From the NCBI GenBank assembly GCA_947169285.1, contig CAMVPB010000001.1, positions 203,226 to 267,225 of the forward strand: DNA of 64,000 nt. The letters are read 5' to 3'. How positions within the stretch are numbered: the first letter of the stretch is position 1; each line of letters begins with the position of its first letter. Shown piece by piece: positions 1 to 64,000 of the stretch. Below the pieces are notes generated by a model. The model ran no database searches. It worked only from the letters and a program-made list of their open reading frames with translations, and was not told the DNA's origin. A program made the translations under genes and the position numbers. The stretch comes from an uncultured bacterium (GTDB taxonomy: Bacteria > Bacillota_I > Bacilli_A > RF39 > UBA660).

Positions 1-2
1 TA

Positions 3-32
3 AAAAAATATAAACAATGTTGTGGTAAATAG
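3..32 (+). CDS. 3' end of a SEC-C motif protein gene (partial, tail copy 0)
   Basis: The frame open from the left edge encodes KKYKQCCGK followed by TAG. This is the end of the SEC-C motif (PCxCGSGKKYKxCCG), the zinc-binding tail found at the C-terminus of SecA and many small proteins. The rest lies outside the window, so it could be a true gene end or one more isolated tail like those at 1103, 2240 and 3891. Bases 3-40 match 3906-3943 at 36 of 38 positions, including the stop codon and the start of the terminator stem. Confidence 0.6.
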   Translation, partial: KKYKQCCGK

Positions 33-75
33 CTCGCAAAGTCCCATAAATAAAGGGATTGCGAGTTTTTCTTTG
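33..75 (+). terminator. Terminator after SEC-C tail 0
   Basis: CTCGCAA (33-39) pairs with TTGCGAG (59-65), with an inner TCCC/GGGA helix, followed by a T-rich run. It begins immediately after the tail's stop codon. The same CTCGCA-type stem follows tails 2 and 3, so tail and terminator travel together. Confidence 0.8.
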
Positions 76-110
76 CATAGGCAAAAATTCAATATTTTAT
101 AAAAAACACG

Positions 111-140
111 TTTTAGATACGATTTAGATACGATTTTTTG
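111..140 (+). repeat. Left arm-like tandem repeat of cassette A
   Basis: Two tandem copies of TTTAGATACGA with an 11-bp period, starting about 80 bp downstream of SEC-C tail 0. A near copy with 12-bp period lies at 973-1000 on the other side of the acetyltransferase gene, so the gene is bracketed by like repeats in the same orientation. Confidence 0.75.
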
Positions 141-162
141 ACACGTTTTTTTATCTTTCAAA

Positions 163-189
163 ATGACAAGGTTCATTTTATGTTATAAT
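163..189 (+). promoter_or_regulatory. Possible promoter of cassette A gene
   Basis: ATGACA (163-168) and TATAAT (184-189) are separated by 15 bp, and an AAGGAG ribosome binding site follows at 212-217. The -10 is convincing; the -35 and its short spacing are weaker. It lies downstream of the terminator and the left repeat, so the cassette appears to carry its own promoter. Confidence 0.45.
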
Positions 190-226
190 TTTATTAGTAA
201 ATAATTATTTTAAGGAGTTAGTTGAA

Positions 227-970
227 ATGAACGAATATATTAATTTAGATGAAAAGAACATTGAAAATGAACATATATGTTGTGCTATAGGAGATCCTAA
301 ACATCAATGTGGTGTGGATAAAAAGAAAGAATGGATTAAAAGTAAATTAAAAGATGGACATGTATTTAGAAAACTAAATGCAAGAGGTAAAATCTTTATT
401 GAATATGAGCCAATAGAAACTGCATGGGTTCCTATTAACGGAAAAAACTATATGTATATTTATTGTTTATGGGTTGCTGGTAGTTTTAAAGGAAAAGGTA
501 TTGGTAAAGAATTATTAGAATATGCTATTGAAGATGCAAAAAATAAAAAAATGAGTGGTGTATGTACATTAGTATCACAAAAGAAGAAACCATTTATTGG
601 AGATAAGAAATTCTTTGAACATTATGGATTTAAAGTAGTAGATACAATTAATGATTATGAATTAATGGCATTACAATTTGATGATAAAGAAACACCTAAA
701 TTTAGTGATAATTGCAGAAAAATGGAAATTGATAGCAAAGATTTTACTATTTACTATTCTAATGAATGTCCATATGTAGAATATGAAGTAAAAGAATTAT
801 CTAACTATGCTAAAGAAAAAGGAATTAAACTAAACTTTATTAAAATTGATTCATTAGAAAAAGCAAAAAATGCACCATGCATATTTAATAATTGGGCTAA
901 TTTTTATAAAGGGAAATTTATATCCAATACAATATTAAATGCAAATGCATTTGACAAGCTTATTAAATAA
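227..970 (+). CDS. yoaP: GNAT acetyltransferase with C-terminal YoaP domain
   Basis: A 247-residue protein with two parts. Residues about 1-140 form a GNAT N-acetyltransferase with the acetyl-CoA loop GSFKGKGIGKE at about 85-95. Residues about 165-247 match the YoaP-like domain usually fused behind a GNAT domain, with a thioredoxin-like start (YYSNECPY, about 175-183). The family presumably transfers an acetyl group from acetyl-CoA to an unknown small molecule or protein. The start has AAGGAG 10 bp upstream. It is the only gene of the first cassette, between a SEC-C tail/terminator on the left and a second SEC-C tail on the right. Domain assignment is from recognised family features; the substrate is unknown. 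Confidence 0.8.
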   Translation: MNEYINLDEKNIENEHICCAIGDPKHQCGVDKKKEWIKSKLKDGHVFRKLNARGKIFIEYEPIETAWVPINGKNYMYIYCLWVAGSFKGKGIGKELLEYAIEDAKNKKMSGVCTLVSQKKKPFIGDKKFFEHYGFKVVDTINDYELMALQFDDKETPKFSDNCRKMEIDSKDFTIYYSNECPYVEYEVKELSNYAKEKGIKLNFIKIDSLEKAKNAPCIFNNWANFYKGKFISNTILNANAFDKLIK

Positions 971-972
971 AA

Positions 973-1000
973 ATTTAGATACGATTTTAGATACGATTTA
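973..1000 (+). repeat. Right arm-like tandem repeat of cassette A
   Basis: Two tandem TTTAGATACGAT units with a 12-bp period, directly after the acetyltransferase stop codon and about 100 bp before SEC-C tail 1. It mirrors 111-140 in the same orientation. The following 1003-1060 holds three GAGGGAAAC-like units and is richer in G and C than the surroundings; no coding is apparent there. Confidence 0.75.
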
Positions 1001-1102
1001 CTGTGAAAGCCGAGGGAAACAGAGGGAAACCAAGGGAAGTATCGAATCACTTTAGCCCGATTTTAAGGACTTTTTGGAAACAGTAAAGGCAAATTGTTTT
1101 AT

Positions 1103-1147
1103 CCATGTGGATCTGGAAAGAAGTATAAAAACTGCCACGGAAGATAA
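1103..1147 (+). repeat. SEC-C tail copy 1 (divergent)
   Basis: Encodes PCGSGKKYKNCHGR then TAA, a SEC-C tail in which the second CC became CH. The frame is closed by a TAA at 1064-1066 and the 26 codons between have no ATG, so this is a gene-end fragment rather than a gene. The terminator after it (1159-1186) is different from those after the other tails. Confidence 0.8.
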
Positions 1148-1158
1148 TAAAAATGCCC

Positions 1159-1186
1159 AAAAAGCCCAGTAATTACGGGCTTTTTT
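1159..1186 (+). terminator. Terminator after SEC-C tail 1
   Basis: AAAAAGCCC (1159-1167) and GGGCTTTTTT (1177-1186) form a hairpin with a U tract, 11 bp after the tail's stop codon. Confidence 0.85.
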
Positions 1187-1211
1187 CATATTCCAAAAAC
1201 TTCAGAAAAAT

Positions 1212-1267
1212 TTTTAGATACCTTTTTGGATACCTTCCGCTGAGTATCTAAAAGGTATCTAGATACC
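1212..1267 (+). repeat. Left arm-like repeat of cassette B with palindrome
   Basis: Bases 1212-1241 hold two tandem AGATACC/GGATACC units (CTTTTT spacer). They match 2111-2140 at 28 of 30 positions in the same orientation, on the other side of the methyltransferase gene. Immediately downstream are inverted copies, including the perfect 14-bp palindrome GGTATCTAGATACC at 1254-1267. The remaining gap to 1470 shows no gene, only a -10-like site. Confidence 0.8.
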
Positions 1268-1442
1268 CAAAAACAGGGTTAAAATACAAAATTTTTGTAT
1301 TGCTAAAAATCACGATATTTCCTTTATTTATAAGGCTTTGTAAAGATTTATTTAAGAAAAAAAGATAAAATTGTGTCCAGTGCCAAAATGACATTGATAA
1401 ATGAGTTTAAAGCATATAATTTTAAATAAAAATAAGAGATAT

Positions 1443-1453
1443 TATGGTATAAT
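1443..1453 (+). promoter_or_regulatory. Extended -10 of the methyltransferase gene
   Basis: TATGGTATAAT, an extended -10 element, sits 18 bp before the start codon; no good -35 is seen. The same 11 bases occur at 2455-2465 before the next cassette gene. Confidence 0.55.
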
Positions 1454-1470
1454 ATTTTTAGGAGGTTTTT

Positions 1471-2073
1471 ATGGAAAAATATGATACTTTAAAATACTAT
1501 AATCAAAATGCTGAAAAATATTGTGAGCAAACTAAAAATGGAGATATGACAGAATCTTACAATCGTTTCTTATTATTGTTACCAGATAGAGCATATATTC
1601 TAGATTTTGGATGTGGTTCTGGTAGAGACAGTAAATACTTTTTAGAAAAAGGATATACAGTTAGGGCAATTGATGGATCAGAAAAGTTGTGTGAATTAGC
1701 TAGTGATTATATTGGTCAAAAAGTTGAATGCATGAAATTTGATGAATTATCAGAAGAATCTAAATATGATGGAATATGGGCTTGTTCATCAATCTTACAT
1801 GTAGAAAGAGAAAACTTACCTGATATACTAAGAAAAATGATTAAAGCACTAAAAGAAGATGGAGTAATTTATACATGTTTTAAAATTGGAAATCAAGAAA
1901 TAGTACAAGATGGAAAATATTACAATTATATTACAAAAGAAATATTAGAAGATATGCTTAGACAAATTGATCCAAATTCAGAAGTATTAGATTATTATGA
2001 AAACGGAACTGCTAAAAATGTAGACAGACCTAAAGCTACTTGGGGGAACTATCTAATTAAGAAGAAAAAATAG
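1471..2073 (+). CDS. Class I SAM-dependent methyltransferase
   Basis: A 200-residue class I (Rossmann) methyltransferase. Motif I DFGCGSGRDS (about residues 45-54) binds S-adenosylmethionine, followed by the acidic strand-2 position (VRAIDGSEKL) and a WACSSILHV motif-IV-like stretch. It resembles the small TehB/UbiG-like methyltransferases; the substrate cannot be told from sequence. The start has AGGAGG 5-6 bp upstream. It is the sole gene of the second cassette, bracketed by the 28/30-matched repeats at 1212 and 2111 and by SEC-C tails on both sides. Confidence 0.85.
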   Translation: MEKYDTLKYYNQNAEKYCEQTKNGDMTESYNRFLLLLPDRAYILDFGCGSGRDSKYFLEKGYTVRAIDGSEKLCELASDYIGQKVECMKFDELSEESKYDGIWACSSILHVERENLPDILRKMIKALKEDGVIYTCFKIGNQEIVQDGKYYNYITKEILEDMLRQIDPNSEVLDYYENGTAKNVDRPKATWGNYLIKKKK

Positions 2074-2110
2074 CAATACAAAAAATATTCGGAAAAAGCC
2101 TATTTTTGGA

Positions 2111-2140
2111 TTTTAGATACCTTTTTAGATACCTTCTGCT
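2111..2140 (+). repeat. Right arm-like repeat of cassette B
   Basis: Two tandem AGATACC units separated by TTTTT, matching 1212-1241 at 28 of 30 bases. It lies 37 bp after the methyltransferase stop and 100 bp before SEC-C tail 2. The 2141-2235 spacer is G+C-rich with repeated GGGC, GCCC and GGCTCCC words that could fold; it has no gene. Confidence 0.8.
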
Positions 2141-2239
2141 AGGTTTCCCAAGTGCTCTCGGAAGCTAAAAAGGGCAAAAAGGGGCTCCCAAATGCCCTCA
2201 AAAGCCCGAAAGTGCCGCCCAAAGTTCCTAAACTAAAAT

Positions 2240-2284
2240 CCATGTGGAAGTGGAAAAAAATATAAAAAATGTTGTGGTAAATAA
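2240..2284 (+). repeat. SEC-C tail copy 2
   Basis: Encodes PCGSGKKYKKCCGK then TAA. An in-frame TAA at 2234-2236 closes the frame just upstream, so only the tail is present. It is the boundary between the methyltransferase cassette and the lipoprotein unit. Confidence 0.85.
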
Positions 2285-2330
2285 CTCGTAAACCTCGATA
2301 AAATAAGGGAAAACGCGAGTTTTTCTTTTT
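2283..2330 (+). terminator. Terminator after SEC-C tail 2
   Basis: AACTCG (2283-2288) pairs with CGAGTT (2316-2321), followed by a T-rich run. It overlaps the tail's stop codon and is related in sequence to the stems at 33 and 3936. Confidence 0.65.
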
Positions 2331-2354
2331 ATTAAAAAATACCTAAAATAAGGG

Positions 2355-2374
2355 CTGGAGCCATTCTGGAGCCA
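2355..2374 (+). repeat. Tandem CTGGAGCCA repeat (possible left arm, unit C)
   Basis: CTGGAGCCA occurs at 2355-2363 and 2366-2374, an 11-bp period like that of the cassette A arm. It occupies the same place relative to the SEC-C tail as the left repeats of cassettes A and B. I do not find a convincing partner at the right end of this unit. Confidence 0.5.
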
Positions 2375-2454
2375 CTTTGATTTAGATATTTGGCTATATT
2401 ACCATTTAAGATCGTAAAATTAGTAATATTCCGAACAAAATTATTTAAAGAATC

Positions 2455-2465
2455 TATGGTATAAT
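2455..2465 (+). promoter_or_regulatory. Extended -10 of lipoprotein gene
   Basis: TATGGTATAAT, identical to 1443-1453, lies 27 bp before the lipoprotein start. No clear -35 is visible. Confidence 0.55.
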
Positions 2466-2491
2466 GGTTATAGAATGTTAGGAGGATTGTA

Positions 2492-2977
2492 ATGAAAGAA
2501 AGAATATTAGTTAGTATATTAATAATTGTTTCAATTTTTATAATTCCAAGTTGTGATTTTAAAAATAATGATAATAAAATAAATAATAATGTGAACAGTA
2601 AAAAAGAAACTAAAGAAAAAGAAAGTAATTCAAATGAGGTGATTAATTCCGTGAAAGTAACAATCAATGGTAAACAATATACAATTCAATTAGAAAACAA
2701 TGAAACAGCTGAAAGTTTTGTTAATTTATTACCTCAAGAATTTAATATGAGTGAATTGAATGGAAATGAAAAATACATATATTTAGATACTACATTGCCA
2801 ACAAATTCATCTAATCCTAAACATATTAATTCTGGTGATGTAATGCTTTATGGAAATAATTGTTTAGTAATATTTTATAAGTCATTTGATACAAGCTATA
2901 GTTATACAATAATAGGCCATATTGATAATTTAGATAATTTAGGAAATGGAAATATAACTGCAAAATTTGAAAAATAA
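2492..2977 (+). CDS. Lipoprotein with cyclophilin-like domain
   Basis: A 161-residue secreted lipoprotein. Residues 1-20 are a signal peptide with a short lipobox ending at Cys21 (IIPSCDF), then an Asn/Lys/Glu-rich linker to about 55. Residues about 58-160 match the bacterial cyclophilin-like domain, with typical segments for VTINGKQY, the strand before the LPQEF turn, and GDVMLYGNNCLVIFYKSF. Whether such domains have prolyl isomerase activity is unclear. AGGAGG lies 7 bp upstream of the start. It is the first gene of the third SEC-C-bounded unit and is followed by another lipoprotein. Confidence 0.75.
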   Translation: MKERILVSILIIVSIFIIPSCDFKNNDNKINNNVNSKKETKEKESNSNEVINSVKVTINGKQYTIQLENNETAESFVNLLPQEFNMSELNGNEKYIYLDTTLPTNSSNPKHINSGDVMLYGNNCLVIFYKSFDTSYSYTIIGHIDNLDNLGNGNITAKFEK

Positions 2978-3002
2978 AAGAAAACGGAATATTAAGATAT
3001 TA

Positions 3003-3027
3003 GGAGAATGTAAAAATTCTCTTTTTA
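3003..3027 (+). terminator. Terminator between the two lipoprotein genes
   Basis: GAGAAT (3004-3009) and ATTCTC (3016-3021) form a short hairpin followed by TTTTT. A TATACT -10-like element follows at 3033-3038, so the next gene probably has its own promoter. Confidence 0.6.
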
Positions 3028-3058
3028 TGTGATATACTATATATGAGGTGAACTTATT

Positions 3059-3745
3059 ATGAAAAAAATGTTACTGCTATTATTTTCTTTAATATTATTG
3101 TTTAGTGTTACTGGATGTGGTTCTAATAGAGAAAAGCAAAATAACAATGGGCAACAAGAACAAAAATATGAAGAAAAAGAAAACAACAATCAACAAAACA
3201 ATTCAAACAATAATTATGTAGATGATGATGAAATTATTGAATTTGATAATGATGATAATGGTCCAACAGATGAAAAAACTGTGACTGTAGAAGAAGTAAT
3301 TAATTGTGATGGTTGTGTATATGCATATTTTAGTGATGAAGGTGATAAAGCAAAAACTTTAGGAGCCACTTTATCTCCTAGTGATTATACAAAGGATATC
3401 AACAATTTAAAAACAGCAGGAGGAAAACAAAGACATAATTTCTTTGGATTAGTACTTTCTGGTAATACAATATCAAGAGCATATGCGTGCGTATTAAAAG
3501 ATAATAAAATATATTGTATTGAAGGATCTACTAATGGTGCATATCATAATAGTAATATTGCCATTTTAAACAAAATATTTACTAATGGTCAATGTAAAAC
3601 TATTTCAGATGGGAACACTTATACTTGTACAGATGGTAGTTATAACGGTGATACAAAAACTAATGGATACACAAGTATGCATTATGAAACAAGTTGTACT
3701 ATCTATGGTGCAAATTCTAATACAGGAAAATTAATTTGCCATTAG
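3059..3745 (+). CDS. Lipoprotein of unknown function
   Basis: A 228-residue lipoprotein. A hydrophobic signal peptide ends in the lipobox VTGC (Cys about 20). It is followed by a Gln/Asn/Glu-rich low-complexity linker and a Cys-rich domain from about 80 (NCDGCVYAYF, ACVLKDNKIYC, CKTISDGNTYTC, SCTIYG, LIC) that may be disulphide-bonded outside the cell. I do not recognise the family; the globular part recalls the exposed domains of pilin-like or surface proteins. AGGTG lies upstream of the start. It is the second gene in the unit ending at SEC-C tail 3. Confidence 0.6.
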   Translation: MKKMLLLLFSLILLFSVTGCGSNREKQNNNGQQEQKYEEKENNNQQNNSNNNYVDDDEIIEFDNDDNGPTDEKTVTVEEVINCDGCVYAYFSDEGDKAKTLGATLSPSDYTKDINNLKTAGGKQRHNFFGLVLSGNTISRAYACVLKDNKIYCIEGSTNGAYHNSNIAILNKIFTNGQCKTISDGNTYTCTDGSYNGDTKTNGYTSMHYETSCTIYGANSNTGKLICH

Positions 3746-3862
3746 TATATGAATATAATAGATCGGAAGATTAAGTTTTTACATACGTTCTATGGATATT
3801 ATCAAACAAATTTAAGTTGCAGAAAATACAAATTCTTTGTAATTTCGATAAAAAAATTGTAA

Positions 3863-3885
3863 AAACTGCAGAAAAATTGCAGTTT
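3863..3885 (+). repeat. Inverted repeat just before SEC-C tail 3
   Basis: AAACTGCA (3863-3870) and TGCAGTTT (3878-3885) form an 8-bp stem with a 7-base loop, ending 5 bp before the CCATGTGG that opens SEC-C tail 3. It lacks a U tract, so it is not a normal terminator and might be part of a recombination site. Confidence 0.55.
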
Positions 3886-3890
3886 CTACA

Positions 3891-3935
3891 CCATGTGGCA
3901 GTGGTAAAAAATATAAGCAATGTTGTGGTAAATAA
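3891..3935 (+). repeat. SEC-C tail copy 3
   Basis: Encodes PCGSGKKYKQCCGK then TAA. The frame is open only back to a TAA at 3849-3851 and has no ATG. It is nearly identical at DNA level to tail 0 (36 of 38 bases compared). It is the last tail seen in the window. Confidence 0.85.
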
Positions 3936-3979
3936 CTCGCAAATTTCTTAAAATACAGAAAGATGCGAGTCTTTTTTTA
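3936..3979 (+). terminator. Terminator after SEC-C tail 3
   Basis: CTCGCA (3936-3941) pairs with TGCGAG (3964-3969), an inner TTTCT/AGAAA helix extends it, and TTTTTTT follows. Confidence 0.85.
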
Positions 3980-4077
3980 TAATTTGAAAACACAGTTAGA
4001 CATAATTTTTGTAAAAAAGTATAGCATTTGCTTAGATGATTCTAAATAAATGATATAATTATAATAGGAGATATAAT

Positions 4078-4761
4078 ATGATTAGTAGGCAAGAAATGTT
4101 AACAATCATGAAGAGTGTTCTTTTTATAATGGTGATACAGGCATGTTTTTAACTGAAGGTGCAACTCAGTTTACTGCTGAAATATTATATAATGTTTCAA
4201 ATGGAACTAATTTAAATTATAGAGAGCAGCCAAATTCAGTAAGAGGACTAAGCAATCATACGTCTTTTACAGTGCTCTTTCTCAATACCAATTAAATGGT
4301 AATATTATAATGCTAATGTCATATTCTCTTGGAATACCACTAAATCAAATTCTTGCATTAGGTTATAGAAGTGATGGAAGAGAGCAATTGAAAGGATTGT
4401 ATGAAGGAAGATTTGAAAAATTTATGTTTGATTTAGAAAAATATACTCAATTGATAAATTACAAATGACTGGTTATGCTGAACAAATGAGATCACAAACA
4501 CCAACTAATATTGATCTTATGGGTGGTCGAAGAAGTTTTCAGGGGAACATTCAAATAGAGAATGAGTTAGTTAATAAAGTAGAACGAGAACTCGCAGCAA
4601 ATTTTATTGCTAACAATGATGAAGAATATATTGTTGAAAATTATCAAAAAATTGCAATGTATCTAACTACATCAGAATTGAAAAGAAATTTTAATAATGC
4701 AGTACAAGAGATAATTAATATGCAAAATCAAAATATTGTTTCATCAAATGTTCATAGATAA
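4078..4761 (+). pseudogene. Frameshifted relic of an unidentified gene
   Basis: Coding-like segments continue in different frames. A short start (ATG 4078, with an RBS-like AGGAGA) soon fails. A second frame gives YNGDTGMFLTEGATQF through RGLSNHTSF. A third gives SALSQYQLNGNIIML to DLEKYTQ, and a last one from about 4450 runs into the 98-residue stretch starting MTGYAEQM and ends at 4761. At least three shifts separate pieces that join naturally, so this is a decayed gene and the final 98 codons are not an independent gene. I do not recognise the family. It lies beyond the last SEC-C tail and may be a decayed cassette or the edge of the array. Confidence 0.7.
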
Positions 4762-4779
4762 AGATATAAATGTTAAAAT

Positions 4780-4798
4780 GCATTGCTTGTAGCAATGC
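4780..4798 (+). terminator. Hairpin after the pseudogene
   Basis: GCATTGCT (4780-4787) and AGCAATGC (4791-4798) form a perfect 8-bp stem with a TGT loop. There is no U tract, so termination is uncertain. Confidence 0.45.
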
Positions 4799-4839
4799 CA
4801 TTATTCATAATAAAATATTCTTGATGGAAGGAGAAAAGT

Positions 4840-5343
4840 ATGTTAAAAGATAATTTAAAAACATTAAGAAAGAATAAAGGGCTTTCACAAGAAGAATTAA
4901 GTGTTAAATTACATGTTGTTAGACAAACAATTTCAAAATGGGAATCTGGTTTATCAGTTCCAGATGCTGAAATGTTAATAAATATTTCAGAGTTATTTGA
5001 AACACCAGTAAGTGAAATTCTTGGAGAAAATATTGAAAAAAAAGAAAAAGATGATTTAAAAGTAATATCTGAAAAATTAGAAGTTATTAACGAGCAATTA
5101 TCAAATTATCAAAAAGAAAAAAGAAGGAAAAGAATTCAAACGTTGATAATTGTAGATATATGTATTGCTTTGTTGTTTATATTGTTAGCAATATTAAACA
5201 GTCCCTATCAGAATTGGGATTATAGTATTACTGAATGGGCTATATTAGGAACATTTTATCAAGCATTTGAATGGATGTTTATGAGATTAGCGCCTATAGC
5301 TGTAATAGTGTTATCAATAATAATATTAATTAAAAAGAAATAA
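4840..5343 (+). CDS. XRE-family regulator with C-terminal membrane segments
   Basis: 167 residues. Residues 1-65 are an XRE/Cro HTH (NLKTLRKNKGLSQEELSVKL, then VVRQTISKWESG), which should bind DNA. A coiled linker covers about 70-105. Two hydrophobic helices at about 106-125 and 145-163 anchor it in the membrane. Such HTH-TM proteins in Bacillota often control neighbouring transport or stress genes, but no partner is obvious here. GGAAGGAG precedes the ATG. It is monocistronic and ends in a strong terminator. Confidence 0.85.
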   Translation: MLKDNLKTLRKNKGLSQEELSVKLHVVRQTISKWESGLSVPDAEMLINISELFETPVSEILGENIEKKEKDDLKVISEKLEVINEQLSNYQKEKRRKRIQTLIIVDICIALLFILLAILNSPYQNWDYSITEWAILGTFYQAFEWMFMRLAPIAVIVLSIIILIKKK

Positions 5344-5345
5344 AT

Positions 5346-5374
5346 AAAAAAAGAAAACTTTGTTTTCTTTTTTT
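5346..5374 (+). terminator. Terminator
   Basis: A-rich arm ending GAAAAC (5346-5358) pairs with GTTTTC plus a T run (5362-5374), with a TTT loop. Confidence 0.85.
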
Positions 5375-5444
5375 ATTATACTATGTATTAAAATGTATTT
5401 TGATAATTTATGATATAATATAAATATATTAAAGGAGGACTTTT

Positions 5445-5909
5445 ATGAGTAAAATATTAGTGTGTTATTTTTCAGCAAGTGAAAATACAAAAAGTTTAGC
5501 AGAAAAAGTTGCATCAGCAGTAAATGGGGATTTGTTTGAGATAGAGCCAAAAGAAAAGTATACTAAAGAAGATTTAGACTGGATGAATAAACAAAGTAGA
5601 TCATCAATTGAAATGAATGAAAATATTAAACCAGAAATATTAAATAAGGTATCAAATTTAGGAGAGTATAATACAGTTTGTTTAGGATTCCCAATATGGT
5701 GGTATAAAGAACCAACTATTATCGATAAGTTTTTAGAAGAAAATGATATGACTAATAAGAAGGTTTATGTATTTGTGACAAGTGGATCATCTCCAATTGA
5801 TTCAACTTATAAAAGTTTAAGAAATAATTTTCCAAATTTAAATTTTATTGATGGTAAAAGATTTACTGGAAACGAAAATATAGAAGAATACATAAATTGG
5901 ATTGTTTAA
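5445..5909 (+). CDS. Flavodoxin
   Basis: 154-residue flavodoxin. The FMN phosphate loop FSASENTKSLA lies at residues 9-19, the aromatic FMN-stacking region at FPIWWYKEP (about 85-93), and a further loop at VTSGSSPID (about 110-119). It is probably an electron carrier or quinone/flavin reductase partner in the cytoplasm. AGGAGG and a TATAAT at 5414-5419 precede it. It starts a tight operon with glutathione peroxidase, luxS and a phosphatase. Confidence 0.9.
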   Translation: MSKILVCYFSASENTKSLAEKVASAVNGDLFEIEPKEKYTKEDLDWMNKQSRSSIEMNENIKPEILNKVSNLGEYNTVCLGFPIWWYKEPTIIDKFLEENDMTNKKVYVFVTSGSSPIDSTYKSLRNNFPNLNFIDGKRFTGNENIEEYINWIV

Positions 5910-5929
5910 TTAAAGAAAGTGGTGAATAT

Positions 5930-6466
5930 ATGATTTACGATTATAAAATAAAGAACAGAAAGAATGAAGAAATATCTTTAAGTGATTTTAAAGGCAAAGT
6001 ATTAATAGTTGTTAATACTGCAACAGGATGTGGTTTCACTCCTCAATATGAAGGACTAGAATATTTATATAAAAAGTATCATGATAAGGGATTAGAAATA
6101 TTAGATTTTCCATGCAATCAATTTGGAAATCAAGCACCTGGAAGTGATGATGAAATCCATGAGTTTTGTGCATTAAAATATAATACATCATTTGATCAAT
6201 ATACTAAAGTTGATGTTAATGGTGAGAATGAAATACCAATATATACTTATTTAAAAGAACAAATTAAAGATGATAAAATATCTGGTTTAAAAAATAAAAT
6301 GGCTATGAAGGCTATTGAAAAAATAAGTACTTCAACTAAAAAAGATGGAGATATAAGATGGAATTTTACAAAATTCTTAGTTGATAGAAATGGAAAAGTA
6401 GTAGAAAGATATTCTCCAACTTATAAACCAGAAGATATGGAAGCAGATATTTGTAGAATTTTATGA
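5930..6466 (+). CDS. Glutathione peroxidase family peroxidase
   Basis: 178 residues; reduces hydroperoxides, in bacteria often with thioredoxin as donor. The peroxidatic residue is Cys34 (TATGCGFTPQYEGL) rather than selenocysteine; the family motif FPCNQFGNQAPG follows, and WNFTKFLVDRNG carries the conserved Trp-Asn. I chose ATG 5930, preceded by GTGGTG, because it gives the family N-terminus (YDYKIKNRKNEEISL); an in-frame ATG at 5897 would add eleven atypical residues and overlap the flavodoxin end. Part of an oxidative-stress-flavoured operon. Confidence 0.9.
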   Translation: MIYDYKIKNRKNEEISLSDFKGKVLIVVNTATGCGFTPQYEGLEYLYKKYHDKGLEILDFPCNQFGNQAPGSDDEIHEFCALKYNTSFDQYTKVDVNGENEIPIYTYLKEQIKDDKISGLKNKMAMKAIEKISTSTKKDGDIRWNFTKFLVDRNGKVVERYSPTYKPEDMEADICRIL

Positions 6467-6476
6467 AAGGTGAATT

Positions 6477-6959
6477 ATGGAAAAGATAGAAAGTTTTAAA
6501 GTAAATCATGAATTATTAAAAAGAGGAATATATGTATCTAGAAAAGATTATGATGGTGACAAGGTAATAGCTACTACATTTGATATTAGAATTAAAGAAC
6601 CTAATAGAGAACCAGTTCTTAATATAGCTGAATTACACACTATTGAACATTTAGGAGCAACTTTTTTAAGAAATCATCCAATTTATAAAGATAAAACAAT
6701 ATATTTTGGACCAATGGGATGTAGAACTGGATTTTATGTTATATTTAAAGGAGATTTAAAATCAACTGATATAGTAGACATAATGAAAGAAATGTTTAAA
6801 TTTATGGCTGATTATGAAGGAGATATACCTGGAGCAGATCCTAAATCTTGTGGAAATTATTTAGATCAAAATTTGCCTATGGCTAAATATGAAGCTAATA
6901 AATTTTATAATGAAGTTTTATTAAATTTAAAAGAAGAAAATCTTATATATCCAAATTAG
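6477..6959 (+). CDS. luxS: S-ribosylhomocysteine lyase LuxS
   Basis: 160 residues, the normal LuxS length. Cleaves S-ribosylhomocysteine to homocysteine and DPD, the precursor of autoinducer-2, within the activated methyl cycle. Metal ligands are in HTIEH (His about 54 and 58) and SCGNY (Cys about 125); the FGPMGCRTGFY segment carries the catalytic Cys. Spaced 10 bp from the peroxidase gene, so co-transcribed. pfs (mtnN), its usual pathway partner, is not in the window. Confidence 0.95.
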   Translation: MEKIESFKVNHELLKRGIYVSRKDYDGDKVIATTFDIRIKEPNREPVLNIAELHTIEHLGATFLRNHPIYKDKTIYFGPMGCRTGFYVIFKGDLKSTDIVDIMKEMFKFMADYEGDIPGADPKSCGNYLDQNLPMAKYEANKFYNEVLLNLKEENLIYPN

Positions 6960-6974
6960 AAAGAGTTTAAAAAT

Positions 6975-7679
6975 ATGTGTAATATATATTTAATAAGACA
7001 TGGATTTACTCCTGCAAATAATGCAAGTTATAATGGGCAAAAAGGACTTCGTGAAATTGCTGAAGATAAAGATATGCCACTTGAAATAAAATATGGAAGG
7101 AAACAGGCAGAAGAAATTGGTAGATTTTTAAAAAATATTAAAGGTAAAACTTTAGTATTAGCAAGTCCATATAGAAGAGTACAAGAAACTATGAAAATAG
7201 CCCTTTCTAAAGCGAATTTTAATTATGATTCAAAAGTATGTGATGAACTTAAGGAAATAAATTCTGGAGTTCATTACGCAAGAACAAAAGAAGAATTATT
7301 AGCGTTATATCCAGAAGTAAAAGAAGTATTAGATGGTTTGCATAAAGATCGTTTTGGAACTAAATATTTAAATGGTGAAAGCCAATATGACGTTAGAGAT
7401 AGGGTTAAAAATATTTCATTAGAAATTAAAAAAATAAGAGAATCTAAAAAATATAATAATATCATAGTTTTTGGCCATGGTACTGCTAATAGATGGCTTA
7501 CATATTGGATAACGGGTAAATACATAGATCATACTTTAAAAAACGGAGAAATAATTAAAGTAAATGGAGATAATTATGAAACGGTATTTATGCCAAAAAC
7601 TATTGCTCCACTTGGATATATGGTAGATATAGAAAAGCATAAAGAATTAGTTAAATATAATAATAAAAATAACATTTAA
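6975..7679 (+). CDS. Histidine phosphatase family protein
   Basis: 234 residues of the phosphoglycerate mutase-like histidine phosphatase superfamily. The catalytic N-terminal motif is IRHGFTPAN (RHG, residues about 8-10), with SPYRRVQET following and the second catalytic His in VFGHGTANRW. Substrate unknown. It begins 15 bp after luxS and closes the operon. Confidence 0.85.
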   Translation: MCNIYLIRHGFTPANNASYNGQKGLREIAEDKDMPLEIKYGRKQAEEIGRFLKNIKGKTLVLASPYRRVQETMKIALSKANFNYDSKVCDELKEINSGVHYARTKEELLALYPEVKEVLDGLHKDRFGTKYLNGESQYDVRDRVKNISLEIKKIRESKKYNNIIVFGHGTANRWLTYWITGKYIDHTLKNGEIIKVNGDNYETVFMPKTIAPLGYMVDIEKHKELVKYNNKNNI

Positions 7680-7690
7680 TTGTTATAATC

Positions 7691-7744
7691 TTGACAAGTT
7701 TACTATTCAAATGTTATAGTATTGAACTAACAAGTTTACTTGTT
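7691..7744 (+). promoter_or_regulatory. Promoter with operator repeats of the small XRE gene
   Basis: TTGACA (7691-7696) and TATAGT (7715-7720), 18 bp apart, form a good sigma-A promoter. ACAAGTTTACT overlaps the -35 (7694-7704) and recurs inside the palindrome AACAAGTTTACTTGTT (7729-7744) just before the start codon. Two sites flanking the transcription start suggest autorepression by the XRE protein; that is inference. Confidence 0.7.
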
Positions 7745-7754
7745 AGGGAGTTTT

Positions 7755-7961
7755 ATGAAAAAAGGGATAACATTAAAAAATAATTTAAAAAAAGTAAGAG
7801 CTAAAAAGAAAATTTCTCAACAAGAATTAGCTCACATGGTTGGAGTTTCTAGAAATACAATTAGTTCATTAGAAACTGGACAATATGAACCTACTGCCAA
7901 ATTAGCCTATATTTTATGTATAGAATTAAATAAGAAGTTTGAAGATTTATTTTATTTTTAA
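7755..7961 (+). CDS. Small XRE-family transcriptional regulator
   Basis: 68 residues, essentially one HTH domain (NLKKVRAKKKISQQELAHMV, then VSRNTISSLETGQYEPTAKLA) of the YgzD/YozG-like stand-alone type. I place the start at ATG 7755, preceded by GGGAG; an in-frame TTG at 7740 lies inside the operator palindrome. It is probably autoregulated through the ACAAGTTTACT sites upstream. It sits in front of the GntR-ABC operon but has its own terminator-like hairpin. Confidence 0.85.
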   Translation: MKKGITLKNNLKKVRAKKKISQQELAHMVGVSRNTISSLETGQYEPTAKLAYILCIELNKKFEDLFYF

Positions 7962-7982
7962 AGCAGGTATTTCCTGTTTTTT
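7961..7982 (+). terminator. Short terminator
   Basis: AAGCAGG (7961-7967) pairs with CCTGTTTT (7973-7980) with one G-U pair; the U tract overlaps it. Confidence 0.5.
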
Positions 7983-7983
7983 G

Positions 7984-8040
7984 TTGACTTTTAATTTTAA
8001 AAGCTATACAATATTATTGTATTAAGCAAATAATACAATA
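7984..8040 (+). promoter_or_regulatory. Promoter and palindromic operator of the GntR-ABC operon
   Basis: TTGACT (7984-7989) and TACAAT (8007-8012) are 17 bp apart. A perfect palindrome ATACAATA-T-TATTGTAT (8006-8022) covers the -10, and a further half site AATACAATA lies at 8032-8040 just before the RBS. The placement fits autorepression by the GntR protein, the usual arrangement in YtrA-type operons. Confidence 0.75.
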
Positions 8041-8050
8041 AGGAGACAAT

Positions 8051-8407
8051 ATGGAATTTACATTTGATAATAATATACCGATATATATTCAATTATTGGA
8101 ATATCTTAAAATTTATCTTATTTCAGGAGTGTTTAAATCTGGTGATAAACTTCCTTCTGTAAGAGAATTTGCAACTACCTTTAAAGTAAATCCCAATACT
8201 ATGCAAAAGGCTTTATCTGAACTTGAAAGTATGAAACTGATATATACTGAAAGAACTAATGGTAAGTATGTTACTAAAGATAAAAAATTAATTGAAAAGT
8301 TAAAAGATGAATATGCTATTACTCTTGCTAGAAGTTATTTTGAAGGTATGAAAAAAATAGGATTAGGTAAAGCTGATTCAATAAAATATTTAGAAGGGAT
8401 AAATTAA
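8051..8407 (+). CDS. GntR-family (YtrA-like) transcriptional regulator
   Basis: 118 residues, a winged-helix GntR domain with almost no effector domain, as in the YtrA subfamily. Key segments are PIYIQLLEYLK, GDKLPSVREFATTFKVNPNT and MQKALSELE. YtrA-type proteins repress the ABC transporter encoded with them. The stop is followed 2 bp later by the ABC ATPase start, and a palindrome covers the promoter. Confidence 0.9.
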   Translation: MEFTFDNNIPIYIQLLEYLKIYLISGVFKSGDKLPSVREFATTFKVNPNTMQKALSELESMKLIYTERTNGKYVTKDKKLIEKLKDEYAITLARSYFEGMKKIGLGKADSIKYLEGIN

Positions 8408-8408
8408 T

Positions 8409-9104
8409 ATGGAATTATTAGAGATTAAAAATTTATCAAAATCATTTGATAAAAAAGAAGTACTAAAAGATATCAATTTATGTATTTCGAGTGGTAAGGT
8501 AGTAGGTTTATTAGGTAAAAACGGAGCTGGTAAGAGTACTTTAATTAAATTAATAAATGATTTATTAACACCTACTGAAGGTGAAATATTTGTTAAAGGA
8601 AACAAAATAGGTGCAGATAGTAAAAAAGCAATATCTTACTTACCTGAAAGAACTTACTTGAATAAGCAAATGAAAGTATCTGAAGTAATAGATTATTTTA
8701 GGGATTTTTATGAGGATTTTGATTCTAAAAAAGCTAAAAAATTACTAAAAGATTTAGATTTAGATGTCAATGAAAAGTTATCCAAAATGAGTAAGGGTAT
8801 GCAAGAAAAAGTACAATTAGTTCTTGTAATGTCTAGAAAAGCAGATTTATATATTTTGGATGAACCATTAGGTGGTGTAGATCCTGCAACTAGAGACTAT
8901 ATATTAGATACTATTCTTTCTAATTTTAATGAAAATGCAAGTGTAATAATTTCGACTCATTTAATATCTGATATAGAAAGGATATTAGATGAAGTAATAT
9001 TTATTGATAAAGGAACAGTTGTTTTGCAAGATGATGCAGACAAGCTTAGAAAAAAAGAAAAAGCTTCATTAGATGAAATCTTTAGGAGGATGTTTAAATG
9101 CTAA
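8409..9104 (+). CDS. ABC transporter ATP-binding protein
   Basis: 231 residues, the ATPase of a YtrB-like exporter. Walker A is GKNGAGKST (about 36-44), the signature appears as MSKGMQEKVQL, Walker B as LYILDEPLGG, and the switch His is in STHLIS. It overlaps the permease gene by 7 bp, implying translational coupling. Confidence 0.9.
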   Translation: MELLEIKNLSKSFDKKEVLKDINLCISSGKVVGLLGKNGAGKSTLIKLINDLLTPTEGEIFVKGNKIGADSKKAISYLPERTYLNKQMKVSEVIDYFRDFYEDFDSKKAKKLLKDLDLDVNEKLSKMSKGMQEKVQLVLVMSRKADLYILDEPLGGVDPATRDYILDTILSNFNENASVIISTHLISDIERILDEVIFIDKGTVVLQDDADKLRKKEKASLDEIFRRMFKC

Positions 9105-9889
9105 ATAAATTATTAAAATATGATTTAAAATATATGATAAAAAATATGAGTATATTTTATATACTTGCTATATTCTTTGCTATTTTAACTAGAATATTAT
9201 TTTCATTAAACCAATCTGTAATTGTTAATATAATAAGTCAAATCAGTGTAGGTTGTATGTTTGCAATGGTTGCTAATATACTAATAAATACTATGATGAG
9301 GAGTTGGATAAGATTTAGAGATTCAATATACAGAGATGAATCTTATTTAACTCATACGCTTCCAGTTACTAAAAATAATATTTATAATTCAAAATTTATT
9401 CAAACATTAGTATTCTTTATATTTGGTTTTATAATAATATTGTTAAGTTTATTTATTGCATATTATACTAAAGAAAGATGGTTAATGTTAAAGCAACTTA
9501 TCAATAATATAACAACTGGGTTAAACTTCAATACAACATTATTTGTTATAAGCTTTATGACTGTTATTTTCTTGGAATTTTTCAATGCTATACAATGTGG
9601 ATTTTTTGGAATAATACTTGGTTATAGAAAGAACAATAATAAAATTGTATTTTCTGTGTTTTTTGGATTTATTGCATATTTATTGGCACAAAGTATTGTA
9701 CTATTTCTAGTTTTTGTAGTCGGATTATTTAATGAAAATATTATGAATTTATTTAAAAGTAATGTGTTATTAGATACCGGTTCACTTAAATTATTGATTA
9801 TACTATCAATTACTATTTATATATTAATAATTTGGTTAATGAGTATGCTATGTAAAAAGGTATTTAATAAAGGTGTAAATGTTGAATAA
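9098..9889 (+). CDS. ABC transporter permease
   Basis: 263 residues with about six hydrophobic helices and no ATPase motif: the membrane half of the preceding ABC protein. The N-terminus LLKYDLKYMIKNM is typical of ABC-2-like permeases of Bacillota, and PVTKNNIYNSK is a conserved cytoplasmic loop in such proteins. Substrate unknown; related systems act in envelope stress or peptide-antibiotic responses. Confidence 0.8.
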   Translation: MLNKLLKYDLKYMIKNMSIFYILAIFFAILTRILFSLNQSVIVNIISQISVGCMFAMVANILINTMMRSWIRFRDSIYRDESYLTHTLPVTKNNIYNSKFIQTLVFFIFGFIIILLSLFIAYYTKERWLMLKQLINNITTGLNFNTTLFVISFMTVIFLEFFNAIQCGFFGIILGYRKNNNKIVFSVFFGFIAYLLAQSIVLFLVFVVGLFNENIMNLFKSNVLLDTGSLKLLIILSITIYILIIWLMSMLCKKVFNKGVNVE

Positions 9890-9917
9890 AAAGTAAGTTT
9901 TAGCTTACTTTTTTTTA
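9888..9917 (+). terminator. Terminator of the GntR-ABC operon
   Basis: AAAAAGTAAG (9888-9897) pairs with CTTACTTTTT (9904-9913), followed by more T. Confidence 0.9.
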
Positions 9918-9973
9918 ATTAATAATTCATTTAAATTAAAATATGTTATACTTAATATAAGGAGTAAATGTAT

Positions 9974-10801
9974 ATGAGTAGAAAAAGTGGATATAAAGTT
10001 AAAGATGTAACAGGGATGCAAAACATTATGTTTGATTTAAAACCTAATAGGTGTGAATCAGAAGTATATATGAATGCTAAAGTGGATGTTACTGAATTTG
10101 TTAAATTTATGAAAAAGGAGAAAGAAAAAAATAAGGATGTTACTTATTTTCATGGTTTTTTAACTATACTAGGTAAGATATTTTATAAATATCCTCATTT
10201 AAATAGATATGTTCAAAATAGAACATTATATATGCATAAAGATATTTCTTTTGCTTTTGTTGCAAAAGCTGAATTTAATGAGCAAAGTGAAGAATTCATG
10301 ACTTGCTTAAAAGTTAATGAAAAAGATAATATTTATACAATATCTGAGAGTATTAAAAATAAAGTTGCTGCTATTAGAGATAAGAAAAGTAGACACACAG
10401 ATGGAGCAAATGATATTGTAGATAAAATAGGACATTTATGGAGACCTCTTAGAAGTGCTATTGTTGGTGTTTTGAAATGGGTGGATAGAAAATTTGAATT
10501 ACCAGTATCAATTGCTGATGAAAATATTTATTATAGTAGTTGTATAGTATCAAATTTAGGTACATTTAAAACTGGAGCTATATATCATAATTTAACTAAT
10601 TTAGGAACTTCTTCTGGGTTAATTACATTTGGCGAAGTAAGAGAAGAAAATGGTAAATATTTTATGGAAATTGGTCTTACGGTAGATGAAAGAATATCTG
10701 ATGGATTCTTATTTTGTAAGGCTATGAAATCTATTGAGTATTTATTTGCTCATCCAACTTTATTAAAAGAAAATCTTAATAAAGAATTTGAAGAAAAGTA
10801 G
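9974..10801 (+). CDS. CAT/2-oxoacid dehydrogenase E2-like acyltransferase
   Basis: About 275 residues with the fold of chloramphenicol acetyltransferase and the catalytic domain of E2 acyltransferases: FHGFLTILGKIFYKYPHLNRYV near residue 60-80 and a C-terminal GLTVDERISDGFLFCKAMK, where the usual catalytic HxxxDG appears as DERISDG, so the catalytic His seems absent. No lipoyl domain is present. It may be a non-classical acyltransferase; specificity unknown. The second ATG (9974) suits the AAGGAG at 9959-9964 better than ATG 9968. Confidence 0.7.
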   Translation: MSRKSGYKVKDVTGMQNIMFDLKPNRCESEVYMNAKVDVTEFVKFMKKEKEKNKDVTYFHGFLTILGKIFYKYPHLNRYVQNRTLYMHKDISFAFVAKAEFNEQSEEFMTCLKVNEKDNIYTISESIKNKVAAIRDKKSRHTDGANDIVDKIGHLWRPLRSAIVGVLKWVDRKFELPVSIADENIYYSSCIVSNLGTFKTGAIYHNLTNLGTSSGLITFGEVREENGKYFMEIGLTVDERISDGFLFCKAMKSIEYLFAHPTLLKENLNKEFEEK

Positions 10802-10816
10802 TTTTAAGGAGTACAT

Positions 10817-11473
10817 ATGAGTAAAAAGAAAAATTTAATTATATGTGTAATTTTAGCTTTGATAGCATTTATTTATACATTATTAGTAAAGTATGTTGAT
10901 GTTCAGGCAATAGGGCCTAATGGGTCAAGTGTTGGATTTGCTGGAATTAATAAAGCTATATCAGGTTTATTGGGCACACATATGTCTTTATATAAATTAA
11001 CTGAATATCTAGGATACTTGGCATTGTTGCTTGCATTTAACTATGCACTTATTGGAATACTTCAGTTATTTAAAAGAAAGAGTTTATTAAAAATTGATAA
11101 AGAAATAATAATTCTTGGAGTATTTTATATAATTGTAATTGGTTTATATGTGTTTTTTGAAAAAGTAATTATTAATTATAGACCAGTATTAATTGATGGT
11201 GTTTTAGAAGCTTCTTATCCTTCATCTCATACATTACTTGCATTGTGTATATGTGGAAGCTCTTTGATAGTGAATAAATATTTATTTAAAGACAAAAAAA
11301 GTGCTAAGTATGGGAATGTTATTTCAATTTTATTAATGATATCAATTCTTTTAGGAAGATTAATTTCTGGAGTTCATTGGTTTAGCGATATTATTGGTGG
11401 AATTTTAATATCAGTAGCCTTACTTAAAATATTTAAAACAGTATTGGAATGCATAAATGAAAAGAAAGCCTAA
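10817..11473 (+). CDS. PAP2-family membrane phosphatase
   Basis: 218 residues with about five or six membrane helices. The PAP2 signature is visible: NYRPVLIDG (variant of the first motif), YPSSHT (second motif, catalytic His), and GRLISGVHWFSDIIGG (third motif, catalytic His and Asp). Likely a lipid phosphatase such as undecaprenyl-diphosphate or phosphatidate phosphatase, acting at the outer membrane face. It begins 15 bp after the acyltransferase gene, in an apparent two-gene operon. Confidence 0.9.
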   Translation: MSKKKNLIICVILALIAFIYTLLVKYVDVQAIGPNGSSVGFAGINKAISGLLGTHMSLYKLTEYLGYLALLLAFNYALIGILQLFKRKSLLKIDKEIIILGVFYIIVIGLYVFFEKVIINYRPVLIDGVLEASYPSSHTLLALCICGSSLIVNKYLFKDKKSAKYGNVISILLMISILLGRLISGVHWFSDIIGGILISVALLKIFKTVLECINEKKA

Positions 11474-11486
11474 TGGCTTTTTTTGT
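11465..11486 (+). terminator. Terminator overlapping the PAP2 stop codon
   Basis: AAAGCC (11465-11470) and GGCTTTTTTT (11475-11484) with a TAAT loop that contains the stop codon. Confidence 0.85.
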
Positions 11487-11574
11487 TTTAAAAAAAATCA
11501 AAAAGAATAGTATTAAGTAAATTGATATTTAGTACTTAATATGCTAAAATTATGGTAATTATGGGGATGATTAT

Positions 11575-12969
11575 ATGAAATTTTATAATTCGTTAACAAA
11601 AAAAGTAGATGAGTTTATAACTCATGAAGATAAAGTAATAAGAATGTATACTTGTGGACCTACTGTATATCATTATCAACATTTAGGTAATATGAGAACT
11701 TATATTACTGAAGATATATTTGAAAAAACATTTAAATATTTAGGATATGATGTTAAAAGAGTAATGAATATAACTGATGTAGGTCATTTAAAAAGCGATG
11801 GAGATACTGGAGAAGATAAAATGGTAATAGCCATGGAAAGAGAACATAAATCTTCTAAAGAAATAGCTAAATTTTATACTGATGAATTTAAAAAAGATTG
11901 CAAACTTATTAATGTAAGATGGCCTGATAAAGTAGTAAATGCAACTGATGAAATAGATATGTATATTAAAATTATATCTAAATTATTAGATACAGGTTAT
12001 GCTTATACTAGTAATGGAAATATTTATTTTGATACTTCTAAGATGCCAAATTATTATGAACTCTCTGGTAAAAAAGAAGAAGACTTAGTTGTGGCATCAA
12101 GAGATGATGTAGATGAAGACCACGGAAAGAAAAATAAAGCAGACTTTGTTTTATGGTTTACGAATTCTAAATTTGGAAATCAAGAATTACAATGGGATAG
12201 TCCATTTGGAAGGGGATTCCCTGGTTGGCATATAGAGTGTTCCGGGATAGCTATTAAATATTTAGGAGAATATTTAGATGTTCACTTTGGGGCAGAAGAC
12301 GCAGTATTCCCTCATCACACTAATGAAATTGCTCAAAGTGAAAGCTATTTAGGACACAAATGGTGTAATAATTGGATTCATTTATCATGGCTATTAACAA
12401 GTGGAATTAAAATGAGTAAAAGCAAGGGACATATTCTAACTGTATCTAAATTAAAAGAAGAAGGATATAATCCTTTGGCTTTTAGATACTTTATCTTAGG
12501 AACATACTATCATAAACAAGTAGACTTCACTTATGAAGCTTTAGAACAAGCATCTTCCGCTTATTCAAAACTATTAAATAAAATTAAACAAATTAATAAA
12601 GAAGGATCTTTAGATAAGGAATTATTTAATATTTATGACAATAAATTTAAAGATGCCTTATCAAATGATTTAGGTACTTCAAATACTCTTACTTTGTTAT
12701 ATGATTTATTAAAAGATAATAGTGTTAATGGAACTACAAAATTAGAATTAATTAAATCTTGGGATCAAGTATTTTCATTAGATTTATTAAAAGAAGATGA
12801 AATAGATAAAAATTTAGAAATTTATATTTTATCTAAAATAGATGAAAGAAATGAAGCAAAGAAAAATAAGAACTATGAACTTTCTGATCAAATAAGAAAT
12901 GAATTATTAGAAAAAGGTATTGAGTTAATTGATACAAGAGAGGGTACTAAATATAAGGTTAATAATTAA
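11575..12969 (+). CDS. cysS: Cysteinyl-tRNA synthetase
   Basis: 464 residues, normal length; charges tRNA-Cys. The HIGH-like signature is HYQHLGNMRT (about 35-44), the zinc ligands are in TCGPTVY and GWHIECSG with HHTNE, and KMSKSKG is the KMSKS loop (about 282-288). C-terminal helical anticodon-binding region is complete. The 100-bp gap upstream has no room for a T-box leader, only a -10-like region and the preceding terminator. Confidence 0.97.
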   Translation: MKFYNSLTKKVDEFITHEDKVIRMYTCGPTVYHYQHLGNMRTYITEDIFEKTFKYLGYDVKRVMNITDVGHLKSDGDTGEDKMVIAMEREHKSSKEIAKFYTDEFKKDCKLINVRWPDKVVNATDEIDMYIKIISKLLDTGYAYTSNGNIYFDTSKMPNYYELSGKKEEDLVVASRDDVDEDHGKKNKADFVLWFTNSKFGNQELQWDSPFGRGFPGWHIECSGIAIKYLGEYLDVHFGAEDAVFPHHTNEIAQSESYLGHKWCNNWIHLSWLLTSGIKMSKSKGHILTVSKLKEEGYNPLAFRYFILGTYYHKQVDFTYEALEQASSAYSKLLNKIKQINKEGSLDKELFNIYDNKFKDALSNDLGTSNTLTLLYDLLKDNSVNGTTKLELIKSWDQVFSLDLLKEDEIDKNLEIYILSKIDERNEAKKNKNYELSDQIRNELLEKGIELIDTREGTKYKVNN

Positions 12970-12991
12970 TCTTATATTTTTTTGTCAAATT

Positions 12992-13018
12992 TTAGCACTC
13001 TCTATTGACAAGTGCTAA
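12992..13018 (+). promoter_or_regulatory. CIRCE element (HrcA operator)
   Basis: TTAGCACTC-N9-AAGTGCTAA, one mismatch from the CIRCE consensus TTAGCACTC-N9-GAGTGCTAA. TTGACA (13005-13010) lies within the element and TAATAT (13028-13033) 17 bp downstream, so HrcA binding would block RNA polymerase. This predicts heat induction of the hsp20 gene below; hrcA itself is not in the window. Confidence 0.92.
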
Positions 13019-13040
13019 AATAAGTGATAATATTTAATTG

Positions 13041-13059
13041 TAGTAAGGAAATCTTACTA
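13041..13059 (+). other. 5' UTR hairpin of hsp20
   Basis: TAGTAAG (13041-13047) and CTTACTA (13053-13059) form a 7-bp stem with a GAAAT loop close to the expected transcript start, in a leader of about 85-90 bases. It could stabilise the 5' end or take part in thermosensing; no clear occlusion of the ribosome binding site is visible. Confidence 0.55.
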
Positions 13060-13125
13060 GGTATTAAAATTATATTTATGTGCTACCATTCATTGATAAC
13101 ACATTATGAAAGGGTGATGATATAT

Positions 13126-13536
13126 ATGATGTTAGTACCAAGAAAAAGATTTGATTTGTTTGATGATTTCTTTGATGATGATTTCTTCTCAAGAAAACAA
13201 CCTAGTTTGATGAAAACTGATATAAGAGAGAAAAAAGATAAATATCTAATTGATATTGATCTACCAGGATTTGAAAAAGAAAATATTAGTTTATCATTAA
13301 AAGATGGTTATCTTGAAATCTCTGCTAAAACAGAAAAAGAAAATAAGAGTGATGATGAAAGAGTTGTAAGACAAGAAAGATTCTTTGGAGAATGCTCAAG
13401 AAGTTTCTATGTTGGTGAAGAAATTAAAGAAGAGGATATTAATGCAGAATTCAAAAATGGAATTCTAAAAATTACAGTTCCTAAAAAAGAAGAAGAAAAG
13501 AAATCAGAAGAAACAAAACAAATTGAAATCAAATAA
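13126..13536 (+). CDS. Small heat-shock protein Hsp20
   Basis: About 136 residues, an alpha-crystallin domain chaperone that holds unfolding proteins. The N-terminus is Phe/Asp-rich (RFDLFDDFFDDDFFS); the domain runs from about 30 to 120 with KYLIDIDLPGFEKENI and the FKNGILKITVPK end. The C-terminal tail has an IEI-like motif (QIEIK). I place the start at ATG 13126 or 13129 behind AAAGGGTG; the frame extends further upstream into the leader, but those residues are atypical. It is under a CIRCE element. Confidence 0.93.
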   Translation: MMLVPRKRFDLFDDFFDDDFFSRKQPSLMKTDIREKKDKYLIDIDLPGFEKENISLSLKDGYLEISAKTEKENKSDDERVVRQERFFGECSRSFYVGEEIKEEDINAEFKNGILKITVPKKEEEKKSEETKQIEIK

Positions 13537-13550
13537 GTAGTATTTATTAA

Positions 13551-13580
13551 AATTCTCGATTATATCGAGAATTTTTTTGT
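13551..13580 (+). terminator. Terminator of hsp20
   Basis: AATTCTCGAT (13551-13560) and ATCGAGAATT (13564-13573), perfect 10-bp stem, then T run. Confidence 0.93.
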
Positions 13581-13633
13581 AAATGAAATGTCATAACTAT
13601 TCATTTTAATTTTATTTATAATATAATATTATT

Positions 13634-14818
13634 ATGGAAAATAAAAGAAGATTAAAAATTGGAATATTTATGGATAATTTTTATCCTACTGTAGATGGTG
13701 TTGTAATGGTAATAGATAACTTGGCTAAAATGTTAGCTAAGTTTAATGATGTAACAGTAGTTGTACCATATACTTCTTCATATGATGAAGATTATACTAG
13801 ACCTTATAATGTTATTAGGGTTAAGAGTTTACCAATACCTTTTAGTGAATATAGAGTAGGAAAGATGAACACAAGATTTTCTAAAGAGTATAGGATGTTA
13901 TTGAAAGAGAAGTTTGATATTATACATATACATTCTCCTTTTACAATAGGATATCTAGGATTAAAAGTTGCTAAAAAGTTAAATATACCATGTGTTTCTA
14001 CTATGCATACAAGGTTTGATTTTGAGATAAGGAAGCTTATTAACAATGAATTAGTAGTTAAAAAAGTAATTAAAAAGATAATTAAAATATATAATTCTTG
14101 TGATAATTCAATCGCAGTTAATAATGCGATGGTAAAAGTATTTAAAGATTATGGTTATAAAGGGATACCTACTGTAATATATAATGGGACGGATTTAATT
14201 CCATTAAAAGAGAAAGAAAAAAATATTAAAATTGTTAATAAACTTTATGATTTAGATGAAAAAGTGCCAGTGTTATTATTTGTTGGTAGGATAACTGAAA
14301 TTAAAAATATATTTTTCATATTAGATTCTTTAAAATTATTAAAAGAGGATAATTTTAAGTTTAAAATGATATATGTCGGTACTGGTGTTGATGAGAAAAA
14401 ATTAAAATCTAAAATAAAAGAATATAATATGAGTAATGATATTATATTAACTGGCAGAATTACCGATAGAATATTACTTTCTTCTATATATGCTAGAGCT
14501 GATTTATTTTTATTTCCATCATTATTTGATGCTTCAAGTATTGTGCAAATAGAAGCTGCTGTTAATGAAACGCCAGGATTATTTATAGAAGGTAGTGTAA
14601 CAGCAGATACTATTACAAATAATGTTAATGGATTTACAACAGTTCTTGATGAAAGAAAATATAAAGATAAAATAAAAGAAATATTAAATAATAAAAAATT
14701 ATTAAATAAAGTTTCTCAAAATGCTAGAAAAACGCTTGGTAAAAATTGGAGAGATATAGCATTTGAAACACATAAATTTTATTTAAAAGAAATAGAAAAA
14801 AAGAAGCAAAATAAATAA
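13634..14818 (+). CDS. GT4-family glycosyltransferase (glycolipid type)
   Basis: 394 residues, two Rossmann domains of the GT-B fold. MDNFYPTVDGVVMVIDNLA at the N-terminus and VGRITEIKN, LTGRITD and FPSLFDASSIVQIEAA in the C-domain match the family of diacylglycerol glucosyltransferases and related enzymes that transfer sugar from a nucleotide sugar at the membrane. The E-x7-E region is degenerate (DASSIVQIE), so the exact acceptor is uncertain. No clear RBS precedes the ATG, suggesting a near-leaderless or weak start. Confidence 0.8.
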   Translation: MENKRRLKIGIFMDNFYPTVDGVVMVIDNLAKMLAKFNDVTVVVPYTSSYDEDYTRPYNVIRVKSLPIPFSEYRVGKMNTRFSKEYRMLLKEKFDIIHIHSPFTIGYLGLKVAKKLNIPCVSTMHTRFDFEIRKLINNELVVKKVIKKIIKIYNSCDNSIAVNNAMVKVFKDYGYKGIPTVIYNGTDLIPLKEKEKNIKIVNKLYDLDEKVPVLLFVGRITEIKNIFFILDSLKLLKEDNFKFKMIYVGTGVDEKKLKSKIKEYNMSNDIILTGRITDRILLSSIYARADLFLFPSLFDASSIVQIEAAVNETPGLFIEGSVTADTITNNVNGFTTVLDERKYKDKIKEILNNKKLLNKVSQNARKTLGKNWRDIAFETHKFYLKEIEKKKQNK

Positions 14819-14833
14819 CGTTTTGCTTTTTCT
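14800..14833 (+). terminator. Terminator overlapping the glycosyltransferase stop
   Basis: GCAAAA (14806-14811) pairs with TTTTGC (14821-14826), the A-rich left flank extends the stem against the T run, and the loop holds the stop codon. Confidence 0.8.
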
Positions 14834-14891
14834 ATTTATTACCAAACATAAATTTTTTTTATTTGGTAAAAATAAAAATAAGGAGGAATTT

Positions 14892-15083
14892 ATGACACAA
14901 AAAGAATTGGCTTATGTTGAAGATGCAATTGGGCATGAAACTAACATAATAAATATTTGTAATGAGACATTAAATATGTTAGAAGATGAAAATTTAATTT
15001 CATTTATTAGAAAAGAAATTAAAAAGCATGAAGATATGAAAGAAGAATTATTGAATATGTTAGAGGTGAAATGTAATGAATGA
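14892..15083 (+). CDS. Small CotF-like spore coat protein
   Basis: 63 residues, helical, starting MTQKELAYVEDAIGHE with a C-terminal KKHEDMKEELLNML. It resembles the small partner proteins encoded next to CotF-family coat proteins. TAAGGAGGAAT gives a near-perfect RBS for ATG 14892; longer in-frame upstream starts lie in the terminator region. It overlaps the next gene by 8 bp. Family assignment is from pattern recognition and context, not a search. Confidence 0.7.
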   Translation: MTQKELAYVEDAIGHETNIINICNETLNMLEDENLISFIRKEIKKHEDMKEELLNMLEVKCNE

Positions 15084-15321
15084 TCAATTATTAATGGATA
15101 ATTATCTTATGATATTAAAAAGTACGATTGAAGTATATGTACATGGTACTTTAGAAAGTTCTAATGATGATATTAGAAAACTATTAAAAAATGGTTTAGA
15201 TGAAACGCTAAAACATCAAGCAAGAACATATGATGAAATGACTAACTATGGATGGTATAAAATAGAAAATGTCAATTCACAAGCTATAAGTAAAACTTAT
15301 AAAAAAGTATGTAATAAGTAA
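15076..15321 (+). CDS. CotF-family spore coat protein
   Basis: 81 residues matching the Coat F domain: DNYLMILKSTIEVYVHGTLE, SSNDDIRKLLKNGLDETL, then YDEMTNYGWYKIEN. CotF-family proteins form part of the spore coat in Bacillus and Clostridium. Translationally coupled to the preceding small gene. With spo0A at 30939 it supports a sporulating lineage. Confidence 0.85.
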   Translation: MNDQLLMDNYLMILKSTIEVYVHGTLESSNDDIRKLLKNGLDETLKHQARTYDEMTNYGWYKIENVNSQAISKTYKKVCNK

Positions 15322-15325
15322 AAGA

Positions 15326-15350
15326 AAGTCGGCTATTTGCTGATTTTTTT
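15326..15350 (+). terminator. Terminator of the CotF pair
   Basis: AAGTCGGC (15326-15333) pairs with GCTGATTT (15339-15346) with one G-U pair, followed by T. Confidence 0.8.
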
Positions 15351-15406
15351 AATACTTTTAATTTTATAAATTTTAAAAAATAGTTTATAATAAAAATGGT
15401 GATGTT

Positions 15407-15739
15407 ATGGAGAATTTTAAATATTGTAAAGTTGAAGTCTTTATTCCTAAAAGTCATTTAAATAATTTATGTGAAGTATTTAAAAAATTAGATGTGGGTC
15501 ATATTGGAAATTATAGTGAATGTTTATCTTATAGTGAAGTAATAAGTAAATGGAAACCTTTAAAAGGTGCAGATCCTTTTATTGGAGAACTTGGAAAATT
15601 AGAAGAAGAAAGAGAATTGAAAGTTGAAGTTACATGTGAAAAAAATATGGTAAAAACATTAATTGAAGAAATTAAAAAAGTTCATCCGTATGAAGAACCA
15701 GTTATAAATGTAATAGCGTTATATGAAATAGGTTTATAA
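15407..15739 (+). CDS. Nif3/YqfO C-terminal-like (CutA-fold) domain protein
   Basis: 110 residues resembling the PII/CutA-like insert domain found inside YqfO/Nif3 dinuclear-metal proteins, here on its own: VEVFIPKSHLNNLCEVFKKL, GHIGNYSECLSY, ELKVEVTC and KKVHPYEEPVINVIAL. Stand-alone versions occur in many Bacillota; function unknown. GGTGATG precedes the ATG closely. Confidence 0.75.
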   Translation: MENFKYCKVEVFIPKSHLNNLCEVFKKLDVGHIGNYSECLSYSEVISKWKPLKGADPFIGELGKLEEERELKVEVTCEKNMVKTLIEEIKKVHPYEEPVINVIALYEIGL

Positions 15740-15801
15740 TTTTGTTAACATAATTTAATATTTATGTTATACTAATCTTATAGAATAGAGGGTGTTAAAT
15801 T

Positions 15802-17541
15802 ATGTTTGGAAAAGTTTTAAAAATAGATGAAAATACTATTATATTTCAAAATATATCTGGTCAAGTTCACTCGGAGTTAATGGGGTGTTATATTATTTTT
15901 GATGAACCTCAAAATAAAATAGTTGGTGAAATCATTAGAATTAATGATGCAGATATAGAAATATTATTAGTTGGTGAAATACGTGATAATAGATTTTTTC
16001 CTGGAGTAGAAAAGAAACCAACTATAGCCCCTAGAATAATTAATAGAAACGAATTAGAATTGATAATAGGTCTTCAATCAAGTACTAAAAGTAATATTTT
16101 ATTAGGTAATAGTTCAATCTATAACGGATTTAAAATAAGCGTTGATATAAACTCTATTTTTGCAAATCACTTTGCAATAATTGGTAATTCTGGAAGTGGT
16201 AAATCTTCTGGTGTTACAAGAATGTTACAAAATTTATTTTTAAAAACTGATAAACCGATTAATTCACATTTCGTTTTATTTGATGCATATGGTGAATATA
16301 AAAATGCATTTAGTTTTATGAATGATAATGGATTAGGTTTTAAAAGAATTAATACTGAACAAGATACTTCTGAATCTAAGCTATTAAAATTACCATTAAA
16401 TTTCTTAGATGTTGATGATTTGGCTATATTATTATCTGTTACCGACCCAGATCAGATTCCAGTTCTTGAAAAAACATTAAAATTAAACTATATTTTTACA
16501 AGCAAAGACGAAAAGGTTGTTGAATACAAAAACGATATAATTGCTAAATGTTTACTAGATATTCTATCAAGTGGTAAAACTGCTTCTCAAATGAGAGACC
16601 AAATAACCGCTGTTTTATCAAGATATAATACTAAAGATATAAATTTAGAATCAATTATTGTTTGGCCAGGGTACAATAGGCCATTGAAGCAATGTTTAAT
16701 TGTTGATGATCAAGGTAAAATGAACGCAATGTTTTTAGTAATAAATTTTTTAAATGAATTTGTAAAAGTTTCTATGGATGATATTATTATTGATAAAAAA
16801 GAGGTATATACACTTGATGATTTGTATTATGCCCTTGAATTTGCATTAATAAGTGAAGGAATACTTAACAGTGGATTAAGCTATGATAAAAATAATATTT
16901 TAAAGGCTAGACTTCAATCTATTATTAATGGAAAATATAAACAAATATTTGAATTTGGAGAATACATTACTAAAGAAGATTATATAAGAAAGTATTTCTT
17001 TACTAATGAAAAAGGTAAAGTTCAACTTGTAGATTTAGATTTAAGTTCTTTAGATGACAGATTTGCTAAAGTAATAACTAAATTATTATCAAAATTATTC
17101 TTTAATTACACTACTTCTCTTGTACCAAGAGGGACATATCCTATAAATATAGTATTAGAAGAAGCACATAGATATGTTCAAGTAGATACCGATATAGATA
17201 TAATAGGGTATAATATTTTTGATAGAATAACTAAAGAAGGAAGAAAATATGGGACATTCTTGACATTCATAACACAAAGACCAAGTGAACTTTCTCCAAC
17301 TGCGTTATCTCAATGTTCTAACTTTTTGGTTTTTAGAATATTTCATCCAAAAGACTTTGATATTGTAAAACAAATGAGTAATAATGTCACAGCTGAAACA
17401 TTGAATACTTTAAAAAGTTTGACAACTGGTAATGCTTTAGGCTATGGTACAGCTTTTAAAATACCTATGATAATTAAATTTGAATTAGCTAATCCTATGC
17501 CAGAAAGTAGTTCATTAAAGTTAAATGAAATGTGGTATTAA
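15802..17541 (+). CDS. HerA/VirB4-like ATPase
   Basis: 579 residues. An N-terminal beta-barrel-like (HAS-barrel) region of about 90 residues precedes a RecA-like motor. Walker A is GNSGSGKSS (about 128-136); FDAYGEYKNAF, INIVLEEAHRYV (Walker B with Glu) and FITQRPSELSP complete the HerA core. HerA-family hexamers pump DNA and usually work with the nuclease NurA. No nurA lies next to it, so the partner is unknown; it could alternatively belong to a defence system, but flanking genes are housekeeping. Confidence 0.85.
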   Translation: MFGKVLKIDENTIIFQNISGQVHSELMGCYIIFDEPQNKIVGEIIRINDADIEILLVGEIRDNRFFPGVEKKPTIAPRIINRNELELIIGLQSSTKSNILLGNSSIYNGFKISVDINSIFANHFAIIGNSGSGKSSGVTRMLQNLFLKTDKPINSHFVLFDAYGEYKNAFSFMNDNGLGFKRINTEQDTSESKLLKLPLNFLDVDDLAILLSVTDPDQIPVLEKTLKLNYIFTSKDEKVVEYKNDIIAKCLLDILSSGKTASQMRDQITAVLSRYNTKDINLESIIVWPGYNRPLKQCLIVDDQGKMNAMFLVINFLNEFVKVSMDDIIIDKKEVYTLDDLYYALEFALISEGILNSGLSYDKNNILKARLQSIINGKYKQIFEFGEYITKEDYIRKYFFTNEKGKVQLVDLDLSSLDDRFAKVITKLLSKLFFNYTTSLVPRGTYPINIVLEEAHRYVQVDTDIDIIGYNIFDRITKEGRKYGTFLTFITQRPSELSPTALSQCSNFLVFRIFHPKDFDIVKQMSNNVTAETLNTLKSLTTGNALGYGTAFKIPMIIKFELANPMPESSSLKLNEMWY

Positions 17542-17570
17542 ATAAGCATTTAAATTATGCTTATTTTTTG
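17541..17570 (+). terminator. Terminator of the HerA-like gene
   Basis: AATAAGCAT (17541-17549) and ATGCTTATT (17557-17565), perfect 9-bp stem plus T run. A TATAAT at 17572-17577 for prfB follows immediately. Confidence 0.9.
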
Positions 17571-17595
17571 TTATAATTTCATTAGGAGAAAACTT

Positions 17596-18678
17596 ATGAA
17601 TTTAAGTGATGAAATAAAAAAATTAAAAGAAAAATTAACATTTATATGTAGTAAGTTAAATATTGAAGATAAAAATAAAAGATTAGAAGAACTTACTAGT
17701 ATTAGTATGCAAGAAGATTTTTGGAAAGATATTAATAATGCTAATAAGGTAATGGAAGAATTAAATTCTTTAAAAAAAGAAATTGAAATATGTGATGATT
17801 TAAAAGAAAGACTTAATAATTCATACGATTTATTAGACATTGTCGATGAAGATGAAATTGTAAATGAAATAAAAAATATTAAAAGAGAAATAGAAAAATT
17901 AGAAATAGAAACTTTATTTGATGGAGAATTTGATAACAATAATGCATATATTGAGATTCATTCGGGAGCTGGTGGCACTGAGTCTAATGATTGGGCAGAT
18001 ATGCTTTATAGAATGTATACAAGGTATTTAATTAATAATAACTTAAAATATGAAATAATAGATATACAGCCTGGTGAAGAAGTTGGTATCAAAGGGGTAT
18101 TTTTACATATAACTGGTATACGTGCTTTTGGTAAATTGAAAGGTGAAACTGGAGTACATAGGTTAGTTAGAATAAGTCCTTTTGATGCCGGAAAAAGAAG
18201 ACATACATCTTTTGCTTCTGTTTTAGTAACACCAGAAATATCTAAAAATATTAACATTGATATAAAAGATACTGATGTAAAGATTGATGTATATAGGAGT
18301 AGTGGAGCTGGTGGTCAAAGTGTAAATACAACTGACTCTGCAGTAAGAATTACTCACATACCTACTGGTATTGTTGTAACTGTTCAAAATGAAAGAAGTC
18401 AATTAAAAAATAAAGAAAAAGCATTTGAAATTTTAAAAAGCAAATTATATGCTTTAGAACAAGAAAAATTTGATGAAAAGTTAAGGATGTTAAAAGGAGA
18501 TGTAATGGATGTAAATTTTGGTAGTGCAACTAGAAGTTATATAATGTGTCCATATACTCTTGTAAAGGATAATATAACTGGTTGTGAAACTCCAAATGTA
18601 AATAAAGTATTAGATGGAAATATTGAAATGTTTATTGATGCTTATTTAAGAATGAATAAAATTGATGGAAATAAATAA
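17596..18678 (+). CDS. prfB: Peptide chain release factor 2
   Basis: 360 residues; terminates translation at UGA and UAA. The SPF recognition tripeptide is in RISPFDAGKRR (about 193-195) and the catalytic GGQ in SSGAGGQSVNT (about 239-241). I use ATG 17596 behind TTAGGAG; the frame extends upstream but without a suitable site. The N-terminus is in one uninterrupted frame, so the common CTTTGA programmed frameshift is not used. Its presence agrees with UGA as a stop codon in all genes here. Confidence 0.95.
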   Translation: MNLSDEIKKLKEKLTFICSKLNIEDKNKRLEELTSISMQEDFWKDINNANKVMEELNSLKKEIEICDDLKERLNNSYDLLDIVDEDEIVNEIKNIKREIEKLEIETLFDGEFDNNNAYIEIHSGAGGTESNDWADMLYRMYTRYLINNNLKYEIIDIQPGEEVGIKGVFLHITGIRAFGKLKGETGVHRLVRISPFDAGKRRHTSFASVLVTPEISKNINIDIKDTDVKIDVYRSSGAGGQSVNTTDSAVRITHIPTGIVVTVQNERSQLKNKEKAFEILKSKLYALEQEKFDEKLRMLKGDVMDVNFGSATRSYIMCPYTLVKDNITGCETPNVNKVLDGNIEMFIDAYLRMNKIDGNK

Positions 18679-18715
18679 TAAACTATGTTATAATTTAGTA
18701 TAAAGGAATAAAAAT

Positions 18716-19624
18716 ATGGGATGGTTTAGTAAACAAAGAGAGAAGCAAGAAAAATTATTTAGTTCAATAAGAAAAAAGAACTTAATAAGAACCTCTGTTT
18801 TAATGGTTTTTGGTTCTTTCCTTTCTGCTGCATCCGTAAATTTATTTTTTGTACCCAATAATTTTGTAACAGGTGGTGTTACTGGTTTAGGAATAGTAGT
18901 AAATAAATTAATTGGAATGAATGTTTCACAATTTGTATTTTTTGGTAATTTATTTATGATAGGATTAGGAATTATATTTTTAGGTAGTAATAAAATAATT
19001 GGAAGTATATTTGGATCTCTATTATATTCGTTATTCTTATTTTTAACAGAAGATATAGCTACATGGCTTAATTTCTCTTTTGATAGTATATTCCTTTATG
19101 CATTAGCTGCTGGACTTGTAAATGGTTTTGCAGAGGCAATTGTATATAAAATAGGTTATTCTACAGGTGGAACAAGTATATTAGGACTTATAATTGCTGA
19201 AAAGATAAAAAAACCAATTGGAAAAGTAATGAGAGTTATATCCATTATAATAATTCTTTTAGGAGGTTATATTTTTGGATATACAATGGTTATGTATGCA
19301 ATTATAATAGTAGCAATATCTACATTTATGATTGATAAAGTCACCCTTGGAATATCTGATAGCAAAATGTTTATGGTACAAACGAGTAAACCAGAAGAAG
19401 TAAGAGATTTTATAATGGAAGTTATTCAAAGTGGTGTTACAGAATATGTAGTTAAAGGTGGCTATAGTGGTTCTAAAAAAGATATGATTATGTGTGTTGT
19501 TCCAACTGAAAAATACACCTATTTAAAAAGTGCAATTAAAGATATAGATAAAAATGCTTTTATAATAGTAAGTGACTGTTATGAAGTATTAGGTGGGACT
19601 AAAAGGAAAAAATTAACAATATAA
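18716..19624 (+). CDS. YitT family membrane protein
   Basis: 302 residues: five or six membrane helices (about 25-210) of the YitT/DUF161 family (SAASVNLFFVPNNFVTGGVTG, STGGTSILG) and a cytosolic DUF2179 domain (MFMVQTSKPEEVRDFIM, then VVPTEKYTYLKSAIKDID). Function of the family is not established. AAAGGA lies near the ATG. Confidence 0.9.
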   Translation: MGWFSKQREKQEKLFSSIRKKNLIRTSVLMVFGSFLSAASVNLFFVPNNFVTGGVTGLGIVVNKLIGMNVSQFVFFGNLFMIGLGIIFLGSNKIIGSIFGSLLYSLFLFLTEDIATWLNFSFDSIFLYALAAGLVNGFAEAIVYKIGYSTGGTSILGLIIAEKIKKPIGKVMRVISIIIILLGGYIFGYTMVMYAIIIVAISTFMIDKVTLGISDSKMFMVQTSKPEEVRDFIMEVIQSGVTEYVVKGGYSGSKKDMIMCVVPTEKYTYLKSAIKDIDKNAFIIVSDCYEVLGGTKRKKLTI

Positions 19625-19667
19625 AAAGTATTAATAATTTAGTATAATAATGCGTTAGGAGGTATAA

Positions 19668-20366
19668 ATGGAATTAATAGAGTTAAAAGATGTTAACAAA
19701 AGATATAAAAATGGAGTTACAGCTTTATGTGATTTAAATGTATCAATTGGTAAAGGTGAATTTGTTTTTGTTATTGGTGCATCTGGTTCTGGCAAGTCAA
19801 CTTTTATAAAACTTTTATATAGAGAAGAAAAGCCTACAAAAGGAAGTGTATTTGTTGGTGGAATTAATGTTGCAAAATTAAGAAATGGTAAAGTATACAA
19901 ATTAAGAAGAAAACTTGGAATAGTATTCCAAGATTATAAATTATTACCCAAAAAGACTGTTTATGAAAATGTTGCTTTTGCGTTACAAATGTATGGATTA
20001 AGTTCAAGTGAAATAAGAAATAAAACTATAAAAGCATTAGAACAAGTAGGTCTTAAAGATAAATGGAGAAGTTTTCCAGATCAATTATCTGGTGGGGAAC
20101 AACAAAGAGTATCAATTGCTAGGGCTATTGTGAATGAGCCTAAAGTTTTAATATGTGATGAGCCAACAGGTAATTTAGACCCAGTAACTTCTATGGAAGT
20201 AATGAAAGAAATAGAAAAAATTAATAAAGAATTAGGGACTACAATAATTATGGCAACTCATGATAAAGAAATTGTTAATAAGTTTAAGAAAAGAGTATTA
20301 GTACTTGATAAAGGTATTCTTGTTAATGATATGATGAAAGGAACTTATAAAAATGAAAGGAATTAG
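19668..20366 (+). CDS. ftsE: Cell division ATP-binding protein FtsE
   Basis: 232 residues, ABC ATPase of the FtsEX complex. Walker A GASGSGKST (about 36-44), FQDYKLLPKKTVYENVAF (Q-loop region typical of FtsE), signature LSGGEQQRV, Walker B VLICDEPTGNLD. FtsEX couples ATP hydrolysis to activation of a periplasmic or extracytoplasmic murein hydrolase. It overlaps ftsX by 14 bp. Confidence 0.96.
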   Translation: MELIELKDVNKRYKNGVTALCDLNVSIGKGEFVFVIGASGSGKSTFIKLLYREEKPTKGSVFVGGINVAKLRNGKVYKLRRKLGIVFQDYKLLPKKTVYENVAFALQMYGLSSSEIRNKTIKALEQVGLKDKWRSFPDQLSGGEQQRVSIARAIVNEPKVLICDEPTGNLDPVTSMEVMKEIEKINKELGTTIIMATHDKEIVNKFKKRVLVLDKGILVNDMMKGTYKNERN

Positions 20367-21252
20367 AATTTTATTTAGAAGTATTTCAGATTCACTTACT
20401 AACATAGGAAGAAATTTAAGCTTGAGTATAGCGAGTATATCTTGTATATCAATAACTTTAATTCTAGTTGCGGTTAGCATTATTCTTTCTCAAAATGTTA
20501 ATAGTTTTACTAATTCTATTGAAAAAGATGTGACAATAGTTGTTTTTGTAGATAGAGAAGCAACTAAAGAAGAAATAGATGTTGTTGAAGCAAAAATTAA
20601 TTTATTAGATAATGTTGAAAGCATTAAATTTCAATCAAAAGCAGAAACAAAAAAACAAATGCAAAAAGAATCAGATGTTTTTAACACTATTATGAGCGAA
20701 TATACAGATGAAACAAATCCATTGCAAGACACTTATTTAGTTAAAGTAAAAGACATTAATTTAATCGGAGAGACTGCTAAAGAAATTAAAACATTTGACA
20801 AAGTAGCTGTAGTAAAATATGGCGAAGGAATGGTTGAAGAACTTGTTAAGATTTTTGACATAGTAAAGAAAATAACTTATATAGTTGTTATTGCTTTAGT
20901 TGTTGTAACAGCATTCTTAATTAGTAATACAATTAAAATTACTATAACTAATAGAAAAAGAGAAATAGAAATAATGAGATTAGTGGGAGCATCTAATTCT
21001 TATATAAAACTTCCTTTCTTCTTTGAAGGGTTATGGTTAGGATTTATTGGTTCAATAATCCCAATATTTGCATGTTGTTATGGATATTTATATTTATATA
21101 ATAGATTAGGTGGTCAATTATTTACGGCAATTATTAAATTAGTAAGACCTGATGCTTTAGTATTTAATTTAGTAATTTCAGTGCTTTTAGTTGGAGTTAT
21201 AGTTGGTGCTTTTGGAAGCTATAGAGCTGTAAGGAGGTACTTAAAAATATAA
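20353..21252 (+). CDS. ftsX: Cell division protein FtsX
   Basis: 299 residues: N-terminal helix (about 22-42), an extracellular domain with VFVDREATKEEID and VESIKFQSKAET, and three C-terminal helices with the FtsX core IEIMRLVGASNSYIKLPFFFEG. The stop overlaps the start of the M23 peptidase gene by one base (TAATG), implying coupled production of the complex and its hydrolase. Confidence 0.95.
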   Translation: MKGIRILFRSISDSLTNIGRNLSLSIASISCISITLILVAVSIILSQNVNSFTNSIEKDVTIVVFVDREATKEEIDVVEAKINLLDNVESIKFQSKAETKKQMQKESDVFNTIMSEYTDETNPLQDTYLVKVKDINLIGETAKEIKTFDKVAVVKYGEGMVEELVKIFDIVKKITYIVVIALVVVTAFLISNTIKITITNRKREIEIMRLVGASNSYIKLPFFFEGLWLGFIGSIIPIFACCYGYLYLYNRLGGQLFTAIIKLVRPDALVFNLVISVLLVGVIVGAFGSYRAVRRYLKI

Positions 21253-22415
21253 TGAAAAAAATAGTTAGTATTATTTTTATTCTATTTGTTTCATTTATGG
21301 TTTTTAGTGTGCCATCCAATGTAGAAGCTAAAACATTAAGACAAATGAAAGAGGAATTGGCAACCGCAAAAGCAAATCTTTCTTCTAATCAAGCTAAAAT
21401 GAGAGAGGCACAAGAAAGAGTTAAAAAATATAGAAATGAAATAAATGCTTCAACTGTTGAAATTGAAAAATGTCAAAATGAAATAGAAGAAGCAAGAATA
21501 AAAATACAAGAATTAGAAGTAGAAATAAAGGAAAAACAGAAAGAAATAGATGAACTTTTGAGATTTTTACAAGTTTCAAAAGGAGAAAATGTATATCTTG
21601 AATATGTTTTTGGGGCAACAAGTTTTACAGATTTCATTTATAGAACAGCAATAGTTGAACAATTAAGTGATTATAATGATAAATTGATAGATGAAATGTA
21701 TGATTTGATTGAACAAAATAAACAATTGCAAAAAGAATTAGAAGCAAAAATACAAGAGTTAGAGAAAAAAATAGAACAATTAAAAAAAGATTTAGCAAAA
21801 GTTAATTTAACAATAGATGATCTTTATGATGACCAAAAAGATTTAAATGCTGAAATAAAAGCATATGAAGTAGAAGTAAAATTTTATGAAGATTATGGAT
21901 GTAAATTAGATCAAGAAATAAGCGATTGTTTAAATGTTCCTTATGCTAATGGTTTTGTAAGGCCTACTGATTATGGATATATTTCAAGTAACTATGGCTG
22001 GAGAAGTTTAAATTTATCAGGTTCTAATTTCCATTCAGGTATAGATATTGCGCTTCCAGAAGGAAATAAAGTTTATCCTTCTGCACCAGGTTATGTTGCT
22101 AAAAAAGTAATAAAATCTAGTTGTGGTGGAAATATGCTTTATATTCAACATTCAGTTAATGGCAAAAAATATACAACTGTTTATATGCATTTGAAATCAT
22201 TTAATGTAAATGTTGGTGATACAGTATTTTTAACAACTGTAATAGCTTATTCTGGTGGAGGAGCATCAACTAGAGGATATGATAGATGTACAACTGGGGC
22301 TCACCTTCATTTTGGAATGTTTAATGGATGGACTTCATCTAAATCAAATTTAATCAATCCAAGAGATAAAGTTAATTTCCCAGCAATTTATAATAGATAT
22401 TATTCAAGGTGGTAA
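21252..22415 (+). CDS. EnvC/PcsB-like M23 peptidoglycan hydrolase
   Basis: 387 residues: signal peptide to about 26 (VPSNVEA), a long coiled coil (about 28-220) of Glu/Lys heptads, and a C-terminal M23/LytM domain with HSGIDIALPEGNKV (zinc ligands His and Asp) and GAHLHFGMF (HxH). Both metal motifs look intact, so it is probably an active endopeptidase rather than a pure activator. The coiled coil is the part that in PcsB and EnvC binds the FtsX extracellular loop; the operon position supports that partnership here. Confidence 0.92.
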   Translation: MKKIVSIIFILFVSFMVFSVPSNVEAKTLRQMKEELATAKANLSSNQAKMREAQERVKKYRNEINASTVEIEKCQNEIEEARIKIQELEVEIKEKQKEIDELLRFLQVSKGENVYLEYVFGATSFTDFIYRTAIVEQLSDYNDKLIDEMYDLIEQNKQLQKELEAKIQELEKKIEQLKKDLAKVNLTIDDLYDDQKDLNAEIKAYEVEVKFYEDYGCKLDQEISDCLNVPYANGFVRPTDYGYISSNYGWRSLNLSGSNFHSGIDIALPEGNKVYPSAPGYVAKKVIKSSCGGNMLYIQHSVNGKKYTTVYMHLKSFNVNVGDTVFLTTVIAYSGGGASTRGYDRCTTGAHLHFGMFNGWTSSKSNLINPRDKVNFPAIYNRYYSRW

Positions 22416-22416
22416 T

Positions 22417-23352
22417 ATGTCTTTTACATCTGATATAAAAAATGAAATTTCAAATAATAATTATTCTAAAGATGAAATGATTGCAGAGTTATCTGCAATC
22501 TTTAATGTATCTGCAATTATAGAAAATAATGAGATAAAAATATATTTTGAAACTTTAAGTGTAGCAAGAAGAATATATAAATTAATAAAAGAACTATATC
22601 ATATAGATATAATAATGGAAAAAATACATATGAATAATTTTAAAAAGAATAATTTTATATGTATAACAATTAAAGATAAATATGATTTTATATTAGAAGA
22701 TTTATCAATATTAAAAAATAATAAAAGATTATATGTTCCAGAAGAATATATAGTAGATACTTTGGAAGATAGATACTCTTACTTAAGGGGTATATTCTTT
22801 GCGTGTGGAAGTATAAATGATCCAAAAACTTCAAGATATCATGCTGAGTTTATGATTAAATATAAAAAGACTGCTGATTATGTAAATAAACTATTAAACG
22901 ATCTCTACTTTAATAGTAAAATAATTAAAAGAAACAAAAATTATATGATATATATGAAAGAGTCTGAAAGAATAAGTGATTTTATAAAACTTTTAGGAGC
23001 TTATAATTCTCTTTATTATTATGAAGATATAAGAATATATAGAGATCATAAAAATATGACAAATAGACTTAATAATTGTGAGCAAGCTAATGCTGATAAA
23101 ATAGTTGAAACTTCATTAAAACAAATAGAAGATATTAAAAAGTTAAGAGAATTAAAAGACTTTGATATGTTAGATGAAAAAATACAAGAACTTTGTATTT
23201 ATAAAGAAAAGTATCCGGAGAGTTCAATGGCAGAACTTGCAGATATTATATCTTTAGAAACAGGTAAAAAAATAACTAAAAGTGGTATTAACCATAGATT
23301 TAGAAAAATAAAAGAAATAATTTCTAAGAACGAACAAGATTATTTTGATTAA
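22417..23352 (+). CDS. whiA: DNA-binding protein WhiA
   Basis: 311 residues: starts SFTSDIKNEISN, has the LAGLIDADG-like core (YLRGIFFACGSINDP) and a C-terminal HTH (YPESSMAELADI then GKKITKSGINHRFRKIKEI). WhiA affects division and chromosome segregation in Bacillota. It begins one base after the M23 gene stop, extending the ftsEX operon; in many relatives whiA lies instead with rapZ and yvcK. Confidence 0.95.
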   Translation: MSFTSDIKNEISNNNYSKDEMIAELSAIFNVSAIIENNEIKIYFETLSVARRIYKLIKELYHIDIIMEKIHMNNFKKNNFICITIKDKYDFILEDLSILKNNKRLYVPEEYIVDTLEDRYSYLRGIFFACGSINDPKTSRYHAEFMIKYKKTADYVNKLLNDLYFNSKIIKRNKNYMIYMKESERISDFIKLLGAYNSLYYYEDIRIYRDHKNMTNRLNNCEQANADKIVETSLKQIEDIKKLRELKDFDMLDEKIQELCIYKEKYPESSMAELADIISLETGKKITKSGINHRFRKIKEIISKNEQDYFD

Positions 23353-23419
23353 TAACAATAATATTTACAAAACCTCAAATTTATAGTATCATTTATTTGT
23401 AAGATAAGGAGTTTTTTTC

Positions 23420-24724
23420 ATGGAAGAAAAAGAATTAACAAAGAGTAATAAAATAAAGATAATAGTATTAACTGCATTAGTATTCTTAGTAGCAATCGCA
23501 GGAATATCATATGCATATTTCACAATACAAATAACTGGTAATGATACAGCAAGTTCAATGAGATTAACAACAGCAAATATGAGTTTAGTATATACAGATA
23601 TAGAAATAAGAAGTGGAGAGAATGTAACACCACCATGGAGTAGTACACCAAAGACAATAACAGTATATAATAATGGAAATACAACAGCATACTATAACAT
23701 CATATGGAGAGACTTATATAATGAAATTACTAACAATGAATTAGTAATATCAGCAACTTGCTCATCTTCATTAGGAAGCTGTAATAATATAACAGAAACA
23801 GTAATACCAACAGAAACAACTTTAGCACATAATATATCAGTAAAAAAGAATATAGAAATACCAGTAGGAGTAACACACACATATACAGTGACAGTTACAT
23901 TCAAAGAAACAGGGTCTAATCAAAACTACAATCAAGATAAAGAATTTTATGGAACACTAAATATAGCAGAAGGGAAAGAACCTGCTAATATAACAAGAGC
24001 AGGTACAGATGCAACAACTGGATTACCAGTAGTAAAGATAGATAACGAAGAATTTTATGATATAACAAATGCAATAAACTATAGTTCACTAATATCAACA
24101 AATGGAAACAAATATAATTATGATTCAAACAAGTCTATACTATTAGCAAAATATAATTTATATGTAGGACAAACATGTACAAGTTCAAGTTCATGTACAC
24201 CAATATCAACATCAGCGACAGGATATGGATTGCAAAGTGCAGATGCAAAGGGGGATACAGGTACATATCCATCAGTAGGAGTAGTACCATTTTCAGGCTC
24301 AAGTACTTCTAATGGATATTGGTATGATAGTGCAAATAGTACAATATATTCAAAATATGGAACATCATATGATGCAAGTAATATATATGATACAGATTAT
24401 ATAACAGCACCAAACTATAGTATAGCATTCAATAATAACGCAGGAAATGCAAATTACAGTATAGCATATTATGTAGAAGAATATGTAGATAGATTAGGAA
24501 TAGAAGGAGAAGGAAGGCTGTTAACATATACAGAAGCAAATGCAATGGCACAAGCACAAAGAGCAAATGGAGCCCGTTATTGGTTGGGTTCGGCTTGCAA
24601 CTTTAACGACGTGTGGTATGTGGGCTCTGTTGGCAGCGTTCGCAACAGCAACTACTTTGCGTATGGCGACGACGTCGGTGTTCGCCCAGTTATAGTTGTC
24701 TCAACATCTGATATCGGTGCGTAA
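23420..24724 (+). CDS. TasA/CalY-like surface protein with GVRP lectin-like C-terminus
   Basis: 434 residues. A membrane/signal segment (about 13-34, VFLVAIAGISYAYF) is followed by a TasA/camelysin-like beta domain (about 38-190) sharing ISATCSS, HTYTVTV and FYGTLNI features with the protein at 38982. A low-complexity Ser/Thr region follows, then a C-terminal domain with RYWLGSA, NDVWYVGSVGS and GVRPVIVV, the arrangement of C-type-lectin/formylglycine-enzyme-like domains that serve as variable ends in many gut bacteria. Codons change sharply at about 24570, from AT-rich to about 52% GC (see separate entry). Probably cell-surface; ligand unknown. Confidence 0.75.
   Translation: MEEKELTKSNKIKIIVLTALVFLVAIAGISYAYFTIQITGNDTASSMRLTTANMSLVYTDIEIRSGENVTPPWSSTPKTITVYNNGNTTAYYNIIWRDLYNEITNNELVISATCSSSLGSCNNITETVIPTETTLAHNISVKKNIEIPVGVTHTYTVTVTFKETGSNQNYNQDKEFYGTLNIAEGKEPANITRAGTDATTGLPVVKIDNEEFYDITNAINYSSLISTNGNKYNYDSNKSILLAKYNLYVGQTCTSSSSCTPISTSATGYGLQSADAKGDTGTYPSVGVVPFSGSSTSNGYWYDSANSTIYSKYGTSYDASNIYDTDYITAPNYSIAFNNNAGNANYSIAYYVEEYVDRLGIEGEGRLLTYTEANAMAQAQRANGARYWLGSACNFNDVWYVGSVGSVRNSNYFAYGDDVGVRPVIVVSTSDIGA
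24569..24724 (+). other. GC-rich 3' segment of the surface gene (variable-region candidate)
   Basis: By hand count 81 of 156 bases are G or C, against about a third in the preceding stretch and in most neighbours. The segment encodes the lectin-like end from about ARYWLGSA to GVRPVI and the stop, with repeated AAC and AGC codons at positions that vary in known variable proteins. The sharp boundary inside a gene suggests replacement of the 3' end by gene conversion, transfer, or a diversity-generating retroelement. No template copy or reverse transcriptase is seen in the window. Confidence 0.6.
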
Positions 24725-24765
24725 GCACCTAGGAGCGAATTTTCGAAAGAATTTCGGTCCCGCCC

Positions 24766-24811
24766 AAAATTTTTGTGGTCACGAATATCCACGGAGTGGT
24801 TCAAAAATTTT
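24766..24811 (+). repeat. Long inverted repeat downstream of the surface gene
   Basis: AAAATTTTTG (24766-24775) pairs with CAAAAATTTT (24802-24811), with an inner CAC/GTG. It lies 42 bp after the surface gene in a GC-rich, non-coding stretch. It could act as a terminator or as a DNA structure downstream of the variable segment. Confidence 0.65.
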
Positions 24812-24820
24812 ATAGTAATA

Positions 24821-24834
24821 CGCCCATTAGGGCG
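24821..24834 (+). repeat. Small GC hairpin
   Basis: CGCCC-ATTA-GGGCG, a 5-bp stem with a 4-base loop, without U tract. Small hairpins with four-base loops are found downstream of variable repeats in retroelement systems, but this one is short. Confidence 0.5.
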
Positions 24835-24858
24835 AGAATTAAATTTTGGTATTATTTA

Positions 24859-24890
24859 AAAAAGTTTTAGGATTTTTCCTAAAACTTTTT
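24859..24890. terminator. Bidirectional terminator between surface gene and clpP
   Basis: AAAAAGTTTTAGGA and TCCTAAAACTTTTT (arms 24859-24872 and 24877-24890) with T runs on both strands, serving the converging genes. Confidence 0.92.
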
Positions 24891-25458
24891 ATAAAATTTT
24901 ATCAATTATTCCATAATCTAGTGCTTCTTTTGAATCCATAAAGTAGTCTCTTTCTGTATCTTGTTCTATTTTTGAAAGTGGTTTATTTGTATTTTCTGAT
25001 AGCAATTTATTTAGTTTCTTTTTTATTTTTATTATTCTTTCAGCAGCTATTTTGATTTCTGTTGCTTGACCTTGAGCTCCACCTATTGGTTGATGTATCA
25101 TTATTTCTGAATTAGGAAGTGCATATCTTTTTCCTTTAGTTCCACTTGACAAAAGGAAAGCAGCCATTGAAGCACATAAGCCTACACATATTGTTGAAAC
25201 ATCACAATTTATGAATTTCATTGTATCATATATGGCCATACCTGCTGTAACTGAACCACCAGGACTATTAATATACATTTGAATATCATCATTACTTTTT
25301 GAACTAAGATAAAGAAGTTCTCCAATAACTATATTTGAATTAATATCATTTATTTCACCATCTATAAATATTATTCTATCTTTTAAAAGTCTTGAGTATA
25401 AATCATATACTCTTTCTGTATTATTTTGTTTTTCTATAACTGTTGGTATTGTATTCAT
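24889..25458 (-). CDS. clpP: ATP-dependent Clp protease proteolytic subunit
   Basis: 189 residues, the normal ClpP length; forms the proteolytic barrel used with ClpX or ClpC. Catalytic triad Ser97 (GLCASMAA), His122 (IMIHQP) and Asp171 (DTERDYFM); [17 protein letters not shown] is the oxyanion strand. It is monocistronic on the minus strand, with a TATAAT-like element about 20 bp upstream of the start and no CtsR or CIRCE site visible. Confidence 0.97.
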
Positions 25459-25556
25459 TTTTCACCCTAATATTATATTAGTTAATATCTAATAATTTTA
25501 TTCACAAATTAAGATATTTTTGATAAAATAATATTGAATAATAAGGGATGATTTAA

Positions 25557-27203
25557 ATGCATGGACAAATTAAATTATTAATAGATAAAAAAAGAGAAAT
25601 TATTTGTAGAAAGGGTATTAAAGTAAATGAATTAATTCAAATACTTGGTACTAAAGAAGATATAATTGCGGCTTCTATAAATGGTGATATAGTTGAGCTT
25701 TCTTATGTTATTGAAGAAGATTCTGAATTAGAGTTCATTCATATACATGATAAAGTTGGGGGTAAAATTTATAGAGCAGGTCTTCAATTTGTTTATATAG
25801 TTGCTTTAAAGGAATTATATGGAGATAAAGTTGATGTTAGAATTAAGCATTCTTTGGATAAGGCAATATATACAACTGTTAATGGTAAATTAACTGCAAG
25901 AGATGTAAATAATATTAAAAAGAAAATGCAAGAAATAATAGATTTAGATGTTGAAATTAAGAAAATTGCAGTTCCTAAGAAAAAAGCAATTGAATACTTT
26001 GAAAAAAATAAAGAAAATGAAAAAGTCCAATTGTATAAACAGATAAGTAATAATTATGTAACTTTTTATGAATTATTAGGATATTATAATTATTTTTATT
26101 ATTTTTTACCATATTCAACTGGTATATTAAAAATATTTGATTTAAAATTTGTTAAACCAAATGGAATAGTTTTAATGTACCCAAAAGGAAAAGATAATGT
26201 AATACCACCTTATCACCATTATGAAAAAGTATTAAATATATTCAAAGATTATGAAGAAAAGATGGCTAAAGTTGGAGTTTCATATGCATCTGATATTAAC
26301 TCTTTAGCTATTAACGGTGGTATATCTGAATTTATTAAAATTAATGAAATGATTCAAGATGATGAAATAACAAATATTGTTAAAGAAGTATTATCTAGGA
26401 GTAAAGTAAAATTAATATTAGTAGGTGGTCCTTCTTGTTCGGGTAAGACTACTACTTCTAAAAAAATAGCTTTAAAAGTTAAAGAATTTGGTAAAAATCC
26501 AATTGTTATCTCTCTTGATGATTATTATAAAGAAAGAGTGGATACTCCTAAAGATGAAAATGGCAATTATGATTTTGAAACAATTGATGCAATTGATACA
26601 AAATTATTTAACAATCATCTTCAAAAGTTACTAGAATATAAATCAGTAAAAATGCCAACATTTAATTTTTTAACAGGTGTAAAAGAATATAAAACTCCTG
26701 AAATAAAATTAAATAAAAATGATATAATAATTATAGAAGGTCTTCACACTTTAAATGAAGAATTAACTAAAAAAATTAGTAGAAATGTTAAGTTTAAAAT
26801 TTATGCTTCTCCATTTACTCCTTTAGGCATGGATAGGCATAATCATATTTCATCTACTGATTTAAGATTACTTAGAAGAATTGTTAGAGACAATTCTACA
26901 AGGGGATATAATGCTGAAGAAACAATAAGTAGATGGAAGTTGATGAGAAATAGTGAAGAAAAATATGTATTTCCTTATCAAAGCGAAGGAGATGCTTTAA
27001 TAAATACTGCACTTATGTATGAATTAAATGCTCTTAGAACTTATGTTGAACCACTTTTATATTCAATAAGTTCTGAAAGTGATAATTATGAAGAAGCAAA
27101 AAGGTTAATAAATTTTATTGGTAATTTCTTTTCAATACCAGATGAGGCTGTACCAGAAACTAGTGTATTAAGAGAATTTATAGGTAATAGTTATTTTGAA
27201 TAA
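25557..27203 (+). CDS. TGS-domain nucleoside (uridine-type) kinase
   Basis: 548 residues. Residues 1-60 form a TGS domain; about 60-200 resembles the ThrRS second additional domain region (HDKVGGKIYRAGLQFVYIV); the C-terminal half is a uridine/phosphoribulokinase-type kinase with P-loop GGPSCSGKTT (about 290-299), ISLDDYYKER and the IIEGLHTLN segment. This TGS-kinase fusion is common in Clostridia and related Bacillota, where it is usually labelled nucleoside kinase. It is followed 14 bp later by gap. Confidence 0.9.
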   Translation: MHGQIKLLIDKKREIICRKGIKVNELIQILGTKEDIIAASINGDIVELSYVIEEDSELEFIHIHDKVGGKIYRAGLQFVYIVALKELYGDKVDVRIKHSLDKAIYTTVNGKLTARDVNNIKKKMQEIIDLDVEIKKIAVPKKKAIEYFEKNKENEKVQLYKQISNNYVTFYELLGYYNYFYYFLPYSTGILKIFDLKFVKPNGIVLMYPKGKDNVIPPYHHYEKVLNIFKDYEEKMAKVGVSYASDINSLAINGGISEFIKINEMIQDDEITNIVKEVLSRSKVKLILVGGPSCSGKTTTSKKIALKVKEFGKNPIVISLDDYYKERVDTPKDENGNYDFETIDAIDTKLFNNHLQKLLEYKSVKMPTFNFLTGVKEYKTPEIKLNKNDIIIIEGLHTLNEELTKKISRNVKFKIYASPFTPLGMDRHNHISSTDLRLLRRIVRDNSTRGYNAEETISRWKLMRNSEEKYVFPYQSEGDALINTALMYELNALRTYVEPLLYSISSESDNYEEAKRLINFIGNFFSIPDEAVPETSVLREFIGNSYFE

Positions 27204-27217
27204 TAGGAGGAAAAAGA

Positions 27218-28210
27218 ATGATAAGAGTAGGAATTAATGGATTTGGAAGAATTGGAAGATGTGCTTTAAAACTGATTAATAACATGAATAATGTAGAAGT
27301 TGTTTTAATTAATAACTTAACCGCAGTAGATCAACTTGCATATCTTTATAAATATGACACTATTTATAGAACAAATAATGAAATGGTTGAATATGATAAA
27401 GATAATTTGATTATAAATGGAAAACCTATAAGAGTTGTATCTGAAGAGAATCCACTAAATATACCGTGGAAAGAATATAATGTAGATGTTGTATTAGAAT
27501 GTACAGGGGCATTTACAAGTGTCGAAAAATGTATGGCTCATTTAGATGCTGGAGCAAAAAAGGTAATAATATCAGCTCCTGCTAAAGATGATGCTAAAAC
27601 TATTGTATATGGTGTTAATGAAAATATTTTAACAAGAGATGATAGAATAATATCTGCTGCTAGTTGTACAACAAATTGTTTAGCACCTGTTCTTAATCTT
27701 CTTCATAAAAACTATAATGTTAAGAAAGGATTTATGTCTACCGTTCATGCAATAACTAATGATCAAAATACAATAGATGGGACTCACAAGAAAGGTAATG
27801 CTAGTAGAAGAGGGAGAGGTGCTGGATTTAATATAATTCCTACTTCTACAGGTGCTGCTTCTGCAATAGGAAATGTTATACCAGATTTAGCAGGCAAACT
27901 TGATGGAAGTTCATTTAGAGTACCAGTTGGAGATGGATCATTAATAGATCTAACTGTTGAAGTTGAAAAACCAGTAGATGCTGAAATGGTTAATAAAATG
28001 TTTAAAGCAAATATTTCAGAAGTATTCGATGTAACAGAAGATCCAATAGTAAGTAGTGATATAATCAATAATATACATGGTTGTGTAGTTGACTTAGCAC
28101 TTACAAAAGTAGTTGATAATAATATGATAAAAGTAGTTGCTTGGTATGATAATGAAATGGGTTATACAGCTCAAATGTTAAGAACATTATTATATTTTTG
28201 TAAATTATAG
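27218..28210 (+). CDS. gap: Glyceraldehyde-3-phosphate dehydrogenase, type I
   Basis: 330 residues; oxidises glyceraldehyde-3-phosphate to 1,3-bisphosphoglycerate. The NAD-binding start is VGINGFGRIGR, the catalytic Cys is in SAASCTTNCLAPV (about 150), and His in STVHAITNDQ. AGGAGG precedes the ATG. Other glycolytic genes are close (pgk 29009, tpiA 30145, gpmI 33569), but separate transcription units lie between. Confidence 0.97.
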   Translation: MIRVGINGFGRIGRCALKLINNMNNVEVVLINNLTAVDQLAYLYKYDTIYRTNNEMVEYDKDNLIINGKPIRVVSEENPLNIPWKEYNVDVVLECTGAFTSVEKCMAHLDAGAKKVIISAPAKDDAKTIVYGVNENILTRDDRIISAASCTTNCLAPVLNLLHKNYNVKKGFMSTVHAITNDQNTIDGTHKKGNASRRGRGAGFNIIPTSTGAASAIGNVIPDLAGKLDGSSFRVPVGDGSLIDLTVEVEKPVDAEMVNKMFKANISEVFDVTEDPIVSSDIINNIHGCVVDLALTKVVDNNMIKVVAWYDNEMGYTAQMLRTLLYFCKL

Positions 28211-28213
28211 TAT

Positions 28214-28240
28214 AAAATCACATACAAAATGTGGTTTTTA
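28214..28240 (+). terminator. Terminator of gap
   Basis: AAAATCACAT (28214-28223) and ATGTGGTTTT (28229-28238), with one G-U pair, and following T. Confidence 0.88.
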
Positions 28241-28269
28241 TTATACATAAAAATTAATTTTTTGTATAT

Positions 28270-28337
28270 AATGTATTGATATAATATTTATATTATATAT
28301 ATAATACATTGACAATTTATATAATATGTAGTAATAT
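28270..28337 (+). promoter_or_regulatory. Toxin-antitoxin promoter with large AT palindrome
   Basis: TTGACA (28309-28314) and TAATAT (28332-28337) are 17 bp apart. Just upstream, AATGTATT (28270-28277) and AATACATT (28303-28310) bound nested ATAATAT/ATATTAT repeats, a 41-bp palindromic region touching the -35. RelB-type antitoxins autorepress through such sites. Confidence 0.65.
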
Positions 28338-28362
28338 TTTTTTAGAAAAGGAGATGATAAAT

Positions 28363-28650
28363 ATGTCTAGTCTTACTGTTCCACTTAATGTAAATGTTGA
28401 TGCTAAAAATAAAGAAGAAGCAACTAGAATATTAAAAGATCTTGGTCTTAATATGAGCACGGCTATAAATATGTTTTTAGCTCAAATTGTTAAAACTGAT
28501 GGTATACCTTTTAATATAGTAAATCCTAAACCTAGCAAAGATTTACTTGAAGCTCTTAAAGAAGCAGATGACATAATGTCTGGTAAAGTTAAAGCAAAAG
28601 GTTATAAAAATATAGAAGAACTAAAAGAGGCTTTATTATCAGATGATTAA
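28363..28650 (+). CDS. RelB/DinJ family antitoxin
   Basis: 95 residues with the ribbon-helix-helix start typical of RelB/DinJ (LTVPLNVNVDAKNKEEATRI then LGLNMSTAINMFLAQIVKTDGIPF). The C-terminal part (LLEALKEADDIMSGKVKAKG) would wrap the toxin. ATG 28363 behind AGGAGATG is chosen over an upstream in-frame ATG at 28309 that overlaps the -35. The next gene, the YafQ toxin, overlaps the stop codon but is broken. Confidence 0.9.
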   Translation: MSSLTVPLNVNVDAKNKEEATRILKDLGLNMSTAINMFLAQIVKTDGIPFNIVNPKPSKDLLEALKEADDIMSGKVKAKGYKNIEELKEALLSDD

Positions 28651-28933
28651 ATACGAAGTAAAATATACATCAATGTTTAAAAAGAATTTAAAAAAATTAA
28701 CTTAACAAAATAAAAATTTAGATGAGATGTTTAGTCTAATAGAAAGAATAGCTAATAAAGAAAAGTTAGAACATAAATTCAAAAATCATAAATTAAGAGA
28801 TGATAAGAATTACAAAAATTGTTTTGAATGTCATATAGAACCAGATTGGTTATTAATTTATCAATATAATGAAGACAACTTAATTCTTTTATTAGTTAAT
28901 AGTGGAACACATAGCGAATTATTTATTAAGTAA
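28643..28933 (+). pseudogene. YafQ-family toxin gene with a premature stop
   Basis: From ATG 28643 (overlapping the antitoxin stop) the frame reads MIKYEVKYTSMFKKNLKKLT, then TAA at 28703-28705, then continues in the same frame as QNKNLDEMFSLIERIANKE to HIEPDWLLIYQYNEDNLILL and a stop at 28933. Both halves fit YafQ, an mRNA interferase (RelE fold) that cuts ribosome-bound mRNA; the catalytic-side HIEPDWLLIY segment is intact. One nonsense change thus disables an otherwise complete 96-codon toxin. A 68-residue restart from ATG 28727 would lack the first strand and helix. Confidence 0.88.
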
Positions 28934-28936
28934 ATT

Positions 28937-28978
28937 ATATGTAAAAATATATTAAAAATATGTTTACATATGATTTTT
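28937..28978 (+). terminator. Terminator after the toxin relic
   Basis: ATATGTAAA (28937-28945) pairs with TTTACATAT (28963-28971), extended by inner AT pairs, followed by TTTTTT. Confidence 0.8.
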
Positions 28979-29008
28979 TATTTTATAATAAATGTAGAGG
29001 TGTAAATT

Positions 29009-30148
29009 ATGCTTAAACCTAAAGAACTTTACAAAGATAAGAAGGTAATAGTTAGAGTTGACTATAATGTTCCAGTTAAAAATGGAATAATAGAAGATAA
29101 TAATAGAATAGTATCTAGTCTTAAAACTATTAATTATTTAATAGATTCTGGTGCTAAAATTATCCTTATGTCTCATTTAGGTAAAATTAAAAATGAAGAA
29201 GATAAAATAAATAATAGTTTATATATTGTATCATTAGAATTATCTAAACTATTAGGTATAGAAGTTAAATTTTGTAAATATACAAGAGGTAATGAATTAG
29301 AGAATGTAGTTAATTCTTTAAAACCTGGAGAAGTAATTTTAATGGAAAATACTAGATATGAAGATTATCCAAAAACTCTTGAAAGTTCTTGTGATAAAGA
29401 ATTGTCTTCATATTGGGCAAGTCTTGCAGATGAATATGTTATGGATGCATTTGGGTCTATACATAGAAATCATGCTTCTACTTATGGAATTGCAAGTATA
29501 CTTGGAGGAACAACTGGATTTTTAGTAGATGAAGAATTAGACTATCTAAAAGAAGTAATTAATAATAAAGACAAAATAATTATTTTAGGTGGAGCTAAAG
29601 TAAACGATAAACTTGGAGTTATTGAAAATCTAGTTAATAATTCTAAGAAAATATTACTTGGTGGCGGAATGTGTTTTACATTTTTAAAAGCATTAGGTAA
29701 AAATATAGGTGATAGCATAGTTGATGAAGAAAAGATAAATTATTGTAAAGAATTACTTGATAAATATAAAGACAAAATAATTCTTCCTATTGATATAGTT
29801 ACTGAAAATGGTAATAAAAATATAGACAATATCAATGATACTGATATTGGATTTGACATTGGAAATAATACAATTAGTTTATATAAATCTTTAATAAATA
29901 AAGAAGATTTAGTTGTTTGGAATGGACCAATGGGTAAATTTGAAGATGAAAGATACGAGAAAGGAACTAAAGAATTATTAGAATATTTAAGTAAAAATAA
30001 TATTAAAACTGTAATATGTGGAGGAGATACAGGAAGTGCCTCTAAAAAGTATGGTTTGTCATTCTATTATATATCAACTGGAGGAGGAGCCTCTTTGGAG
30101 TATTTAGAAGGTAAAAAATTTGAAACATTGGAGGTACTAAATAAGTGA
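29009..30148 (+). CDS. pgk: Phosphoglycerate kinase
   Basis: 379 residues; makes ATP from 1,3-bisphosphoglycerate. Substrate site VRVDYNVPVKNG and SHLGKIKNE near the N-terminus, VMDAFGSIHRNHAST for the family DAFG-x-HR motif, GGAKVNDKLGV for nucleotide binding and ICGGDTGSASKK at the C-terminal glycine loop. Slightly shorter than the usual 390-400 residues. AGAGGTG precedes the ATG. It overlaps tpiA by 4 bp. Confidence 0.96.
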   Translation: MLKPKELYKDKKVIVRVDYNVPVKNGIIEDNNRIVSSLKTINYLIDSGAKIILMSHLGKIKNEEDKINNSLYIVSLELSKLLGIEVKFCKYTRGNELENVVNSLKPGEVILMENTRYEDYPKTLESSCDKELSSYWASLADEYVMDAFGSIHRNHASTYGIASILGGTTGFLVDEELDYLKEVINNKDKIIILGGAKVNDKLGVIENLVNNSKKILLGGGMCFTFLKALGKNIGDSIVDEEKINYCKELLDKYKDKIILPIDIVTENGNKNIDNINDTDIGFDIGNNTISLYKSLINKEDLVVWNGPMGKFEDERYEKGTKELLEYLSKNNIKTVICGGDTGSASKKYGLSFYYISTGGGASLEYLEGKKFETLEVLNK

Positions 30149-30843
30149 AAAAAATAATACTTAATCATAAAAGTTATTTATCTATTGATGAAATAAAAAA
30201 ATATATTGAAGATTTTCCTAAATTAGTAAATGAAAATTTAGATATAGTGGTATTCCCTAATATTTTGTACTTATCTTTATTTGAAGATTTTTGTACAGAA
30301 GTAGGATGTCAAAATTTTTATTCTGAAACATATGGGAATTATACTGGTGAAATAAATTTAGAAGCTTTAAAAAAATTAAATATTAATTACACAATGATTT
30401 CTCATAAAGATAGACTTAATAATTTATTAGATAGTCCTAGTCAAATAAGAGAAAAATTATATAAAAGTTTAAACAATGATTTTAAAACAATATTGGTCGT
30501 TGGAGAAGATAAAATGATGGATGATCCTTTTAAATCAATAAAAGGAGATTTGAATTATTTATTAAAAAATATAAATAAAGATAAATTAAATAATTTGATT
30601 ATTTTGTATGAACCTATGTGGTTAGATGAAGAAATGCAAGATATTAATATTATTAGAAAAGTTGTTATTGATATAAAAGAGTATTTTATCAATCATTATA
30701 AAAAAAATATTAATGTTTATTATGGAAGTGGTATTGATGAAAATAATGTTAATGAAATATTAGAGCTTTGTGATGGTGCTTGTATAGGTAAAGAAAGTTT
30801 AGATGTTTATAAGTTAAGAGAGATTTTCGACAATATAAGCTAA
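30145..30843 (+). CDS. tpiA: Divergent triosephosphate isomerase
   Basis: 232 residues, shorter and more divergent than the common 250-residue enzyme. Catalytic positions can still be placed: Asn-x-Lys in LNHKSYL, the electrophilic His in ISHKDRL, the base Glu in YEPMWLD, and the phosphate loops YGSGIDENN and ACIGKESL. GTG start in a GTGA overlap with pgk, with GGAGG 10 bp upstream. Its 3' end contains a 0A box for the next gene. Confidence 0.85.
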   Translation: MKKIILNHKSYLSIDEIKKYIEDFPKLVNENLDIVVFPNILYLSLFEDFCTEVGCQNFYSETYGNYTGEINLEALKKLNINYTMISHKDRLNNLLDSPSQIREKLYKSLNNDFKTILVVGEDKMMDDPFKSIKGDLNYLLKNINKDKLNNLIILYEPMWLDEEMQDINIIRKVVIDIKEYFINHYKKNINVYYGSGIDENNVNEILELCDGACIGKESLDVYKLREIFDNIS

Positions 30844-30854
30844 AATTCGACAAA
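30826..30854 (+). promoter_or_regulatory. 0A boxes upstream of spo0A
   Basis: TTCGACAAT (30826-30834) and TTCGACAAA (30846-30854), reverse complements of the Spo0A box TTTGTCGAA, are 20 bp apart (two helical turns). A weaker GGACAAT follows at about 30868-30874, and a TATAAT at 30907-30912 is the likely -10. This predicts autoregulation of spo0A. Confidence 0.8.
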
Positions 30855-30938
30855 TTTAGGCAAATGAGGACAATACTTCCTATGGAAAAATATATACTTT
30901 GGGTTGTATAATTAATTTGGAAATAGGAAGGGTAATAA

Positions 30939-31697
30939 ATGAAGACAAAAGTTTTAGCAGTAGATGATAATAAAGCCTTAGTAGGGATGGTGCAAGAATA
31001 TTTTGAAGATAATAAGAATATTGAAATATCCTTTGTAGCACATGATGGCGAAGAAGCAGTAAATGTAGTAAAAGATAATGAGAGTAGTATTGATGTAATA
31101 CTACTTGATTTAATTATGCCTAAAAAAGATGGGGTTTATGTTTTAGATAAGTTAAAATCAATGGGTATAAAAAAAGATATAATAGTAGTTACTTCTTTTA
31201 ATGAAGAAGAAACCATTAGAAAAGTAAGTGAATATGGAGTTAAGTATGTTATATTAAAACCATTTGAACTTAAAGATTTAGAATCTAAAATATTGGAAGT
31301 TAAAAATAAACCAAAAGGAAATATTATAAATGTAGGATCTAATAATTTAAATATTTCTATATCAAAAATGCTTCATGAATTAGGTATACCATCACATATA
31401 AAAGGTTATCAATATATAAGAGAGGCAATTACTTTAGTATATGAACATCCTGAATTAATAGGAGGTATAACTAAAGAATTATATCCTTTAGTTGGAAAAA
31501 CTTTTGATACATCAACATCTAGAGTTGAAAGAGCTATAAGACATGCAATTGAAGTAAGTTGGAATAGAGGAGATTGGGATCTTATGGAGGAAATATTTGG
31601 ACATAGTGTTGATATTGATAGAGCAAAACCAACTAATTCTGAGTTCATAGTAACGATTGCAGATAAATTAAAATTAGATACATTAAAAGTAAGATAA
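30939..31697 (+). CDS. spo0A: Sporulation master regulator Spo0A
   Basis: 252 residues. The receiver domain has acidic pocket VDDN, phospho-acceptor Asp about 57 (LLDLIMPKKDG) and Lys in LKPFE. The C-terminal DNA-binding domain is highly characteristic: HELGIPSHIKGYQYIREAI, TKELYPLVGKTF, then TSRVERAIRHAIEVSWNRG and KPTNSEFI. Phosphorylated Spo0A starts sporulation and binds TTTGTCGAA boxes, two of which lie upstream. Complete and apparently functional. In many relatives spo0A lies next to spoIVB; that neighbour is not here. Confidence 0.97.
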   Translation: MKTKVLAVDDNKALVGMVQEYFEDNKNIEISFVAHDGEEAVNVVKDNESSIDVILLDLIMPKKDGVYVLDKLKSMGIKKDIIVVTSFNEEETIRKVSEYGVKYVILKPFELKDLESKILEVKNKPKGNIINVGSNNLNISISKMLHELGIPSHIKGYQYIREAITLVYEHPELIGGITKELYPLVGKTFDTSTSRVERAIRHAIEVSWNRGDWDLMEEIFGHSVDIDRAKPTNSEFIVTIADKLKLDTLKVR

Positions 31698-31720
31698 TAC
31701 ACATTTATGTGTATTTTTTT
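31696..31720 (+). terminator. Terminator of spo0A
   Basis: AATACACA (31696-31703) and TGTGTATT (31708-31715) with a TTTA loop, then T run; the left arm overlaps the stop codon. Confidence 0.92.
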
Positions 31721-31788
31721 TGTAAAGTTTTGTAATATTAATTAATTATTTAATTATAGATGTTAAAATAATTGTAGGAGGGTATAAT

Positions 31789-33516
31789 ATGAATGAAGAA
31801 TCATTTGAAAGGATGAGACTTGTTAATGATATTGTTAAATCTCTTATATTTGAAGATGCTGAAGACAAATATCTTCAATTGTATTTGAATGACTCTGATT
31901 TAAAAAAAGAGTGTGACAAAGTAATATCTTCATATATTAATGACAACATTTTTTCTTATGATTTTGTTGAAAAAGTATGTTTAAAATACTTAAATAATGT
32001 TGTTAAACCCCAATTAAAAGAAAAACCATATTTATTAAATATTAATGTTATAACAAATTCGATTGAAGAATATATTAATAAAATATTCAGTGAGTATAAT
32101 TCTAGTAATAGTGAATCTGATGAAGTTATATTTAATAATAAATTTAAAAATGCTAAAAAATTATTAGATAAAATAGATAATGATTTTGTATTTGATAATA
32201 TTAATCCAGAATATGAAGAAAGATTTGCTAATATTTATATAAATAGAATTAAAAATAATAATACTTTATCAAAAGATCAAGTAGAAGAGTTACTTTCTTT
32301 TGCTGTAATGGGTGGTTTTACATTAAAGCACGAAGAATATACCGATATAGCCTTTGAATATGTGTTAAAGACTATTTTAAATAATGATTATAAAATAGAT
32401 AAATATTTATATAAAAAGCTTTTTCTTTATATCTGTAATAAAATTTTAGAGGAAAGAAATATAAAAGATTTAAATATAGAGTTTAGAGAACAAAAAAGTT
32501 CAATGAGTTATTCAGACGCATTAAAAACTATATTTATTAATCCAGATAAATTTGTAGATAATGATATTCTTACAAATCTTATGTCTTTCTTTCATGAACT
32601 TAGACATTATGAGCAATATAATGGTTTAATAAAAGAGCCATTAACAAGATTCTTATGTTATAAAGATATATTTTTATCGGATGAATTGCCATATTTAGAT
32701 TATTATAAAAAAAATTATGATAATTTATTTGTTGAAAAAGATGCTTGTTATACTTCTTATAAATATATGCATGATTTTATAGAAAAAAAAGAACCTTTGG
32801 TATTACCAAAATTAAGAAAAAAAATATATAAGAATTTAATGTTAACTATATTATTAGAAGGAAAAAATATTAACGAAAGAGAATATAATGGAAATATAAA
32901 AGATGTAAATGCTTTATTTGAAGAATTGGTTAAAGATAAAAAAAGTTCTTCTAATTTTTATAATAAATTAATTACAAGTCCATTAATTATTGAATATGAT
33001 ATACGTGGGAATAAAAGAAGTATATTTGAATTATTAGAGAGTAAAGATTATTATGAAAGAAATGGATTAGATGATAGATATGAAATAGTAAATTATCTAT
33101 TATACGAAGAATCAGTTAGTATGGACTATATAACTGAAAATTTAAAATATCTTGATAATAAACTTTTAAAAGAAAAATATAATAAATATTATAAAGAAGC
33201 TAAAAAGGTATTAAAACATAAATTAATAAAGTATAAAGCTGATACATTAGTGGACAAAAAGAGTAAATTAAAAAAAGATGACATAACTTTTGGTGCTTTT
33301 TATGATATGGTTATTGATAGATTAAGAAAGAAAAATATTAAAGGTCTTCATAAAAGTAAAAACATCGAACTATATAGAGAAAAAGAAGATGAATTAAGGA
33401 TAGCTTATAAATGGTTATATAATTTTTCTAAAGAAATAGAAGAAGAAAAATTAAATGAAGAAAAAGAAGAAGTTCAAGAATTAATAGATTTTTTAAAGAA
33501 TCTTAAAACTAGATAG
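31789..33516 (+). CDS. Uncharacterised protein with HExxH zinc-protease motif
   Basis: 575 residues, mostly helical and charged, no signal peptide. FFHELRHYEQ at about 266-275 contains a complete HExxH (HELRH), placed in a SFFHE context typical of zincin metalloproteases. A Glu ligand could come from LFVEKDACYTSYKYM further on. Lys/Glu-rich coiled C-terminus. I do not recognise the family. It stands alone between the spo0A terminator and gpmI, behind GGAGGG. Confidence 0.6.
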   Translation: MNEESFERMRLVNDIVKSLIFEDAEDKYLQLYLNDSDLKKECDKVISSYINDNIFSYDFVEKVCLKYLNNVVKPQLKEKPYLLNINVITNSIEEYINKIFSEYNSSNSESDEVIFNNKFKNAKKLLDKIDNDFVFDNINPEYEERFANIYINRIKNNNTLSKDQVEELLSFAVMGGFTLKHEEYTDIAFEYVLKTILNNDYKIDKYLYKKLFLYICNKILEERNIKDLNIEFREQKSSMSYSDALKTIFINPDKFVDNDILTNLMSFFHELRHYEQYNGLIKEPLTRFLCYKDIFLSDELPYLDYYKKNYDNLFVEKDACYTSYKYMHDFIEKKEPLVLPKLRKKIYKNLMLTILLEGKNINEREYNGNIKDVNALFEELVKDKKSSSNFYNKLITSPLIIEYDIRGNKRSIFELLESKDYYERNGLDDRYEIVNYLLYEESVSMDYITENLKYLDNKLLKEKYNKYYKEAKKVLKHKLIKYKADTLVDKKSKLKKDDITFGAFYDMVIDRLRKKNIKGLHKSKNIELYREKEDELRIAYKWLYNFSKEIEEEKLNEEKEEVQELIDFLKNLKTR

Positions 33517-33568
33517 TATTATTTGTAAAATAATTATGTTTATGGTATAGTTATTTAAAGGTGAAAGA

Positions 33569-35074
33569 ATGAAAAAAATAGTATTATTAATTTTAGATGG
33601 ATTTGGTATATATAATGATTATAAAGGCAATGCAATAAAACTTGCTAAAACCCCAGTGCTTGATAGATTAATGAGTGAATATCCATGTGCTGAATTAAAT
33701 GCAAGTGGTGAAGAAGTGGGACTTCCTGAAGGCCAAATGGGTAACTCTGAAGTGGGACATATGACTATTGGAAGTGGCAGGATTATTAAACAAGCATTAA
33801 CTTTAATTAACGATAAAATTAAAGATAAAGATTTCTTTGATAATGAAACTTTGTTAGATGTTATAGATCATGTAAATAAAAATAATAGTACTCTTCATTT
33901 AGTAGGACTTTTATCAAATGGAGGGGTACATTCAAGCATAAATCATTTTTATGCTACTTTAGCGTTAGCTAAACTTAATAAAGTTAAGAATGTATGCTTT
34001 CATTTTATAACAGATGGAAGAGATACATCTCCAACTAGTGGTAAAGAGTTTATTGATTCATTTATGGAAAAAGCAGAGTCTTTAGAATTAGGTAAAATAT
34101 CTACTATAGTTGGTAGATATTATGCAATGGATAGAGATAACCATTGGGAAAGAATTCAAAAAGCTTATAATGCTTTTGTGTATGGCGTAGGTAATTCTTT
34201 TAAAACAGCTGATAATTGTATGGATGCTCATTATAAAAGCAAAATAACAGATGAATTTGTAAATGCTTCTGTCATTGAAGGTGGTAAAAAAATATCTGAA
34301 AATGATGGTGTAATATTTATTAATTATAGACCAGAAAGAATGAAAGAAATAATAGATGCATTAACTGACCCTGATTTTTCAATATTTAGAACAACTAAGT
34401 TTAAAAATGTTAAATTTGCATCATTATTCAAGATACATAAAAATGTTCCTTACGCTTATGAAAGAGAAGAAGTTAATAATACATTTGGTGAATATTTATC
34501 AAGTTTAGATTATAAACAAATAAGAATAGCTGAAACAGAAAAATACAATCATGTAACTTATTTCTTTGATGCTGAAAAAGAATTAAAAGATAAAAGTATT
34601 TCTAAAGTATTAGTACCTAGTCCTAAAGTAGCCACTTATGATATGAAACCAGAGATGAGTGTAGCAGATGTTACAAAAGAAGCATTAAAAGCCATGGGCG
34701 AAGATTATGATTTTATACTTGTAAATTTTGCTAATCCTGATATGGTTGGACACACTGGTAATTTAGAAGCAACTAAGATGGCAATAGAAATATGTGACTT
34801 TTGTATAGGTAAAATAGAAGAAAAATCTAAAATAGATTTTTATGATTTAGTTATTACTGCTGACCATGGTAATTCAGAGTTTATGTTAGATAACAATGAC
34901 AATCCTGTAACAAGTCATACAACTAATAAAGTACCTTTTATAATATGTAATAATAATTATAAAATAGAGACTGAAGGATCTTTAAAAGATGTTATTCCTA
35001 CTATAATTGATATGTATGAGATATCCAAACCAGTTGAAATGACAGGACACTCTTTATTAATAAAAGATGAATAA
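33569..35074 (+). CDS. gpmI: 2,3-bisphosphoglycerate-independent phosphoglycerate mutase
   Basis: 501 residues, family length about 510. Converts 3-phosphoglycerate to 2-phosphoglycerate with Mn2+. LLILDGFGIY provides metal ligands, GNSEVGHMTIGSGRI the phosphoserine nucleophile, FITDGRDTSP, RPERMKE and VITADHGNSE the remaining alkaline-phosphatase-type metal sites. AAGGTG precedes the ATG. Confidence 0.97.
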   Translation: MKKIVLLILDGFGIYNDYKGNAIKLAKTPVLDRLMSEYPCAELNASGEEVGLPEGQMGNSEVGHMTIGSGRIIKQALTLINDKIKDKDFFDNETLLDVIDHVNKNNSTLHLVGLLSNGGVHSSINHFYATLALAKLNKVKNVCFHFITDGRDTSPTSGKEFIDSFMEKAESLELGKISTIVGRYYAMDRDNHWERIQKAYNAFVYGVGNSFKTADNCMDAHYKSKITDEFVNASVIEGGKKISENDGVIFINYRPERMKEIIDALTDPDFSIFRTTKFKNVKFASLFKIHKNVPYAYEREEVNNTFGEYLSSLDYKQIRIAETEKYNHVTYFFDAEKELKDKSISKVLVPSPKVATYDMKPEMSVADVTKEALKAMGEDYDFILVNFANPDMVGHTGNLEATKMAIEICDFCIGKIEEKSKIDFYDLVITADHGNSEFMLDNNDNPVTSHTTNKVPFIICNNNYKIETEGSLKDVIPTIIDMYEISKPVEMTGHSLLIKDE

Positions 35075-35127
35075 AAAAATGTGAAACAAAATGTGTAAAA
35101 TTTGTACAAAAATGTTTCACATTTTTT
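35074..35127 (+). terminator. Terminator of gpmI
   Basis: AAAAAATGTGAAACA (35074-35088) and TGTTTCACATTTTTT (35113-35127), a perfect 15-bp stem around a 24-base loop. Confidence 0.92.
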
Positions 35128-35189
35128 AATTTATATTTTATAATTAATTTAAAGAATAAACGGGTTAAATTTTTATTGGAGGTAATATT

Positions 35190-36089
35190 ATGGCTCTATG
35201 GGACAAAGAGTATCTTAAACTATGTAAAGAAATACTTAAAGAAGGAGAAGAAGTAGAAAACAGAACAGGTATTAATACAATTACTATTCCTGATTATCAT
35301 TTCAAGTTTAATCTTGAAGAAGAATTCCCTTTTTTAACAACAAAGAAATTATTTTATAGACGAGCAATACTTGAAATGTTATGGATTTATCAAGTTCAAA
35401 GTAATGATGTTAGGTGGCTTCAAAATAGAGGTGTACACATTTGGGATAAATGGGAAATCGGAGAAGATGGTAAGTGGAGAGCAAATCAAAATGTAATAGA
35501 AAATGGTAATATTGTAAAAAAGGATATTGTAAAAGATTTTGGTAAAGAATATGCTCATACAATTGGAACAGCTTATGGATGGATTGTAAGAGAATATAAT
35601 CAGATGAATAATTTAATTTACAAGCTTAAAAATAACCCGACTGATAGAAGAAAAGTAATAAATTTATGGCAAGATGCTCACCTTGATACTGCAGTGCTTC
35701 CTTCTTGTGTATGGAGTAGTGTATGGAATGTTAATAAAGGGCGTTTAAATGCTTGGGTTAATCAAAGAAGTTGTGATGTTCCTCTTGGGCTCCCATTTAA
35801 TGTAACTCAATATTCAGTCCTTTTATATATGTTAGCTCATGTATGTGGATTTAAACCAGGTACTCTAAATTGGGAAATAAGTGATGCCCACATTTATGTT
35901 AATCAAATAGATGGAATAAAAGAACAAATTAGAAGAGGAGAAGAATTGGAAGACTTACCCGCTCCAGAGTTATGGTTAAATCCAGAAATTAAAGATTTTT
36001 ATGATTTTGATAATTCTAAGGATTTAAAAGATATAAAGGTTTTAAAATATAAGCATCATGGTAAGATTAATTTTCCAATTTCACAGTAA
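35190..36089 (+). CDS. thyA: Thymidylate synthase ThyA
   Basis: 299 residues; methylates dUMP to dTMP using methylene-tetrahydrofolate. The catalytic Cys is about 173 in VLPSCVWSSVWNV, the variant seen in the Bacillus subtilis ThyA type rather than the PPCH form of most enzymes. NQRSCDVPLGLPFNVTQYS is the dUMP-binding region and SDAHIYVNQ follows. First gene of a dTMP operon with folA and tmk; GGAGG precedes the ATG. Confidence 0.95.
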   Translation: MALWDKEYLKLCKEILKEGEEVENRTGINTITIPDYHFKFNLEEEFPFLTTKKLFYRRAILEMLWIYQVQSNDVRWLQNRGVHIWDKWEIGEDGKWRANQNVIENGNIVKKDIVKDFGKEYAHTIGTAYGWIVREYNQMNNLIYKLKNNPTDRRKVINLWQDAHLDTAVLPSCVWSSVWNVNKGRLNAWVNQRSCDVPLGLPFNVTQYSVLLYMLAHVCGFKPGTLNWEISDAHIYVNQIDGIKEQIRRGEELEDLPAPELWLNPEIKDFYDFDNSKDLKDIKVLKYKHHGKINFPISQ

Positions 36090-36091
36090 AT

Positions 36092-36577
36092 ATGAATATA
36101 AGTATAGTTGCTGCAATAGGTAAAAATAATGAACTTGGTAAAGATAATAATCTTATATGGCATTTAAAAGAAGATTTAAAGTTTTTTAAAGAATTAACAA
36201 CTAATCATGTAATAGTTATGGGGAGAAAAACTTTTGAATCTCTTCCTAAAATGTTATCTAATAGACATCATATAGTTATAACAAGTAATAATATTTTAAA
36301 CAACGAAATAGAAGTATTTAAAAACATTGAATCTTTTTTAGAAACATATAAGGATTATGAAGAAGAAATATTTATAATAGGCGGTTCTTCTATTTATAAA
36401 AGTTTTTTAAATTATTCTAATAAATTATATTTAACAGAGATAGATGAAGAAGATGAAAATGCTGATGTTTATTTTCCTTTATTTGATAAGTCTTTATGGA
36501 ATAAAGAATACATAAGTGATTTGAAAGAAGAAAATAACATTAAATATAGACATGTATTATATAGGAGGTTAAAATGA
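36092..36577 (+). CDS. folA: Dihydrofolate reductase
   Basis: 161 residues; regenerates tetrahydrofolate oxidised by ThyA. Core motifs: SIVAAIGKNNELGKDNNLIW, VIVMGRKTFESLP, IFIIGGSSIY. It begins 2 bp after thyA and overlaps tmk by 4 bp. Confidence 0.96.
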   Translation: MNISIVAAIGKNNELGKDNNLIWHLKEDLKFFKELTTNHVIVMGRKTFESLPKMLSNRHHIVITSNNILNNEIEVFKNIESFLETYKDYEEEIFIIGGSSIYKSFLNYSNKLYLTEIDEEDENADVYFPLFDKSLWNKEYISDLKEENNIKYRHVLYRRLK

Positions 36578-37257
36578 AAGGAAAAATAATTACAATTGAA
36601 GGAACTGATTGTTCTGGAAAAGAAACTCAATCAAAATTATTATATGAAAGATTAAAAAAAGATGGAATAGACGTATATAGAGATAGTTTTCCTATGTATG
36701 ATACACCTACTGGTAAAATAATAGGCGGTTCTTATTTAGGAAAAGAGAGTATTGGTAAGCCTTTATTTGAAGAAGGAGCTAGTAATGTTGATTATAAAGT
36801 AGCATCTTTATATTTTGCAGCTGATAGAAGATATAATTATTTAAAAAAATTAAAAAATATATTAAATAGTGGTAAAACAATTATATTAGATAGATATGTT
36901 GAATCTAATATGGCTCATCAAGGAGGTAAAATACTTAATAATCAGGAAAGATATAAAGCATATGAATTTTTACATACATTAGAATATGTTTTATTAGAAC
37001 TTCCTAAACCAGATATGACATTATTTTTATATATGCCTTATGAATATTCAATAAAACTTAGAAATAATAGAAGTGAAAAACCGGATCAGCATGAAAGTGA
37101 TATAAATTATTTAAAGCATGCTGAACAAGCATATTTAGAATTAGAAAATATTTATGGATTTGAAAGAATTAATTGTGTTCAAGATGGAACAATTAAAACT
37201 CCAGAGGAAATATCAAAGGAAGTATATAATAAAGTTAAGAAGCTAATTAAAAAATAG
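36574..37257 (+). CDS. tmk: Thymidylate kinase-like protein
   Basis: 227 residues; phosphorylates dTMP to dTDP. P-loop ITIEGTDCSGKETQ (about 5-18), the substrate Arg motif ILDRYVESNMAHQGGK and a LID with RNNRSEKPDQHE. The P-loop lacks the usual GxDGxGKST form and resembles the eukaryote-type/archaeal-like dTMP kinase group. Context (thyA-folA) supports dTMP as substrate. AGGAGG lies within the folA end. Confidence 0.9.
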   Translation: MKGKIITIEGTDCSGKETQSKLLYERLKKDGIDVYRDSFPMYDTPTGKIIGGSYLGKESIGKPLFEEGASNVDYKVASLYFAADRRYNYLKKLKNILNSGKTIILDRYVESNMAHQGGKILNNQERYKAYEFLHTLEYVLLELPKPDMTLFLYMPYEYSIKLRNNRSEKPDQHESDINYLKHAEQAYLELENIYGFERINCVQDGTIKTPEEISKEVYNKVKKLIKK

Positions 37258-37280
37258 AGATTGAAATGCTCTATTTTTTA
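37251..37280 (+). terminator. Terminator of the dTMP operon
   Basis: AAAATAGAG (37251-37259) and CTCTATTTT (37269-37277) with a T run; overlaps the tmk stop codon. Confidence 0.9.
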
Positions 37281-37316
37281 TTATATAATTATTAATAGTA
37301 GAAAAGAGTAAATAAT

Positions 37317-38963
37317 ATGAAAATAATAGAAAAGATAGGAGTTTTAGCTACAATGTCTTTATTACTAGTATTTATAATAGTAATAAGTTCTTCATATGCC
37401 TTTTTTAAGCCAACAATACAAGGTAATGATACAGCTAAAAGAATAACATTATCTTCAAAAAAAATACCTCCTCATCCACTTTATGCTGTTTTAGAAACAT
37501 TAGCAGGGCAAGGTACATATGCAGGAACCTATTCAGGAACTTCTAATGATACATATGGAACAACTGGAACAAAAACAATATATTATATAAAAACAAGTAC
37601 TGCAGATGATACAACTCAAGCGGCAACATTATTAAACAAAATAAATGTTAAATTTGCAGGATACTGCTGGCAGATTCTTAGAACAACAGATACAGGAGGA
37701 GTAAAACTAATATATAATGGAGAATATGTTAATGAAACTGGATGCTTAGCACATAATACAGAAACCACGCATCTTGGTATAGTAGGAGCAACTGGAACAA
37801 ATCAAGTAATGACAAATGCTTATATGTATTCAGATACATTTACATATGATACATCTACTACTCCAGGGACATTTAGGTTAGTAAATCCAGTAGTAAAAAA
37901 CTGGAGTAATAGTAGTGATAAAGAATATATATTAGGTAAATACACATGTATGAAGGATTCATCAACTGATACATGTGAAACTATATATTATGTAAATACT
38001 CCACATAGAACAAACTCTTCTAGAGCATACTATGCGTCATATACAATTGGTAATACCCAAAATGCACAAATAGGAACATCTCCATTTAATGCGAACTATT
38101 TATCTCCAAAATATATGGGATATAAATTTGGTGATGGCGTTTATGAGTTTATAGCTAGAACAGCTCCAGATGCAGGATCAATAATGGGAAAAGATGTTGA
38201 ATACATTGGAGGACAATATGTGTTAAAAGATGGAAATAATGATTCAACACACCAATATAATGGTACATTTGAATCAGATTACCATTATACATGTGGTACA
38301 ACTTCAGCAACATGTACCGGTGGGAAGGTAAGATATTATTACTACACTGATGTTAGCAAAGGTTATTATTACTATACTGAGTTTACTGGTGGAGATAAAG
38401 TAGAAGATGCAATAGATGCGGCGTTAGATAATAGTACAAACACATATGATTCAAGTGTAAAAAAATATTTAGAAAATTGGTATTATAATAATTTAAGAAG
38501 TTTTGAAAATTATATAGATCAAAATACGGTATATTGTAATGATAGAGGATATACTTCATTAGGTGGATGGTCTAAGACAGGAGATTTTGTTCTTATAACT
38601 TTTAATACTCGTCCTAATACAACAAATTTGGACTGTGCAAATGATAAAGATAAATTTAGCGCAGGTAATATAAATGCTGAGCTTAATTATCCAATAGGAT
38701 TAGCAACAAAAGCAGAATTATATCTTACAAATAATAAAATAATAAGAAAAACGGGTCAAGCATATTGGATGCAATCTCCAAATTATTTTGCAGCATCAGG
38801 AAATTATATGAATAATATAAAAGAGGATACGGGTGCGTTTACCGCTACTGCAGTTCAAACTGCTTACGGTATTCGCCCTGTTATAACACTAAAACCATCT
38901 AAAGAATCTATAACAGGTACAGGCACGTTAGCAGATCCATATGTAATAGGAGAGAATAATTAA
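37317..38963 (+). CDS. Surface protein with GIRP lectin-like C-terminus
   Basis: 548 residues. A single hydrophobic segment (about 9-28, ending SSSYAFF) precedes IQGNDTAKRI, related to the start of the protein at 23420. The body is Thr/Tyr/Asn-rich. The C-terminal part has GQAYWMQSPNYF and YGIRPVITLKPS, the YWxxS...GxRPV frame of variable lectin-like ends, followed by GTGTLADPYVIG. Short GC-richer codon use is seen at about 38826-38882. The start ATG has only a weak RBS (AGAGTAA). Probably exposed at the surface; function unknown. Confidence 0.65.
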   Translation: MKIIEKIGVLATMSLLLVFIIVISSSYAFFKPTIQGNDTAKRITLSSKKIPPHPLYAVLETLAGQGTYAGTYSGTSNDTYGTTGTKTIYYIKTSTADDTTQAATLLNKINVKFAGYCWQILRTTDTGGVKLIYNGEYVNETGCLAHNTETTHLGIVGATGTNQVMTNAYMYSDTFTYDTSTTPGTFRLVNPVVKNWSNSSDKEYILGKYTCMKDSSTDTCETIYYVNTPHRTNSSRAYYASYTIGNTQNAQIGTSPFNANYLSPKYMGYKFGDGVYEFIARTAPDAGSIMGKDVEYIGGQYVLKDGNNDSTHQYNGTFESDYHYTCGTTSATCTGGKVRYYYYTDVSKGYYYYTEFTGGDKVEDAIDAALDNSTNTYDSSVKKYLENWYYNNLRSFENYIDQNTVYCNDRGYTSLGGWSKTGDFVLITFNTRPNTTNLDCANDKDKFSAGNINAELNYPIGLATKAELYLTNNKIIRKTGQAYWMQSPNYFAASGNYMNNIKEDTGAFTATAVQTAYGIRPVITLKPSKESITGTGTLADPYVIGENN

Positions 38964-38981
38964 TAAAAGAAAGGATAAACC

Positions 38982-40415
38982 ATGAATTTAACATATTTAA
39001 TTAGAAGAGAAATTAAGTTAGTAATTGTGTCAATATTTTGTTTTCTATTGGCTGCTTTTGGTTTATCTTATGGATTTTTAACTTCTGATAATAATAGGAT
39101 GTCAACTGATCTTTCAGTAGGATCAGCATCATTCCCAATAGTTTTAACTGATAATACAACAATAACTGAGACTGATATAGAACCAGGTGATACTTTTACT
39201 AAAACAATAACAGTTGAAAATAGAGGAAATAGAAGTATAAGTTATAATTTAATATGGGGTGAATTACTAAATAATATTGAATTAGAGTTATCAGCAACTT
39301 GTTCATCTAATACTTCTACATGTAGTTCTATTTCAACTCAAACAATACCATTACATTCTACTGAAGTTAATGATGAATTAATTAAAAAAAATATTTCAAT
39401 AGCTGCGGGTGAAATACATACATATGTAGTTACTGTAAAATTCAAAGAAGAACAAGACTTACAAGAAGATTATGGTACTGTAAAGAATTTCTATGGAAAA
39501 ATAAATATAGAAGAATATGAAGCTCCTGCTGCTACTAATGTAGCATATTTTGAATATACAACAACGGAAGATTCACCAACTGTAATATATGATATTAATA
39601 TGACAACATGTCAGAACCTTATTCAATCAGATTATGAATGTGAAGAAGGCGATGATGAATGCATTGAAGAATCAAATAGAGAAGCCTATTTTTATTGTAA
39701 TTATACTATAAAAAGCGAACTACTTAATGATGGAATAGCAGAAGAAGAATATTCACTTTTTGGATTAAGCAATGTTGAATTTTATGATGAAACAATAGAG
39801 ATAACAAAATATACTGGTAGTGGGGCAACTTATGATATAGATTCATCAACATGTGAAAACTATTATATATCATCAAATAATTTAACTGGATTCTCTGCAT
39901 CGCTTCAAGCGCAAGTTTATTGCGATATTACAATAGAATCAGATATATATGACGGCACAATAACACCTGCTCAATATTCTGATTACGGGATAAGTAATGT
40001 TGTGATATCCAGAAATACGGATGTAATAATACCTTCAATGATAGATAATGAACCAGTTACAACAATAAGTGATGAAGCATTTCTGAGTAAACTTCTTACA
40101 TCAGTGGTAATTCCAAACAGTGTAACATCAATAGGGAGCAGTGCATTTTCTCATAATCAACTCACTTCAGTAGTGATACCAAAAGGTGTCACAACAATAG
40201 GGTACGGTGCATTTTCTTATAATCAACTAACCTCAATAACAATTCCATTTAGTGTAACATCAATAGGGAGCAGTGCATTTTCTCATAATCAACTCACTTC
40301 AGTTGCAATAGAATATAAAGAATCATCTAGTGATTTTGATACATATGGAACTGACATATGGGGATGGGCTTCTGGATATGATGATAGTGATATTGAATGG
40401 TGCTGGACTCCATAA
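38982..40415 (+). CDS. Surface protein with TasA-like domain and BspA leucine-rich repeats
   Basis: 477 residues. A membrane/signal helix (about 13-32) is followed by a TasA/camelysin-like domain (about 38-180; LIWGELLNNI, LELSATCSS, HTYVVTVKFKEE, FYGKINIEE) clearly paralogous to that of 23420. A Cys/Asp-rich middle region follows, then BspA-type LRR_5 repeats near 345-445 (VVIPNSVTSIGSSAFSHNQL, 22-residue period) and the final WCWTP. AAAGGA precedes the ATG. BspA proteins mediate adhesion in other bacteria. It lies 18 bp after the previous surface gene. Confidence 0.85.
   Translation: MNLTYLIRREIKLVIVSIFCFLLAAFGLSYGFLTSDNNRMSTDLSVGSASFPIVLTDNTTITETDIEPGDTFTKTITVENRGNRSISYNLIWGELLNNIELELSATCSSNTSTCSSISTQTIPLHSTEVNDELIKKNISIAAGEIHTYVVTVKFKEEQDLQEDYGTVKNFYGKINIEEYEAPAATNVAYFEYTTTEDSPTVIYDINMTTCQNLIQSDYECEEGDDECIEESNREAYFYCNYTIKSELLNDGIAEEEYSLFGLSNVEFYDETIEITKYTGSGATYDIDSSTCENYYISSNNLTGFSASLQAQVYCDITIESDIYDGTITPAQYSDYGISNVVISRNTDVIIPSMIDNEPVTTISDEAFLSKLLTSVVIPNSVTSIGSSAFSHNQLTSVVIPKGVTTIGYGAFSYNQLTSITIPFSVTSIGSSAFSHNQLTSVAIEYKESSSDFDTYGTDIWGWASGYDDSDIEWCWTP
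40119..40303 (+). repeat. Perfect 53-bp repeats within the LRR coding region
   Basis: Bases 40119-40171 and 40251-40303 are identical over 53 bp, 132 bp apart (two 66-bp LRR units). The unit between them is diverged. Such identity in a coding repeat indicates recent duplication or conversion and gives scope for in-frame expansion or loss. Confidence 0.85.
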
Positions 40416-40423
40416 ATATTCCT

Positions 40424-40669
40424 TTATTTAACTTTTTCTATTTTTATTGTATAACCTATTGAGCCTAATATTTTTATTAGGCTTTTTAAATTAGGTGAAT
40501 GTTTTTTTGTTTCTATTCTTGCTATTTTTTCTCTAGTTGTTTTTGAATAATCAGCAAGTAGTTGTTGTGTTAGGTTATTTGTTTTTCTTATGAATATGAA
40601 TTCTTTTATGAAATCACTTTCTAATTCATCTAGTGTTTTGTTAATTTTTATATAATTTATTTCTCTCAT
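40424..40669 (-). CDS. Small XRE/HTH regulator (HigA-like)
   Basis: 81 residues with an HTH of the XRE/HigA type: IRKTNNLTQQLLADYSKTTR then IARIETKKHSPNLKSLIKILGSIGY. It is convergent with the BspA gene (8 bp apart) and divergent from the AMP-ligase gene. A perfect palindrome lies 8-27 bp upstream of its start. No toxin gene is adjacent, so it is an orphan regulator or antitoxin relic. Confidence 0.8.
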   Translation of the reverse strand: MREINYIKINKTLDELESDFIKEFIFIRKTNNLTQQLLADYSKTTREKIARIETKKHSPNLKSLIKILGSIGYTIKIEKVK

Positions 40670-40676
40670 ATGTATA

Positions 40677-40740
40677 TTGTATCATATTTGATACAATAAG
40701 GGTAGAGTATTGTTGAAATGGTTATTTTTGTGTGATACGA
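40677..40740 (-). promoter_or_regulatory. Palindromic operator in the divergent intergenic region
   Basis: TTGTATCA-TATT-TGATACAA (40677-40696) is a perfect 8-bp inverted repeat 8 bp in front of the HTH gene. A further half site TGATACGA lies at 40733-40740, near the AMP-ligase gene. The HTH protein could control both directions; that is inference. Confidence 0.7.
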
Positions 40741-40765
40741 TTAATTTATGAAAGGTAGAATTATT

Positions 40766-42640
40766 ATGGACAAAAGATTACCCTCTGAAGAGGAAATATG
40801 GTTAAAGCATTATGCTAAAGATGCTAAGGAAAATAGTGATAATATAGAGGTTGATAAAACTTTATGGGAAGTTTTAGAAGAAAAAATATTTGAATATGAG
40901 AATATTCCTGCAGTTGATTATTATGGAAGAATGATAAGAAGACTAGAGTTTAGGGAAATGGTATATAACTGGGCTAAATCTTTTAAAGCTATGGGTGTTA
41001 AAAGAGGAGATATAGTTCCAGTATTTAGTACATTTACCCCTAGTATTGCTGCGATGGCCCTTGGATTAAATTTAATTGGAGCAGTTCCTAATTTTATAAA
41101 GATTGGTTTAAGTGCTGAAAAATATAATAAAGAGTTAGTAGATGGAAACTTTGCTGTTATATTAAGCCCTTTATATAATGAAGAAATGGATAAATTTTTA
41201 GGTCAAGATAGATTTAAAAAGATTTTTATTGCGACTCCATATGATGATATGGTTGGGTTAAAAAAGAGTATTGTAAGTGGATTAAGTAAATTAAAAGATT
41301 ATAAGAATAAAACTAGAATACCTAAAAATTCTAAATATATTTGGTATGATGAAGCGTATAATTTAGGTAATTATTATTTTGGGGACTTAAAACCAGAGTT
41401 TGTTAAAAATACTCCAGCATTTATTACTTATTCAAGTGGAACAACTAGCGATGCATTAAAAGGAACAATTGCAACTAATGAAACTGTTATAAGTCAAATG
41501 AGACAGGGTAAATATGCAGATATGGGATATGAAAGTGGAAAAGTTTGTTTAACACAATTTCCTCCAACTGCATCAACAGCACTTAATTGTTTGTTCTTAT
41601 CTCCATTTTATTGTGGTATGATTTTAAAAATGTATCCTTCTCCAAATTATAAAGAATTTTATGGTCAAGTTATGGAATCTAAACCACATTTTTCAATATC
41701 AACTGGTGCAGTGTGGAAAGAATTCTTTAAAGAGTATTTAAGAAAAGGAAATAATAAGTCATTAGATTTCTTGGATGTAGCAGTTATAGGTGGAGATGGG
41801 GCAACTTTAGAAGAAATTAATTGGATGAACTCTATATTAGGTAAGCATAGTGATCATAAAACAATGCATATGGGATATGGATTATCCGAAAGTTTTTCTG
41901 TTGTCACTTTTGATAAACCTGGATTAAAATTTGATAAGGAACCAAATAATAAAATACTTCCAACTATTGGTATACCTTATCCTGGTATGACAGTAGGTGT
42001 ATTTGATGAAAATGGTAAGGAACTTGGATATAATGAACGTGGAGAATTATATGTTAAAACTAAATCAAATATGTTAGGTTATTATAATAAACCAGAATTA
42101 ACTGAAAAAATATATTCTGGGGAATGGATTAAAACTGGAGATATTTGTGAAATAGATGAAGAAGGAAGAGTATTCACATATGGAAGAAAGAATGACTATA
42201 TTGAATATGATGATAATAAACATGCATATTTATTCGATATAGCTAACAATATAAAAGTTATATCAGAAGGAAGAGTAACTGGATGTATTATTAGAAAATA
42301 TAAATATTATGATGAAGAAGAATTATTATGCCATTTAGTTTTAAATGATAAAAATATGGATAAAGATACATTGGCTTTGGATAGATTATTTGCTACAATT
42401 GATGATTATATGGAAGAGTGCTATGGCAATGATTTAAAAATATTAGGTTATAAAATCCATGATGAATTTAAAATAAATCCAGCTTCGCTTAAAACCAATA
42501 GATTAATATTAGATAAAGAGTTAAATGATTTTTATGTTGAGTTATATCAAAATTATGAAAAAGGTGATTTAGTAACGCTTTTAGAAGAAAAAGAACATTT
42601 TAAAGTCTTATCTAAAAAATTAGATAGTAATAATCAATAA
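40766..42640 (+). CDS. AMP-dependent acyl-CoA synthetase/ligase family protein
   Basis: 624 residues of the ANL (AMP-binding) superfamily: P-loop-like TYSSGTTSDALKGT, GYGLSES as the A5 motif, GERGELYVK-like (NERGELYVKTKSNMLGYY), TGDICEIDEEGRVFTYGRKNDYI as A7/A8. It would activate a carboxylic acid as an acyl-adenylate; the usual TSGSTGxPK loop is altered (SSGTTSDALKG). I choose ATG 40766 behind AAAGG; an in-frame ATG at 40748 has no RBS. Followed 29 bp later by a hybrid histidine kinase. Confidence 0.85.
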   Translation: MDKRLPSEEEIWLKHYAKDAKENSDNIEVDKTLWEVLEEKIFEYENIPAVDYYGRMIRRLEFREMVYNWAKSFKAMGVKRGDIVPVFSTFTPSIAAMALGLNLIGAVPNFIKIGLSAEKYNKELVDGNFAVILSPLYNEEMDKFLGQDRFKKIFIATPYDDMVGLKKSIVSGLSKLKDYKNKTRIPKNSKYIWYDEAYNLGNYYFGDLKPEFVKNTPAFITYSSGTTSDALKGTIATNETVISQMRQGKYADMGYESGKVCLTQFPPTASTALNCLFLSPFYCGMILKMYPSPNYKEFYGQVMESKPHFSISTGAVWKEFFKEYLRKGNNKSLDFLDVAVIGGDGATLEEINWMNSILGKHSDHKTMHMGYGLSESFSVVTFDKPGLKFDKEPNNKILPTIGIPYPGMTVGVFDENGKELGYNERGELYVKTKSNMLGYYNKPELTEKIYSGEWIKTGDICEIDEEGRVFTYGRKNDYIEYDDNKHAYLFDIANNIKVISEGRVTGCIIRKYKYYDEEELLCHLVLNDKNMDKDTLALDRLFATIDDYMEECYGNDLKILGYKIHDEFKINPASLKTNRLILDKELNDFYVELYQNYEKGDLVTLLEEKEHFKVLSKKLDSNNQ

Positions 42641-42669
42641 AATATGATAGAATTACAATAGGTGATAAT

Positions 42670-44493
42670 ATGGGAACTACGTTATTCTTGGGCTCTGCTC
42701 TAGCGTTTTCTATAGTTTTGCTTATTGTTTTTTTCAAAAAGAAAAGAGTAAAAAGTATTGAAAACACTATTTTTGCATTTACAGCTATTGTTAATTTAGT
42801 GGCTCTAATTATAGAATTAACTCTTCAAATAATAGTTTTAAAAACACCTATTAGTGAATTTCAAACTTCAGGTTTAATAGATTATTGGGCTAGATTATAT
42901 TTAGTAATAATGATAATGTGGTTTACAATATTTACAATATATACAGTTGAAATATCTTTTACGCATAACTTAAAAATTAATACTATAATCTTTTCTACTA
43001 TTTTTGTTATATCATCAATACTTGCATTCTCTTTACCAATAAATAAGTATAATAATGGCATAATTATGTATACATATGGTCCAGCAACAGATGTTTTAAA
43101 AGCAATTGGGATAATATCTATGCTGTTTTGGTTAATATGCTTATTTGCTAATTTTAAAGAAATAAAGAATAAAAAGTATTACCCAGTAATATTTATTACA
43201 ATATTTTTACTAATTTCTAGCATTATACAAATATATAGACCGGAAATATTATTGATTACAGTTATCGGTACTTTAACAACATACATAATGTATTTTACAA
43301 TAGAAAATCCAGATTTAAGGCTTATTAATGAACTTAACATAGCTAAAGACCAAGCTGATAAAGCTAATATGGCTAAAACAGAGTTCTTGTCAAATATGTC
43401 TCATGAAATAAGAACACCTTTAAATGCGATAATGGGATTTGGTAGTATTTTAATGGAACATAAAGATTTATCTGATGAAGTTAAGGAAGATATTAATAAT
43501 ATTATAAGTGCTTCTGATAATCTTTTGGAAATAGTTAATGGAATATTGGATATATCTAAAATAGAAGCTAATAAACTTGAAATAATTGATAGTGAGTATG
43601 AACCAAAACAAATATTTAATGATCTTGTTAAAATGAGTGAAGTAAAACTTGATGCTATGAACAAACCAATTAAGTTTAAATATTTCTTTGATGAAACAAT
43701 TCCACCAGTTTTATATGGAGATCATGGTAGGGTTAAACAAATAATACTAAACTTATTAACTAATGCAATTAAATACACTAACAAAGGATGGATTGAATTT
43801 AAAGTATCATGTATTAATAAATCTAATGTCACAAGATTAATAATATCAGTAGAAGATACTGGTATAGGTATTAAAGAAGATAAGATAAATAAATTATTTA
43901 ATAAGTTTGAAAGACTTGAAGTAGAAAAAAATACAACTGTAGAAGGTACTGGTTTAGGACTTGCAATTACTAAAAAACTAGTTGAATTAATGAATGGTAA
44001 AATAGTTGTTCAAAGTAAATTCGGAGAAGGTTCTAAATTTAGTGTTTCTTTAGATCAAAGAATTGTTAAAGATAAAGAAGAACTTGAAAAAACAAATGTT
44101 ATAGAACTTGATAATATTGAATTTAATGGTAAAAAAGTTTTAGTTGTTGATGACAATATAGTTAATCTTAAAGTTGCTGGAAGACTTTTAGAAAAATATA
44201 AAGTAGATATTACTGAATCTAGTAGTGGTAAAGATGCATTAGAAAAAATAAAATCTGATAAATTTGATTTAATATTACTTGATGATATGATGCCTGGTAT
44301 GAGTGGTACTGAAACATTAATTGAAATGAAGAAAGATAAATCTTTTAAAACACCAGTAATTGCTTTAACTGCTAATGCTATAAATGGAATGAAAGAAAAA
44401 TATTTGAGTGCTGGCTTTGATGACTATATTCCAAAACCAATTGATAGATTAGAACTAGAAAAAAAATTAGAAAAATTTTTAGGAGGTAATTAA
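42670..44493 (+). CDS. Hybrid sensor histidine kinase/response regulator
   Basis: 607 residues. About seven hydrophobic helices occupy residues 1-215, suggesting a membrane-embedded ligand sensor. HisKA contains His about 245 (NMSHEIRTPLNAIMGFG). HATPase has NLLTNAIKYT, EDTGIGI and GTGLGLAIT. A C-terminal receiver has VDDN, Asp about 538 (LLDDMMPG) and Lys in PKPID. The HPt-REC gene that starts 1 bp later completes a phosphorelay. Confidence 0.95.
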   Translation: MGTTLFLGSALAFSIVLLIVFFKKKRVKSIENTIFAFTAIVNLVALIIELTLQIIVLKTPISEFQTSGLIDYWARLYLVIMIMWFTIFTIYTVEISFTHNLKINTIIFSTIFVISSILAFSLPINKYNNGIIMYTYGPATDVLKAIGIISMLFWLICLFANFKEIKNKKYYPVIFITIFLLISSIIQIYRPEILLITVIGTLTTYIMYFTIENPDLRLINELNIAKDQADKANMAKTEFLSNMSHEIRTPLNAIMGFGSILMEHKDLSDEVKEDINNIISASDNLLEIVNGILDISKIEANKLEIIDSEYEPKQIFNDLVKMSEVKLDAMNKPIKFKYFFDETIPPVLYGDHGRVKQIILNLLTNAIKYTNKGWIEFKVSCINKSNVTRLIISVEDTGIGIKEDKINKLFNKFERLEVEKNTTVEGTGLGLAITKKLVELMNGKIVVQSKFGEGSKFSVSLDQRIVKDKEELEKTNVIELDNIEFNGKKVLVVDDNIVNLKVAGRLLEKYKVDITESSSGKDALEKIKSDKFDLILLDDMMPGMSGTETLIEMKKDKSFKTPVIALTANAINGMKEKYLSAGFDDYIPKPIDRLELEKKLEKFLGGN

Positions 44494-44494
44494 T

Positions 44495-45274
44495 ATGAAA
44501 GATGAGAATTTTTTAAGAAGTAAAGGAGTAAATATTGATGCATCTTTAGAATTATTTGGTGATATTGAAACTTATAATTTAACATTAAATGACTTTTTAG
44601 GAGCAATATCTGAGAAGATTGAGAATTTAGAAAAGTATAAAGAAGCAAATGATATGCCTAATTATGCAATACTAGTTCACTCTTTAAAATCAGATGCTAA
44701 ATATTTTGGATTTACGAAGCTTGCTGAATTTGCTTATGAACATGAAATGAAAAGTAAAGCTAATAACATGTACTATGTATTTGATCACTTTGATGAATTA
44801 ATAGATGAAGTTAATAATGTATTATCTATAGTAGGTGAGTATTTAGGTAAAACTGTTAATACATTTAAAGTAGAGCAAACTAATAATACTAATAATGGGG
44901 ACGCTATTCTTGTAGTAGATGATTCTAATATAGTAAGAGTATTTATAGATAAAGTTTTTGCAGGTGTTTATAATGTAATAAGTGCTAATGATGGAAAAGA
45001 AGCATTAGATTATATAAGTAATGATAAAGGTAATATTAAAGCAATGCTATTAGATTTAAATATGCCAAATGTAAATGGAATGGAAGTATTAGAATACTTT
45101 AGAAATAATGCTTTATTTAATAAAATACCAGTATCTATTATAACTGGAGAAGATTCTAATGACGAAATAGAGAAAGCTTTAACATACCCGGTTGTTGAAG
45201 TATTAACTAAACCTTTTAATGAAAGAGATATTAAAAGAGTTGTTGAGAAGACAATTAATTCAAATAAATTTTAA
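44495..45274 (+). CDS. HPt-receiver phosphorelay protein
   Basis: 259 residues. The N-terminal HPt domain has the phospho-His in ILVHSLKSDAKYFG (about 62). A linker rich in Asn/Thr (about 125-135) leads to a receiver domain with VDDSN, Asp about 187 (LLDLNMPNVNG) and Lys in TKPF. There is no DNA-binding or enzymatic output domain, so the end point of the relay is unknown; Spo0A elsewhere in the window is one possible acceptor (speculative). Confidence 0.9.
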   Translation: MKDENFLRSKGVNIDASLELFGDIETYNLTLNDFLGAISEKIENLEKYKEANDMPNYAILVHSLKSDAKYFGFTKLAEFAYEHEMKSKANNMYYVFDHFDELIDEVNNVLSIVGEYLGKTVNTFKVEQTNNTNNGDAILVVDDSNIVRVFIDKVFAGVYNVISANDGKEALDYISNDKGNIKAMLLDLNMPNVNGMEVLEYFRNNALFNKIPVSIITGEDSNDEIEKALTYPVVEVLTKPFNERDIKRVVEKTINSNKF

Positions 45275-45296
45275 AGTGTAAAAGTTTACACTTTTA
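45273..45296 (+). terminator. Terminator of the phosphorelay operon
   Basis: AAAGTGTAAA (45273-45282) and TTTACACTTT (45285-45294), perfect 10-bp stem overlapping the stop codon. Confidence 0.85.
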
Positions 45297-45358
45297 AAAT
45301 AAAATATAGTTGACTTTTAAAAAGACTTTATTAAGATAAAGAGTTTGTGAGGGAGATT

Positions 45359-46582
45359 ATGAAAAAAGAAAGAGTATTTGAAATAACTACAATTAGTTCA
45401 ATTATAATGGGATTATTGGTAGTAATAATTAATAATTTAGGAGTTATGCCATATTCGGGATACTTCTTATTACCAATTATGTTATTAATTGCTTTTTACA
45501 TATTTATGTTAAAAATAATAGGTATTAAAACTAATGATAAGGCTTATATATTTTTAATACCATTAATAATTATTATATTGAGTAATTTTATATTTAAGGT
45601 CGATGGTTCTAATAAATTCTTAAATATATTTATAATACCTATATTACTTTCTATATTTTTGTTTATGTTAGTAGATGAAAACAAAAAAATAACTAAAAAT
45701 TCTTTAAGATGGGTAATTGATTTATTTCCATCATACCTATTTTCTAATATGAGTAATATGAAATTACCACTTAAAGATGAAAAAACAAAATCTAAATTAA
45801 AAAGTGTTTTAATAGGATTGATAATAGGCATTATTGTAGGCGGAATAATTGTTTCTTTACTTGCTTCATCCGATGCATATTTTGGAGAAGTTGTTAACAA
45901 AATATTTGGCTGGTTATCTGGATTATTTAATTTTGATAATATAGTTAAAAATATTATTATATTTATAAATGTATTTATTATATTCTTTAGTGCATTTATT
46001 AATTTAGTAGATAATAAGGATAAGAATAATAAATTAAAAGAATTAAATGTTAACAAAACGATACTTACAACTGTTTTAACAATAATGAATTTAGTGTTTT
46101 TGTTATTCTTGATTTCAGAAATATCTAAATTAACAATAAATTTCTTGCATATTCCTGAAAGCTATACATATGCATCTTATGCAAGAGAAGGTTTCTTTCA
46201 ACTATTAGGAGTTACAAGTATAAATTTCTTAATAACAATACTAATAGTAAGTTTTAATAATAAAAATGAAATAACTAAAATAATTAAAATATTATTAACT
46301 ATATTATTAAGTTTCTCTATTTTATTAATATTTAATTCATATTATAGAATGTTCTTATATATAGGAAAATATGGATTTACTATTCTTAGATTACAAGTAT
46401 TATTATTTATGTTAATGGAATTAATATTGTTTGGATTATTATTTAAGAAAATATATTCTAAAAAAGCTAAAGATGAATTTATGGTTTATGGACTAATATT
46501 AATAATAACTTATATATTAAATGTTTATTTATGCAGTGAATGGTTCATTAATATATTAAATAAATTAGTAAATAAGGGCTAG
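45359..46582 (+). CDS. DUF4173/DUF4153-like membrane protein
   Basis: About 407 residues with ten or more hydrophobic helices. The segment HIPESYTYASYAREGFFQLLGVTSIN matches the conserved YAR-GFFQL core of DUF4173-type proteins; YFGEVVNKIFGWL precedes it. Function unknown. The start is ATG 45359 behind GGGAG; an in-frame GTG at 45347 would overlap the RBS. Confidence 0.8.
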   Translation: MKKERVFEITTISSIIMGLLVVIINNLGVMPYSGYFLLPIMLLIAFYIFMLKIIGIKTNDKAYIFLIPLIIIILSNFIFKVDGSNKFLNIFIIPILLSIFLFMLVDENKKITKNSLRWVIDLFPSYLFSNMSNMKLPLKDEKTKSKLKSVLIGLIIGIIVGGIIVSLLASSDAYFGEVVNKIFGWLSGLFNFDNIVKNIIIFINVFIIFFSAFINLVDNKDKNNKLKELNVNKTILTTVLTIMNLVFLLFLISEISKLTINFLHIPESYTYASYAREGFFQLLGVTSINFLITILIVSFNNKNEITKIIKILLTILLSFSILLIFNSYYRMFLYIGKYGFTILRLQVLLFMLMELILFGLLFKKIYSKKAKDEFMVYGLILIITYILNVYLCSEWFINILNKLVNKG

Positions 46583-46606
46583 TTAATAGCCTTTATTTTT
46601 TTTCTT
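46571..46606 (+). terminator. Terminator
   Basis: AATAAGGGCTA (46571-46581) pairs imperfectly with TAGCCTTTATT (46587-46597), then an eight-T run. Confidence 0.85.
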
Positions 46607-46627
46607 GTGATATAATTACTTTATAAT

Positions 46628-47803
46628 ATGGATAAAGAAAAAAGAATAATGTTTATAACCGATATTTTAAATAGTACAACATCAGTTTATTTTAGTACAT
46701 TCTTTGTATTATATTTTTTTAATGTTACTAATTATGAAATTATACCTCTTGCAAAGTATTACATAACTGCATATTTGTTCATTGGTATTGCTTTTATATT
46801 AATAAGTAAACTTATAAAAAACAATTATAAAGTAGAACTATTTAGAATAGGTATAGCTCTTAGAGCACTTTATGTTGCATTAATTATGTTTCTAAAAGAA
46901 AATATTATAAATTATATATTTTTAGTAGCGATTATAGATGGGTTATCTCAAGGATTTTATTCATATCCTAAAAATTTATTGAATACTGAAAAGATATCTA
47001 ATGAAGATAGACAAAAATATAGTTCTATTATAAATACTGTTTGTCAATTTATTTCAATAATAATACCTCTTTTATTAGGTATACTTCTAACTTATTTTAG
47101 TTATGTTGAAGTTGGTAAAGCTTTCTTTATATTATTTGTTATTATGTATATAATATCTTTTAAATTGAAAGATGGTAAACATAATAAGAGAAAGTTAGAA
47201 TTTAATAAATTCTTTAAATTAATAAAAGCTAATAAGCATTTAAGATATTCTTTATTAAAACCATTTTTATCAGGGTTAACTATTTCTTCAGGTGTTATGT
47301 ATCTAATAATAACTTTATACAAGATATATAATTTTAAAACAAATTTAAACTTAGGATTTGTTACTAGTATTTGCTCATTTGTATGTTTAGTTGCATGCAT
47401 TATATTTAAATTTATAAAGAAGAAAGATTTTAATAAAGTTATGATTTTTAGCGGGTTTATATCTTTTATTACAATACTTTTATTTGCATTCTTTCCTTCA
47501 AAAGCAAGTTTAATAGCATTTATGTTTATTGATAATTTGTTAATAACATTTATAGCTTTAATATCTAACATGACAGTAACTAATTATAGTAATAATAAAG
47601 AGATAAAAAAAGATTTAAAATCAGAATTTTATTTAATAATAGATGTAATGTTTATGATATCAAGAGTACTTGGTTATACATTACTTTTTCTAGTATGTTT
47701 GTTTATCGGCAAAGAATACATAAATTATTTAATGATAGTACCAGCTATATCACTTATTTTAGAATCTATGATAATTTGTAAATTAAATAAAGAAAAAAGT
47801 TGA
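46628..47803 (+). CDS. MFS-type transporter
   Basis: 391 residues, twelve predicted hydrophobic helices split by a central charged loop (about 175-195, KLKDGKHNKRKLEF), as in major facilitator transporters. The N-terminal FITDILNSTTSVYFSTFFVLYFF resembles a group of short MFS exporters of Bacillota. Substrate unknown. No convincing SD precedes the ATG. The stop codon lies inside the -35 of the small RNA candidate downstream. Confidence 0.75.
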   Translation: MDKEKRIMFITDILNSTTSVYFSTFFVLYFFNVTNYEIIPLAKYYITAYLFIGIAFILISKLIKNNYKVELFRIGIALRALYVALIMFLKENIINYIFLVAIIDGLSQGFYSYPKNLLNTEKISNEDRQKYSSIINTVCQFISIIIPLLLGILLTYFSYVEVGKAFFILFVIMYIISFKLKDGKHNKRKLEFNKFFKLIKANKHLRYSLLKPFLSGLTISSGVMYLIITLYKIYNFKTNLNLGFVTSICSFVCLVACIIFKFIKKKDFNKVMIFSGFISFITILLFAFFPSKASLIAFMFIDNLLITFIALISNMTVTNYSNNKEIKKDLKSEFYLIIDVMFMISRVLGYTLLFLVCLFIGKEYINYLMIVPAISLILESMIICKLNKEKS

Positions 47804-47829
47804 CACGGACAAACGTTTTATACCATAAT
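47800..47829 (+). promoter_or_regulatory. Promoter for the small RNA candidate
   Basis: TTGACA (47800-47805), containing the MFS stop codon, and CATAAT (47824-47829) are 18 bp apart. The inverted repeat starting at 47827 overlaps the -10, so it might instead or also be an operator. Confidence 0.5.
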
Positions 47830-47834
47830 TGTAA

Positions 47835-47950
47835 TGTAAGTTGACTTGCCAAGTGCTTACATTACAATTTATGTCGATAATTTATATTTTTAGGCAAGAA
47901 AAATATATCTATTCGAGGTATACCTTTAAAAGGGTATGCCTCTTTTTTTA
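47835..47950 (+). ncRNA. Candidate structured small RNA of about 115 nt
   Basis: No open frame of note is found between the MFS and RhuM-Fic genes. AATTGTAATGTAAG (47827-47840) and CTTACATTACAATT (47856-47869) form a perfect 14-bp inverted repeat, with a small ACTTG-C-CAAGT palindrome in the loop. At 47915-47942 a 12-bp terminator stem (GAGGTATACC with GGGTATGCCTC) is followed by TTTTTTT. Promoter-like sequence, stem and terminator together suggest a short independent transcript; alternatively the first repeat is a protein-binding site. Confidence 0.5.
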
Positions 47951-47997
47951 ATAATAAGGCATAATTGTATAAATCTGTTATGAAGGGAGATGAAAAA

Positions 47998-48951
47998 ATG
48001 AAAAATGAGATTATATTATTTGATAATCAAGATATCAAATTAGAAGTTAATGTAAAAGATGATACAGTATGGTTAAGTACTGATCAAATGGCCAAGTTAT
48101 TTGATAGAGATTATAAGACAATAAGGAAACATATTAATAATGCTTTAAAAGAAGAATTGGATAGTTCAACTATCGCAAAAATTGCGACAGTTCAATCAGA
48201 AGGGCCTAGAGAAGTTATCCGTAATATTGACTACTATAATCTTGATATGATTATTTCAGTTGGATACCGTGTTAAATCTAAGAATGGAATCATTTTTAGA
48301 AAATGGGCTAATAAAGTATTAAAAGAATATTTGTTAAAAGGATATGCAGTTAATCAAAGAAGATTAGAATATTTAGAAAAAACAGTTAGATTGATTGATA
48401 TAGCTGGAAGAATTGATAGAGATATTGAAGCTAATGAAGCAAAAGAAATAATTAAAGTTATTAATAAATACTCAAATGCTTTAAATCTTTTAGATGACTA
48501 TGATCATAGGAGAGTAGTTAAGCCAAAAGGAAGTAAAAGAGAAAATAAAGTTACATATGAAAATTGCATTGATTTAATTGAACTATTAAAGTTTAATAAC
48601 GATAGTAATTTATTTGGTTTAGAGAGAAAAGAAGGATTAAAATCTATTATAAATAATGTATATCAATCATTTGGAGAAGTTGATGTTTACCCTTCTATAG
48701 AAGAAAAAGCAGCTAACTTCTTATATTTGATAACTAAAAATCATACTTTTATTGACGGCAATAAAAGAATAGCTGCGACTTTATTTATATATTTTTTAGA
48801 GTTTAATAATATTTTATATAAAAATGATAAAAGAGTTATAGATAATAATACTCTTGTAGCAGTTACACTATTAATCGCAGAATCTAATCCTAAAGAAAAA
48901 GATATACTAGTTGATTTAGTAATGAATTTTTTGTGTAGTGAAGAACAATAG
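47998..48951 (+). CDS. RhuM-type N-terminus fused to a Fic/Doc domain
   Basis: 317 residues. Residues about 1-110 match the RhuM/virulence-protein family (DTVWLSTDQMAKLFDRDYKT, VGYRVKSKNGIIFRKWANKVL). The C-terminal half is a Fic/Doc domain with the motif HTFIDGNKR (about 248-256), close to the Doc form HxFxDxNKR rather than the AMPylating HPFxxGNGR. It could modify a protein with phosphate or a nucleotide; target unknown. Start at ATG 47998 behind GGGAG. No separate antitoxin is seen, so inhibition may be internal. Confidence 0.88.
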   Translation: MKNEIILFDNQDIKLEVNVKDDTVWLSTDQMAKLFDRDYKTIRKHINNALKEELDSSTIAKIATVQSEGPREVIRNIDYYNLDMIISVGYRVKSKNGIIFRKWANKVLKEYLLKGYAVNQRRLEYLEKTVRLIDIAGRIDRDIEANEAKEIIKVINKYSNALNLLDDYDHRRVVKPKGSKRENKVTYENCIDLIELLKFNNDSNLFGLERKEGLKSIINNVYQSFGEVDVYPSIEEKAANFLYLITKNHTFIDGNKRIAATLFIYFLEFNNILYKNDKRVIDNNTLVAVTLLIAESNPKEKDILVDLVMNFLCSEEQ

Positions 48952-49060
48952 AATATATCTAAATGTCTGAAGATTAATGGTAGATATTATAAAAAAATTT
49001 AAAATAAAGAATTTTAAATTGCATATTTATTTTTAATAAAATTAAGTATATAATAAAATT

Positions 49061-51076
49061 ATGAAAAAAATAGATAAATTGTTTATAATGTTTTTGCTTT
49101 TATTATTTTTAAGTGCGTGTAACAAGAAGGAGTATATTTATTTCAATTACAATTGTAATAGTAGAGTGGATTATCATAAATGCGAATTAAAGAACAATAA
49201 AATAAATTGTAATGTTATCATTCCAACTTGTGATGAACAAGAATTTTTGGGTTGGTATGAAGCAAATGAATATGAGATCCCGGTTGATTTAACAAAAAAA
49301 TTTACTAAAAATGAAATATTGTATGCAAGATGGGAAAATGTAGAAGAACCATCAAGCCAAGTTATAGAAGAACCTTCGAGTCAAATTATAGAAGAACCAA
49401 GTTCAAGCGAAATAGAAGAACCAAGTTCAAGTGAGCAACCATCAAGTTCATCTGAACAACCAAGTAGTAGTCAAACCATTGTTGTAACGAAGTACACAAT
49501 AATATTTAACGCCAATGGAGGAAGCAGTACACCACCATCACAAAGTGTAAAATATAATGATACTTTACCAACTATAAATGTTAAGCCAACAAAAACAGGA
49601 TACACATTTATGGGATGGTATGATAGTGTATCAGGAGGTACTCAATATTATAATTCATCAAATGTTGCAGTAAAAAAATATGATAAGAAAGCAGATATAA
49701 TATTGTATGCAAGATGGAAGGCAAAAACATATACAATAACATTTAATAATAATGGAGGAAGTGGTACCCCATCAGCACAAACAGTAACATATAATGATAC
49801 TTTACCAACTATAAGTGTTAAGCCAACAAAAACAGGATACACATTTATGGGCTGGTATGATAGCGTATCAAATGGAACTCAATATTATAATTCATCAAAT
49901 GTCGCAGTAAAAAAATATGATAAAGCATCAAATATAACATTATATGCTCAATGGAGTCTAAATGTATTAAAAATAAGGTATCGCGGAAATGGTGGAACTT
50001 GGAATTCTAATAATACAGATCTTACTGTTGATGAAAATGGATATGTTATTTATAAATCAAACAAAACAAAATATGTCCAAAAAGTATATTATGGTGATAA
50101 GAATGTTAATTTAGCAAACTATGATAATAGTAACTTTATAAGTTTTAAAAGAAAAGGTTATGAAGTGCCAACTGGTGCTGAATGGAAAATAGCTACAAAA
50201 ACTTTTGCTGATAATAAAAAGTTGAAGGCAGCTGATTTAGCATCAGCAGGTGGGTGTGACTTATCTAAGGGAGATTGTACTATTACATTAAAAGTAAATT
50301 GGAAGAAAAGTGGCTGGAGTATTACAAAAGATTATGGAACAGGTAAGTGGGTATATCATGGATACAATTCTAAAGAATTAAGTAAATATTATTCAACTAC
50401 TATGCCTTTTATAGAATATGTTCCTTCAAAAGCAATTAGTAGTGGAGATTCACTTCCTTTAATAATATTTCTTCATGGTAAAGGAAACATTAGATATGAA
50501 ATTGATTCAAGCGGAAATTTAACAGAAAAATGTTCTTCTTCATATTGTATATTAAATAGTGAATTTGCAAAAAATATAAAAAATTGGAAAAAGACAGGCC
50601 TTAAAAATATACCAGCTATTATGATGGCACCACACTTACAATATCCTGGTTGGGGTGGTACATTATCAGTCAATACAATAAGAGCAATGGTAAAATACGC
50701 AAAAGATAAATATAACATTGATGATAAAAAGGTTGTATTAATAGGCCATAGTCATGGTGGATATGGAGTGCCAAGCGTATTTTCAACAAATAAGAATTTA
50801 TTTTCAGCGCTTGTTATTATGAGTGGAGCTAACCCAACTCCAATAAGCAGTGATGTTTCAGATTTGAAGAAGATTCCGTTAAAAGGTTATACTGAAAATA
50901 ATGTATTGGTAATGAATGATATGAAAAGTTATTTTAATAGTTTAGGTAGAATAAATGATTTAACAATATATAAAACAACTCATAATGAAGTTATTAAAAA
51001 AGGCTTAACTGAAGACAAGAATAATGATAAAATTTCAGATTTAATATACTGGGCTTTATCACAAACTAGAAAATAA
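49061..51076 (+). CDS. Lipoprotein with InlB-type repeats and an alpha/beta-hydrolase domain
   Basis: 671 residues. Signal peptide with lipobox LSAC (Cys about 20); a Cys-containing small domain; a Glu-Pro-Ser linker (about 97-140, EEPSSSE units); then Listeria-Bacteroides (InlB B/Flg_new) repeats with the GYTFMGWYDS core, two nearly identical; then a diverged third; then an esterase-like alpha/beta hydrolase from about 430 with LPLIIFLHGKG and nucleophile elbow GHSHGGYG (Ser about 564). THNEV near the end may supply His. A cell-anchored esterase or depolymerase, possibly acting on polysaccharide esters. Confidence 0.85.
   Translation: MKKIDKLFIMFLLLLFLSACNKKEYIYFNYNCNSRVDYHKCELKNNKINCNVIIPTCDEQEFLGWYEANEYEIPVDLTKKFTKNEILYARWENVEEPSSQVIEEPSSQIIEEPSSSEIEEPSSSEQPSSSSEQPSSSQTIVVTKYTIIFNANGGSSTPPSQSVKYNDTLPTINVKPTKTGYTFMGWYDSVSGGTQYYNSSNVAVKKYDKKADIILYARWKAKTYTITFNNNGGSGTPSAQTVTYNDTLPTISVKPTKTGYTFMGWYDSVSNGTQYYNSSNVAVKKYDKASNITLYAQWSLNVLKIRYRGNGGTWNSNNTDLTVDENGYVIYKSNKTKYVQKVYYGDKNVNLANYDNSNFISFKRKGYEVPTGAEWKIATKTFADNKKLKAADLASAGGCDLSKGDCTITLKVNWKKSGWSITKDYGTGKWVYHGYNSKELSKYYSTTMPFIEYVPSKAISSGDSLPLIIFLHGKGNIRYEIDSSGNLTEKCSSSYCILNSEFAKNIKNWKKTGLKNIPAIMMAPHLQYPGWGGTLSVNTIRAMVKYAKDKYNIDDKKVVLIGHSHGGYGVPSVFSTNKNLFSALVIMSGANPTPISSDVSDLKKIPLKGYTENNVLVMNDMKSYFNSLGRINDLTIYKTTHNEVIKKGLTEDKNNDKISDLIYWALSQTRK
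49553..49926 (+). repeat. 237-bp coding tandem repeat (InlB-type domains)
   Basis: The stretch from 49553 recurs at 49790 with a 237-bp (79-codon) period and long identical runs, for example around the codons for PTKTGYTFMGWYDS. High DNA identity points to recent duplication of the domain. Confidence 0.75.
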
Positions 51077-51111
51077 AAATTTGTATTTCAAAAAAAGTAA
51101 AAAAAATTTAA

Positions 51112-51137
51112 AAAACCCTTGATTTTTCAAGGGTTTT
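51112..51137 (+). terminator. Terminator after the esterase gene
   Basis: AAAACCCTTGA (51112-51122) and TCAAGGGTTTT (51127-51137), 11-bp perfect stem. Confidence 0.85.
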
Positions 51138-51147
51138 ATCATATAAT
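51119..51147 (+). promoter_or_regulatory. Promoter of the S10 operon
   Basis: TTGATT (51119-51124) and TATAAT (51142-51147) are 17 bp apart. The -35 lies inside the upstream gene's terminator stem. Confidence 0.7.
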
Positions 51148-51153
51148 TTAATG

Positions 51154-51282
51154 CGTATATGACTGGCTGGGAGGTGCAAGGTTGCTGATACACCAGGTTA
51201 GGTTGTAGGAAACTTAATTTAATATCAGGTAATTTGCATTTAGCAAGTCTATTAAAAATAATAGGCGAAGGAGGATAAAAAT
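51154..51282 (+). ncRNA. Leader of the S10 ribosomal protein operon
   Basis: About 130 untranslated bases precede rpsJ. They are G-richer than the neighbourhood (CTGGCTGGGAGGTGCAAGG, ACACCAGGTTAGGTTGTAGG) and contain no start codon with an RBS until AAGGAGG before rpsJ. Long conserved leaders of this kind precede rpsJ in many Bacillota and are thought to mediate r-protein feedback. The assignment rests on position and composition. Confidence 0.6.
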
Positions 51283-51591
51283 ATGTCAAAAGACAAAGTA
51301 AGAATTAGACTTAAAGCTTTTGATCACAGATTAATTGATCAAGCTGCAACTAAAATTGTTGAGACTGTTAAGAGAACTGGTGGAGTTGTAAGTGGACCTG
51401 TACCACTACCAACTGAAATTGATAAAATCACTATTTTGAGAGCTGTTCACAAATATAAAGATTCACGTGAACAATTCGAAATTAGAACACACAAAAGATT
51501 AATCGATATCACAAGTCCAAGTAAAGAAACAATTGAAGCTTTAACTCATTTGGATTTACCAAGTGGTGTTGATATTGAAATCAAATTATAA
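51283..51591 (+). CDS. rpsJ: 30S ribosomal protein S10
   Basis: 102 residues, normal size. [27 protein letters not shown] and [12 protein letters not shown] are family landmarks. First gene of the S10-spc-alpha cluster. S10 also serves in transcription antitermination with NusB. Preceded by a GGAGG RBS and the leader. Confidence 0.98.
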
Positions 51592-51609
51592 TAATGGAGG
51601 GAAATTAAA

Positions 51610-52392
51610 ATGAAAGGAATCTTAGGACGTAAAGTTGGAATGACTGGTGTCTTCACAACTGACGGTAAACTTATACCTGTTACTGTTGTTGAGTGTGAAC
51701 CTAATGTAGTTACACAAATTAAAACAGTTGAAAAAGATGGGTATAATGCAATTCAATTAGGTGCTTTTAATAAAAAAGAGAAAGTATCAAATAAGCCTGA
51801 AATCGGGCATGCTAAAAAAGCAAATACAGAACCTAAGCGCTTCTTAAAGGAAATTCGTGGTATCGAAGTTGAAAATTACGAAGTAGGTAAGGTTATAGGA
51901 GTAGACACATTCGAAGCTGGAGAACTTGTTGATGTAACAGGAACATCTAAAGGTAAAGGTTTTGCAGGTGTTATTAAGAGATGGAATCAATCTCGTGGAC
52001 CAATGACTCATGGTTCAACATATCATAGAAGAGTTGGATCTTTAGGACCAATGAGACCTATGAGAGTTTTAAAAGGTAAAAAATTACCAGGACATTTAGG
52101 AAATGAAACAGTTACTATTCAAAACTTAGAAATAATAAGTGTTGATACTGAAAACAACTGCTTATTAATAAGTGGTAATATTCCTGGTGCAAAAGGTGGA
52201 TATGTATTAATTAGAACTGCTATAAAAGGTGGTAAAAACACTGCTGCTGATTTAGTTTCATATGTTGTTGAAGAAGAATCAGTAATAGAAAATACAGAAG
52301 CACCTGTAACTGAAGAAGTAGTAGAAACTGCTACTGAAGAAGTAAAAGAAGAAGTTGCTGAAACAGCTGAAGAAGTTAAGGAGGCAGAATAA
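51610..52392 (+). CDS. rplC: 50S ribosomal protein L3 with acidic C-terminal extension
   Basis: 260 residues; the usual L3 is about 210. Residues 1-212 are a normal L3 ([42 protein letters not shown]). The last 45 or so residues are an acidic Glu/Thr/Val-rich tail ([20 protein letters not shown]). The tail is probably disordered and surface-exposed. The stop overlaps the L4 start (TAATG). Confidence 0.97.
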
Positions 52393-53015
52393 TGGCAAAG
52401 ATTAGCGTTTTAAGTCTTAAAGGTGAAAAAACATCTGACTTAACTTTAGATAAAAATATTTGGGATGCTGAAGTTAATGAAAAAGTATTAACTGATGCTA
52501 TTAACTTAACACTTGCTTCTTTAAGACAAGGTACTCATAGTACTAAAACAAGAGGAGAAGTTAGTGGTGGAGGTCGTAAACCTTGGAAACAAAAAGGAAC
52601 AGGTAGAGCTCGTCAAGGATCTACCAGAGCTGTTCAATGGCCAGGTGGAGGTATTGCATTCGGACCTACTCCAAGAAGTTATGACAAAAAGATGAATAAA
52701 AAATCTAGAAGATTAGCTTTAATATCTGCTTTATCTTCTAAATATCAAAATAAAGAATTAGTTGTAGTTGAAAACTTTGATTTAAAAACTAATAAAACTA
52801 AAGACTTAAATGAAATATTAAAATGTTTAAAAGTTAATAACACTGCTTTATTAGTAAGTATTGATGAAAACGTTAATTTAAATTTAGCTTCTAGAAACAA
52901 TGAAAACTTAGCATATTTAAATGTTGAAGGTATCAATGTTTTAGATATAGTTAGAAATAATAACTTAGTAATTGATGAAAAGAGTGTTAAGAAATTAGAG
53001 GAGGTGCTTAAATAA
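52392..53015 (+). CDS. rplD: 50S ribosomal protein L4
   Basis: 207 residues. The tentacle loop is GEVSGGGRKPWKQKGTGRAR followed by QGSTRAVQWPGGG. In other bacteria L4 represses the S10 operon through its leader. One-base overlaps with rplC and rplW (TAATG) imply translational coupling. Confidence 0.98.
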   Translation: MAKISVLSLKGEKTSDLTLDKNIWDAEVNEKVLTDAINLTLASLRQGTHSTKTRGEVSGGGRKPWKQKGTGRARQGSTRAVQWPGGGIAFGPTPRSYDKKMNKKSRRLALISALSSKYQNKELVVVENFDLKTNKTKDLNEILKCLKVNNTALLVSIDENVNLNLASRNNENLAYLNVEGINVLDIVRNNNLVIDEKSVKKLEEVLK

Positions 53016-53284
53016 TGAATTATGATATTTTATTAGCACCAGTTATCACTGAAAAATCTCAAAAATTAGCAGCTGATAATGTTTATGTATTTAAAGTTTT
53101 AAAAAGTGCAAATAAGACTCAAATTAAACAAGCAATTGAAAAGAAATTTGGTGTTAAAGTAGCAAGTGTTAATACTTTAAATGTAGTAACTAAAAAAAGA
53201 AGAGTTGGAAAATACTCTGGAAGAACTAATGCTTATAAGAAAGCATATGTAAAACTAATGGAAGGCTCTAAAATAGAGTTTTAG
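53015..53284 (+). CDS. rplW: 50S ribosomal protein L23
   Basis: 89 residues; YDILLAPVITEKSQKL and KKRRVGKYSGRTNAYKKAYV are typical. Binds at the polypeptide exit and docks trigger factor and SRP. Coupled to rplD. Confidence 0.97.
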   Translation: MNYDILLAPVITEKSQKLAADNVYVFKVLKSANKTQIKQAIEKKFGVKVASVNTLNVVTKKRRVGKYSGRTNAYKKAYVKLMEGSKIEF

Positions 53285-53297
53285 TTAGGAGGATAAA

Positions 53298-54131
53298 ATG
53301 CCAGTTAAGAATTATAAACCAATTACAAATGGTACAAGAAATATGAGTACTTTGGTTAATGATGAAATAACTAAAAGTACACCAGAAAAATCTTTACTTA
53401 AAAAAGCAAGAAAAACTGGTGGAAGAAATAACCAAGGTAAAATAACTGTTAGACATATTGGTGGCGGAGTTAAAAGAAAATATCGTGTAATAGATTTCAA
53501 AAGAAATAAAGATGGTATTAAAGGTACTGTTGCTTCAATCGAATATGATCCAAACAGAAGTGCAAATATTGCATTAATAAATTACGAAGATGGTGAAAAA
53601 AGATATATTATTGCTCCACTTGGATTAAAAGTTGGAGACAAAATTGAAAGTGGAGAAAACGCTGATATCAAAGTTGGTAATTCTCTTCCACTATCAAATA
53701 TCCCAGTAGGTACAGTAGTACACAATATTGAATTAAATCCTGGAAAAGGTGCTTCAATTTGTAGAAGTGCTGGTGCTAGTGCACAAATTCTTGGTAGAGA
53801 AGACAAATATGTACTATTAAGATTAAAAAGTGGTGAAACAAGAAAATTCTTAGGAAATTGTAGAGCTACTATTGGTGAAGTTGGAAATACTGATTATGAA
53901 TTAGTTAACTTAGGTAAAGCTGGAAGAAAAAGACATATGGGTATTAGACCTACAGTTCGTGGATCTGTTATGAACCCTAATGATCACCCACATGGTGGTG
54001 GTGAAGGTAGAGCTCCAGTTGGACGTAAGCAACCAATGACACCTTGGGGTAAACCAGCATTAGGTTATAAGACAAGAAAATCTAAGAAAGCTTCAGAGAA
54101 ATTAATAGTTTCTCGTAAGAATAGAAAATAA
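53298..54131 (+). CDS. rplB: 50S ribosomal protein L2
   Basis: 277 residues, standard. [20 protein letters not shown] near the N-terminus and the peptidyl-transferase-proximal [20 protein letters not shown] near the end are intact. AGGAGG RBS. Confidence 0.98.
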
Positions 54132-54142
54132 GGAGTGAAACT

Positions 54143-54415
54143 ATGGCAAGAAGTTTAAAAAAAGGTCCTTATACATTTGATAGATTACTTAAAAAAGTAA
54201 GAACATTAAATGAAACAGGTAAAAAAGAAGTAATTAAAACATATTCTCGTCGTTCAACAATATATCCAGACTTTGTAGGACATACTTTCGCTGTTCATAA
54301 TGGAAAAGAATTTATTCCTGTTTATATTACTGAAGATATGGTAGGACATAAATTAGGTGAATTTTCATTAACTCGTAAGTTTACAGGTCATGCTGGAAGT
54401 AACGAAGGGAAATAG
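54143..54415 (+). CDS. rpsS: 30S ribosomal protein S19
   Basis: 90 residues; [37 protein letters not shown] and [13 protein letters not shown] are canonical. Sits at the head of the 30S subunit with S13. Confidence 0.98.
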
Positions 54416-54426
54416 GAGGATTAGAG

Positions 54427-54771
54427 ATGGAAACATATAGTTTACATAAAGGAGCTATGATAGCACCTCGTAAAGCAAGAATGACTCTTGATTTAATTAG
54501 AGGTAAAAAAGTAGCTGATGCAGAAAAGATTTTATTAACTACAAATACAAAAGCTAGTCGCCTAATTAAAAAAGTACTAGATAGCGCAGTAGCAAATGCT
54601 ACTAACAATCTAGGATTAAATAAAAATGATTTATTTGTTAAAGAAACTTATATAAATGAAGGAACTGTTTTAAAAAGATATAAAATAGGTTCTCGTTCTA
54701 GAGTAGATAAAAGATACAAAAGAACATCTCATATATATGTAAAAGTAGCAGATGGAAAGGAGAACAACTAA
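54427..54771 (+). CDS. rplV: 50S ribosomal protein L22
   Basis: 114 residues; [21 protein letters not shown] and the exit-tunnel loop [19 protein letters not shown] are clear. Macrolide-interacting loop without obvious insertions. Stop overlaps rpsC (TAATG). Confidence 0.97.
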
Positions 54772-55445
54772 TGGGTCAAAAAGTAAGTCCAGTCGGATTA
54801 AGGATAGGTATTAATAAAGATTGGGAATCTAAATGGTATGCATCTAATAAAGATTTTAAAAAATATTTACAATTAGATATTAAAATTAGAAAATACTTAG
54901 ATAAATGTTTAAAAGGTTGTTCTGTAGCTAATGTAGTTATTGAAAGAAATAAAAAAAGAACAAATGTAATTATAAGTACTGCTAAACCTGGTGTTATTAT
55001 CGGTAAAGGTGGTGCTGATATTGAAAAACATAAGAATGCTTTAAAGAAATTAACAGGTGAAGAAATATATTTATCAATAGTTGAAATTAAAGGTATTGAT
55101 ACAAATGCAGCATTAGTTGCTGAATCTATCGCTATGCAAATTGAAAATAGAGCATCTTATCGTTCAGCTCAAAAAAGAGCTATTAGAAACGCTATGAAAG
55201 CTGGAGCTAAAGGTATTAAAGTTTTAGTTTCTGGACGTTTAAATGGTGCTGAAATAGCTAGAAGTGAAGTTAAAAGTGAAGGAACAGTTCCTCTACATAC
55301 TTTAAGAGCTGATATAGACTATGCACATAAAGAAGCAGATACAATTTATGGAAAAATTGGTGTAAAAGTATGGATCTATAAAGGTGAAATACTTCGTGCT
55401 AAGAAAAAGGAGGTGCCTTCAAATGTTGATTCCAAAGAGAACTAA
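54771..55445 (+). CDS. rpsC: 30S ribosomal protein S3
   Basis: 224 residues. [20 protein letters not shown] start, KH domain with [13 protein letters not shown], and [18 protein letters not shown]. Its last 23 bp overlap the start of rplP. Confidence 0.98.
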
Positions 55446-55848
55446 ATATCGTAAACCACATCGTGTTAGTTATGAAGGAAAAGCTAAAGGTAATGTTGAA
55501 CTTACTCAAGGTGAGTTTGGATTAATGGCTAAAGAAGGTGCTTATATCTCAGCTAGACAAATTGAAGCTGCTCGTATAGCTATGACTAGACATATGAAAA
55601 ACTTCAAAAGAGGTAAAGTATTTATTAATATATTCCCACACTTAGCAAGAACTAAGAAACCTGCTGAAGTACGTATGGGAAGTGGTAAAGGTAATGTAGA
55701 AGAATGGGTAGCAGTAGTAAAAGCTGGTAAGATTATGTTTGAAATGACTGATGTTACTGAAGAAATCGCAAGAGAAGCTTTTAGACTTGCATCTCATAAG
55801 TTACCAATCAAAACTAAATTTGTTATGAAAAGTGAGGTGAGTGAATAA
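55423..55848 (+). CDS. rplP: 50S ribosomal protein L16
   Basis: 141 residues beginning [14 protein letters not shown], the family N-terminus, behind AAGGAGGTG. An in-frame ATG at 55384 inside rpsC would add 13 atypical residues, so it is rejected. Contacts the tRNA acceptor arm region. Confidence 0.97.
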
Positions 55849-56051
55849 TGAAGATGGAAGAAATCAGAAAAATGTCTGAAAAAGATATCAATAAGAAAAT
55901 TGAAGAAGATAAAGCTGAATTATTCAATTTAAGATTTGCTGCTGCTTCAGGTTCACTTGAAAAACCTCATAGAGTGTCTATGTTAAGACATGAAGTAGCA
56001 AGATTAAAAACAGTTCTAAAAGAACGTGAATTAGAAGGGTTAAAAAAGTAG
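55848..56051 (+). CDS. rpmC: 50S ribosomal protein L29
   Basis: 67 residues; LFNLRFAAASGSLEKPHRVS is the family core. One-base overlap with rplP (TAATG). Confidence 0.96.
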   Translation: MKMEEIRKMSEKDINKKIEEDKAELFNLRFAAASGSLEKPHRVSMLRHEVARLKTVLKERELEGLKK

Positions 56052-56058
56052 GTGAATT

Positions 56059-56319
56059 ATGGAAAAAGCAAAACAAGAACTTATAGGAAAAGTTGTAAGT
56101 AATGCATGTGATAAAACTATCACTATTGAAGTAGTAACTTACAAAAAACACCCATTATATGGTAAAAGAGTAAAAAGTACTAAAAAATATGCGGTACATG
56201 ATGAAAAAAATGTAGCTAAAGTTGGAGATACAGTTAAAGTAGTATTTACTAAACCAATTTCAAAAACTAAGAGATATGTTTTGGATAAAGTCATTGAAAA
56301 AGCCGCTATTGTGGATTAA
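56059..56319 (+). CDS. rpsQ: 30S ribosomal protein S17
   Basis: 86 residues, OB fold: LIGKVVSNACDKTITIEV, KKHPLYGKRVKSTKKYAVHD, GDTVKVVFTKPISKTKRY. Confidence 0.97.
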   Translation: MEKAKQELIGKVVSNACDKTITIEVVTYKKHPLYGKRVKSTKKYAVHDEKNVAKVGDTVKVVFTKPISKTKRYVLDKVIEKAAIVD

Positions 56320-56331
56320 GGAGGATCAGTT

Positions 56332-56700
56332 ATGATACAACCTGAAAGTCGTTTAAAAGTTGCTGATAACTCAGGTGCTCGTGAACTATTAGTTATTAGA
56401 GTTATGGGTGGAAGCAAAGTTAAAAGCGGAAATATTGGAGATGTAGTAGTTGGTACTGTAAAAAAAGCAATACCAAATGGTACTATTGAAAAAGGTAAAG
56501 TAGTTAAAGCTGTTATAGTAAGAACAGTTCAAGGTGTTAAAAGAAAAGACGGAAGTCATATCAAATTTGAAGATAATGCTTGCGTATTAATTAAAGATGA
56601 TAATAGTCCAATAGGAACTCGTGTTCTAGGACCTGTTGCTCGTGAACTTCGTGATAAGAATTACATGAAAATTGTTTCACTAGCACCAGAAGTATTATAG
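56332..56700 (+). CDS. rplN: 50S ribosomal protein L14
   Basis: 122 residues; [34 protein letters not shown] and [20 protein letters not shown] are standard. Confidence 0.98.
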
Positions 56701-56710
56701 GAGGCTACTA

Positions 56711-57013
56711 ATGAAGATAAAAGTTGGAGATATGGTAAAAGTTATATCTGGTAGTTGCAAAGGTAAAGAAGGTAAAGTAACTAAAGTTCTAAAAAATGAA
56801 AATAGAGTAATAGTTGATAAAATTAACATTGTTAAAAAACATGTAAAACCTAACAATACTAATGAAACTGGCGGAATTCTTGAAATAGAGGCTCCTATTC
56901 ACATTTCAAATGTTGCTTTAGTTAAGAAAGAAAAGAAAGCAGCTAAAGAAGTAAAAAAAGAAACAAAAAAAGCAACAACTAAAAAAACTACTAAGAAAGA
57001 AAGTAAAAAGTAG
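56711..57013 (+). CDS. rplX: 50S ribosomal protein L24 with basic tail
   Basis: 100 residues. The KOW core is [19 protein letters not shown]. Residues from about 76 form a Lys/Thr/Glu low-complexity basic tail ([19 protein letters not shown]) that contrasts with the acidic tail on L3. Confidence 0.95.
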
Positions 57014-57020
57014 GTGAATT

Positions 57021-57560
57021 ATGGAAACATTAAAAGAATTATATAACAAAGAAATTCTTCCTAGTTTAAAGAAAGAATATGGTTATACTTCTGATATGCA
57101 AGTTCCAAGATTAGAAAAAATAGTTCTAAACATGGGAGTTGGAGATGCTTTAACAGATTCTAAGTACTTAGATGCAGCAGTTAAAGAATTAGAAGTAATT
57201 GCTGGACAAAAACCAGTAATAACAAAAGCTAAAAAATCAATAGCTGGATTTAAATTAAGAGAAGGAAATAAAATAGGATGTAAAGTTACTTTAAGAGGAG
57301 ATAAAATGTATATTTTCTTAGAGAAACTTGTTAAAATTGCTCTTCCTCGTGTAAGAGACTTTAGAGGAATTTCTAAAGGAAGTTTTGATGGAAGAGGAAA
57401 TTATACTTTAGGAATTAAAGAACAATTAATATTCCCAGAAGTAGAATATGATAATGTTATTAAAACTCGTGGATTAGATGTAGTAATAGTTACTACTGCT
57501 AAATCTAATAAAGAAGCACTTTCTTTATTAACAGGGTTTGGATTACCATTTAGGAAGTAA
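57021..57560 (+). CDS. rplE: 50S ribosomal protein L5
   Basis: 179 residues; [37 protein letters not shown] and [13 protein letters not shown]. Part of the 5S rRNA-protein particle. Confidence 0.98.
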
Positions 57561-57569
57561 GGAGGAATT

Positions 57570-57755
57570 ATGGCAAAAAAAAGTAAAATAGTTAGTTGGC
57601 AAAAAGGTTCTAAATTTAAAGCTAGAAACTATACAAGATGCGAAAGATGTGGAAGACCACATGGTGTTTTAAGAAAATTCGGTCTATGCCGTATTTGCTT
57701 CAGAGAACTTGCTTACAAAGGACAAATACCTGGTGTTAAAAAATCTAGTTGGTAA
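57570..57755 (+). CDS. rpsZ: 30S ribosomal protein S14 type Z (zinc form)
   Basis: 61 residues, the short zinc-binding S14: CERCGRPH and CRICFREL provide the four Cys ligands. Followed by a 53-bp gap without a gene before rpsH. Confidence 0.97.
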
Positions 57756-57808
57756 TAGATGAATATGAAAGAAATTAATAAATTGGGTTTTAAGAAGGGA
57801 GAATAGTT

Positions 57809-58207
57809 ATGGTAAATGATACAGTAGCAGATATGCTTACAAGAATTCGTAATGCTAATGCTATGAGATATAAAACAGTAGAAGTTCCTTCAACTAAATT
57901 AACAAGAGGTATTGCTGATATATTTGTTAAAGAAGGTTATATCGCTGGTTATAGTGAGTCTGAAGAAAAAACTGCTGCTAAAATGTTAGTATTAAATTTG
58001 AAATATACAAAATCTAAAGAAAGAGTAATTACTGGTCTTAAGAGAATTAGTAAACCAGGATTACGTGTTTATGCAAAAGCTAATGAACTTCCAAGAGTTA
58101 TTAATGGTTTAGGAACTGCAATTATTTCTACTCCAGAAGGTTTAATGACTGATAAAGAAGCTAGAAGTAAGTCTCTTGGTGGAGAAGTGCTTTTGTACAT
58201 ATGGTAA
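57809..58207 (+). CDS. rpsH: 30S ribosomal protein S8
   Basis: 132 residues: DTVADMLTRIRNANAMRY and the C-terminal GIAIISTPEG equivalent (GTAIISTPEGLMTDKEA) are typical. S8 represses the spc operon in E. coli. RBS AAGGGAG. Confidence 0.98.
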   Translation: MVNDTVADMLTRIRNANAMRYKTVEVPSTKLTRGIADIFVKEGYIAGYSESEEKTAAKMLVLNLKYTKSKERVITGLKRISKPGLRVYAKANELPRVINGLGTAIISTPEGLMTDKEARSKSLGGEVLLYIW

Positions 58208-58220
58208 GAGGTGAATATAT

Positions 58221-58757
58221 ATGAGTCGTATTGGAAATAGAGAACTTAATATACCTGAAGGCGTAACAGTTACAGTTGACAATAACTTAGTAACAGTTAC
58301 TGGCGCTAAAGGAACCCTTACTTTTGAATATAAAAATGATGTTAATGTTGAAGTTAAAGAAGGTAAAGTAATTGTTACTAGAAAAAACGATTTAAAAACT
58401 TCTAAACAATTACACGGAACAACTAATTCAATAATTAAAAATATGATCGATGGAGTTAGTACTGGATTTAAAAAAGAATTAGAGATTAATGGTGTTGGTT
58501 ATAAGTTTGCTGTTCAAGGTAATAAATTAGTAATTAATGCTGGATACTCTCATACAGTTAATGTTGAAATTCCTAATGGGTTGAAACTTGAAACTCCATC
58601 TGCAACTGAACTTACAATAAGCGGAATTGATAAACAATTAGTTGGTGAATTTGCTGCTAATGTAAGAAAAGTTAGAGGACCAGAGCCTTATAAAGGTAAA
58701 GGTATTAAATATAAAGATGAACATATTCGTCGTAAAGAAGGAAAGAAAGCTGCATAA
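58221..58757 (+). CDS. rplF: 50S ribosomal protein L6
   Basis: 178 residues: [28 protein letters not shown] and [20 protein letters not shown] near the end. Confidence 0.98.
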
Positions 58758-58768
58758 GGAGGTAAAGT

Positions 58769-59122
58769 ATGATAAAGAAAGAATCAAGAAATGTTGCGCG
58801 TGTAGCGAGACATGAAAGAATTAGAAAAACTATTCACGGAACTAATTCTACTCCTAGATTATGTGTATTTAAGAGTAACAAAGATCTTTATGTTCAAATA
58901 ATTAATGATGAAGAAGGAGTTACTTTAGCAAGCGTTTCTGGAAAAGAATTAGGACTTAAAGGCGTAAATGTTGAAAATGCTAAAAAAGTGGGAGAAGAAA
59001 TAGCTGCAAGAGCTAAAAAAGCTAAAATCAAAACTGTAGTATTTGATAGAGGTGGATACTTATATCATGGTGTAGTTAAAGCTTTAGCAGAATCTGCTCG
59101 TGAGAAAGGATTAGAATTCTAA
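58769..59122 (+). CDS. rplR: 50S ribosomal protein L18
   Basis: 117 residues: [56 protein letters not shown]. Binds 5S rRNA. One-base overlap with rpsE (TAATG). Confidence 0.98.
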
Positions 59123-59637
59123 TGGAAAACAAAAAATTCGAAAAAAGAGAAGAAAAAAAGTTATATGAAGATAAAATTATATCTATTGGACGTGTTACAA
59201 AAGTAACTAAAGGTGGTAGAAATTTTAGATTTTCTGTAACTGTAGCTGTAGGAGATAGAAAAGGTAAAGTAGGTATTGGTACTGGTAAATCTAATGAAAT
59301 TCCAGAAGCAGTAACTAAAGCTATTAAAGCAGCTGAAAAAAATATGATAAATGTTGATCTAGTAGATAATAGAACAATTTCTCATGAAGTTATTGGAACT
59401 TGTGGAGCAGCTAAAGTATTAATTAGACCTGCTAAAGAAGGTAGAGGAATTATAGCTGGTGGACCAGTTCGTATTATATTAGAACTTGCTGGTGTAAAAG
59501 ATGTAGTTTCTAAATCTTTAGGAAGTAATACAAAAATTAATACATCACGTGCTACTATGGATGCATTATTAAAGCAAAAAAGTGTATCTCATTTAGCTAT
59601 ATTACGTGATAAAAAAGAAGAGGAGATTAAAGGATAA
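59122..59637 (+). CDS. rpsE: 30S ribosomal protein S5
   Basis: 171 residues: [40 protein letters not shown] and [20 protein letters not shown]. Its stop overlaps the L15 start; the rpmD (L30) gene that normally lies between is missing. Confidence 0.98.
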
Positions 59638-60080
59638 TGAAATTAAATGAATTAAAAAATCATCCTGGATCTACTCATAGAAGAAAAGTAGTAGGAAGAG
59701 GTCCAGGTTCAGGACACGGAAAAACTTCAACTCGTGGTGAAAAAGGACAAAAAGCTCGTTCAGGTGCTAGTATCCCAGCTTGGTTTGAAGGTGGACAAAA
59801 TCCATTATATAAAAGAATACCAAGAAGAGGATTTAGTAATAAGAGATTTGCAAAAAGATATGCAATTGTTAATGTATCAGAATTAAATGTATTTGAAGAT
59901 GGTACAACAGTTACACCTGAATTAATGAAAGAAAAAAGATTATTTACTAAAGAATATAAAGGAATAAAGATTTTGGGAAATGGCGAACTTAAGAAAAAAT
60001 TAACTGTTAAAGCTAATGTATTTACTAATAGCGCTATTAACAAAATCGAAGAGTTAGGCGGGAAAGCAGAGGTGATTTAA
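59637..60080 (+). CDS. rplO: 50S ribosomal protein L15
   Basis: 147 residues: [39 protein letters not shown] and [14 protein letters not shown]. Directly coupled to rpsE. Confidence 0.97.
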
Positions 60081-60081
60081 A

Positions 60082-61332
60082 ATGTTTGCTACATTTAAGC
60101 AATTATTTAAATCTACAAATAAAGACTTATTACATAGAGTTTTATTTACCCTAGCTTGTCTTGCTGTATTTGCTCTAGGTAATGCAATAACAGTTCCTGG
60201 AATGAAAGCAATAACAAATGATTTAGGATTTTTGGAACTTCTTAATGCAATGAGTGGTGGAGGTTTAAAACAATTCTCTATCTTTGCATTAGGTGTTATG
60301 CCATATATTAGTGCATCTATCGTAATTCAAATTCTTCAAATGGATATAATTCCTTATTTTAAAGAATTAAAAGAAATGGGTGAAGAAGGAAGAACTAAGA
60401 TAAATAAAATAACTAGATATATGGGAATTGGATTCTCATTTGTTCAAGGATTTGTTTATTCATTAATGTTTATGGGTAAAGGTTATCCAGCAATAGATTA
60501 CTTAAAGATATCTGTTATATTAACAGGTGGAACAGCATTCTTATTGTGGATGGGTGATCAAATAACTCAAAAAGGAATTGGAAATGGTGTATCACTTATA
60601 ATTATGGCTGGTATTGTTAATACATTACCAAAAGTATTTATAGATGCATTTGGAGCTTTAATTCCTGGAGCATCTAATACAACAATTGGAATAATATCAT
60701 TTATACTATTTGTATTATTATATATAGTTATTATAGTTGGAGTTATATTTGTACAAGAAGCTGAAAGAAGAATACCTATTCAATATTCAAATAGAACATC
60801 TTCTTCATACGGCGGAAGAGAGACATATTTACCACTTAGAATCAATTCTGCTGGTGTTATGCCTGTAATCTTTGCATCAACAATTATATCTTTACCAACT
60901 GTGTTAACATATTTTATAAAAAATACAAAAGTTTTAAATGTTATTAATACAGTATTTTCTACTGAAACTCCAGTTGGATTTACAATATATATGTTATTAA
61001 TAATAGTATTTACATATGTATATACATTTATGGTTTTAAGTCCAGATAAAATGTCAAAAGACTTAAATAAATCAGGAGGATATATTCCTGGTATTAGACC
61101 TGGTACTGAAACTAAAACATATGTATCAAAAGTACTTTCTAGAATTACATTCTTAGGATCTATATTTATAGCAGTAATTGCTGCACTTCCAATAATATTT
61201 AGTGCAACAACTAAATTGCCAAGTTCAGTTAGAATTGGTGGAACAAGTATTTTAATCGTAGTAGGTGTAGTATTAGAAACTTATAAACAATTAGAATCAT
61301 CAGTGGCAAGTAGAAACTATAATAAGAGGTAA
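60082..61332 (+). CDS. secY: Protein translocase subunit SecY
   Basis: 416 residues, ten membrane helices. GVMPYISASIVIQ, the plug-following GEEGRTKINKITRY loop, QKGIGNGVSLIIMAGI and NSAGVMPVIFASTI are hallmark segments. Channel of the Sec system; its motor SecA normally ends in a SEC-C motif like the tails at 1-3935. Confidence 0.98.
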   Translation: MFATFKQLFKSTNKDLLHRVLFTLACLAVFALGNAITVPGMKAITNDLGFLELLNAMSGGGLKQFSIFALGVMPYISASIVIQILQMDIIPYFKELKEMGEEGRTKINKITRYMGIGFSFVQGFVYSLMFMGKGYPAIDYLKISVILTGGTAFLLWMGDQITQKGIGNGVSLIIMAGIVNTLPKVFIDAFGALIPGASNTTIGIISFILFVLLYIVIIVGVIFVQEAERRIPIQYSNRTSSSYGGRETYLPLRINSAGVMPVIFASTIISLPTVLTYFIKNTKVLNVINTVFSTETPVGFTIYMLLIIVFTYVYTFMVLSPDKMSKDLNKSGGYIPGIRPGTETKTYVSKVLSRITFLGSIFIAVIAALPIIFSATTKLPSSVRIGGTSILIVVGVVLETYKQLESSVASRNYNKR

Positions 61333-61335
61333 AAA

Positions 61336-61983
61336 ATGAATTTAATTTTAGTTGCAGCTCCAGCTGCAGGAAAAGGAACAGTTGCTGAAATATTAAACAA
61401 AAAATATGGTTTAACCCCCATAAGTGCTGGAGAATTATTAAGGGGTGTTGACCCTGAAACAGATCTTGGAAAAGAAATTAGAAGAATACAAAGTGAAGGA
61501 AAACTTGTTAGCAATGAAATAACTAATGAGTTAATGAAGCAAAGATTATCTAAAGATGATGTCAAAAGTGGAGTAATCTTAGACGGATATCCTAGAATAA
61601 TGGATCAAGTGTATGCTTTAGAGGATATGATGAAAGAATTAAACTTTAATATAGACTATGTAGTATATTTAAAAGTTGATTATGAAACTGCTCTAAAGAG
61701 AACTATTGGAAGAAGAATATGTCCTAATTGTAAAAAAACTTACAATGTGTTGACAGGATATAATACTCCAAAAGTTGAAAATACTTGTGATAATTGTGGA
61801 TGTTTATTAGACAAACGTAATGATGATAATGAAGAATCACTTAAAGTAAGATTTAATTTCTTTAAAGAAAATACTTTACCAGTAGTTGATTATTATAAAG
61901 CATTAGGTAAAGTTATAGAAATTGATTCATCTAAAGATATTGATGAAGTTATAAAAGATTTAGAAAAGTCTTTAGGAGTATAA
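61336..61983 (+). CDS. adk: Adenylate kinase with altered P-loop
   Basis: 215 residues; interconverts AMP, ADP and ATP. The P-loop reads VAAPAAGKGT where most bacteria have GPPGAGKGT, so the first and fourth Gly are Ala. DGYPRIMDQ is the AMP-binding motif, and the LID carries a zinc site CPNCKKTY...CDNCGC (four Cys). Otherwise complete. It follows secY by 3 bp. Confidence 0.95.
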   Translation: MNLILVAAPAAGKGTVAEILNKKYGLTPISAGELLRGVDPETDLGKEIRRIQSEGKLVSNEITNELMKQRLSKDDVKSGVILDGYPRIMDQVYALEDMMKELNFNIDYVVYLKVDYETALKRTIGRRICPNCKKTYNVLTGYNTPKVENTCDNCGCLLDKRNDDNEESLKVRFNFFKENTLPVVDYYKALGKVIEIDSSKDIDEVIKDLEKSLGV

Positions 61984-61984
61984 A

Positions 61985-62737
61985 TTGATTAGTATAAAAA
62001 CTAAGAAAGAAATAGAATTAATGAAACACGCAGGCAGGATTGCTTATGAGTTATTAATGTCTATGAAAAATTTAATGAAACCAGGAGTAAGCACAAAAGA
62101 ACTTGATGAATATGCTTATAAATATATCATTGAAAAAGATTGTACTCCAGGCTTTCTAGGTTATGAGGGATACCCAGGAAGTATATGTGTAAGTATTAAT
62201 GAAGTTGTTGTTCATGGGATACCAAGTGAAAAGATAAAACTTAAGAATGGTGACATTGTTACAGTAGATCTTGGAGTTTGTTATAAGGGAATGCATACTG
62301 ATACTGCTTATACATATATAGTGGGTAATACAACCAGAGAAAAAAGAGAATTAGTAGAACATACGAAAGAAGCTTTATATAAGGGACTAGATGTTATAAA
62401 AGAAGGTATTAAACTAAATGAGGTTTGTAAAAATATTGAAAGTGTTGCTCTAAAACATCATTATGCTGTATTTATAGAACTAACGGGTCATGGTGTAGGA
62501 TATGATTTACATGAAGACCCTTACATTCCTAACTATAGTAATAAAGAAAGTGAAGATATCATCTTGAAAAGTGGAATGACACTTGCGATTGAACCGATGT
62601 TTGGTTTAAAAACAAAAAATATATGGATGTTAGAAGATGGCTGGACAATTGAAACAGAAGACAAAAGCCCATCAGCACACTTCGAGCATACAATTCTTGT
62701 AACTAAAGATGGTTATGAGATAATAACAGGAGAGTGA
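61985..62737 (+). CDS. map: Methionine aminopeptidase, type I
   Basis: 250 residues; removes N-terminal Met. Metal ligands lie in [19 protein letters not shown] (two Asp), [13 protein letters not shown] (His), IEPMFG (Glu) and FEHTILVT (Glu). TTG start with AGGAG 7 bp upstream. Residues about 40-60 have the expected [18 protein letters not shown]. Confidence 0.96.
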
Positions 62738-62742
62738 ATAAA

Positions 62743-62958
62743 TTGGCAAAAGAAGGTTACATTGAAGTAGAAGGGAAAGTACTTGAGTTACTTCCAAATT
62801 ATGAATTCAAAGTTCAACTAGAAAATGAGCACGTAGTGATAGCCGGCGTTTCTGGCAAAATACGAATGAATAACATTCGCATTTATCCAGGTGATAGAGT
62901 GCTTATGGAAATACCAATTTGTGATTTAACACGCGGGCGTATAATTTATAGAAAATAA
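62743..62958 (+). CDS. infA: Translation initiation factor IF-1
   Basis: 71 residues, the standard size; S1-like OB fold: [20 protein letters not shown] (TTG read as Met), [31 protein letters not shown] choose TTG 62743, with AGGAG 10 bp upstream and the family N-terminus MAKE; the in-frame GTG at 62734 is next to the RBS and overlaps map. Confidence 0.96.
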
Positions 62959-62975
62959 AAAAGGAGTGGAAATTT

Positions 62976-63089
62976 ATGAAAGTAAGACCATCAGTAAAAA
63001 AGATTTGCGACAAATGCAAAGTAATTAAAAGAAAAGGTGTGGTTAGAGTTATTTGTGAAAACCCTAAACACAAACAAAGACAAGGATAA
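62976..63089 (+). CDS. rpmJ: 50S ribosomal protein L36
   Basis: 37 residues, [20 protein letters not shown] then [16 protein letters not shown]. Zinc-type L36 with Cys in CDKC, C at ICEN and His in PKHKQ. AAGGAG precedes the ATG. Too short for most gene finders but unmistakable by sequence and position between infA and rpsM. Confidence 0.97.
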
Positions 63090-63098
63090 GGAGAATTT

Positions 63099-63464
63099 AT
63101 GGCACGTATTAAAAATATTGACTTACCAAAAGATAAGAGAGTTGTAGTTGGACTTACATATATTTATGGTATTGGTCCATCAAGAGCTCATGAAATTTGT
63201 ACTAATGCTAAAGTTAGTGAAGACATTAGAGTTAAAGATTTAACAGAAGAACAAATTAATGCATTAAGAAGTGAAGCTGATAAATATGTTTTAGTTGGTG
63301 ATTTGAAAAGAGAAGTTGAAATGAACATTAAAACTAAAATGGAAATCGGTTCATATCAAGGTACTAGACATAAAAAAGGTTTACCTGTAAGAGGACAACA
63401 TACTAGTAGAAATGCTAGAACTCGTAAAGGTAAAGGAAAAGTAATAGCTAATAAGAAGAAATAG
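63099..63464 (+). CDS. rpsM: 30S ribosomal protein S13
   Basis: 121 residues: [40 protein letters not shown] and the basic tail [18 protein letters not shown]. Confidence 0.98.
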
Positions 63465-63477
63465 GAGGGAATAAGAT

Positions 63478-63861
63478 ATGGCATATAATAGAAGAAAAAG
63501 AAAAGCTAAGAAAGATATAGTTGTAGGTCAAGCTCATATTCATTCAACATTCAATAATACTATTGTTACTATTACTGATGAAAATGGATGTGTAGCATCT
63601 TGGGCTTCAGCTGGAAGTATTGGTTATAAAGGTAGTAAGAAGAAAACTCCATTTGCTGGAGGACAAGCTGCTGAAACTGCTGGTAAAGCTGCATATGATG
63701 CAGGTATTAGAAAAGTTGAAGTATTTGTTAAAGGTATCGGTGGAGGTCGTGAAACTGCAATTCGTTCATTACAAACTGCAGGATTAGAAATAACTGCTAT
63801 AAATGATGTAACACCAATTCCACATAATGGATGTAGACCACCAAAAAGAAGACGTATGTAA
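63478..63861 (+). CDS. rpsK: 30S ribosomal protein S11
   Basis: 127 residues: [32 protein letters not shown] and the invariant [18 protein letters not shown] end. Confidence 0.98.
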
Positions 63862-63882
63862 TAAGGAAGGGGAATTTATAAT

Positions 63883-64000
63883 ATGTTAAGATTTGAAAAA
63901 CCTGAATATAAAGTTGTAGAATACGTAGAAGATAATTTTTATGGAAAATTTGTACTAGAGCCACTTGAAAGAGGCTTTGGTAGAACAATTGGTAATGCAC
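63883..64000 (+). CDS. rpoA: RNA polymerase alpha subunit (5' part)
   Basis: The first 39 codons are present before the window ends: [18 protein letters not shown], then [19 protein letters not shown], the conserved alpha N-terminal domain start ([15 protein letters not shown]). AAGGAAGGGG lies upstream. Position after rpsK is the standard alpha operon order. Confidence 0.97.

Follow-up and report, generated by a model that had tools for sequence, protein, structure and literature searches.

A tandem array of small cassettes with phage-type ends behind secA in an uncultured family of gut Bacilli

We analysed a window of 64,000 nt (forward strand, 203,226-267,225) on contig CAMVPB010000001.1 of assembly GCA_947169285.1, from an uncultured bacterium. 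The window opens inside a tandem array. We interpret it, with a probability of roughly 0.8, as a series of integrative cassettes at the secA 3′ end that are not autonomous but are mobilised in trans by the integrase of temperate phages integrating at secA.

Extension to the left showed that the intact gene upstream, guessed in the preliminary description to be secA or another SEC-C gene, is secA itself (830 aa, SEC-C motif at residues 812-830), which ends 2,514 bp left of the first base of the window. The array holds six tails (copies of the last ~45 bp of secA), five complete units and a decayed sixth, with five further secA-end copies following the intact gene on the same strand; one tail (7068) and two more units lie between secA and the window. 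Tails 1 to 3 had been correctly located (Table 1). They match a degenerate secA-end pattern with 0 mismatches, and no tail was found in 200 Markov shuffles of the window (0/200). A mismatch scan of the 64 kb detected no further tail with up to 8 mismatches; allowing 9 added a single match, attributable to chance. The stops noted in frame at 1064, 2234 and 3849 were likewise right, and tail 1 is preceded only by a trivial in-frame TTG at 1094. Tail 0, earlier placed at 3-32, is genuine, but its extent was misjudged, as it begins outside the window and is out of frame. Its near-identity to tail 3 stands at 36 matching bases, over a compared length of 39 instead of 38. The complete genes named between the tails were all recovered, three of them with a Pfam match.

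Table 1. Features of the secA array inside the window.
Feature	Position	Strand	Remarks
Tail 0, secA-end copy	1-32	+	left 13 bp lie beyond the window; out of frame through an extra A
Tail 1, secA-end copy (att site)	1103-1147	+	pattern match
Tail 2, secA-end copy (att site)	2240-2284	+	pattern match
Tail 3, final secA-end copy of the window	3891-3935	+	pattern match
Unit 3, class 2 cassette	33-1102	+	tail-bounded; cargo with 87-91% DNA identity in other genera
Unit 3 left arm pair, TAGATACG x2, period 11	114-132	+	
Unit 3 cargo, GNAT acetyltransferase with YoaP domain, 247 aa	227-970	+	Pfam PF00583/PF14268
Unit 3 right arm pair, TAGATACG x2, period 12	976-995	+	tail begins 127 bp further on
Unit 4, class 2 cassette	1148-2239	+	right end shares 82% identity with that of the secA prophage (150 bp)
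Unit 4 left arm pair, TAGATACC/TGGATACC, then inverted copy	1215-1234	+	
Unit 4 cargo, class I methyltransferase, 200 aa	1471-2073	+	Pfam PF13649
Unit 4 right arm pair, TAGATACC x2	2114-2133	+	
Unit 5, class 2 cassette	2285-3890	+	arm words unlike at its two ends
Unit 5 left arm pair, TGGAGCC x2	2356-2373	+	TGGAGCC also beside a related phage integrase (L353)
Unit 5 cargo, lipoprotein with cyclophilin-like domain, 161 aa	2492-2977	+	Pfam PF18050
Unit 5 cargo, predicted lipoprotein, 228 aa	3059-3745	+	no Pfam match
Unit 5 right arm word ACATACG, single copy	3780-3787	+	
Decayed sixth unit	4092-4758	+	remains, with frameshifts, of the 342-aa protein carried by cassette L053_u1; right tail lost

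The decayed sixth unit retains 73-90% amino acid identity to the L053_u1 cargo protein (tblastn). All genomes considered here are metagenome assemblies whose contigs often break within arrays, which would favour an assembly artefact or a plain tandem duplication of the gene end. However, the tails differ from each other in synonymous codons, the units differ wholly in content, and the layout recurs in many independent assemblies, which refutes this explanation and leaves it a negligible probability. The same recurrence answers the earlier concern that the tails could be full-length SEC-C genes broken by assembly errors.

When other genomes of the lineage were searched for tails, as had been suggested, arrays were found in at least 31 genomes of the family, every tail lying on the secA strand and the largest arrays having nine. 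The hosts are gut bacteria of the class Bacilli with genomes of ~1 Mb, all from one uncultured family. Relatives differ in unit content, against the possibility that the same units occur everywhere in the same order. One unit common to two genera is identical from tail to tail (917/917 bp), while secA of these hosts is 69.8% identical. In a second case, named MAG contigs from different assemblies share 2258/2258 bp at 99.96%, and in a third, hosts with secA 67.8% identical share 3199 bp at 98.4%. Judged by these sequences, cassettes have moved between genera. The intact secA, the differing unit content and the identical cross-genus units broken at tails all support the original proposal of repeated integration at the secA 3′ end with restoration of the gene end, which withstood the refuting conditions set out with it.

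For the 917-bp unit, the secA end is the same in both hosts, whereas the next tail diverges after 14 bp, which places the crossover position. Conservation in internal tails sets in sharply at C[AT]TGTGG and ends at the stop codon. The crossover falls within the opening ~14 bp of the tail (CCWTGTGG...); an incoming cassette would therefore supply the last ~12 codons of secA and its terminator and keep the gene intact. In this reading, the secA-end copy is the core attachment site of each cassette, accompanied by a left and a right arm pair. Right-end matches in 85k species genomes numbered 86, and a secA tail followed in 77 of these.

The units fall into two classes that differ sharply in right-end sequence (of the ATAATACT type in class 1), in arm words and in the base before CATGTGG; the window cassettes belong to class 2. 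Left ends could not be separated by single-linkage clustering, which lumped almost all of them together because of AT-rich sequence; in its place we relied on visual families, arm words and the base preceding CATGTGG. Class 2 units have a median size of ~1.45 kb and mostly carry one gene (29/52) or two (19/52), nearly all on the secA strand. Their left end is conserved, and in most of them a 7-bp word (e.g. AGATACC) occurs twice near each end, with a period of 11 on the left, usually ~56 or 83 bp past the tail, and a period of 12 on the right, ~110-145 bp ahead of the next tail. The left and right words of a unit agree in 27/33 class 2 cases, against a permutation mean of 8.6 and maximum of 18. 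Less favourable to the phage reading, 7/101 class 2 units have detectable but unmatched words, and in 36/101 no pair could be detected at one or both ends. All seven pair-like matches in the source genome (7/7) lie inside the array. The AGATAC pair alone gave 22 matches in viral contigs, mostly by chance, one of which (L113) is a prophage right end.

Integrase genes are present in 14/34 class 1 units and in 0/101 class 2 units. A search for a class 2 integrase inside the arrays found none. The preliminary statement that no integrase is encoded holds for the window units, but elsewhere IME and temperate phage families with integrases use the same site. Class 1 includes IMEs of ~10 kb that encode a pair of tyrosine integrases, Xis and a MobV relaxase and use the same secA end. 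In one of them, from a relative (L225), Int-A, an HTH_17 Xis-like gene, Int-B and Mob_Pre lie between att sites; the window units, by this measure, are not IMEs. This family also has integrase-less derivatives, and many class 1 integrases are broken.

Prophages integrated at secA are bounded by class 2-type ends. One of them resides in a near relative of the source organism (secA 92.3%), with a 376-aa integrase adjoining the left tail; past the right tail of this prophage, 86 bp of DNA show 96.5% identity to the left end of window unit 3. IMGVR_UViG_3300028833_003330, the proposed helper, has the features of a temperate phage, namely a 376-aa Int beside attL, an S24 repressor, a holin and secA tails at both ends. 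The phage right end matches 20/53 class 2 and 0/19 class 1 right ends, and among left ends the phages each match 6-13 of the 53 in class 2 and 0/19 in class 1. Since the class 2 ends are those of temperate phages at the same site, we infer that the phage integrase (~376 aa, tyrosine type) acts on class 2 cassettes and is the enzyme most likely to excise and insert them in trans.

Movement of class 2 units by the class 1 IME integrases (Int-A/Int-B) instead is unlikely. The two classes have the core site in common, occur in the same arrays and are alike in left-arm layout, and an IME (L231, 7873-8616) carries the same GNAT-YoaP gene as class 2 cassettes do. Yet right end, arm words and the base before CATGTGG separate the classes, and the phage ends match class 2, never class 1. 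Structures 6emy-6en0, of the Tn1549 integrase, are matched by the Int of the IMEs and by that of the phage, and IME Int has SAM-like and arm-binding domains. Both resemble Tn916/Tn1549-type integrases, from which they differ by their secA-end specificity.

The window units, tail-bounded and carrying cargo without integration or transfer genes, have the att-flanked form of CIMEs. They might be immobile leftovers of prophages or IMEs that accreted in tandem and then degenerated where they lay. Origin of CIMEs by decay is how tandems of this kind are usually explained (PMC5704250), and the decayed tails, the decayed sixth unit and the many broken class 1 integrases fit this. We consider it as improbable as movement by the IME integrases, because class 2 units contain no integrase remnant (0/53), gene number and strand are tightly constrained, and near-identical units with breakpoints at tails are found in different genera. 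Class 2 ends are phage-like rather than IME-like.

A dedicated chromosomal recombinase, either integron-like or one of two Xer proteins, is a still less probable mover. In its favour, and against the phage reading, two Xer-like tyrosine recombinases are all that some genomes with class 2 ends contain; G122 (96% complete), in which no serine recombinase was found, is one of these. No integrase, however, is common to the flanks of all arrays, and the ends are homologous to those of the phage. In addition, arm pairs at fixed distances are a trait of heterobivalent phage and Tn916-type integrases, not of Xer. A serine recombinase as common mover was rejected, being absent from 3/17 genomes searched, one of them 96% complete. 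The recombinase check proposed earlier revealed two Xer-like proteins and one phage integrase in the source genome, all sited away from the array, which in contrast to an integron has no IntI-type integrase beside it. This phage-type integrase (C6, 369 aa, 39% identical to the secA-phage Int), the only one in the genome, has no arm pair or tail beside it and was discarded as the mover. No secA-type integrase was found in this 91%-complete assembly, which counts against the phage reading.

The preliminary description knew of no such system. This is correct for the exact layout, but tandem att-flanked elements without integrase are a known kind, here arranged like an integron. Our search of the open-access literature, with subscription journals and preprints outside its scope, retrieved no report of secA as an integration site. 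CIMEs and the tandem accretion of ICE/IME-related elements in Streptococcus likewise line up integrase-less att-flanked units at one gene's 3′ end and restore the gene, and are regarded as decayed ICEs/IMEs (PMC5704250); the secA arrays differ by mostly one- or two-gene cassettes, matched phage-type ends, up to nine tails and whole-unit exchange between genera. Dehalococcoides ssrA islands (PMC3146451) also lie in tandem behind one gene, with 3′-end repeats and some without integration genes, but the site is ssrA (tmRNA), the recombinase is of the serine type, the islands are larger and they are not known to have a same-ended phage helper. Phage satellites (PICIs, P4-like, PICMIs) resemble the cassettes in a likely helper-phage dependence and in the defence-like cargo of some units. 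Class 2 cassettes have ends in common with the secA phage, which may mobilise them as a helper would. Satellites are typically 7-20 kb with an integrase (PMC13376191), unlike the class 2 units. Tycheposons (Prochlorococcus; Methylophilaceae, PMC10872708) also bring cargo to a host gene 3′ end with tyrosine recombinases, but use tRNA sites and span 4-200 kb. Integron cassettes share the same-orientation arrays of mostly single-gene units and a tyrosine recombinase that is not cassette-encoded. Here, in contrast, the site is double-stranded secA coding sequence with phage arm sites, IntI is absent, units have their own upstream regions and insertion occurs behind an essential gene.

Cassettes may be carried in phage particles, or move along with a neighbouring phage or IME. 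A circle of only 1-2 kb is much smaller than a phage genome, which counts against transfer in particles unless the cassette is excised jointly with a phage or forms concatemers. Because the units are bounded by a secA-end copy and phage attachment sequences, the locus looks like an integron-style gene store using phage machinery. More tentatively, it could be an integron-like, phage-served system without an integron integrase, in which cassettes are captured, stored and swapped singly at secA via the integrases and attachment sites of secA phages and, in parallel, of IMEs, and circulate among genera of genome-reduced gut Bacilli with cargo that includes candidate anti-phage functions.

The array reveals a hot spot of gene exchange in a family of uncultured bacteria whose genomes measure ~1 Mb. 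Two unrelated families of mobile elements have come to target one 45-bp stretch of an essential gene, and individual genes seem to have escaped from these elements as minimal cassettes. Mobility here would naturally be set by the arms of the attachment site and not by an integrase that the element encodes, and because the arm words co-vary, the specificity of the integrase can be tested directly. The array may also be a model for the origin of integron-like systems.

The preliminary description had placed four copies of a SEC-C gene end in the first 4 kb of the window. These copies, or tails, correspond to the last ~45 bp of secA, and all four were recovered, one of them partial at the left edge of the window and the three complete ones without mismatches to a secA-end pattern that allows for codon degeneracy. 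No further tails were found in the 64-kb window when up to eight mismatches were allowed, a single chance match appeared at nine, and shuffled sequence gave no tails with the same pattern. Extending the contig leftward, as had been proposed, revealed the intact secA, which ends 2,514 bp before the window and encodes 830 aa with SecA domains and SEC-C at 812-830. Two tails precede the complete ones of the window (Table), and the second of these, which reaches into its left edge, has lost the reading frame through an extra A. In total, the array has six tails and five complete units (the DNA between two tails; 1.07-1.61 kb each), plus a sixth unit that has decayed. Its host, with a genome of 981 kb in 16 contigs, belongs to a large family of small genomes.

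Table. Coordinates of features at the secA array and at related loci
Feature	Position	Remarks
Tails left of the complete window tails	L002 7068 and 8213	between secA and the window tails
GNAT-YoaP gene	window 227-970	
Unit 5	window 2285-3890	arm words TGGAGCC left, ACATACG right
Decayed sixth unit	window 4092-4758	
Right-end part of the secA prophage	L113 5621-10707	adjoins right attachment site
Phage integrase beside degenerate tail	L355 ~420-530; L356 ~1440	
Phage integrase of the window's genome (L349)	~G000:C6:15328-16431	
~10-kb IME family at secA	L225 5773-15694; L227 5917-16318; L231 4770-15610	
Unit pair in two loci	L244 12904-16182; L245 2340-5617	98.4% identical from base 81 on

Using the same secA-end pattern, same-strand tail clusters were found in many genera, with at least two tails in 31 fetched genomes and a maximum of nine. 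Comparison of unit content between genomes, also put forward in the preliminary description, revealed wide differences, yet some units are common whole. For instance, one unit is identical over 917/917 bp in two loci (L044_u1 and L050_u1) whose secA genes are 69.8% identical. Two MAG contigs have 2258/2258 bp in common at 99.96%, and a stretch of 3199 bp is common to two further genomes at 98.4%, although their secA genes are 67.8% identical. Copies of the window's GNAT-YoaP gene with 87-91% DNA identity are spread over several genera, both inside an integrative mobilizable element (IME) and in units whose ends differ. This sharing of units between genomes is horizontal movement with breakpoints at tails.

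The 917-bp unit also locates the crossover. Its 45-bp secA end is identical in both hosts whereas the remainder of secA differs, which indicates that the incoming unit supplied the secA end. At its right end, the two loci match through CCTTGTGGAAGTGG and diverge beyond it, and strand exchange therefore falls within the first ~14 bp of the tail. In 74 internal tails, conservation extends from C[AT]TGTGG to the stop codon; internal tails resemble coding sequence because each was formerly the end of secA.

Right ends split the units sharply into two classes. Class 1 right ends consist of runs of ATAATACTATAAATACT, followed by [AGT]C[AT]TGTGG. Class 2 right ends, to which window units 3-5 belong, mostly carry a pair of 7-bp arm words such as TTTTAGATACCTTTTTAGATACCTT, ~110-145 bp (most often 122-127) before CCATGTGG. 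At class 2 left ends the word of the right end mostly occurs twice, at ~+56 or +83; the pair has a period of 11 at left ends and of 12 at right ends. The words compared (AGATACC, AGATACG, AGATAAG, ACATACG, AGATACA and AGATCAG) agree between both ends in 27/33 units, whereas 8.6 would be expected and none of 20,000 permutations gave more than 18. Unit 5 of the window, with unlike words at its ends, may be a hybrid. In the L244/L245 unit pair the high identity does not extend to the first 80 bp, which looks like a swap of the left end as far as the arm site. All pair matches in the window's own genome (7/7) fall inside the array. The class 2 right-end pattern had 86 matches among 85k species genomes, 77 of them followed by a secA tail; because this set was picked by its right end, units with a right pair are over-represented in it. 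The hosts, many of which are ruminant MAGs, belong to uncultured Bacilli and Mycoplasmatota.

An integrase was found in 0/101 class 2 units and in 14/34 class 1 units. Genes were counted in 52 class 2 units, of which 29 are single-gene and 19 two-gene units; 81 of the 82 genes have the same orientation as secA. GNAT acetyltransferases are the commonest cargo (6/77 proteins), besides methyltransferases, NUDIX proteins, ABC transporters, kinases and lipoproteins. Some cargo proteins match anti-phage system models, including a retron-type reverse transcriptase, but we do not claim defence enrichment. Class 1 comprises IMEs together with units derived from them. The intact ones measure ~10 kb from tail to tail and encode Int-A (437-454 aa, starting ~200-290 bp past the tail), a DNA-binding protein, an Xis-like protein (77 aa), Int-B (~427 aa), a MobV relaxase and cargo; the two tyrosine integrases of each element in the L225/L227/L231 family are different. 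Int-B relatives were present in 50/282 genomes.

Scanning viral contigs for the tail uncovered prophages at secA. On IMGVR_UViG_3300028833_003330, the end of secA is accompanied by a 376-aa integrase in convergent orientation to the tail and by an S24 repressor and a holin; close to the opposite end of the contig lies a right end with an AGATACC pair followed by a second tail. This right end matches 20/53 class 2 and 0/19 class 1 right ends, with 82% identity to window unit 4 over 150 bp. Each phage left end matches 6-13 class 2 left ends and none of class 1. Judged by these sequence matches, class 2 ends are phage ends. Related phage integrases adjoining secA tails or arm pairs have the words GATACC, GATACG, GATAAG, GATCCA and GGAGCC; window unit 5 has GGAGCC at its left end as well. 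Over 934 bp, the secA of the phage contig shares 92.3% identity with that of the window's organism, the next-best match reaching 78%, and the left end of window unit 3 matches the 86 bp past the contig's right tail with 96.5% identity. By sequence identity, the source of the contig is a near relative, so that one site holds a prophage in one relative and a cassette array in the other. Next to its right attachment site (L113), the secA prophage harbours type I restriction HsdR and modification N6_Mtase genes (Pfam), followed by a putative specificity subunit gene. Elsewhere, a phage integrase with a TAGATCCA pair lies beside a degenerate secA-tail-like sequence, GGAGTGGAAAAAAGGTTAAAGAATG, perhaps with another SEC-C gene as its site.

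These loci show site-specific integration at secA with tail-to-tail exchange, two end classes, cognate unit ends, and ends in common with a phage. The phage integrase would recognise the word pairs as its arm sites, acting in trans to excise and insert cassettes; these may travel as circles, or together with a phage or IME that has excised from a neighbouring tail. The window's genome, in a 91%-complete assembly, now has no secA-type integrase, and in some cassette-bearing genomes Xer proteins were the sole recombinases found; the integrase must therefore be visiting or lost. The phage integrase in the window's genome is 39% identical to that of the secA phage and adjoins a repressor-like gene, at another site than secA.

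The nearest precedents are tandem accretion and att-flanked elements without integrase (CIMEs; PMC5704250) and the ssrA islands of Dehalococcoides (PMC3146451). Compared to these, the secA cassettes differ in their minimal size, regular one- or two-gene make-up, phage-type matched ends and exchange between genera. The secA array works like an integron, yet is no integron.

Follow-up and report, generated by a model that had tools for sequence, protein, structure and literature searches.

Why does a surface-protein gene in a genome of low GC content end in GC-rich DNA, and what has written that end? The gene in question (23420..24724, + strand; an ORF of 434 aa) lies in a 64,000-nucleotide stretch of an uncultured, Bacilli-type genome, hereafter the window. 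It encodes an N-terminal membrane/signal segment, a TasA/camelysin-like middle, and a C-terminal lectin-like domain that carries the segment of interest. The initial annotation, made from the letters alone, proposed that this 3′ end is rewritten by a diversity-generating retroelement (DGR). Analysis of the genome bears out the proposal, as a template repeat (TR), adenine-biased differences, and a reverse transcriptase (RT) of DGR type are all present in it. The GC-rich segment is read here as a DGR variable repeat (VR), whose template RNA is copied by an error-prone DGR RT; we put the probability of this reading at roughly 0.88, and the mechanism class itself is well supported.

The GC-rich 3′ segment and its gene

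The last 156 bp of the gene (24569-24724) hold 81 G or C letters (0.519), exactly the count originally reported. GC content is 0.304 in the preceding part of the gene (23420-24568) and 0.267 across the window as a whole, in keeping with the low GC content described for the remainder. The sharp internal boundary that had been noted is located at approximately 24572-24578. Segments of 156 bp with a GC content of at least 0.519 number 37 in the window, with starts at 24530-24611 and every one overlapping this site; the best sampled segment elsewhere, near 52536, reached 0.44.

Paralogues of the target gene, 64-69% identical, are found on contigs C12, C3, and C14. Four of five paralogues match Peptidase_M73 (best 5e-05), and the window's own protein falls below the cut-off. 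For the target end, a single-sequence AlphaFold model had a pLDDT of 31 and was not usable, a PDB search returned no match, and DUF6273 gave a sub-threshold match in one paralogue only. The motif YWLGSA...GVRPV is no more than suggestive of a C-type lectin fold, for which the target end is a candidate.

The GC-richness of the segment can be traced to its template. The template repeat TR2, described below, has a GC content of 43%, and in the VRs (54-58% GC) template A is replaced mostly by G or T; the composition of TR2 and the replacement of its adenines together account for the difference. Two negative controls are available: a paralogue at C1:178322 with the same protein motif and no VR has 39% GC, and a sister species without the RT has an AT-rich version of the lectin-like end (34% GC). 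The C1:178322 region (L018 982-2124) encodes a pilin-like protein with an N-terminal methylation motif and a lectin-like end of the DGR-target type, lacking a GC-rich VR.

A remote template and adenine-biased repeats

The own-genome search, with positions 24560-24860 as the query against the 981-kb assembly (16 contigs, 90.7% complete), detected four further places: C12:1431-1710, C12:1767-1871, C3:52657-52802, and C14:3260-3390. Three of these correspond to the 3′-terminal parts of ORFs that are paralogues of the window gene, so that further copies of the GC-rich end, as had been anticipated, do exist. The fourth, delimited as C12:1763-1870, is non-coding and AAC-rich; this is TR2, which in the target frame reads FWLGSANNNNNVWNVNSDDNLNNNNFANGNNNGVRP. 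The second copy on which the initial annotation had staked its proposal is therefore present in the genome.

The VR of the window gene (24578..24688, + strand) is homologous to TR2 over its length, with one extra codon. Its 3′ end, GTTCGCCCA (24680..24688, + strand), is nearly invariant in the alignment of TR2 with all four VRs and, by analogy with known DGRs, is a candidate initiation-of-mutagenic-homing (IMH) element. TR2 was compared with each VR by codon alignment, with gaps placed so as to minimise mismatches at bases other than adenine, and the counts were evaluated by one-sided Fisher tests. In the window VR, 19 of 36 template adenines are changed and 9 of 72 other bases (p=1.4e-5), which is the A-to-N pattern that had been foreseen. 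The remaining VRs show the same bias: C12, 20/36 versus 4/72 (p=1.2e-8); C3, 23/36 versus 5/72 (p=5.5e-10); and C14, 23/35 versus 8/70 (p=2.1e-8). Across the four, 53-66% of template adenines are changed versus 6-13% of other bases, and adenines make up 0.68-0.83 of the TR2/VR mismatches. The reading frame is open in each of the four VRs, and the adenine columns are hypervariable. When the C12 and window VRs are compared directly, they differ at 24 of 36 template-A columns and at 5 of 72 others; upstream of these two VRs, the middle part of the coding sequence is only about 50-60% alike. As judged from the repeats themselves, this pattern of differences is that of DGR mutagenic homing.

Because the window VR carries nine non-A mismatches and a 3-nt insertion relative to TR2, the exact template of this VR is not TR2 in its assembled form. 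The window and C12 VRs also have three synonymous non-A differences in common that are absent from the C3 VR, which would imply an altered or a second template.

Structured DNA downstream of the variable repeat

The initial annotation also described structured DNA downstream. Indeed, positions 24690-24850 fold at -27.3 kcal/mol, as opposed to -14.0 +/- 2.5 for shuffled sequences (z -5.3). DNA folding places hairpins at 24716-24729 and approximately 24821-24834, and this 3′ flank also holds a 10-bp inverted repeat (24766-24775/24802-24811). The hairpin GGTGC-GTAA-GCACC (24716..24729, + strand) lies 27 bp downstream of the VR, spans the stop codon, is nearly kept in the flank alignment with the C12 paralogue, and is a candidate target-recognition hairpin. 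Phage DGR target hairpins have GC-rich stems of 7-10 bp and a GRNA loop and lie 4-34 bp from the VR (PMC3240598); the hairpin of the window gene has the right position, but its stem is shorter (5 bp) and its loop is GTAA rather than GRNA.

The structured 3′ flank (24730..24858, + strand) is about 90% alike with the C12 locus over the aligned part, up to GGTATTATTT. Beyond this point the C12 sequence runs on into TR2, whereas that of the window does not; the window locus is thus a target-only copy.

The TR2 locus

The gene order on C12 is the end of a miaA-like gene, a target gene (204-1574), TR2, a dinD-like gene (2275-3087; NF008573 at 3.6e-107), and other genes, among them what we take, from their sequences, to be a UvrC-like nuclease and aminoacyl-tRNA synthetases. 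The contig is 25 kb long, with 1.7 kb before TR2 and 23 kb after it, and it carries no RT. Since remote parts are known in DGRs, the missing RT rules out the compact cassette form only.

Downstream of TR2 come a 3′ domain and then a 14-bp terminator hairpin at C12:2035-2066. The 3′ domain folds better than its shuffles (z -2.9); immediately ahead of ACAAG, it contains an 8-bp stem, TTTTCATG/CATGAAAA (shuffle p=0.007). Among 14 templates of the family that carry the motif, 8 have a stem of 7 bp or more, differing in sequence, at this place, as opposed to an expectation of 0.3, indicating that the helix is preserved as its sequence varies. The P1 helix, the terminator, and the motif TTAGTAG...CGAA are all intact. 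TR2 thus resembles a template RNA gene that stands on its own, composed of a template, a conserved 3′ RNA domain, and a terminator. Its alignment to the Rfam family RT-14 (RF02921) is full-length and at the expected place, at 19.3 bits versus a gathering threshold of 48.1; TR2 therefore resembles RT-14 weakly and is not a member.

Between TR2 and the dinD-like gene on C12 (L008, approximately 2140-2250) lies one copy of a dispersed repeat (...AAAAGTGTTTTAAGAAAAAAGTGGCGATAATAATTATAG...) that is about 60-110 bp long and intergenic. It occurs in at least nine copies, the others being at C12:15652, C14:4669, C11:23795, C4:10542, C2:130725, C10:20365, C7:5787, and C3:7569, and is also found in the sister species.

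A complete DGR elsewhere in the genome

A search with PF00078 for the DGR-type RT suggested by the initial annotation identified one RT, on contig C2, with a DGR signature (GLSIGAMTSQ...YMDD; phrog_1423 at 3.2e-77). In a phylogenetic tree, it groups with the DGR-type RTs of relatives in a clade with 100/99 support. Its neighbourhood is a complete DGR (L002 3756-7901), comprising a paralogous target with VR1 (5947-6069), TR1 (5528-5650), a 133-aa Avd-like ORF, and the RT. The ORF upstream of the RT matches Avd weakly (phrog_3206, E 0.3; NF033474, E 0.03), and its equivalents in relatives match phrog_3206 at 1e-7 and 1e-11. TR1 and VR1 differ at 20 of 37 adenines and at just 3 of 86 other bases; from the latter figure, the C2 DGR has probably been active more recently than the TR2 group. 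TR1 has no match to RT-14, and a 3′ domain unlike that of TR2 is common to the templates in the clade of the C2 RT. The resident RT and TR2 thus appear to be of different types.

Templates with and without an RT in relatives

DGR-like RTs are encoded in 79 of 193 genomes of the bacterial family, and RT-14 matches occur in 24 of 193. An RT adjoins the RT-14 match in 24 of the 30 loci fetched; the DGR template transcript has RT-14 as its 3′ domain in this family. The template closest to TR2 is an RT-linked one in relative G076 (RT-14 at 43 bits), with DNA similarity that reaches 120 nt past the TR. Other templates stand without an RT. On contig C20 of G182, a target, a template, and the RNA domain are followed by a glmS-like gene. 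On contig C9 of G136, the accessory genes and the template are kept and the RT is gone; the RNA domain here is nearly identical to that of an intact DGR on contig C1 of the same genome. In G153 (96% complete), templates and VRs are spread over several contigs, and no DGR RT was found in the assembly. RT-less templates are thus recurrent among the relatives, through loss, service in trans, or both.

Rfam models at the gathering threshold returned nothing in the loci of 15 relatives; a model of the RT-14 core based on sequence only (R1) gave chance-level matches on the loci and missed TR2, being too weak; and an automatic alignment of the core yielded no consensus fold. Weak RT-14 matches on G007 C2 and G031 C6 have no template beside them and are probably false. 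Viral contigs contained no relative of the target gene and four distant RTs (26-33% identity), and a scan of genome contigs detected one distant locus, in a Bacilli MAG from goat cecum.

Some loci in the relatives are hybrid in form. On contig C2 of G182 (L154 1-1700), the variable end of a target continues straight into the 3′ RNA domain of a template, as if target and template had recombined. The starts of contigs C19 and C8 of G153 (L136 1-258 and L105 1-260) join a template-like 5′ leader to a VR-like 3′ end; these may be either real hybrids or assembly breaks, and C8:1 and C19:1 were not counted among intact templates.

What writes the variable repeats?

In the proposed mechanism, template RNA of the TR2 type, whose remote copy lies on C12, would be copied by an error-prone DGR RT that misreads adenines; the mutated cDNA would then replace the 3′ ends of the window gene and no fewer than three paralogues. 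The lectin-like tips of surface proteins would thereby be rewritten and the scaffold kept. We infer that an RT made the A-to-N changes, that writing occurs in trans, and that the tips bind ligands. An origin without reverse transcription is highly improbable. At their 5′ ends, the window gene and its C12 paralogue are 98-100% identical, indicating that gene conversion does occur, and ordinary recombination could in principle exchange 3′ cassettes; yet the differences concentrate at template adenines and a non-coding, AAC-rich template exists. Recombining cassettes alone are contradicted by the adenine bias, and a foreign GC-rich insertion is rejected, as the patch aligns to a template in its own genome.

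Within the DGR reading, the present writer of TR2 could be the C2 RT, a second RT in unassembled sequence, or none any longer. TR2 may be a relic that has lost its own RT, with the dinD-like gene now in a position that a DGR RT could occupy and the four VRs as fossils of past diversification, an option we hold tentatively and at less than even odds. The absence of an adjoining RT from the 23 kb downstream, a 3′ RNA domain unlike that of the resident RT's TR1, and 4-9 non-A mismatches per VR, compared with 3/86 in TR1/VR1, are consistent with such decay; the G136 C9 locus exemplifies RT deletion with the TR kept, and RT loss has been reported in Thiohalocapsa (PMC10907252). A relic is harder to reconcile with the intact helix, terminator, and motif of TR2 and with four VRs that all remain open and hypervariable at adenine columns. 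Alternatively, the C2 RT, together with its Avd-like protein, may reverse-transcribe both TR1 and the free-standing TR2 RNA. It is the sole RT found in the genome, the RT-less template of G136 has nearly the RNA domain of that genome's intact DGR, and diversification in trans has been inferred elsewhere (PMC10907252); the different 3′ domain of the templates in the C2 RT's clade argues against such sharing, which we regard as rather doubtful. Equally doubtful is service by a second DGR RT of the G076 type hidden in the roughly 9% of the genome that is unassembled. The incomplete, 16-contig assembly leaves room for one, and the closest template to TR2 is the RT-linked one of G076, but no RT fragment was found in the assembly, and the more complete G153 likewise has RT-less templates and no DGR RT.

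Relation to known systems and biological meaning

With DGRs of the Bordetella phage BPP-1 type and those of bacterial chromosomes, the present system shares an adenine-specific TR/VR pair, an RT with the DGR signature, an upstream Avd-like gene, a GC-rich 3′ end of the VR, a candidate downstream hairpin, and a lectin-like surface target. It differs in that this VR has its template on a different contig, where no RT adjoins it, the targets are four and dispersed, and a second, complete DGR with another template resides in the same genome. Remote DGR targets have been described in Treponema denticola (PMC4891356), and DGR loci without an RT, with activity in trans inferred, in Thiohalocapsa PB-PSB1 (PMC10907252). 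Targets far from the RT, RT-lost loci, and inferred activity in trans are common to these and the present case; the RT-less unit here, however, resembles a compact gene for template RNA that has a terminator of its own, and the type of its RNA domain differs from that of the resident RT. In view of the defining repeats and enzyme, the system is a DGR, and its split layout is a variant of unusual architecture.

The structured 3′ spacer of a DGR template recruits RT-Avd (PMC12875486). It is conceivable, albeit unlikely on present evidence, that templates in this bacterial family are separate, portable RNA genes, with one DGR RT diversifying dispersed surface genes in trans from several scattered RT-less templates. 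A large survey of DGRs accepted only repeats that lay within 1 kb of an RT and had a partner within 20 kb, and its authors state that remote targets would escape it (PMC8144416). RT-less templates with their own targets escape such surveys, and hypermutated genes would consequently be under-counted. If service in trans holds true, recognition of templates by the RT, with two RNA domain types and one enzyme, would be directly testable. A commensal of about 1 Mb appears to maintain a complete DGR and, apart from it, a template that has four or more targets dispersed in the genome, which is a large investment in surface variation.
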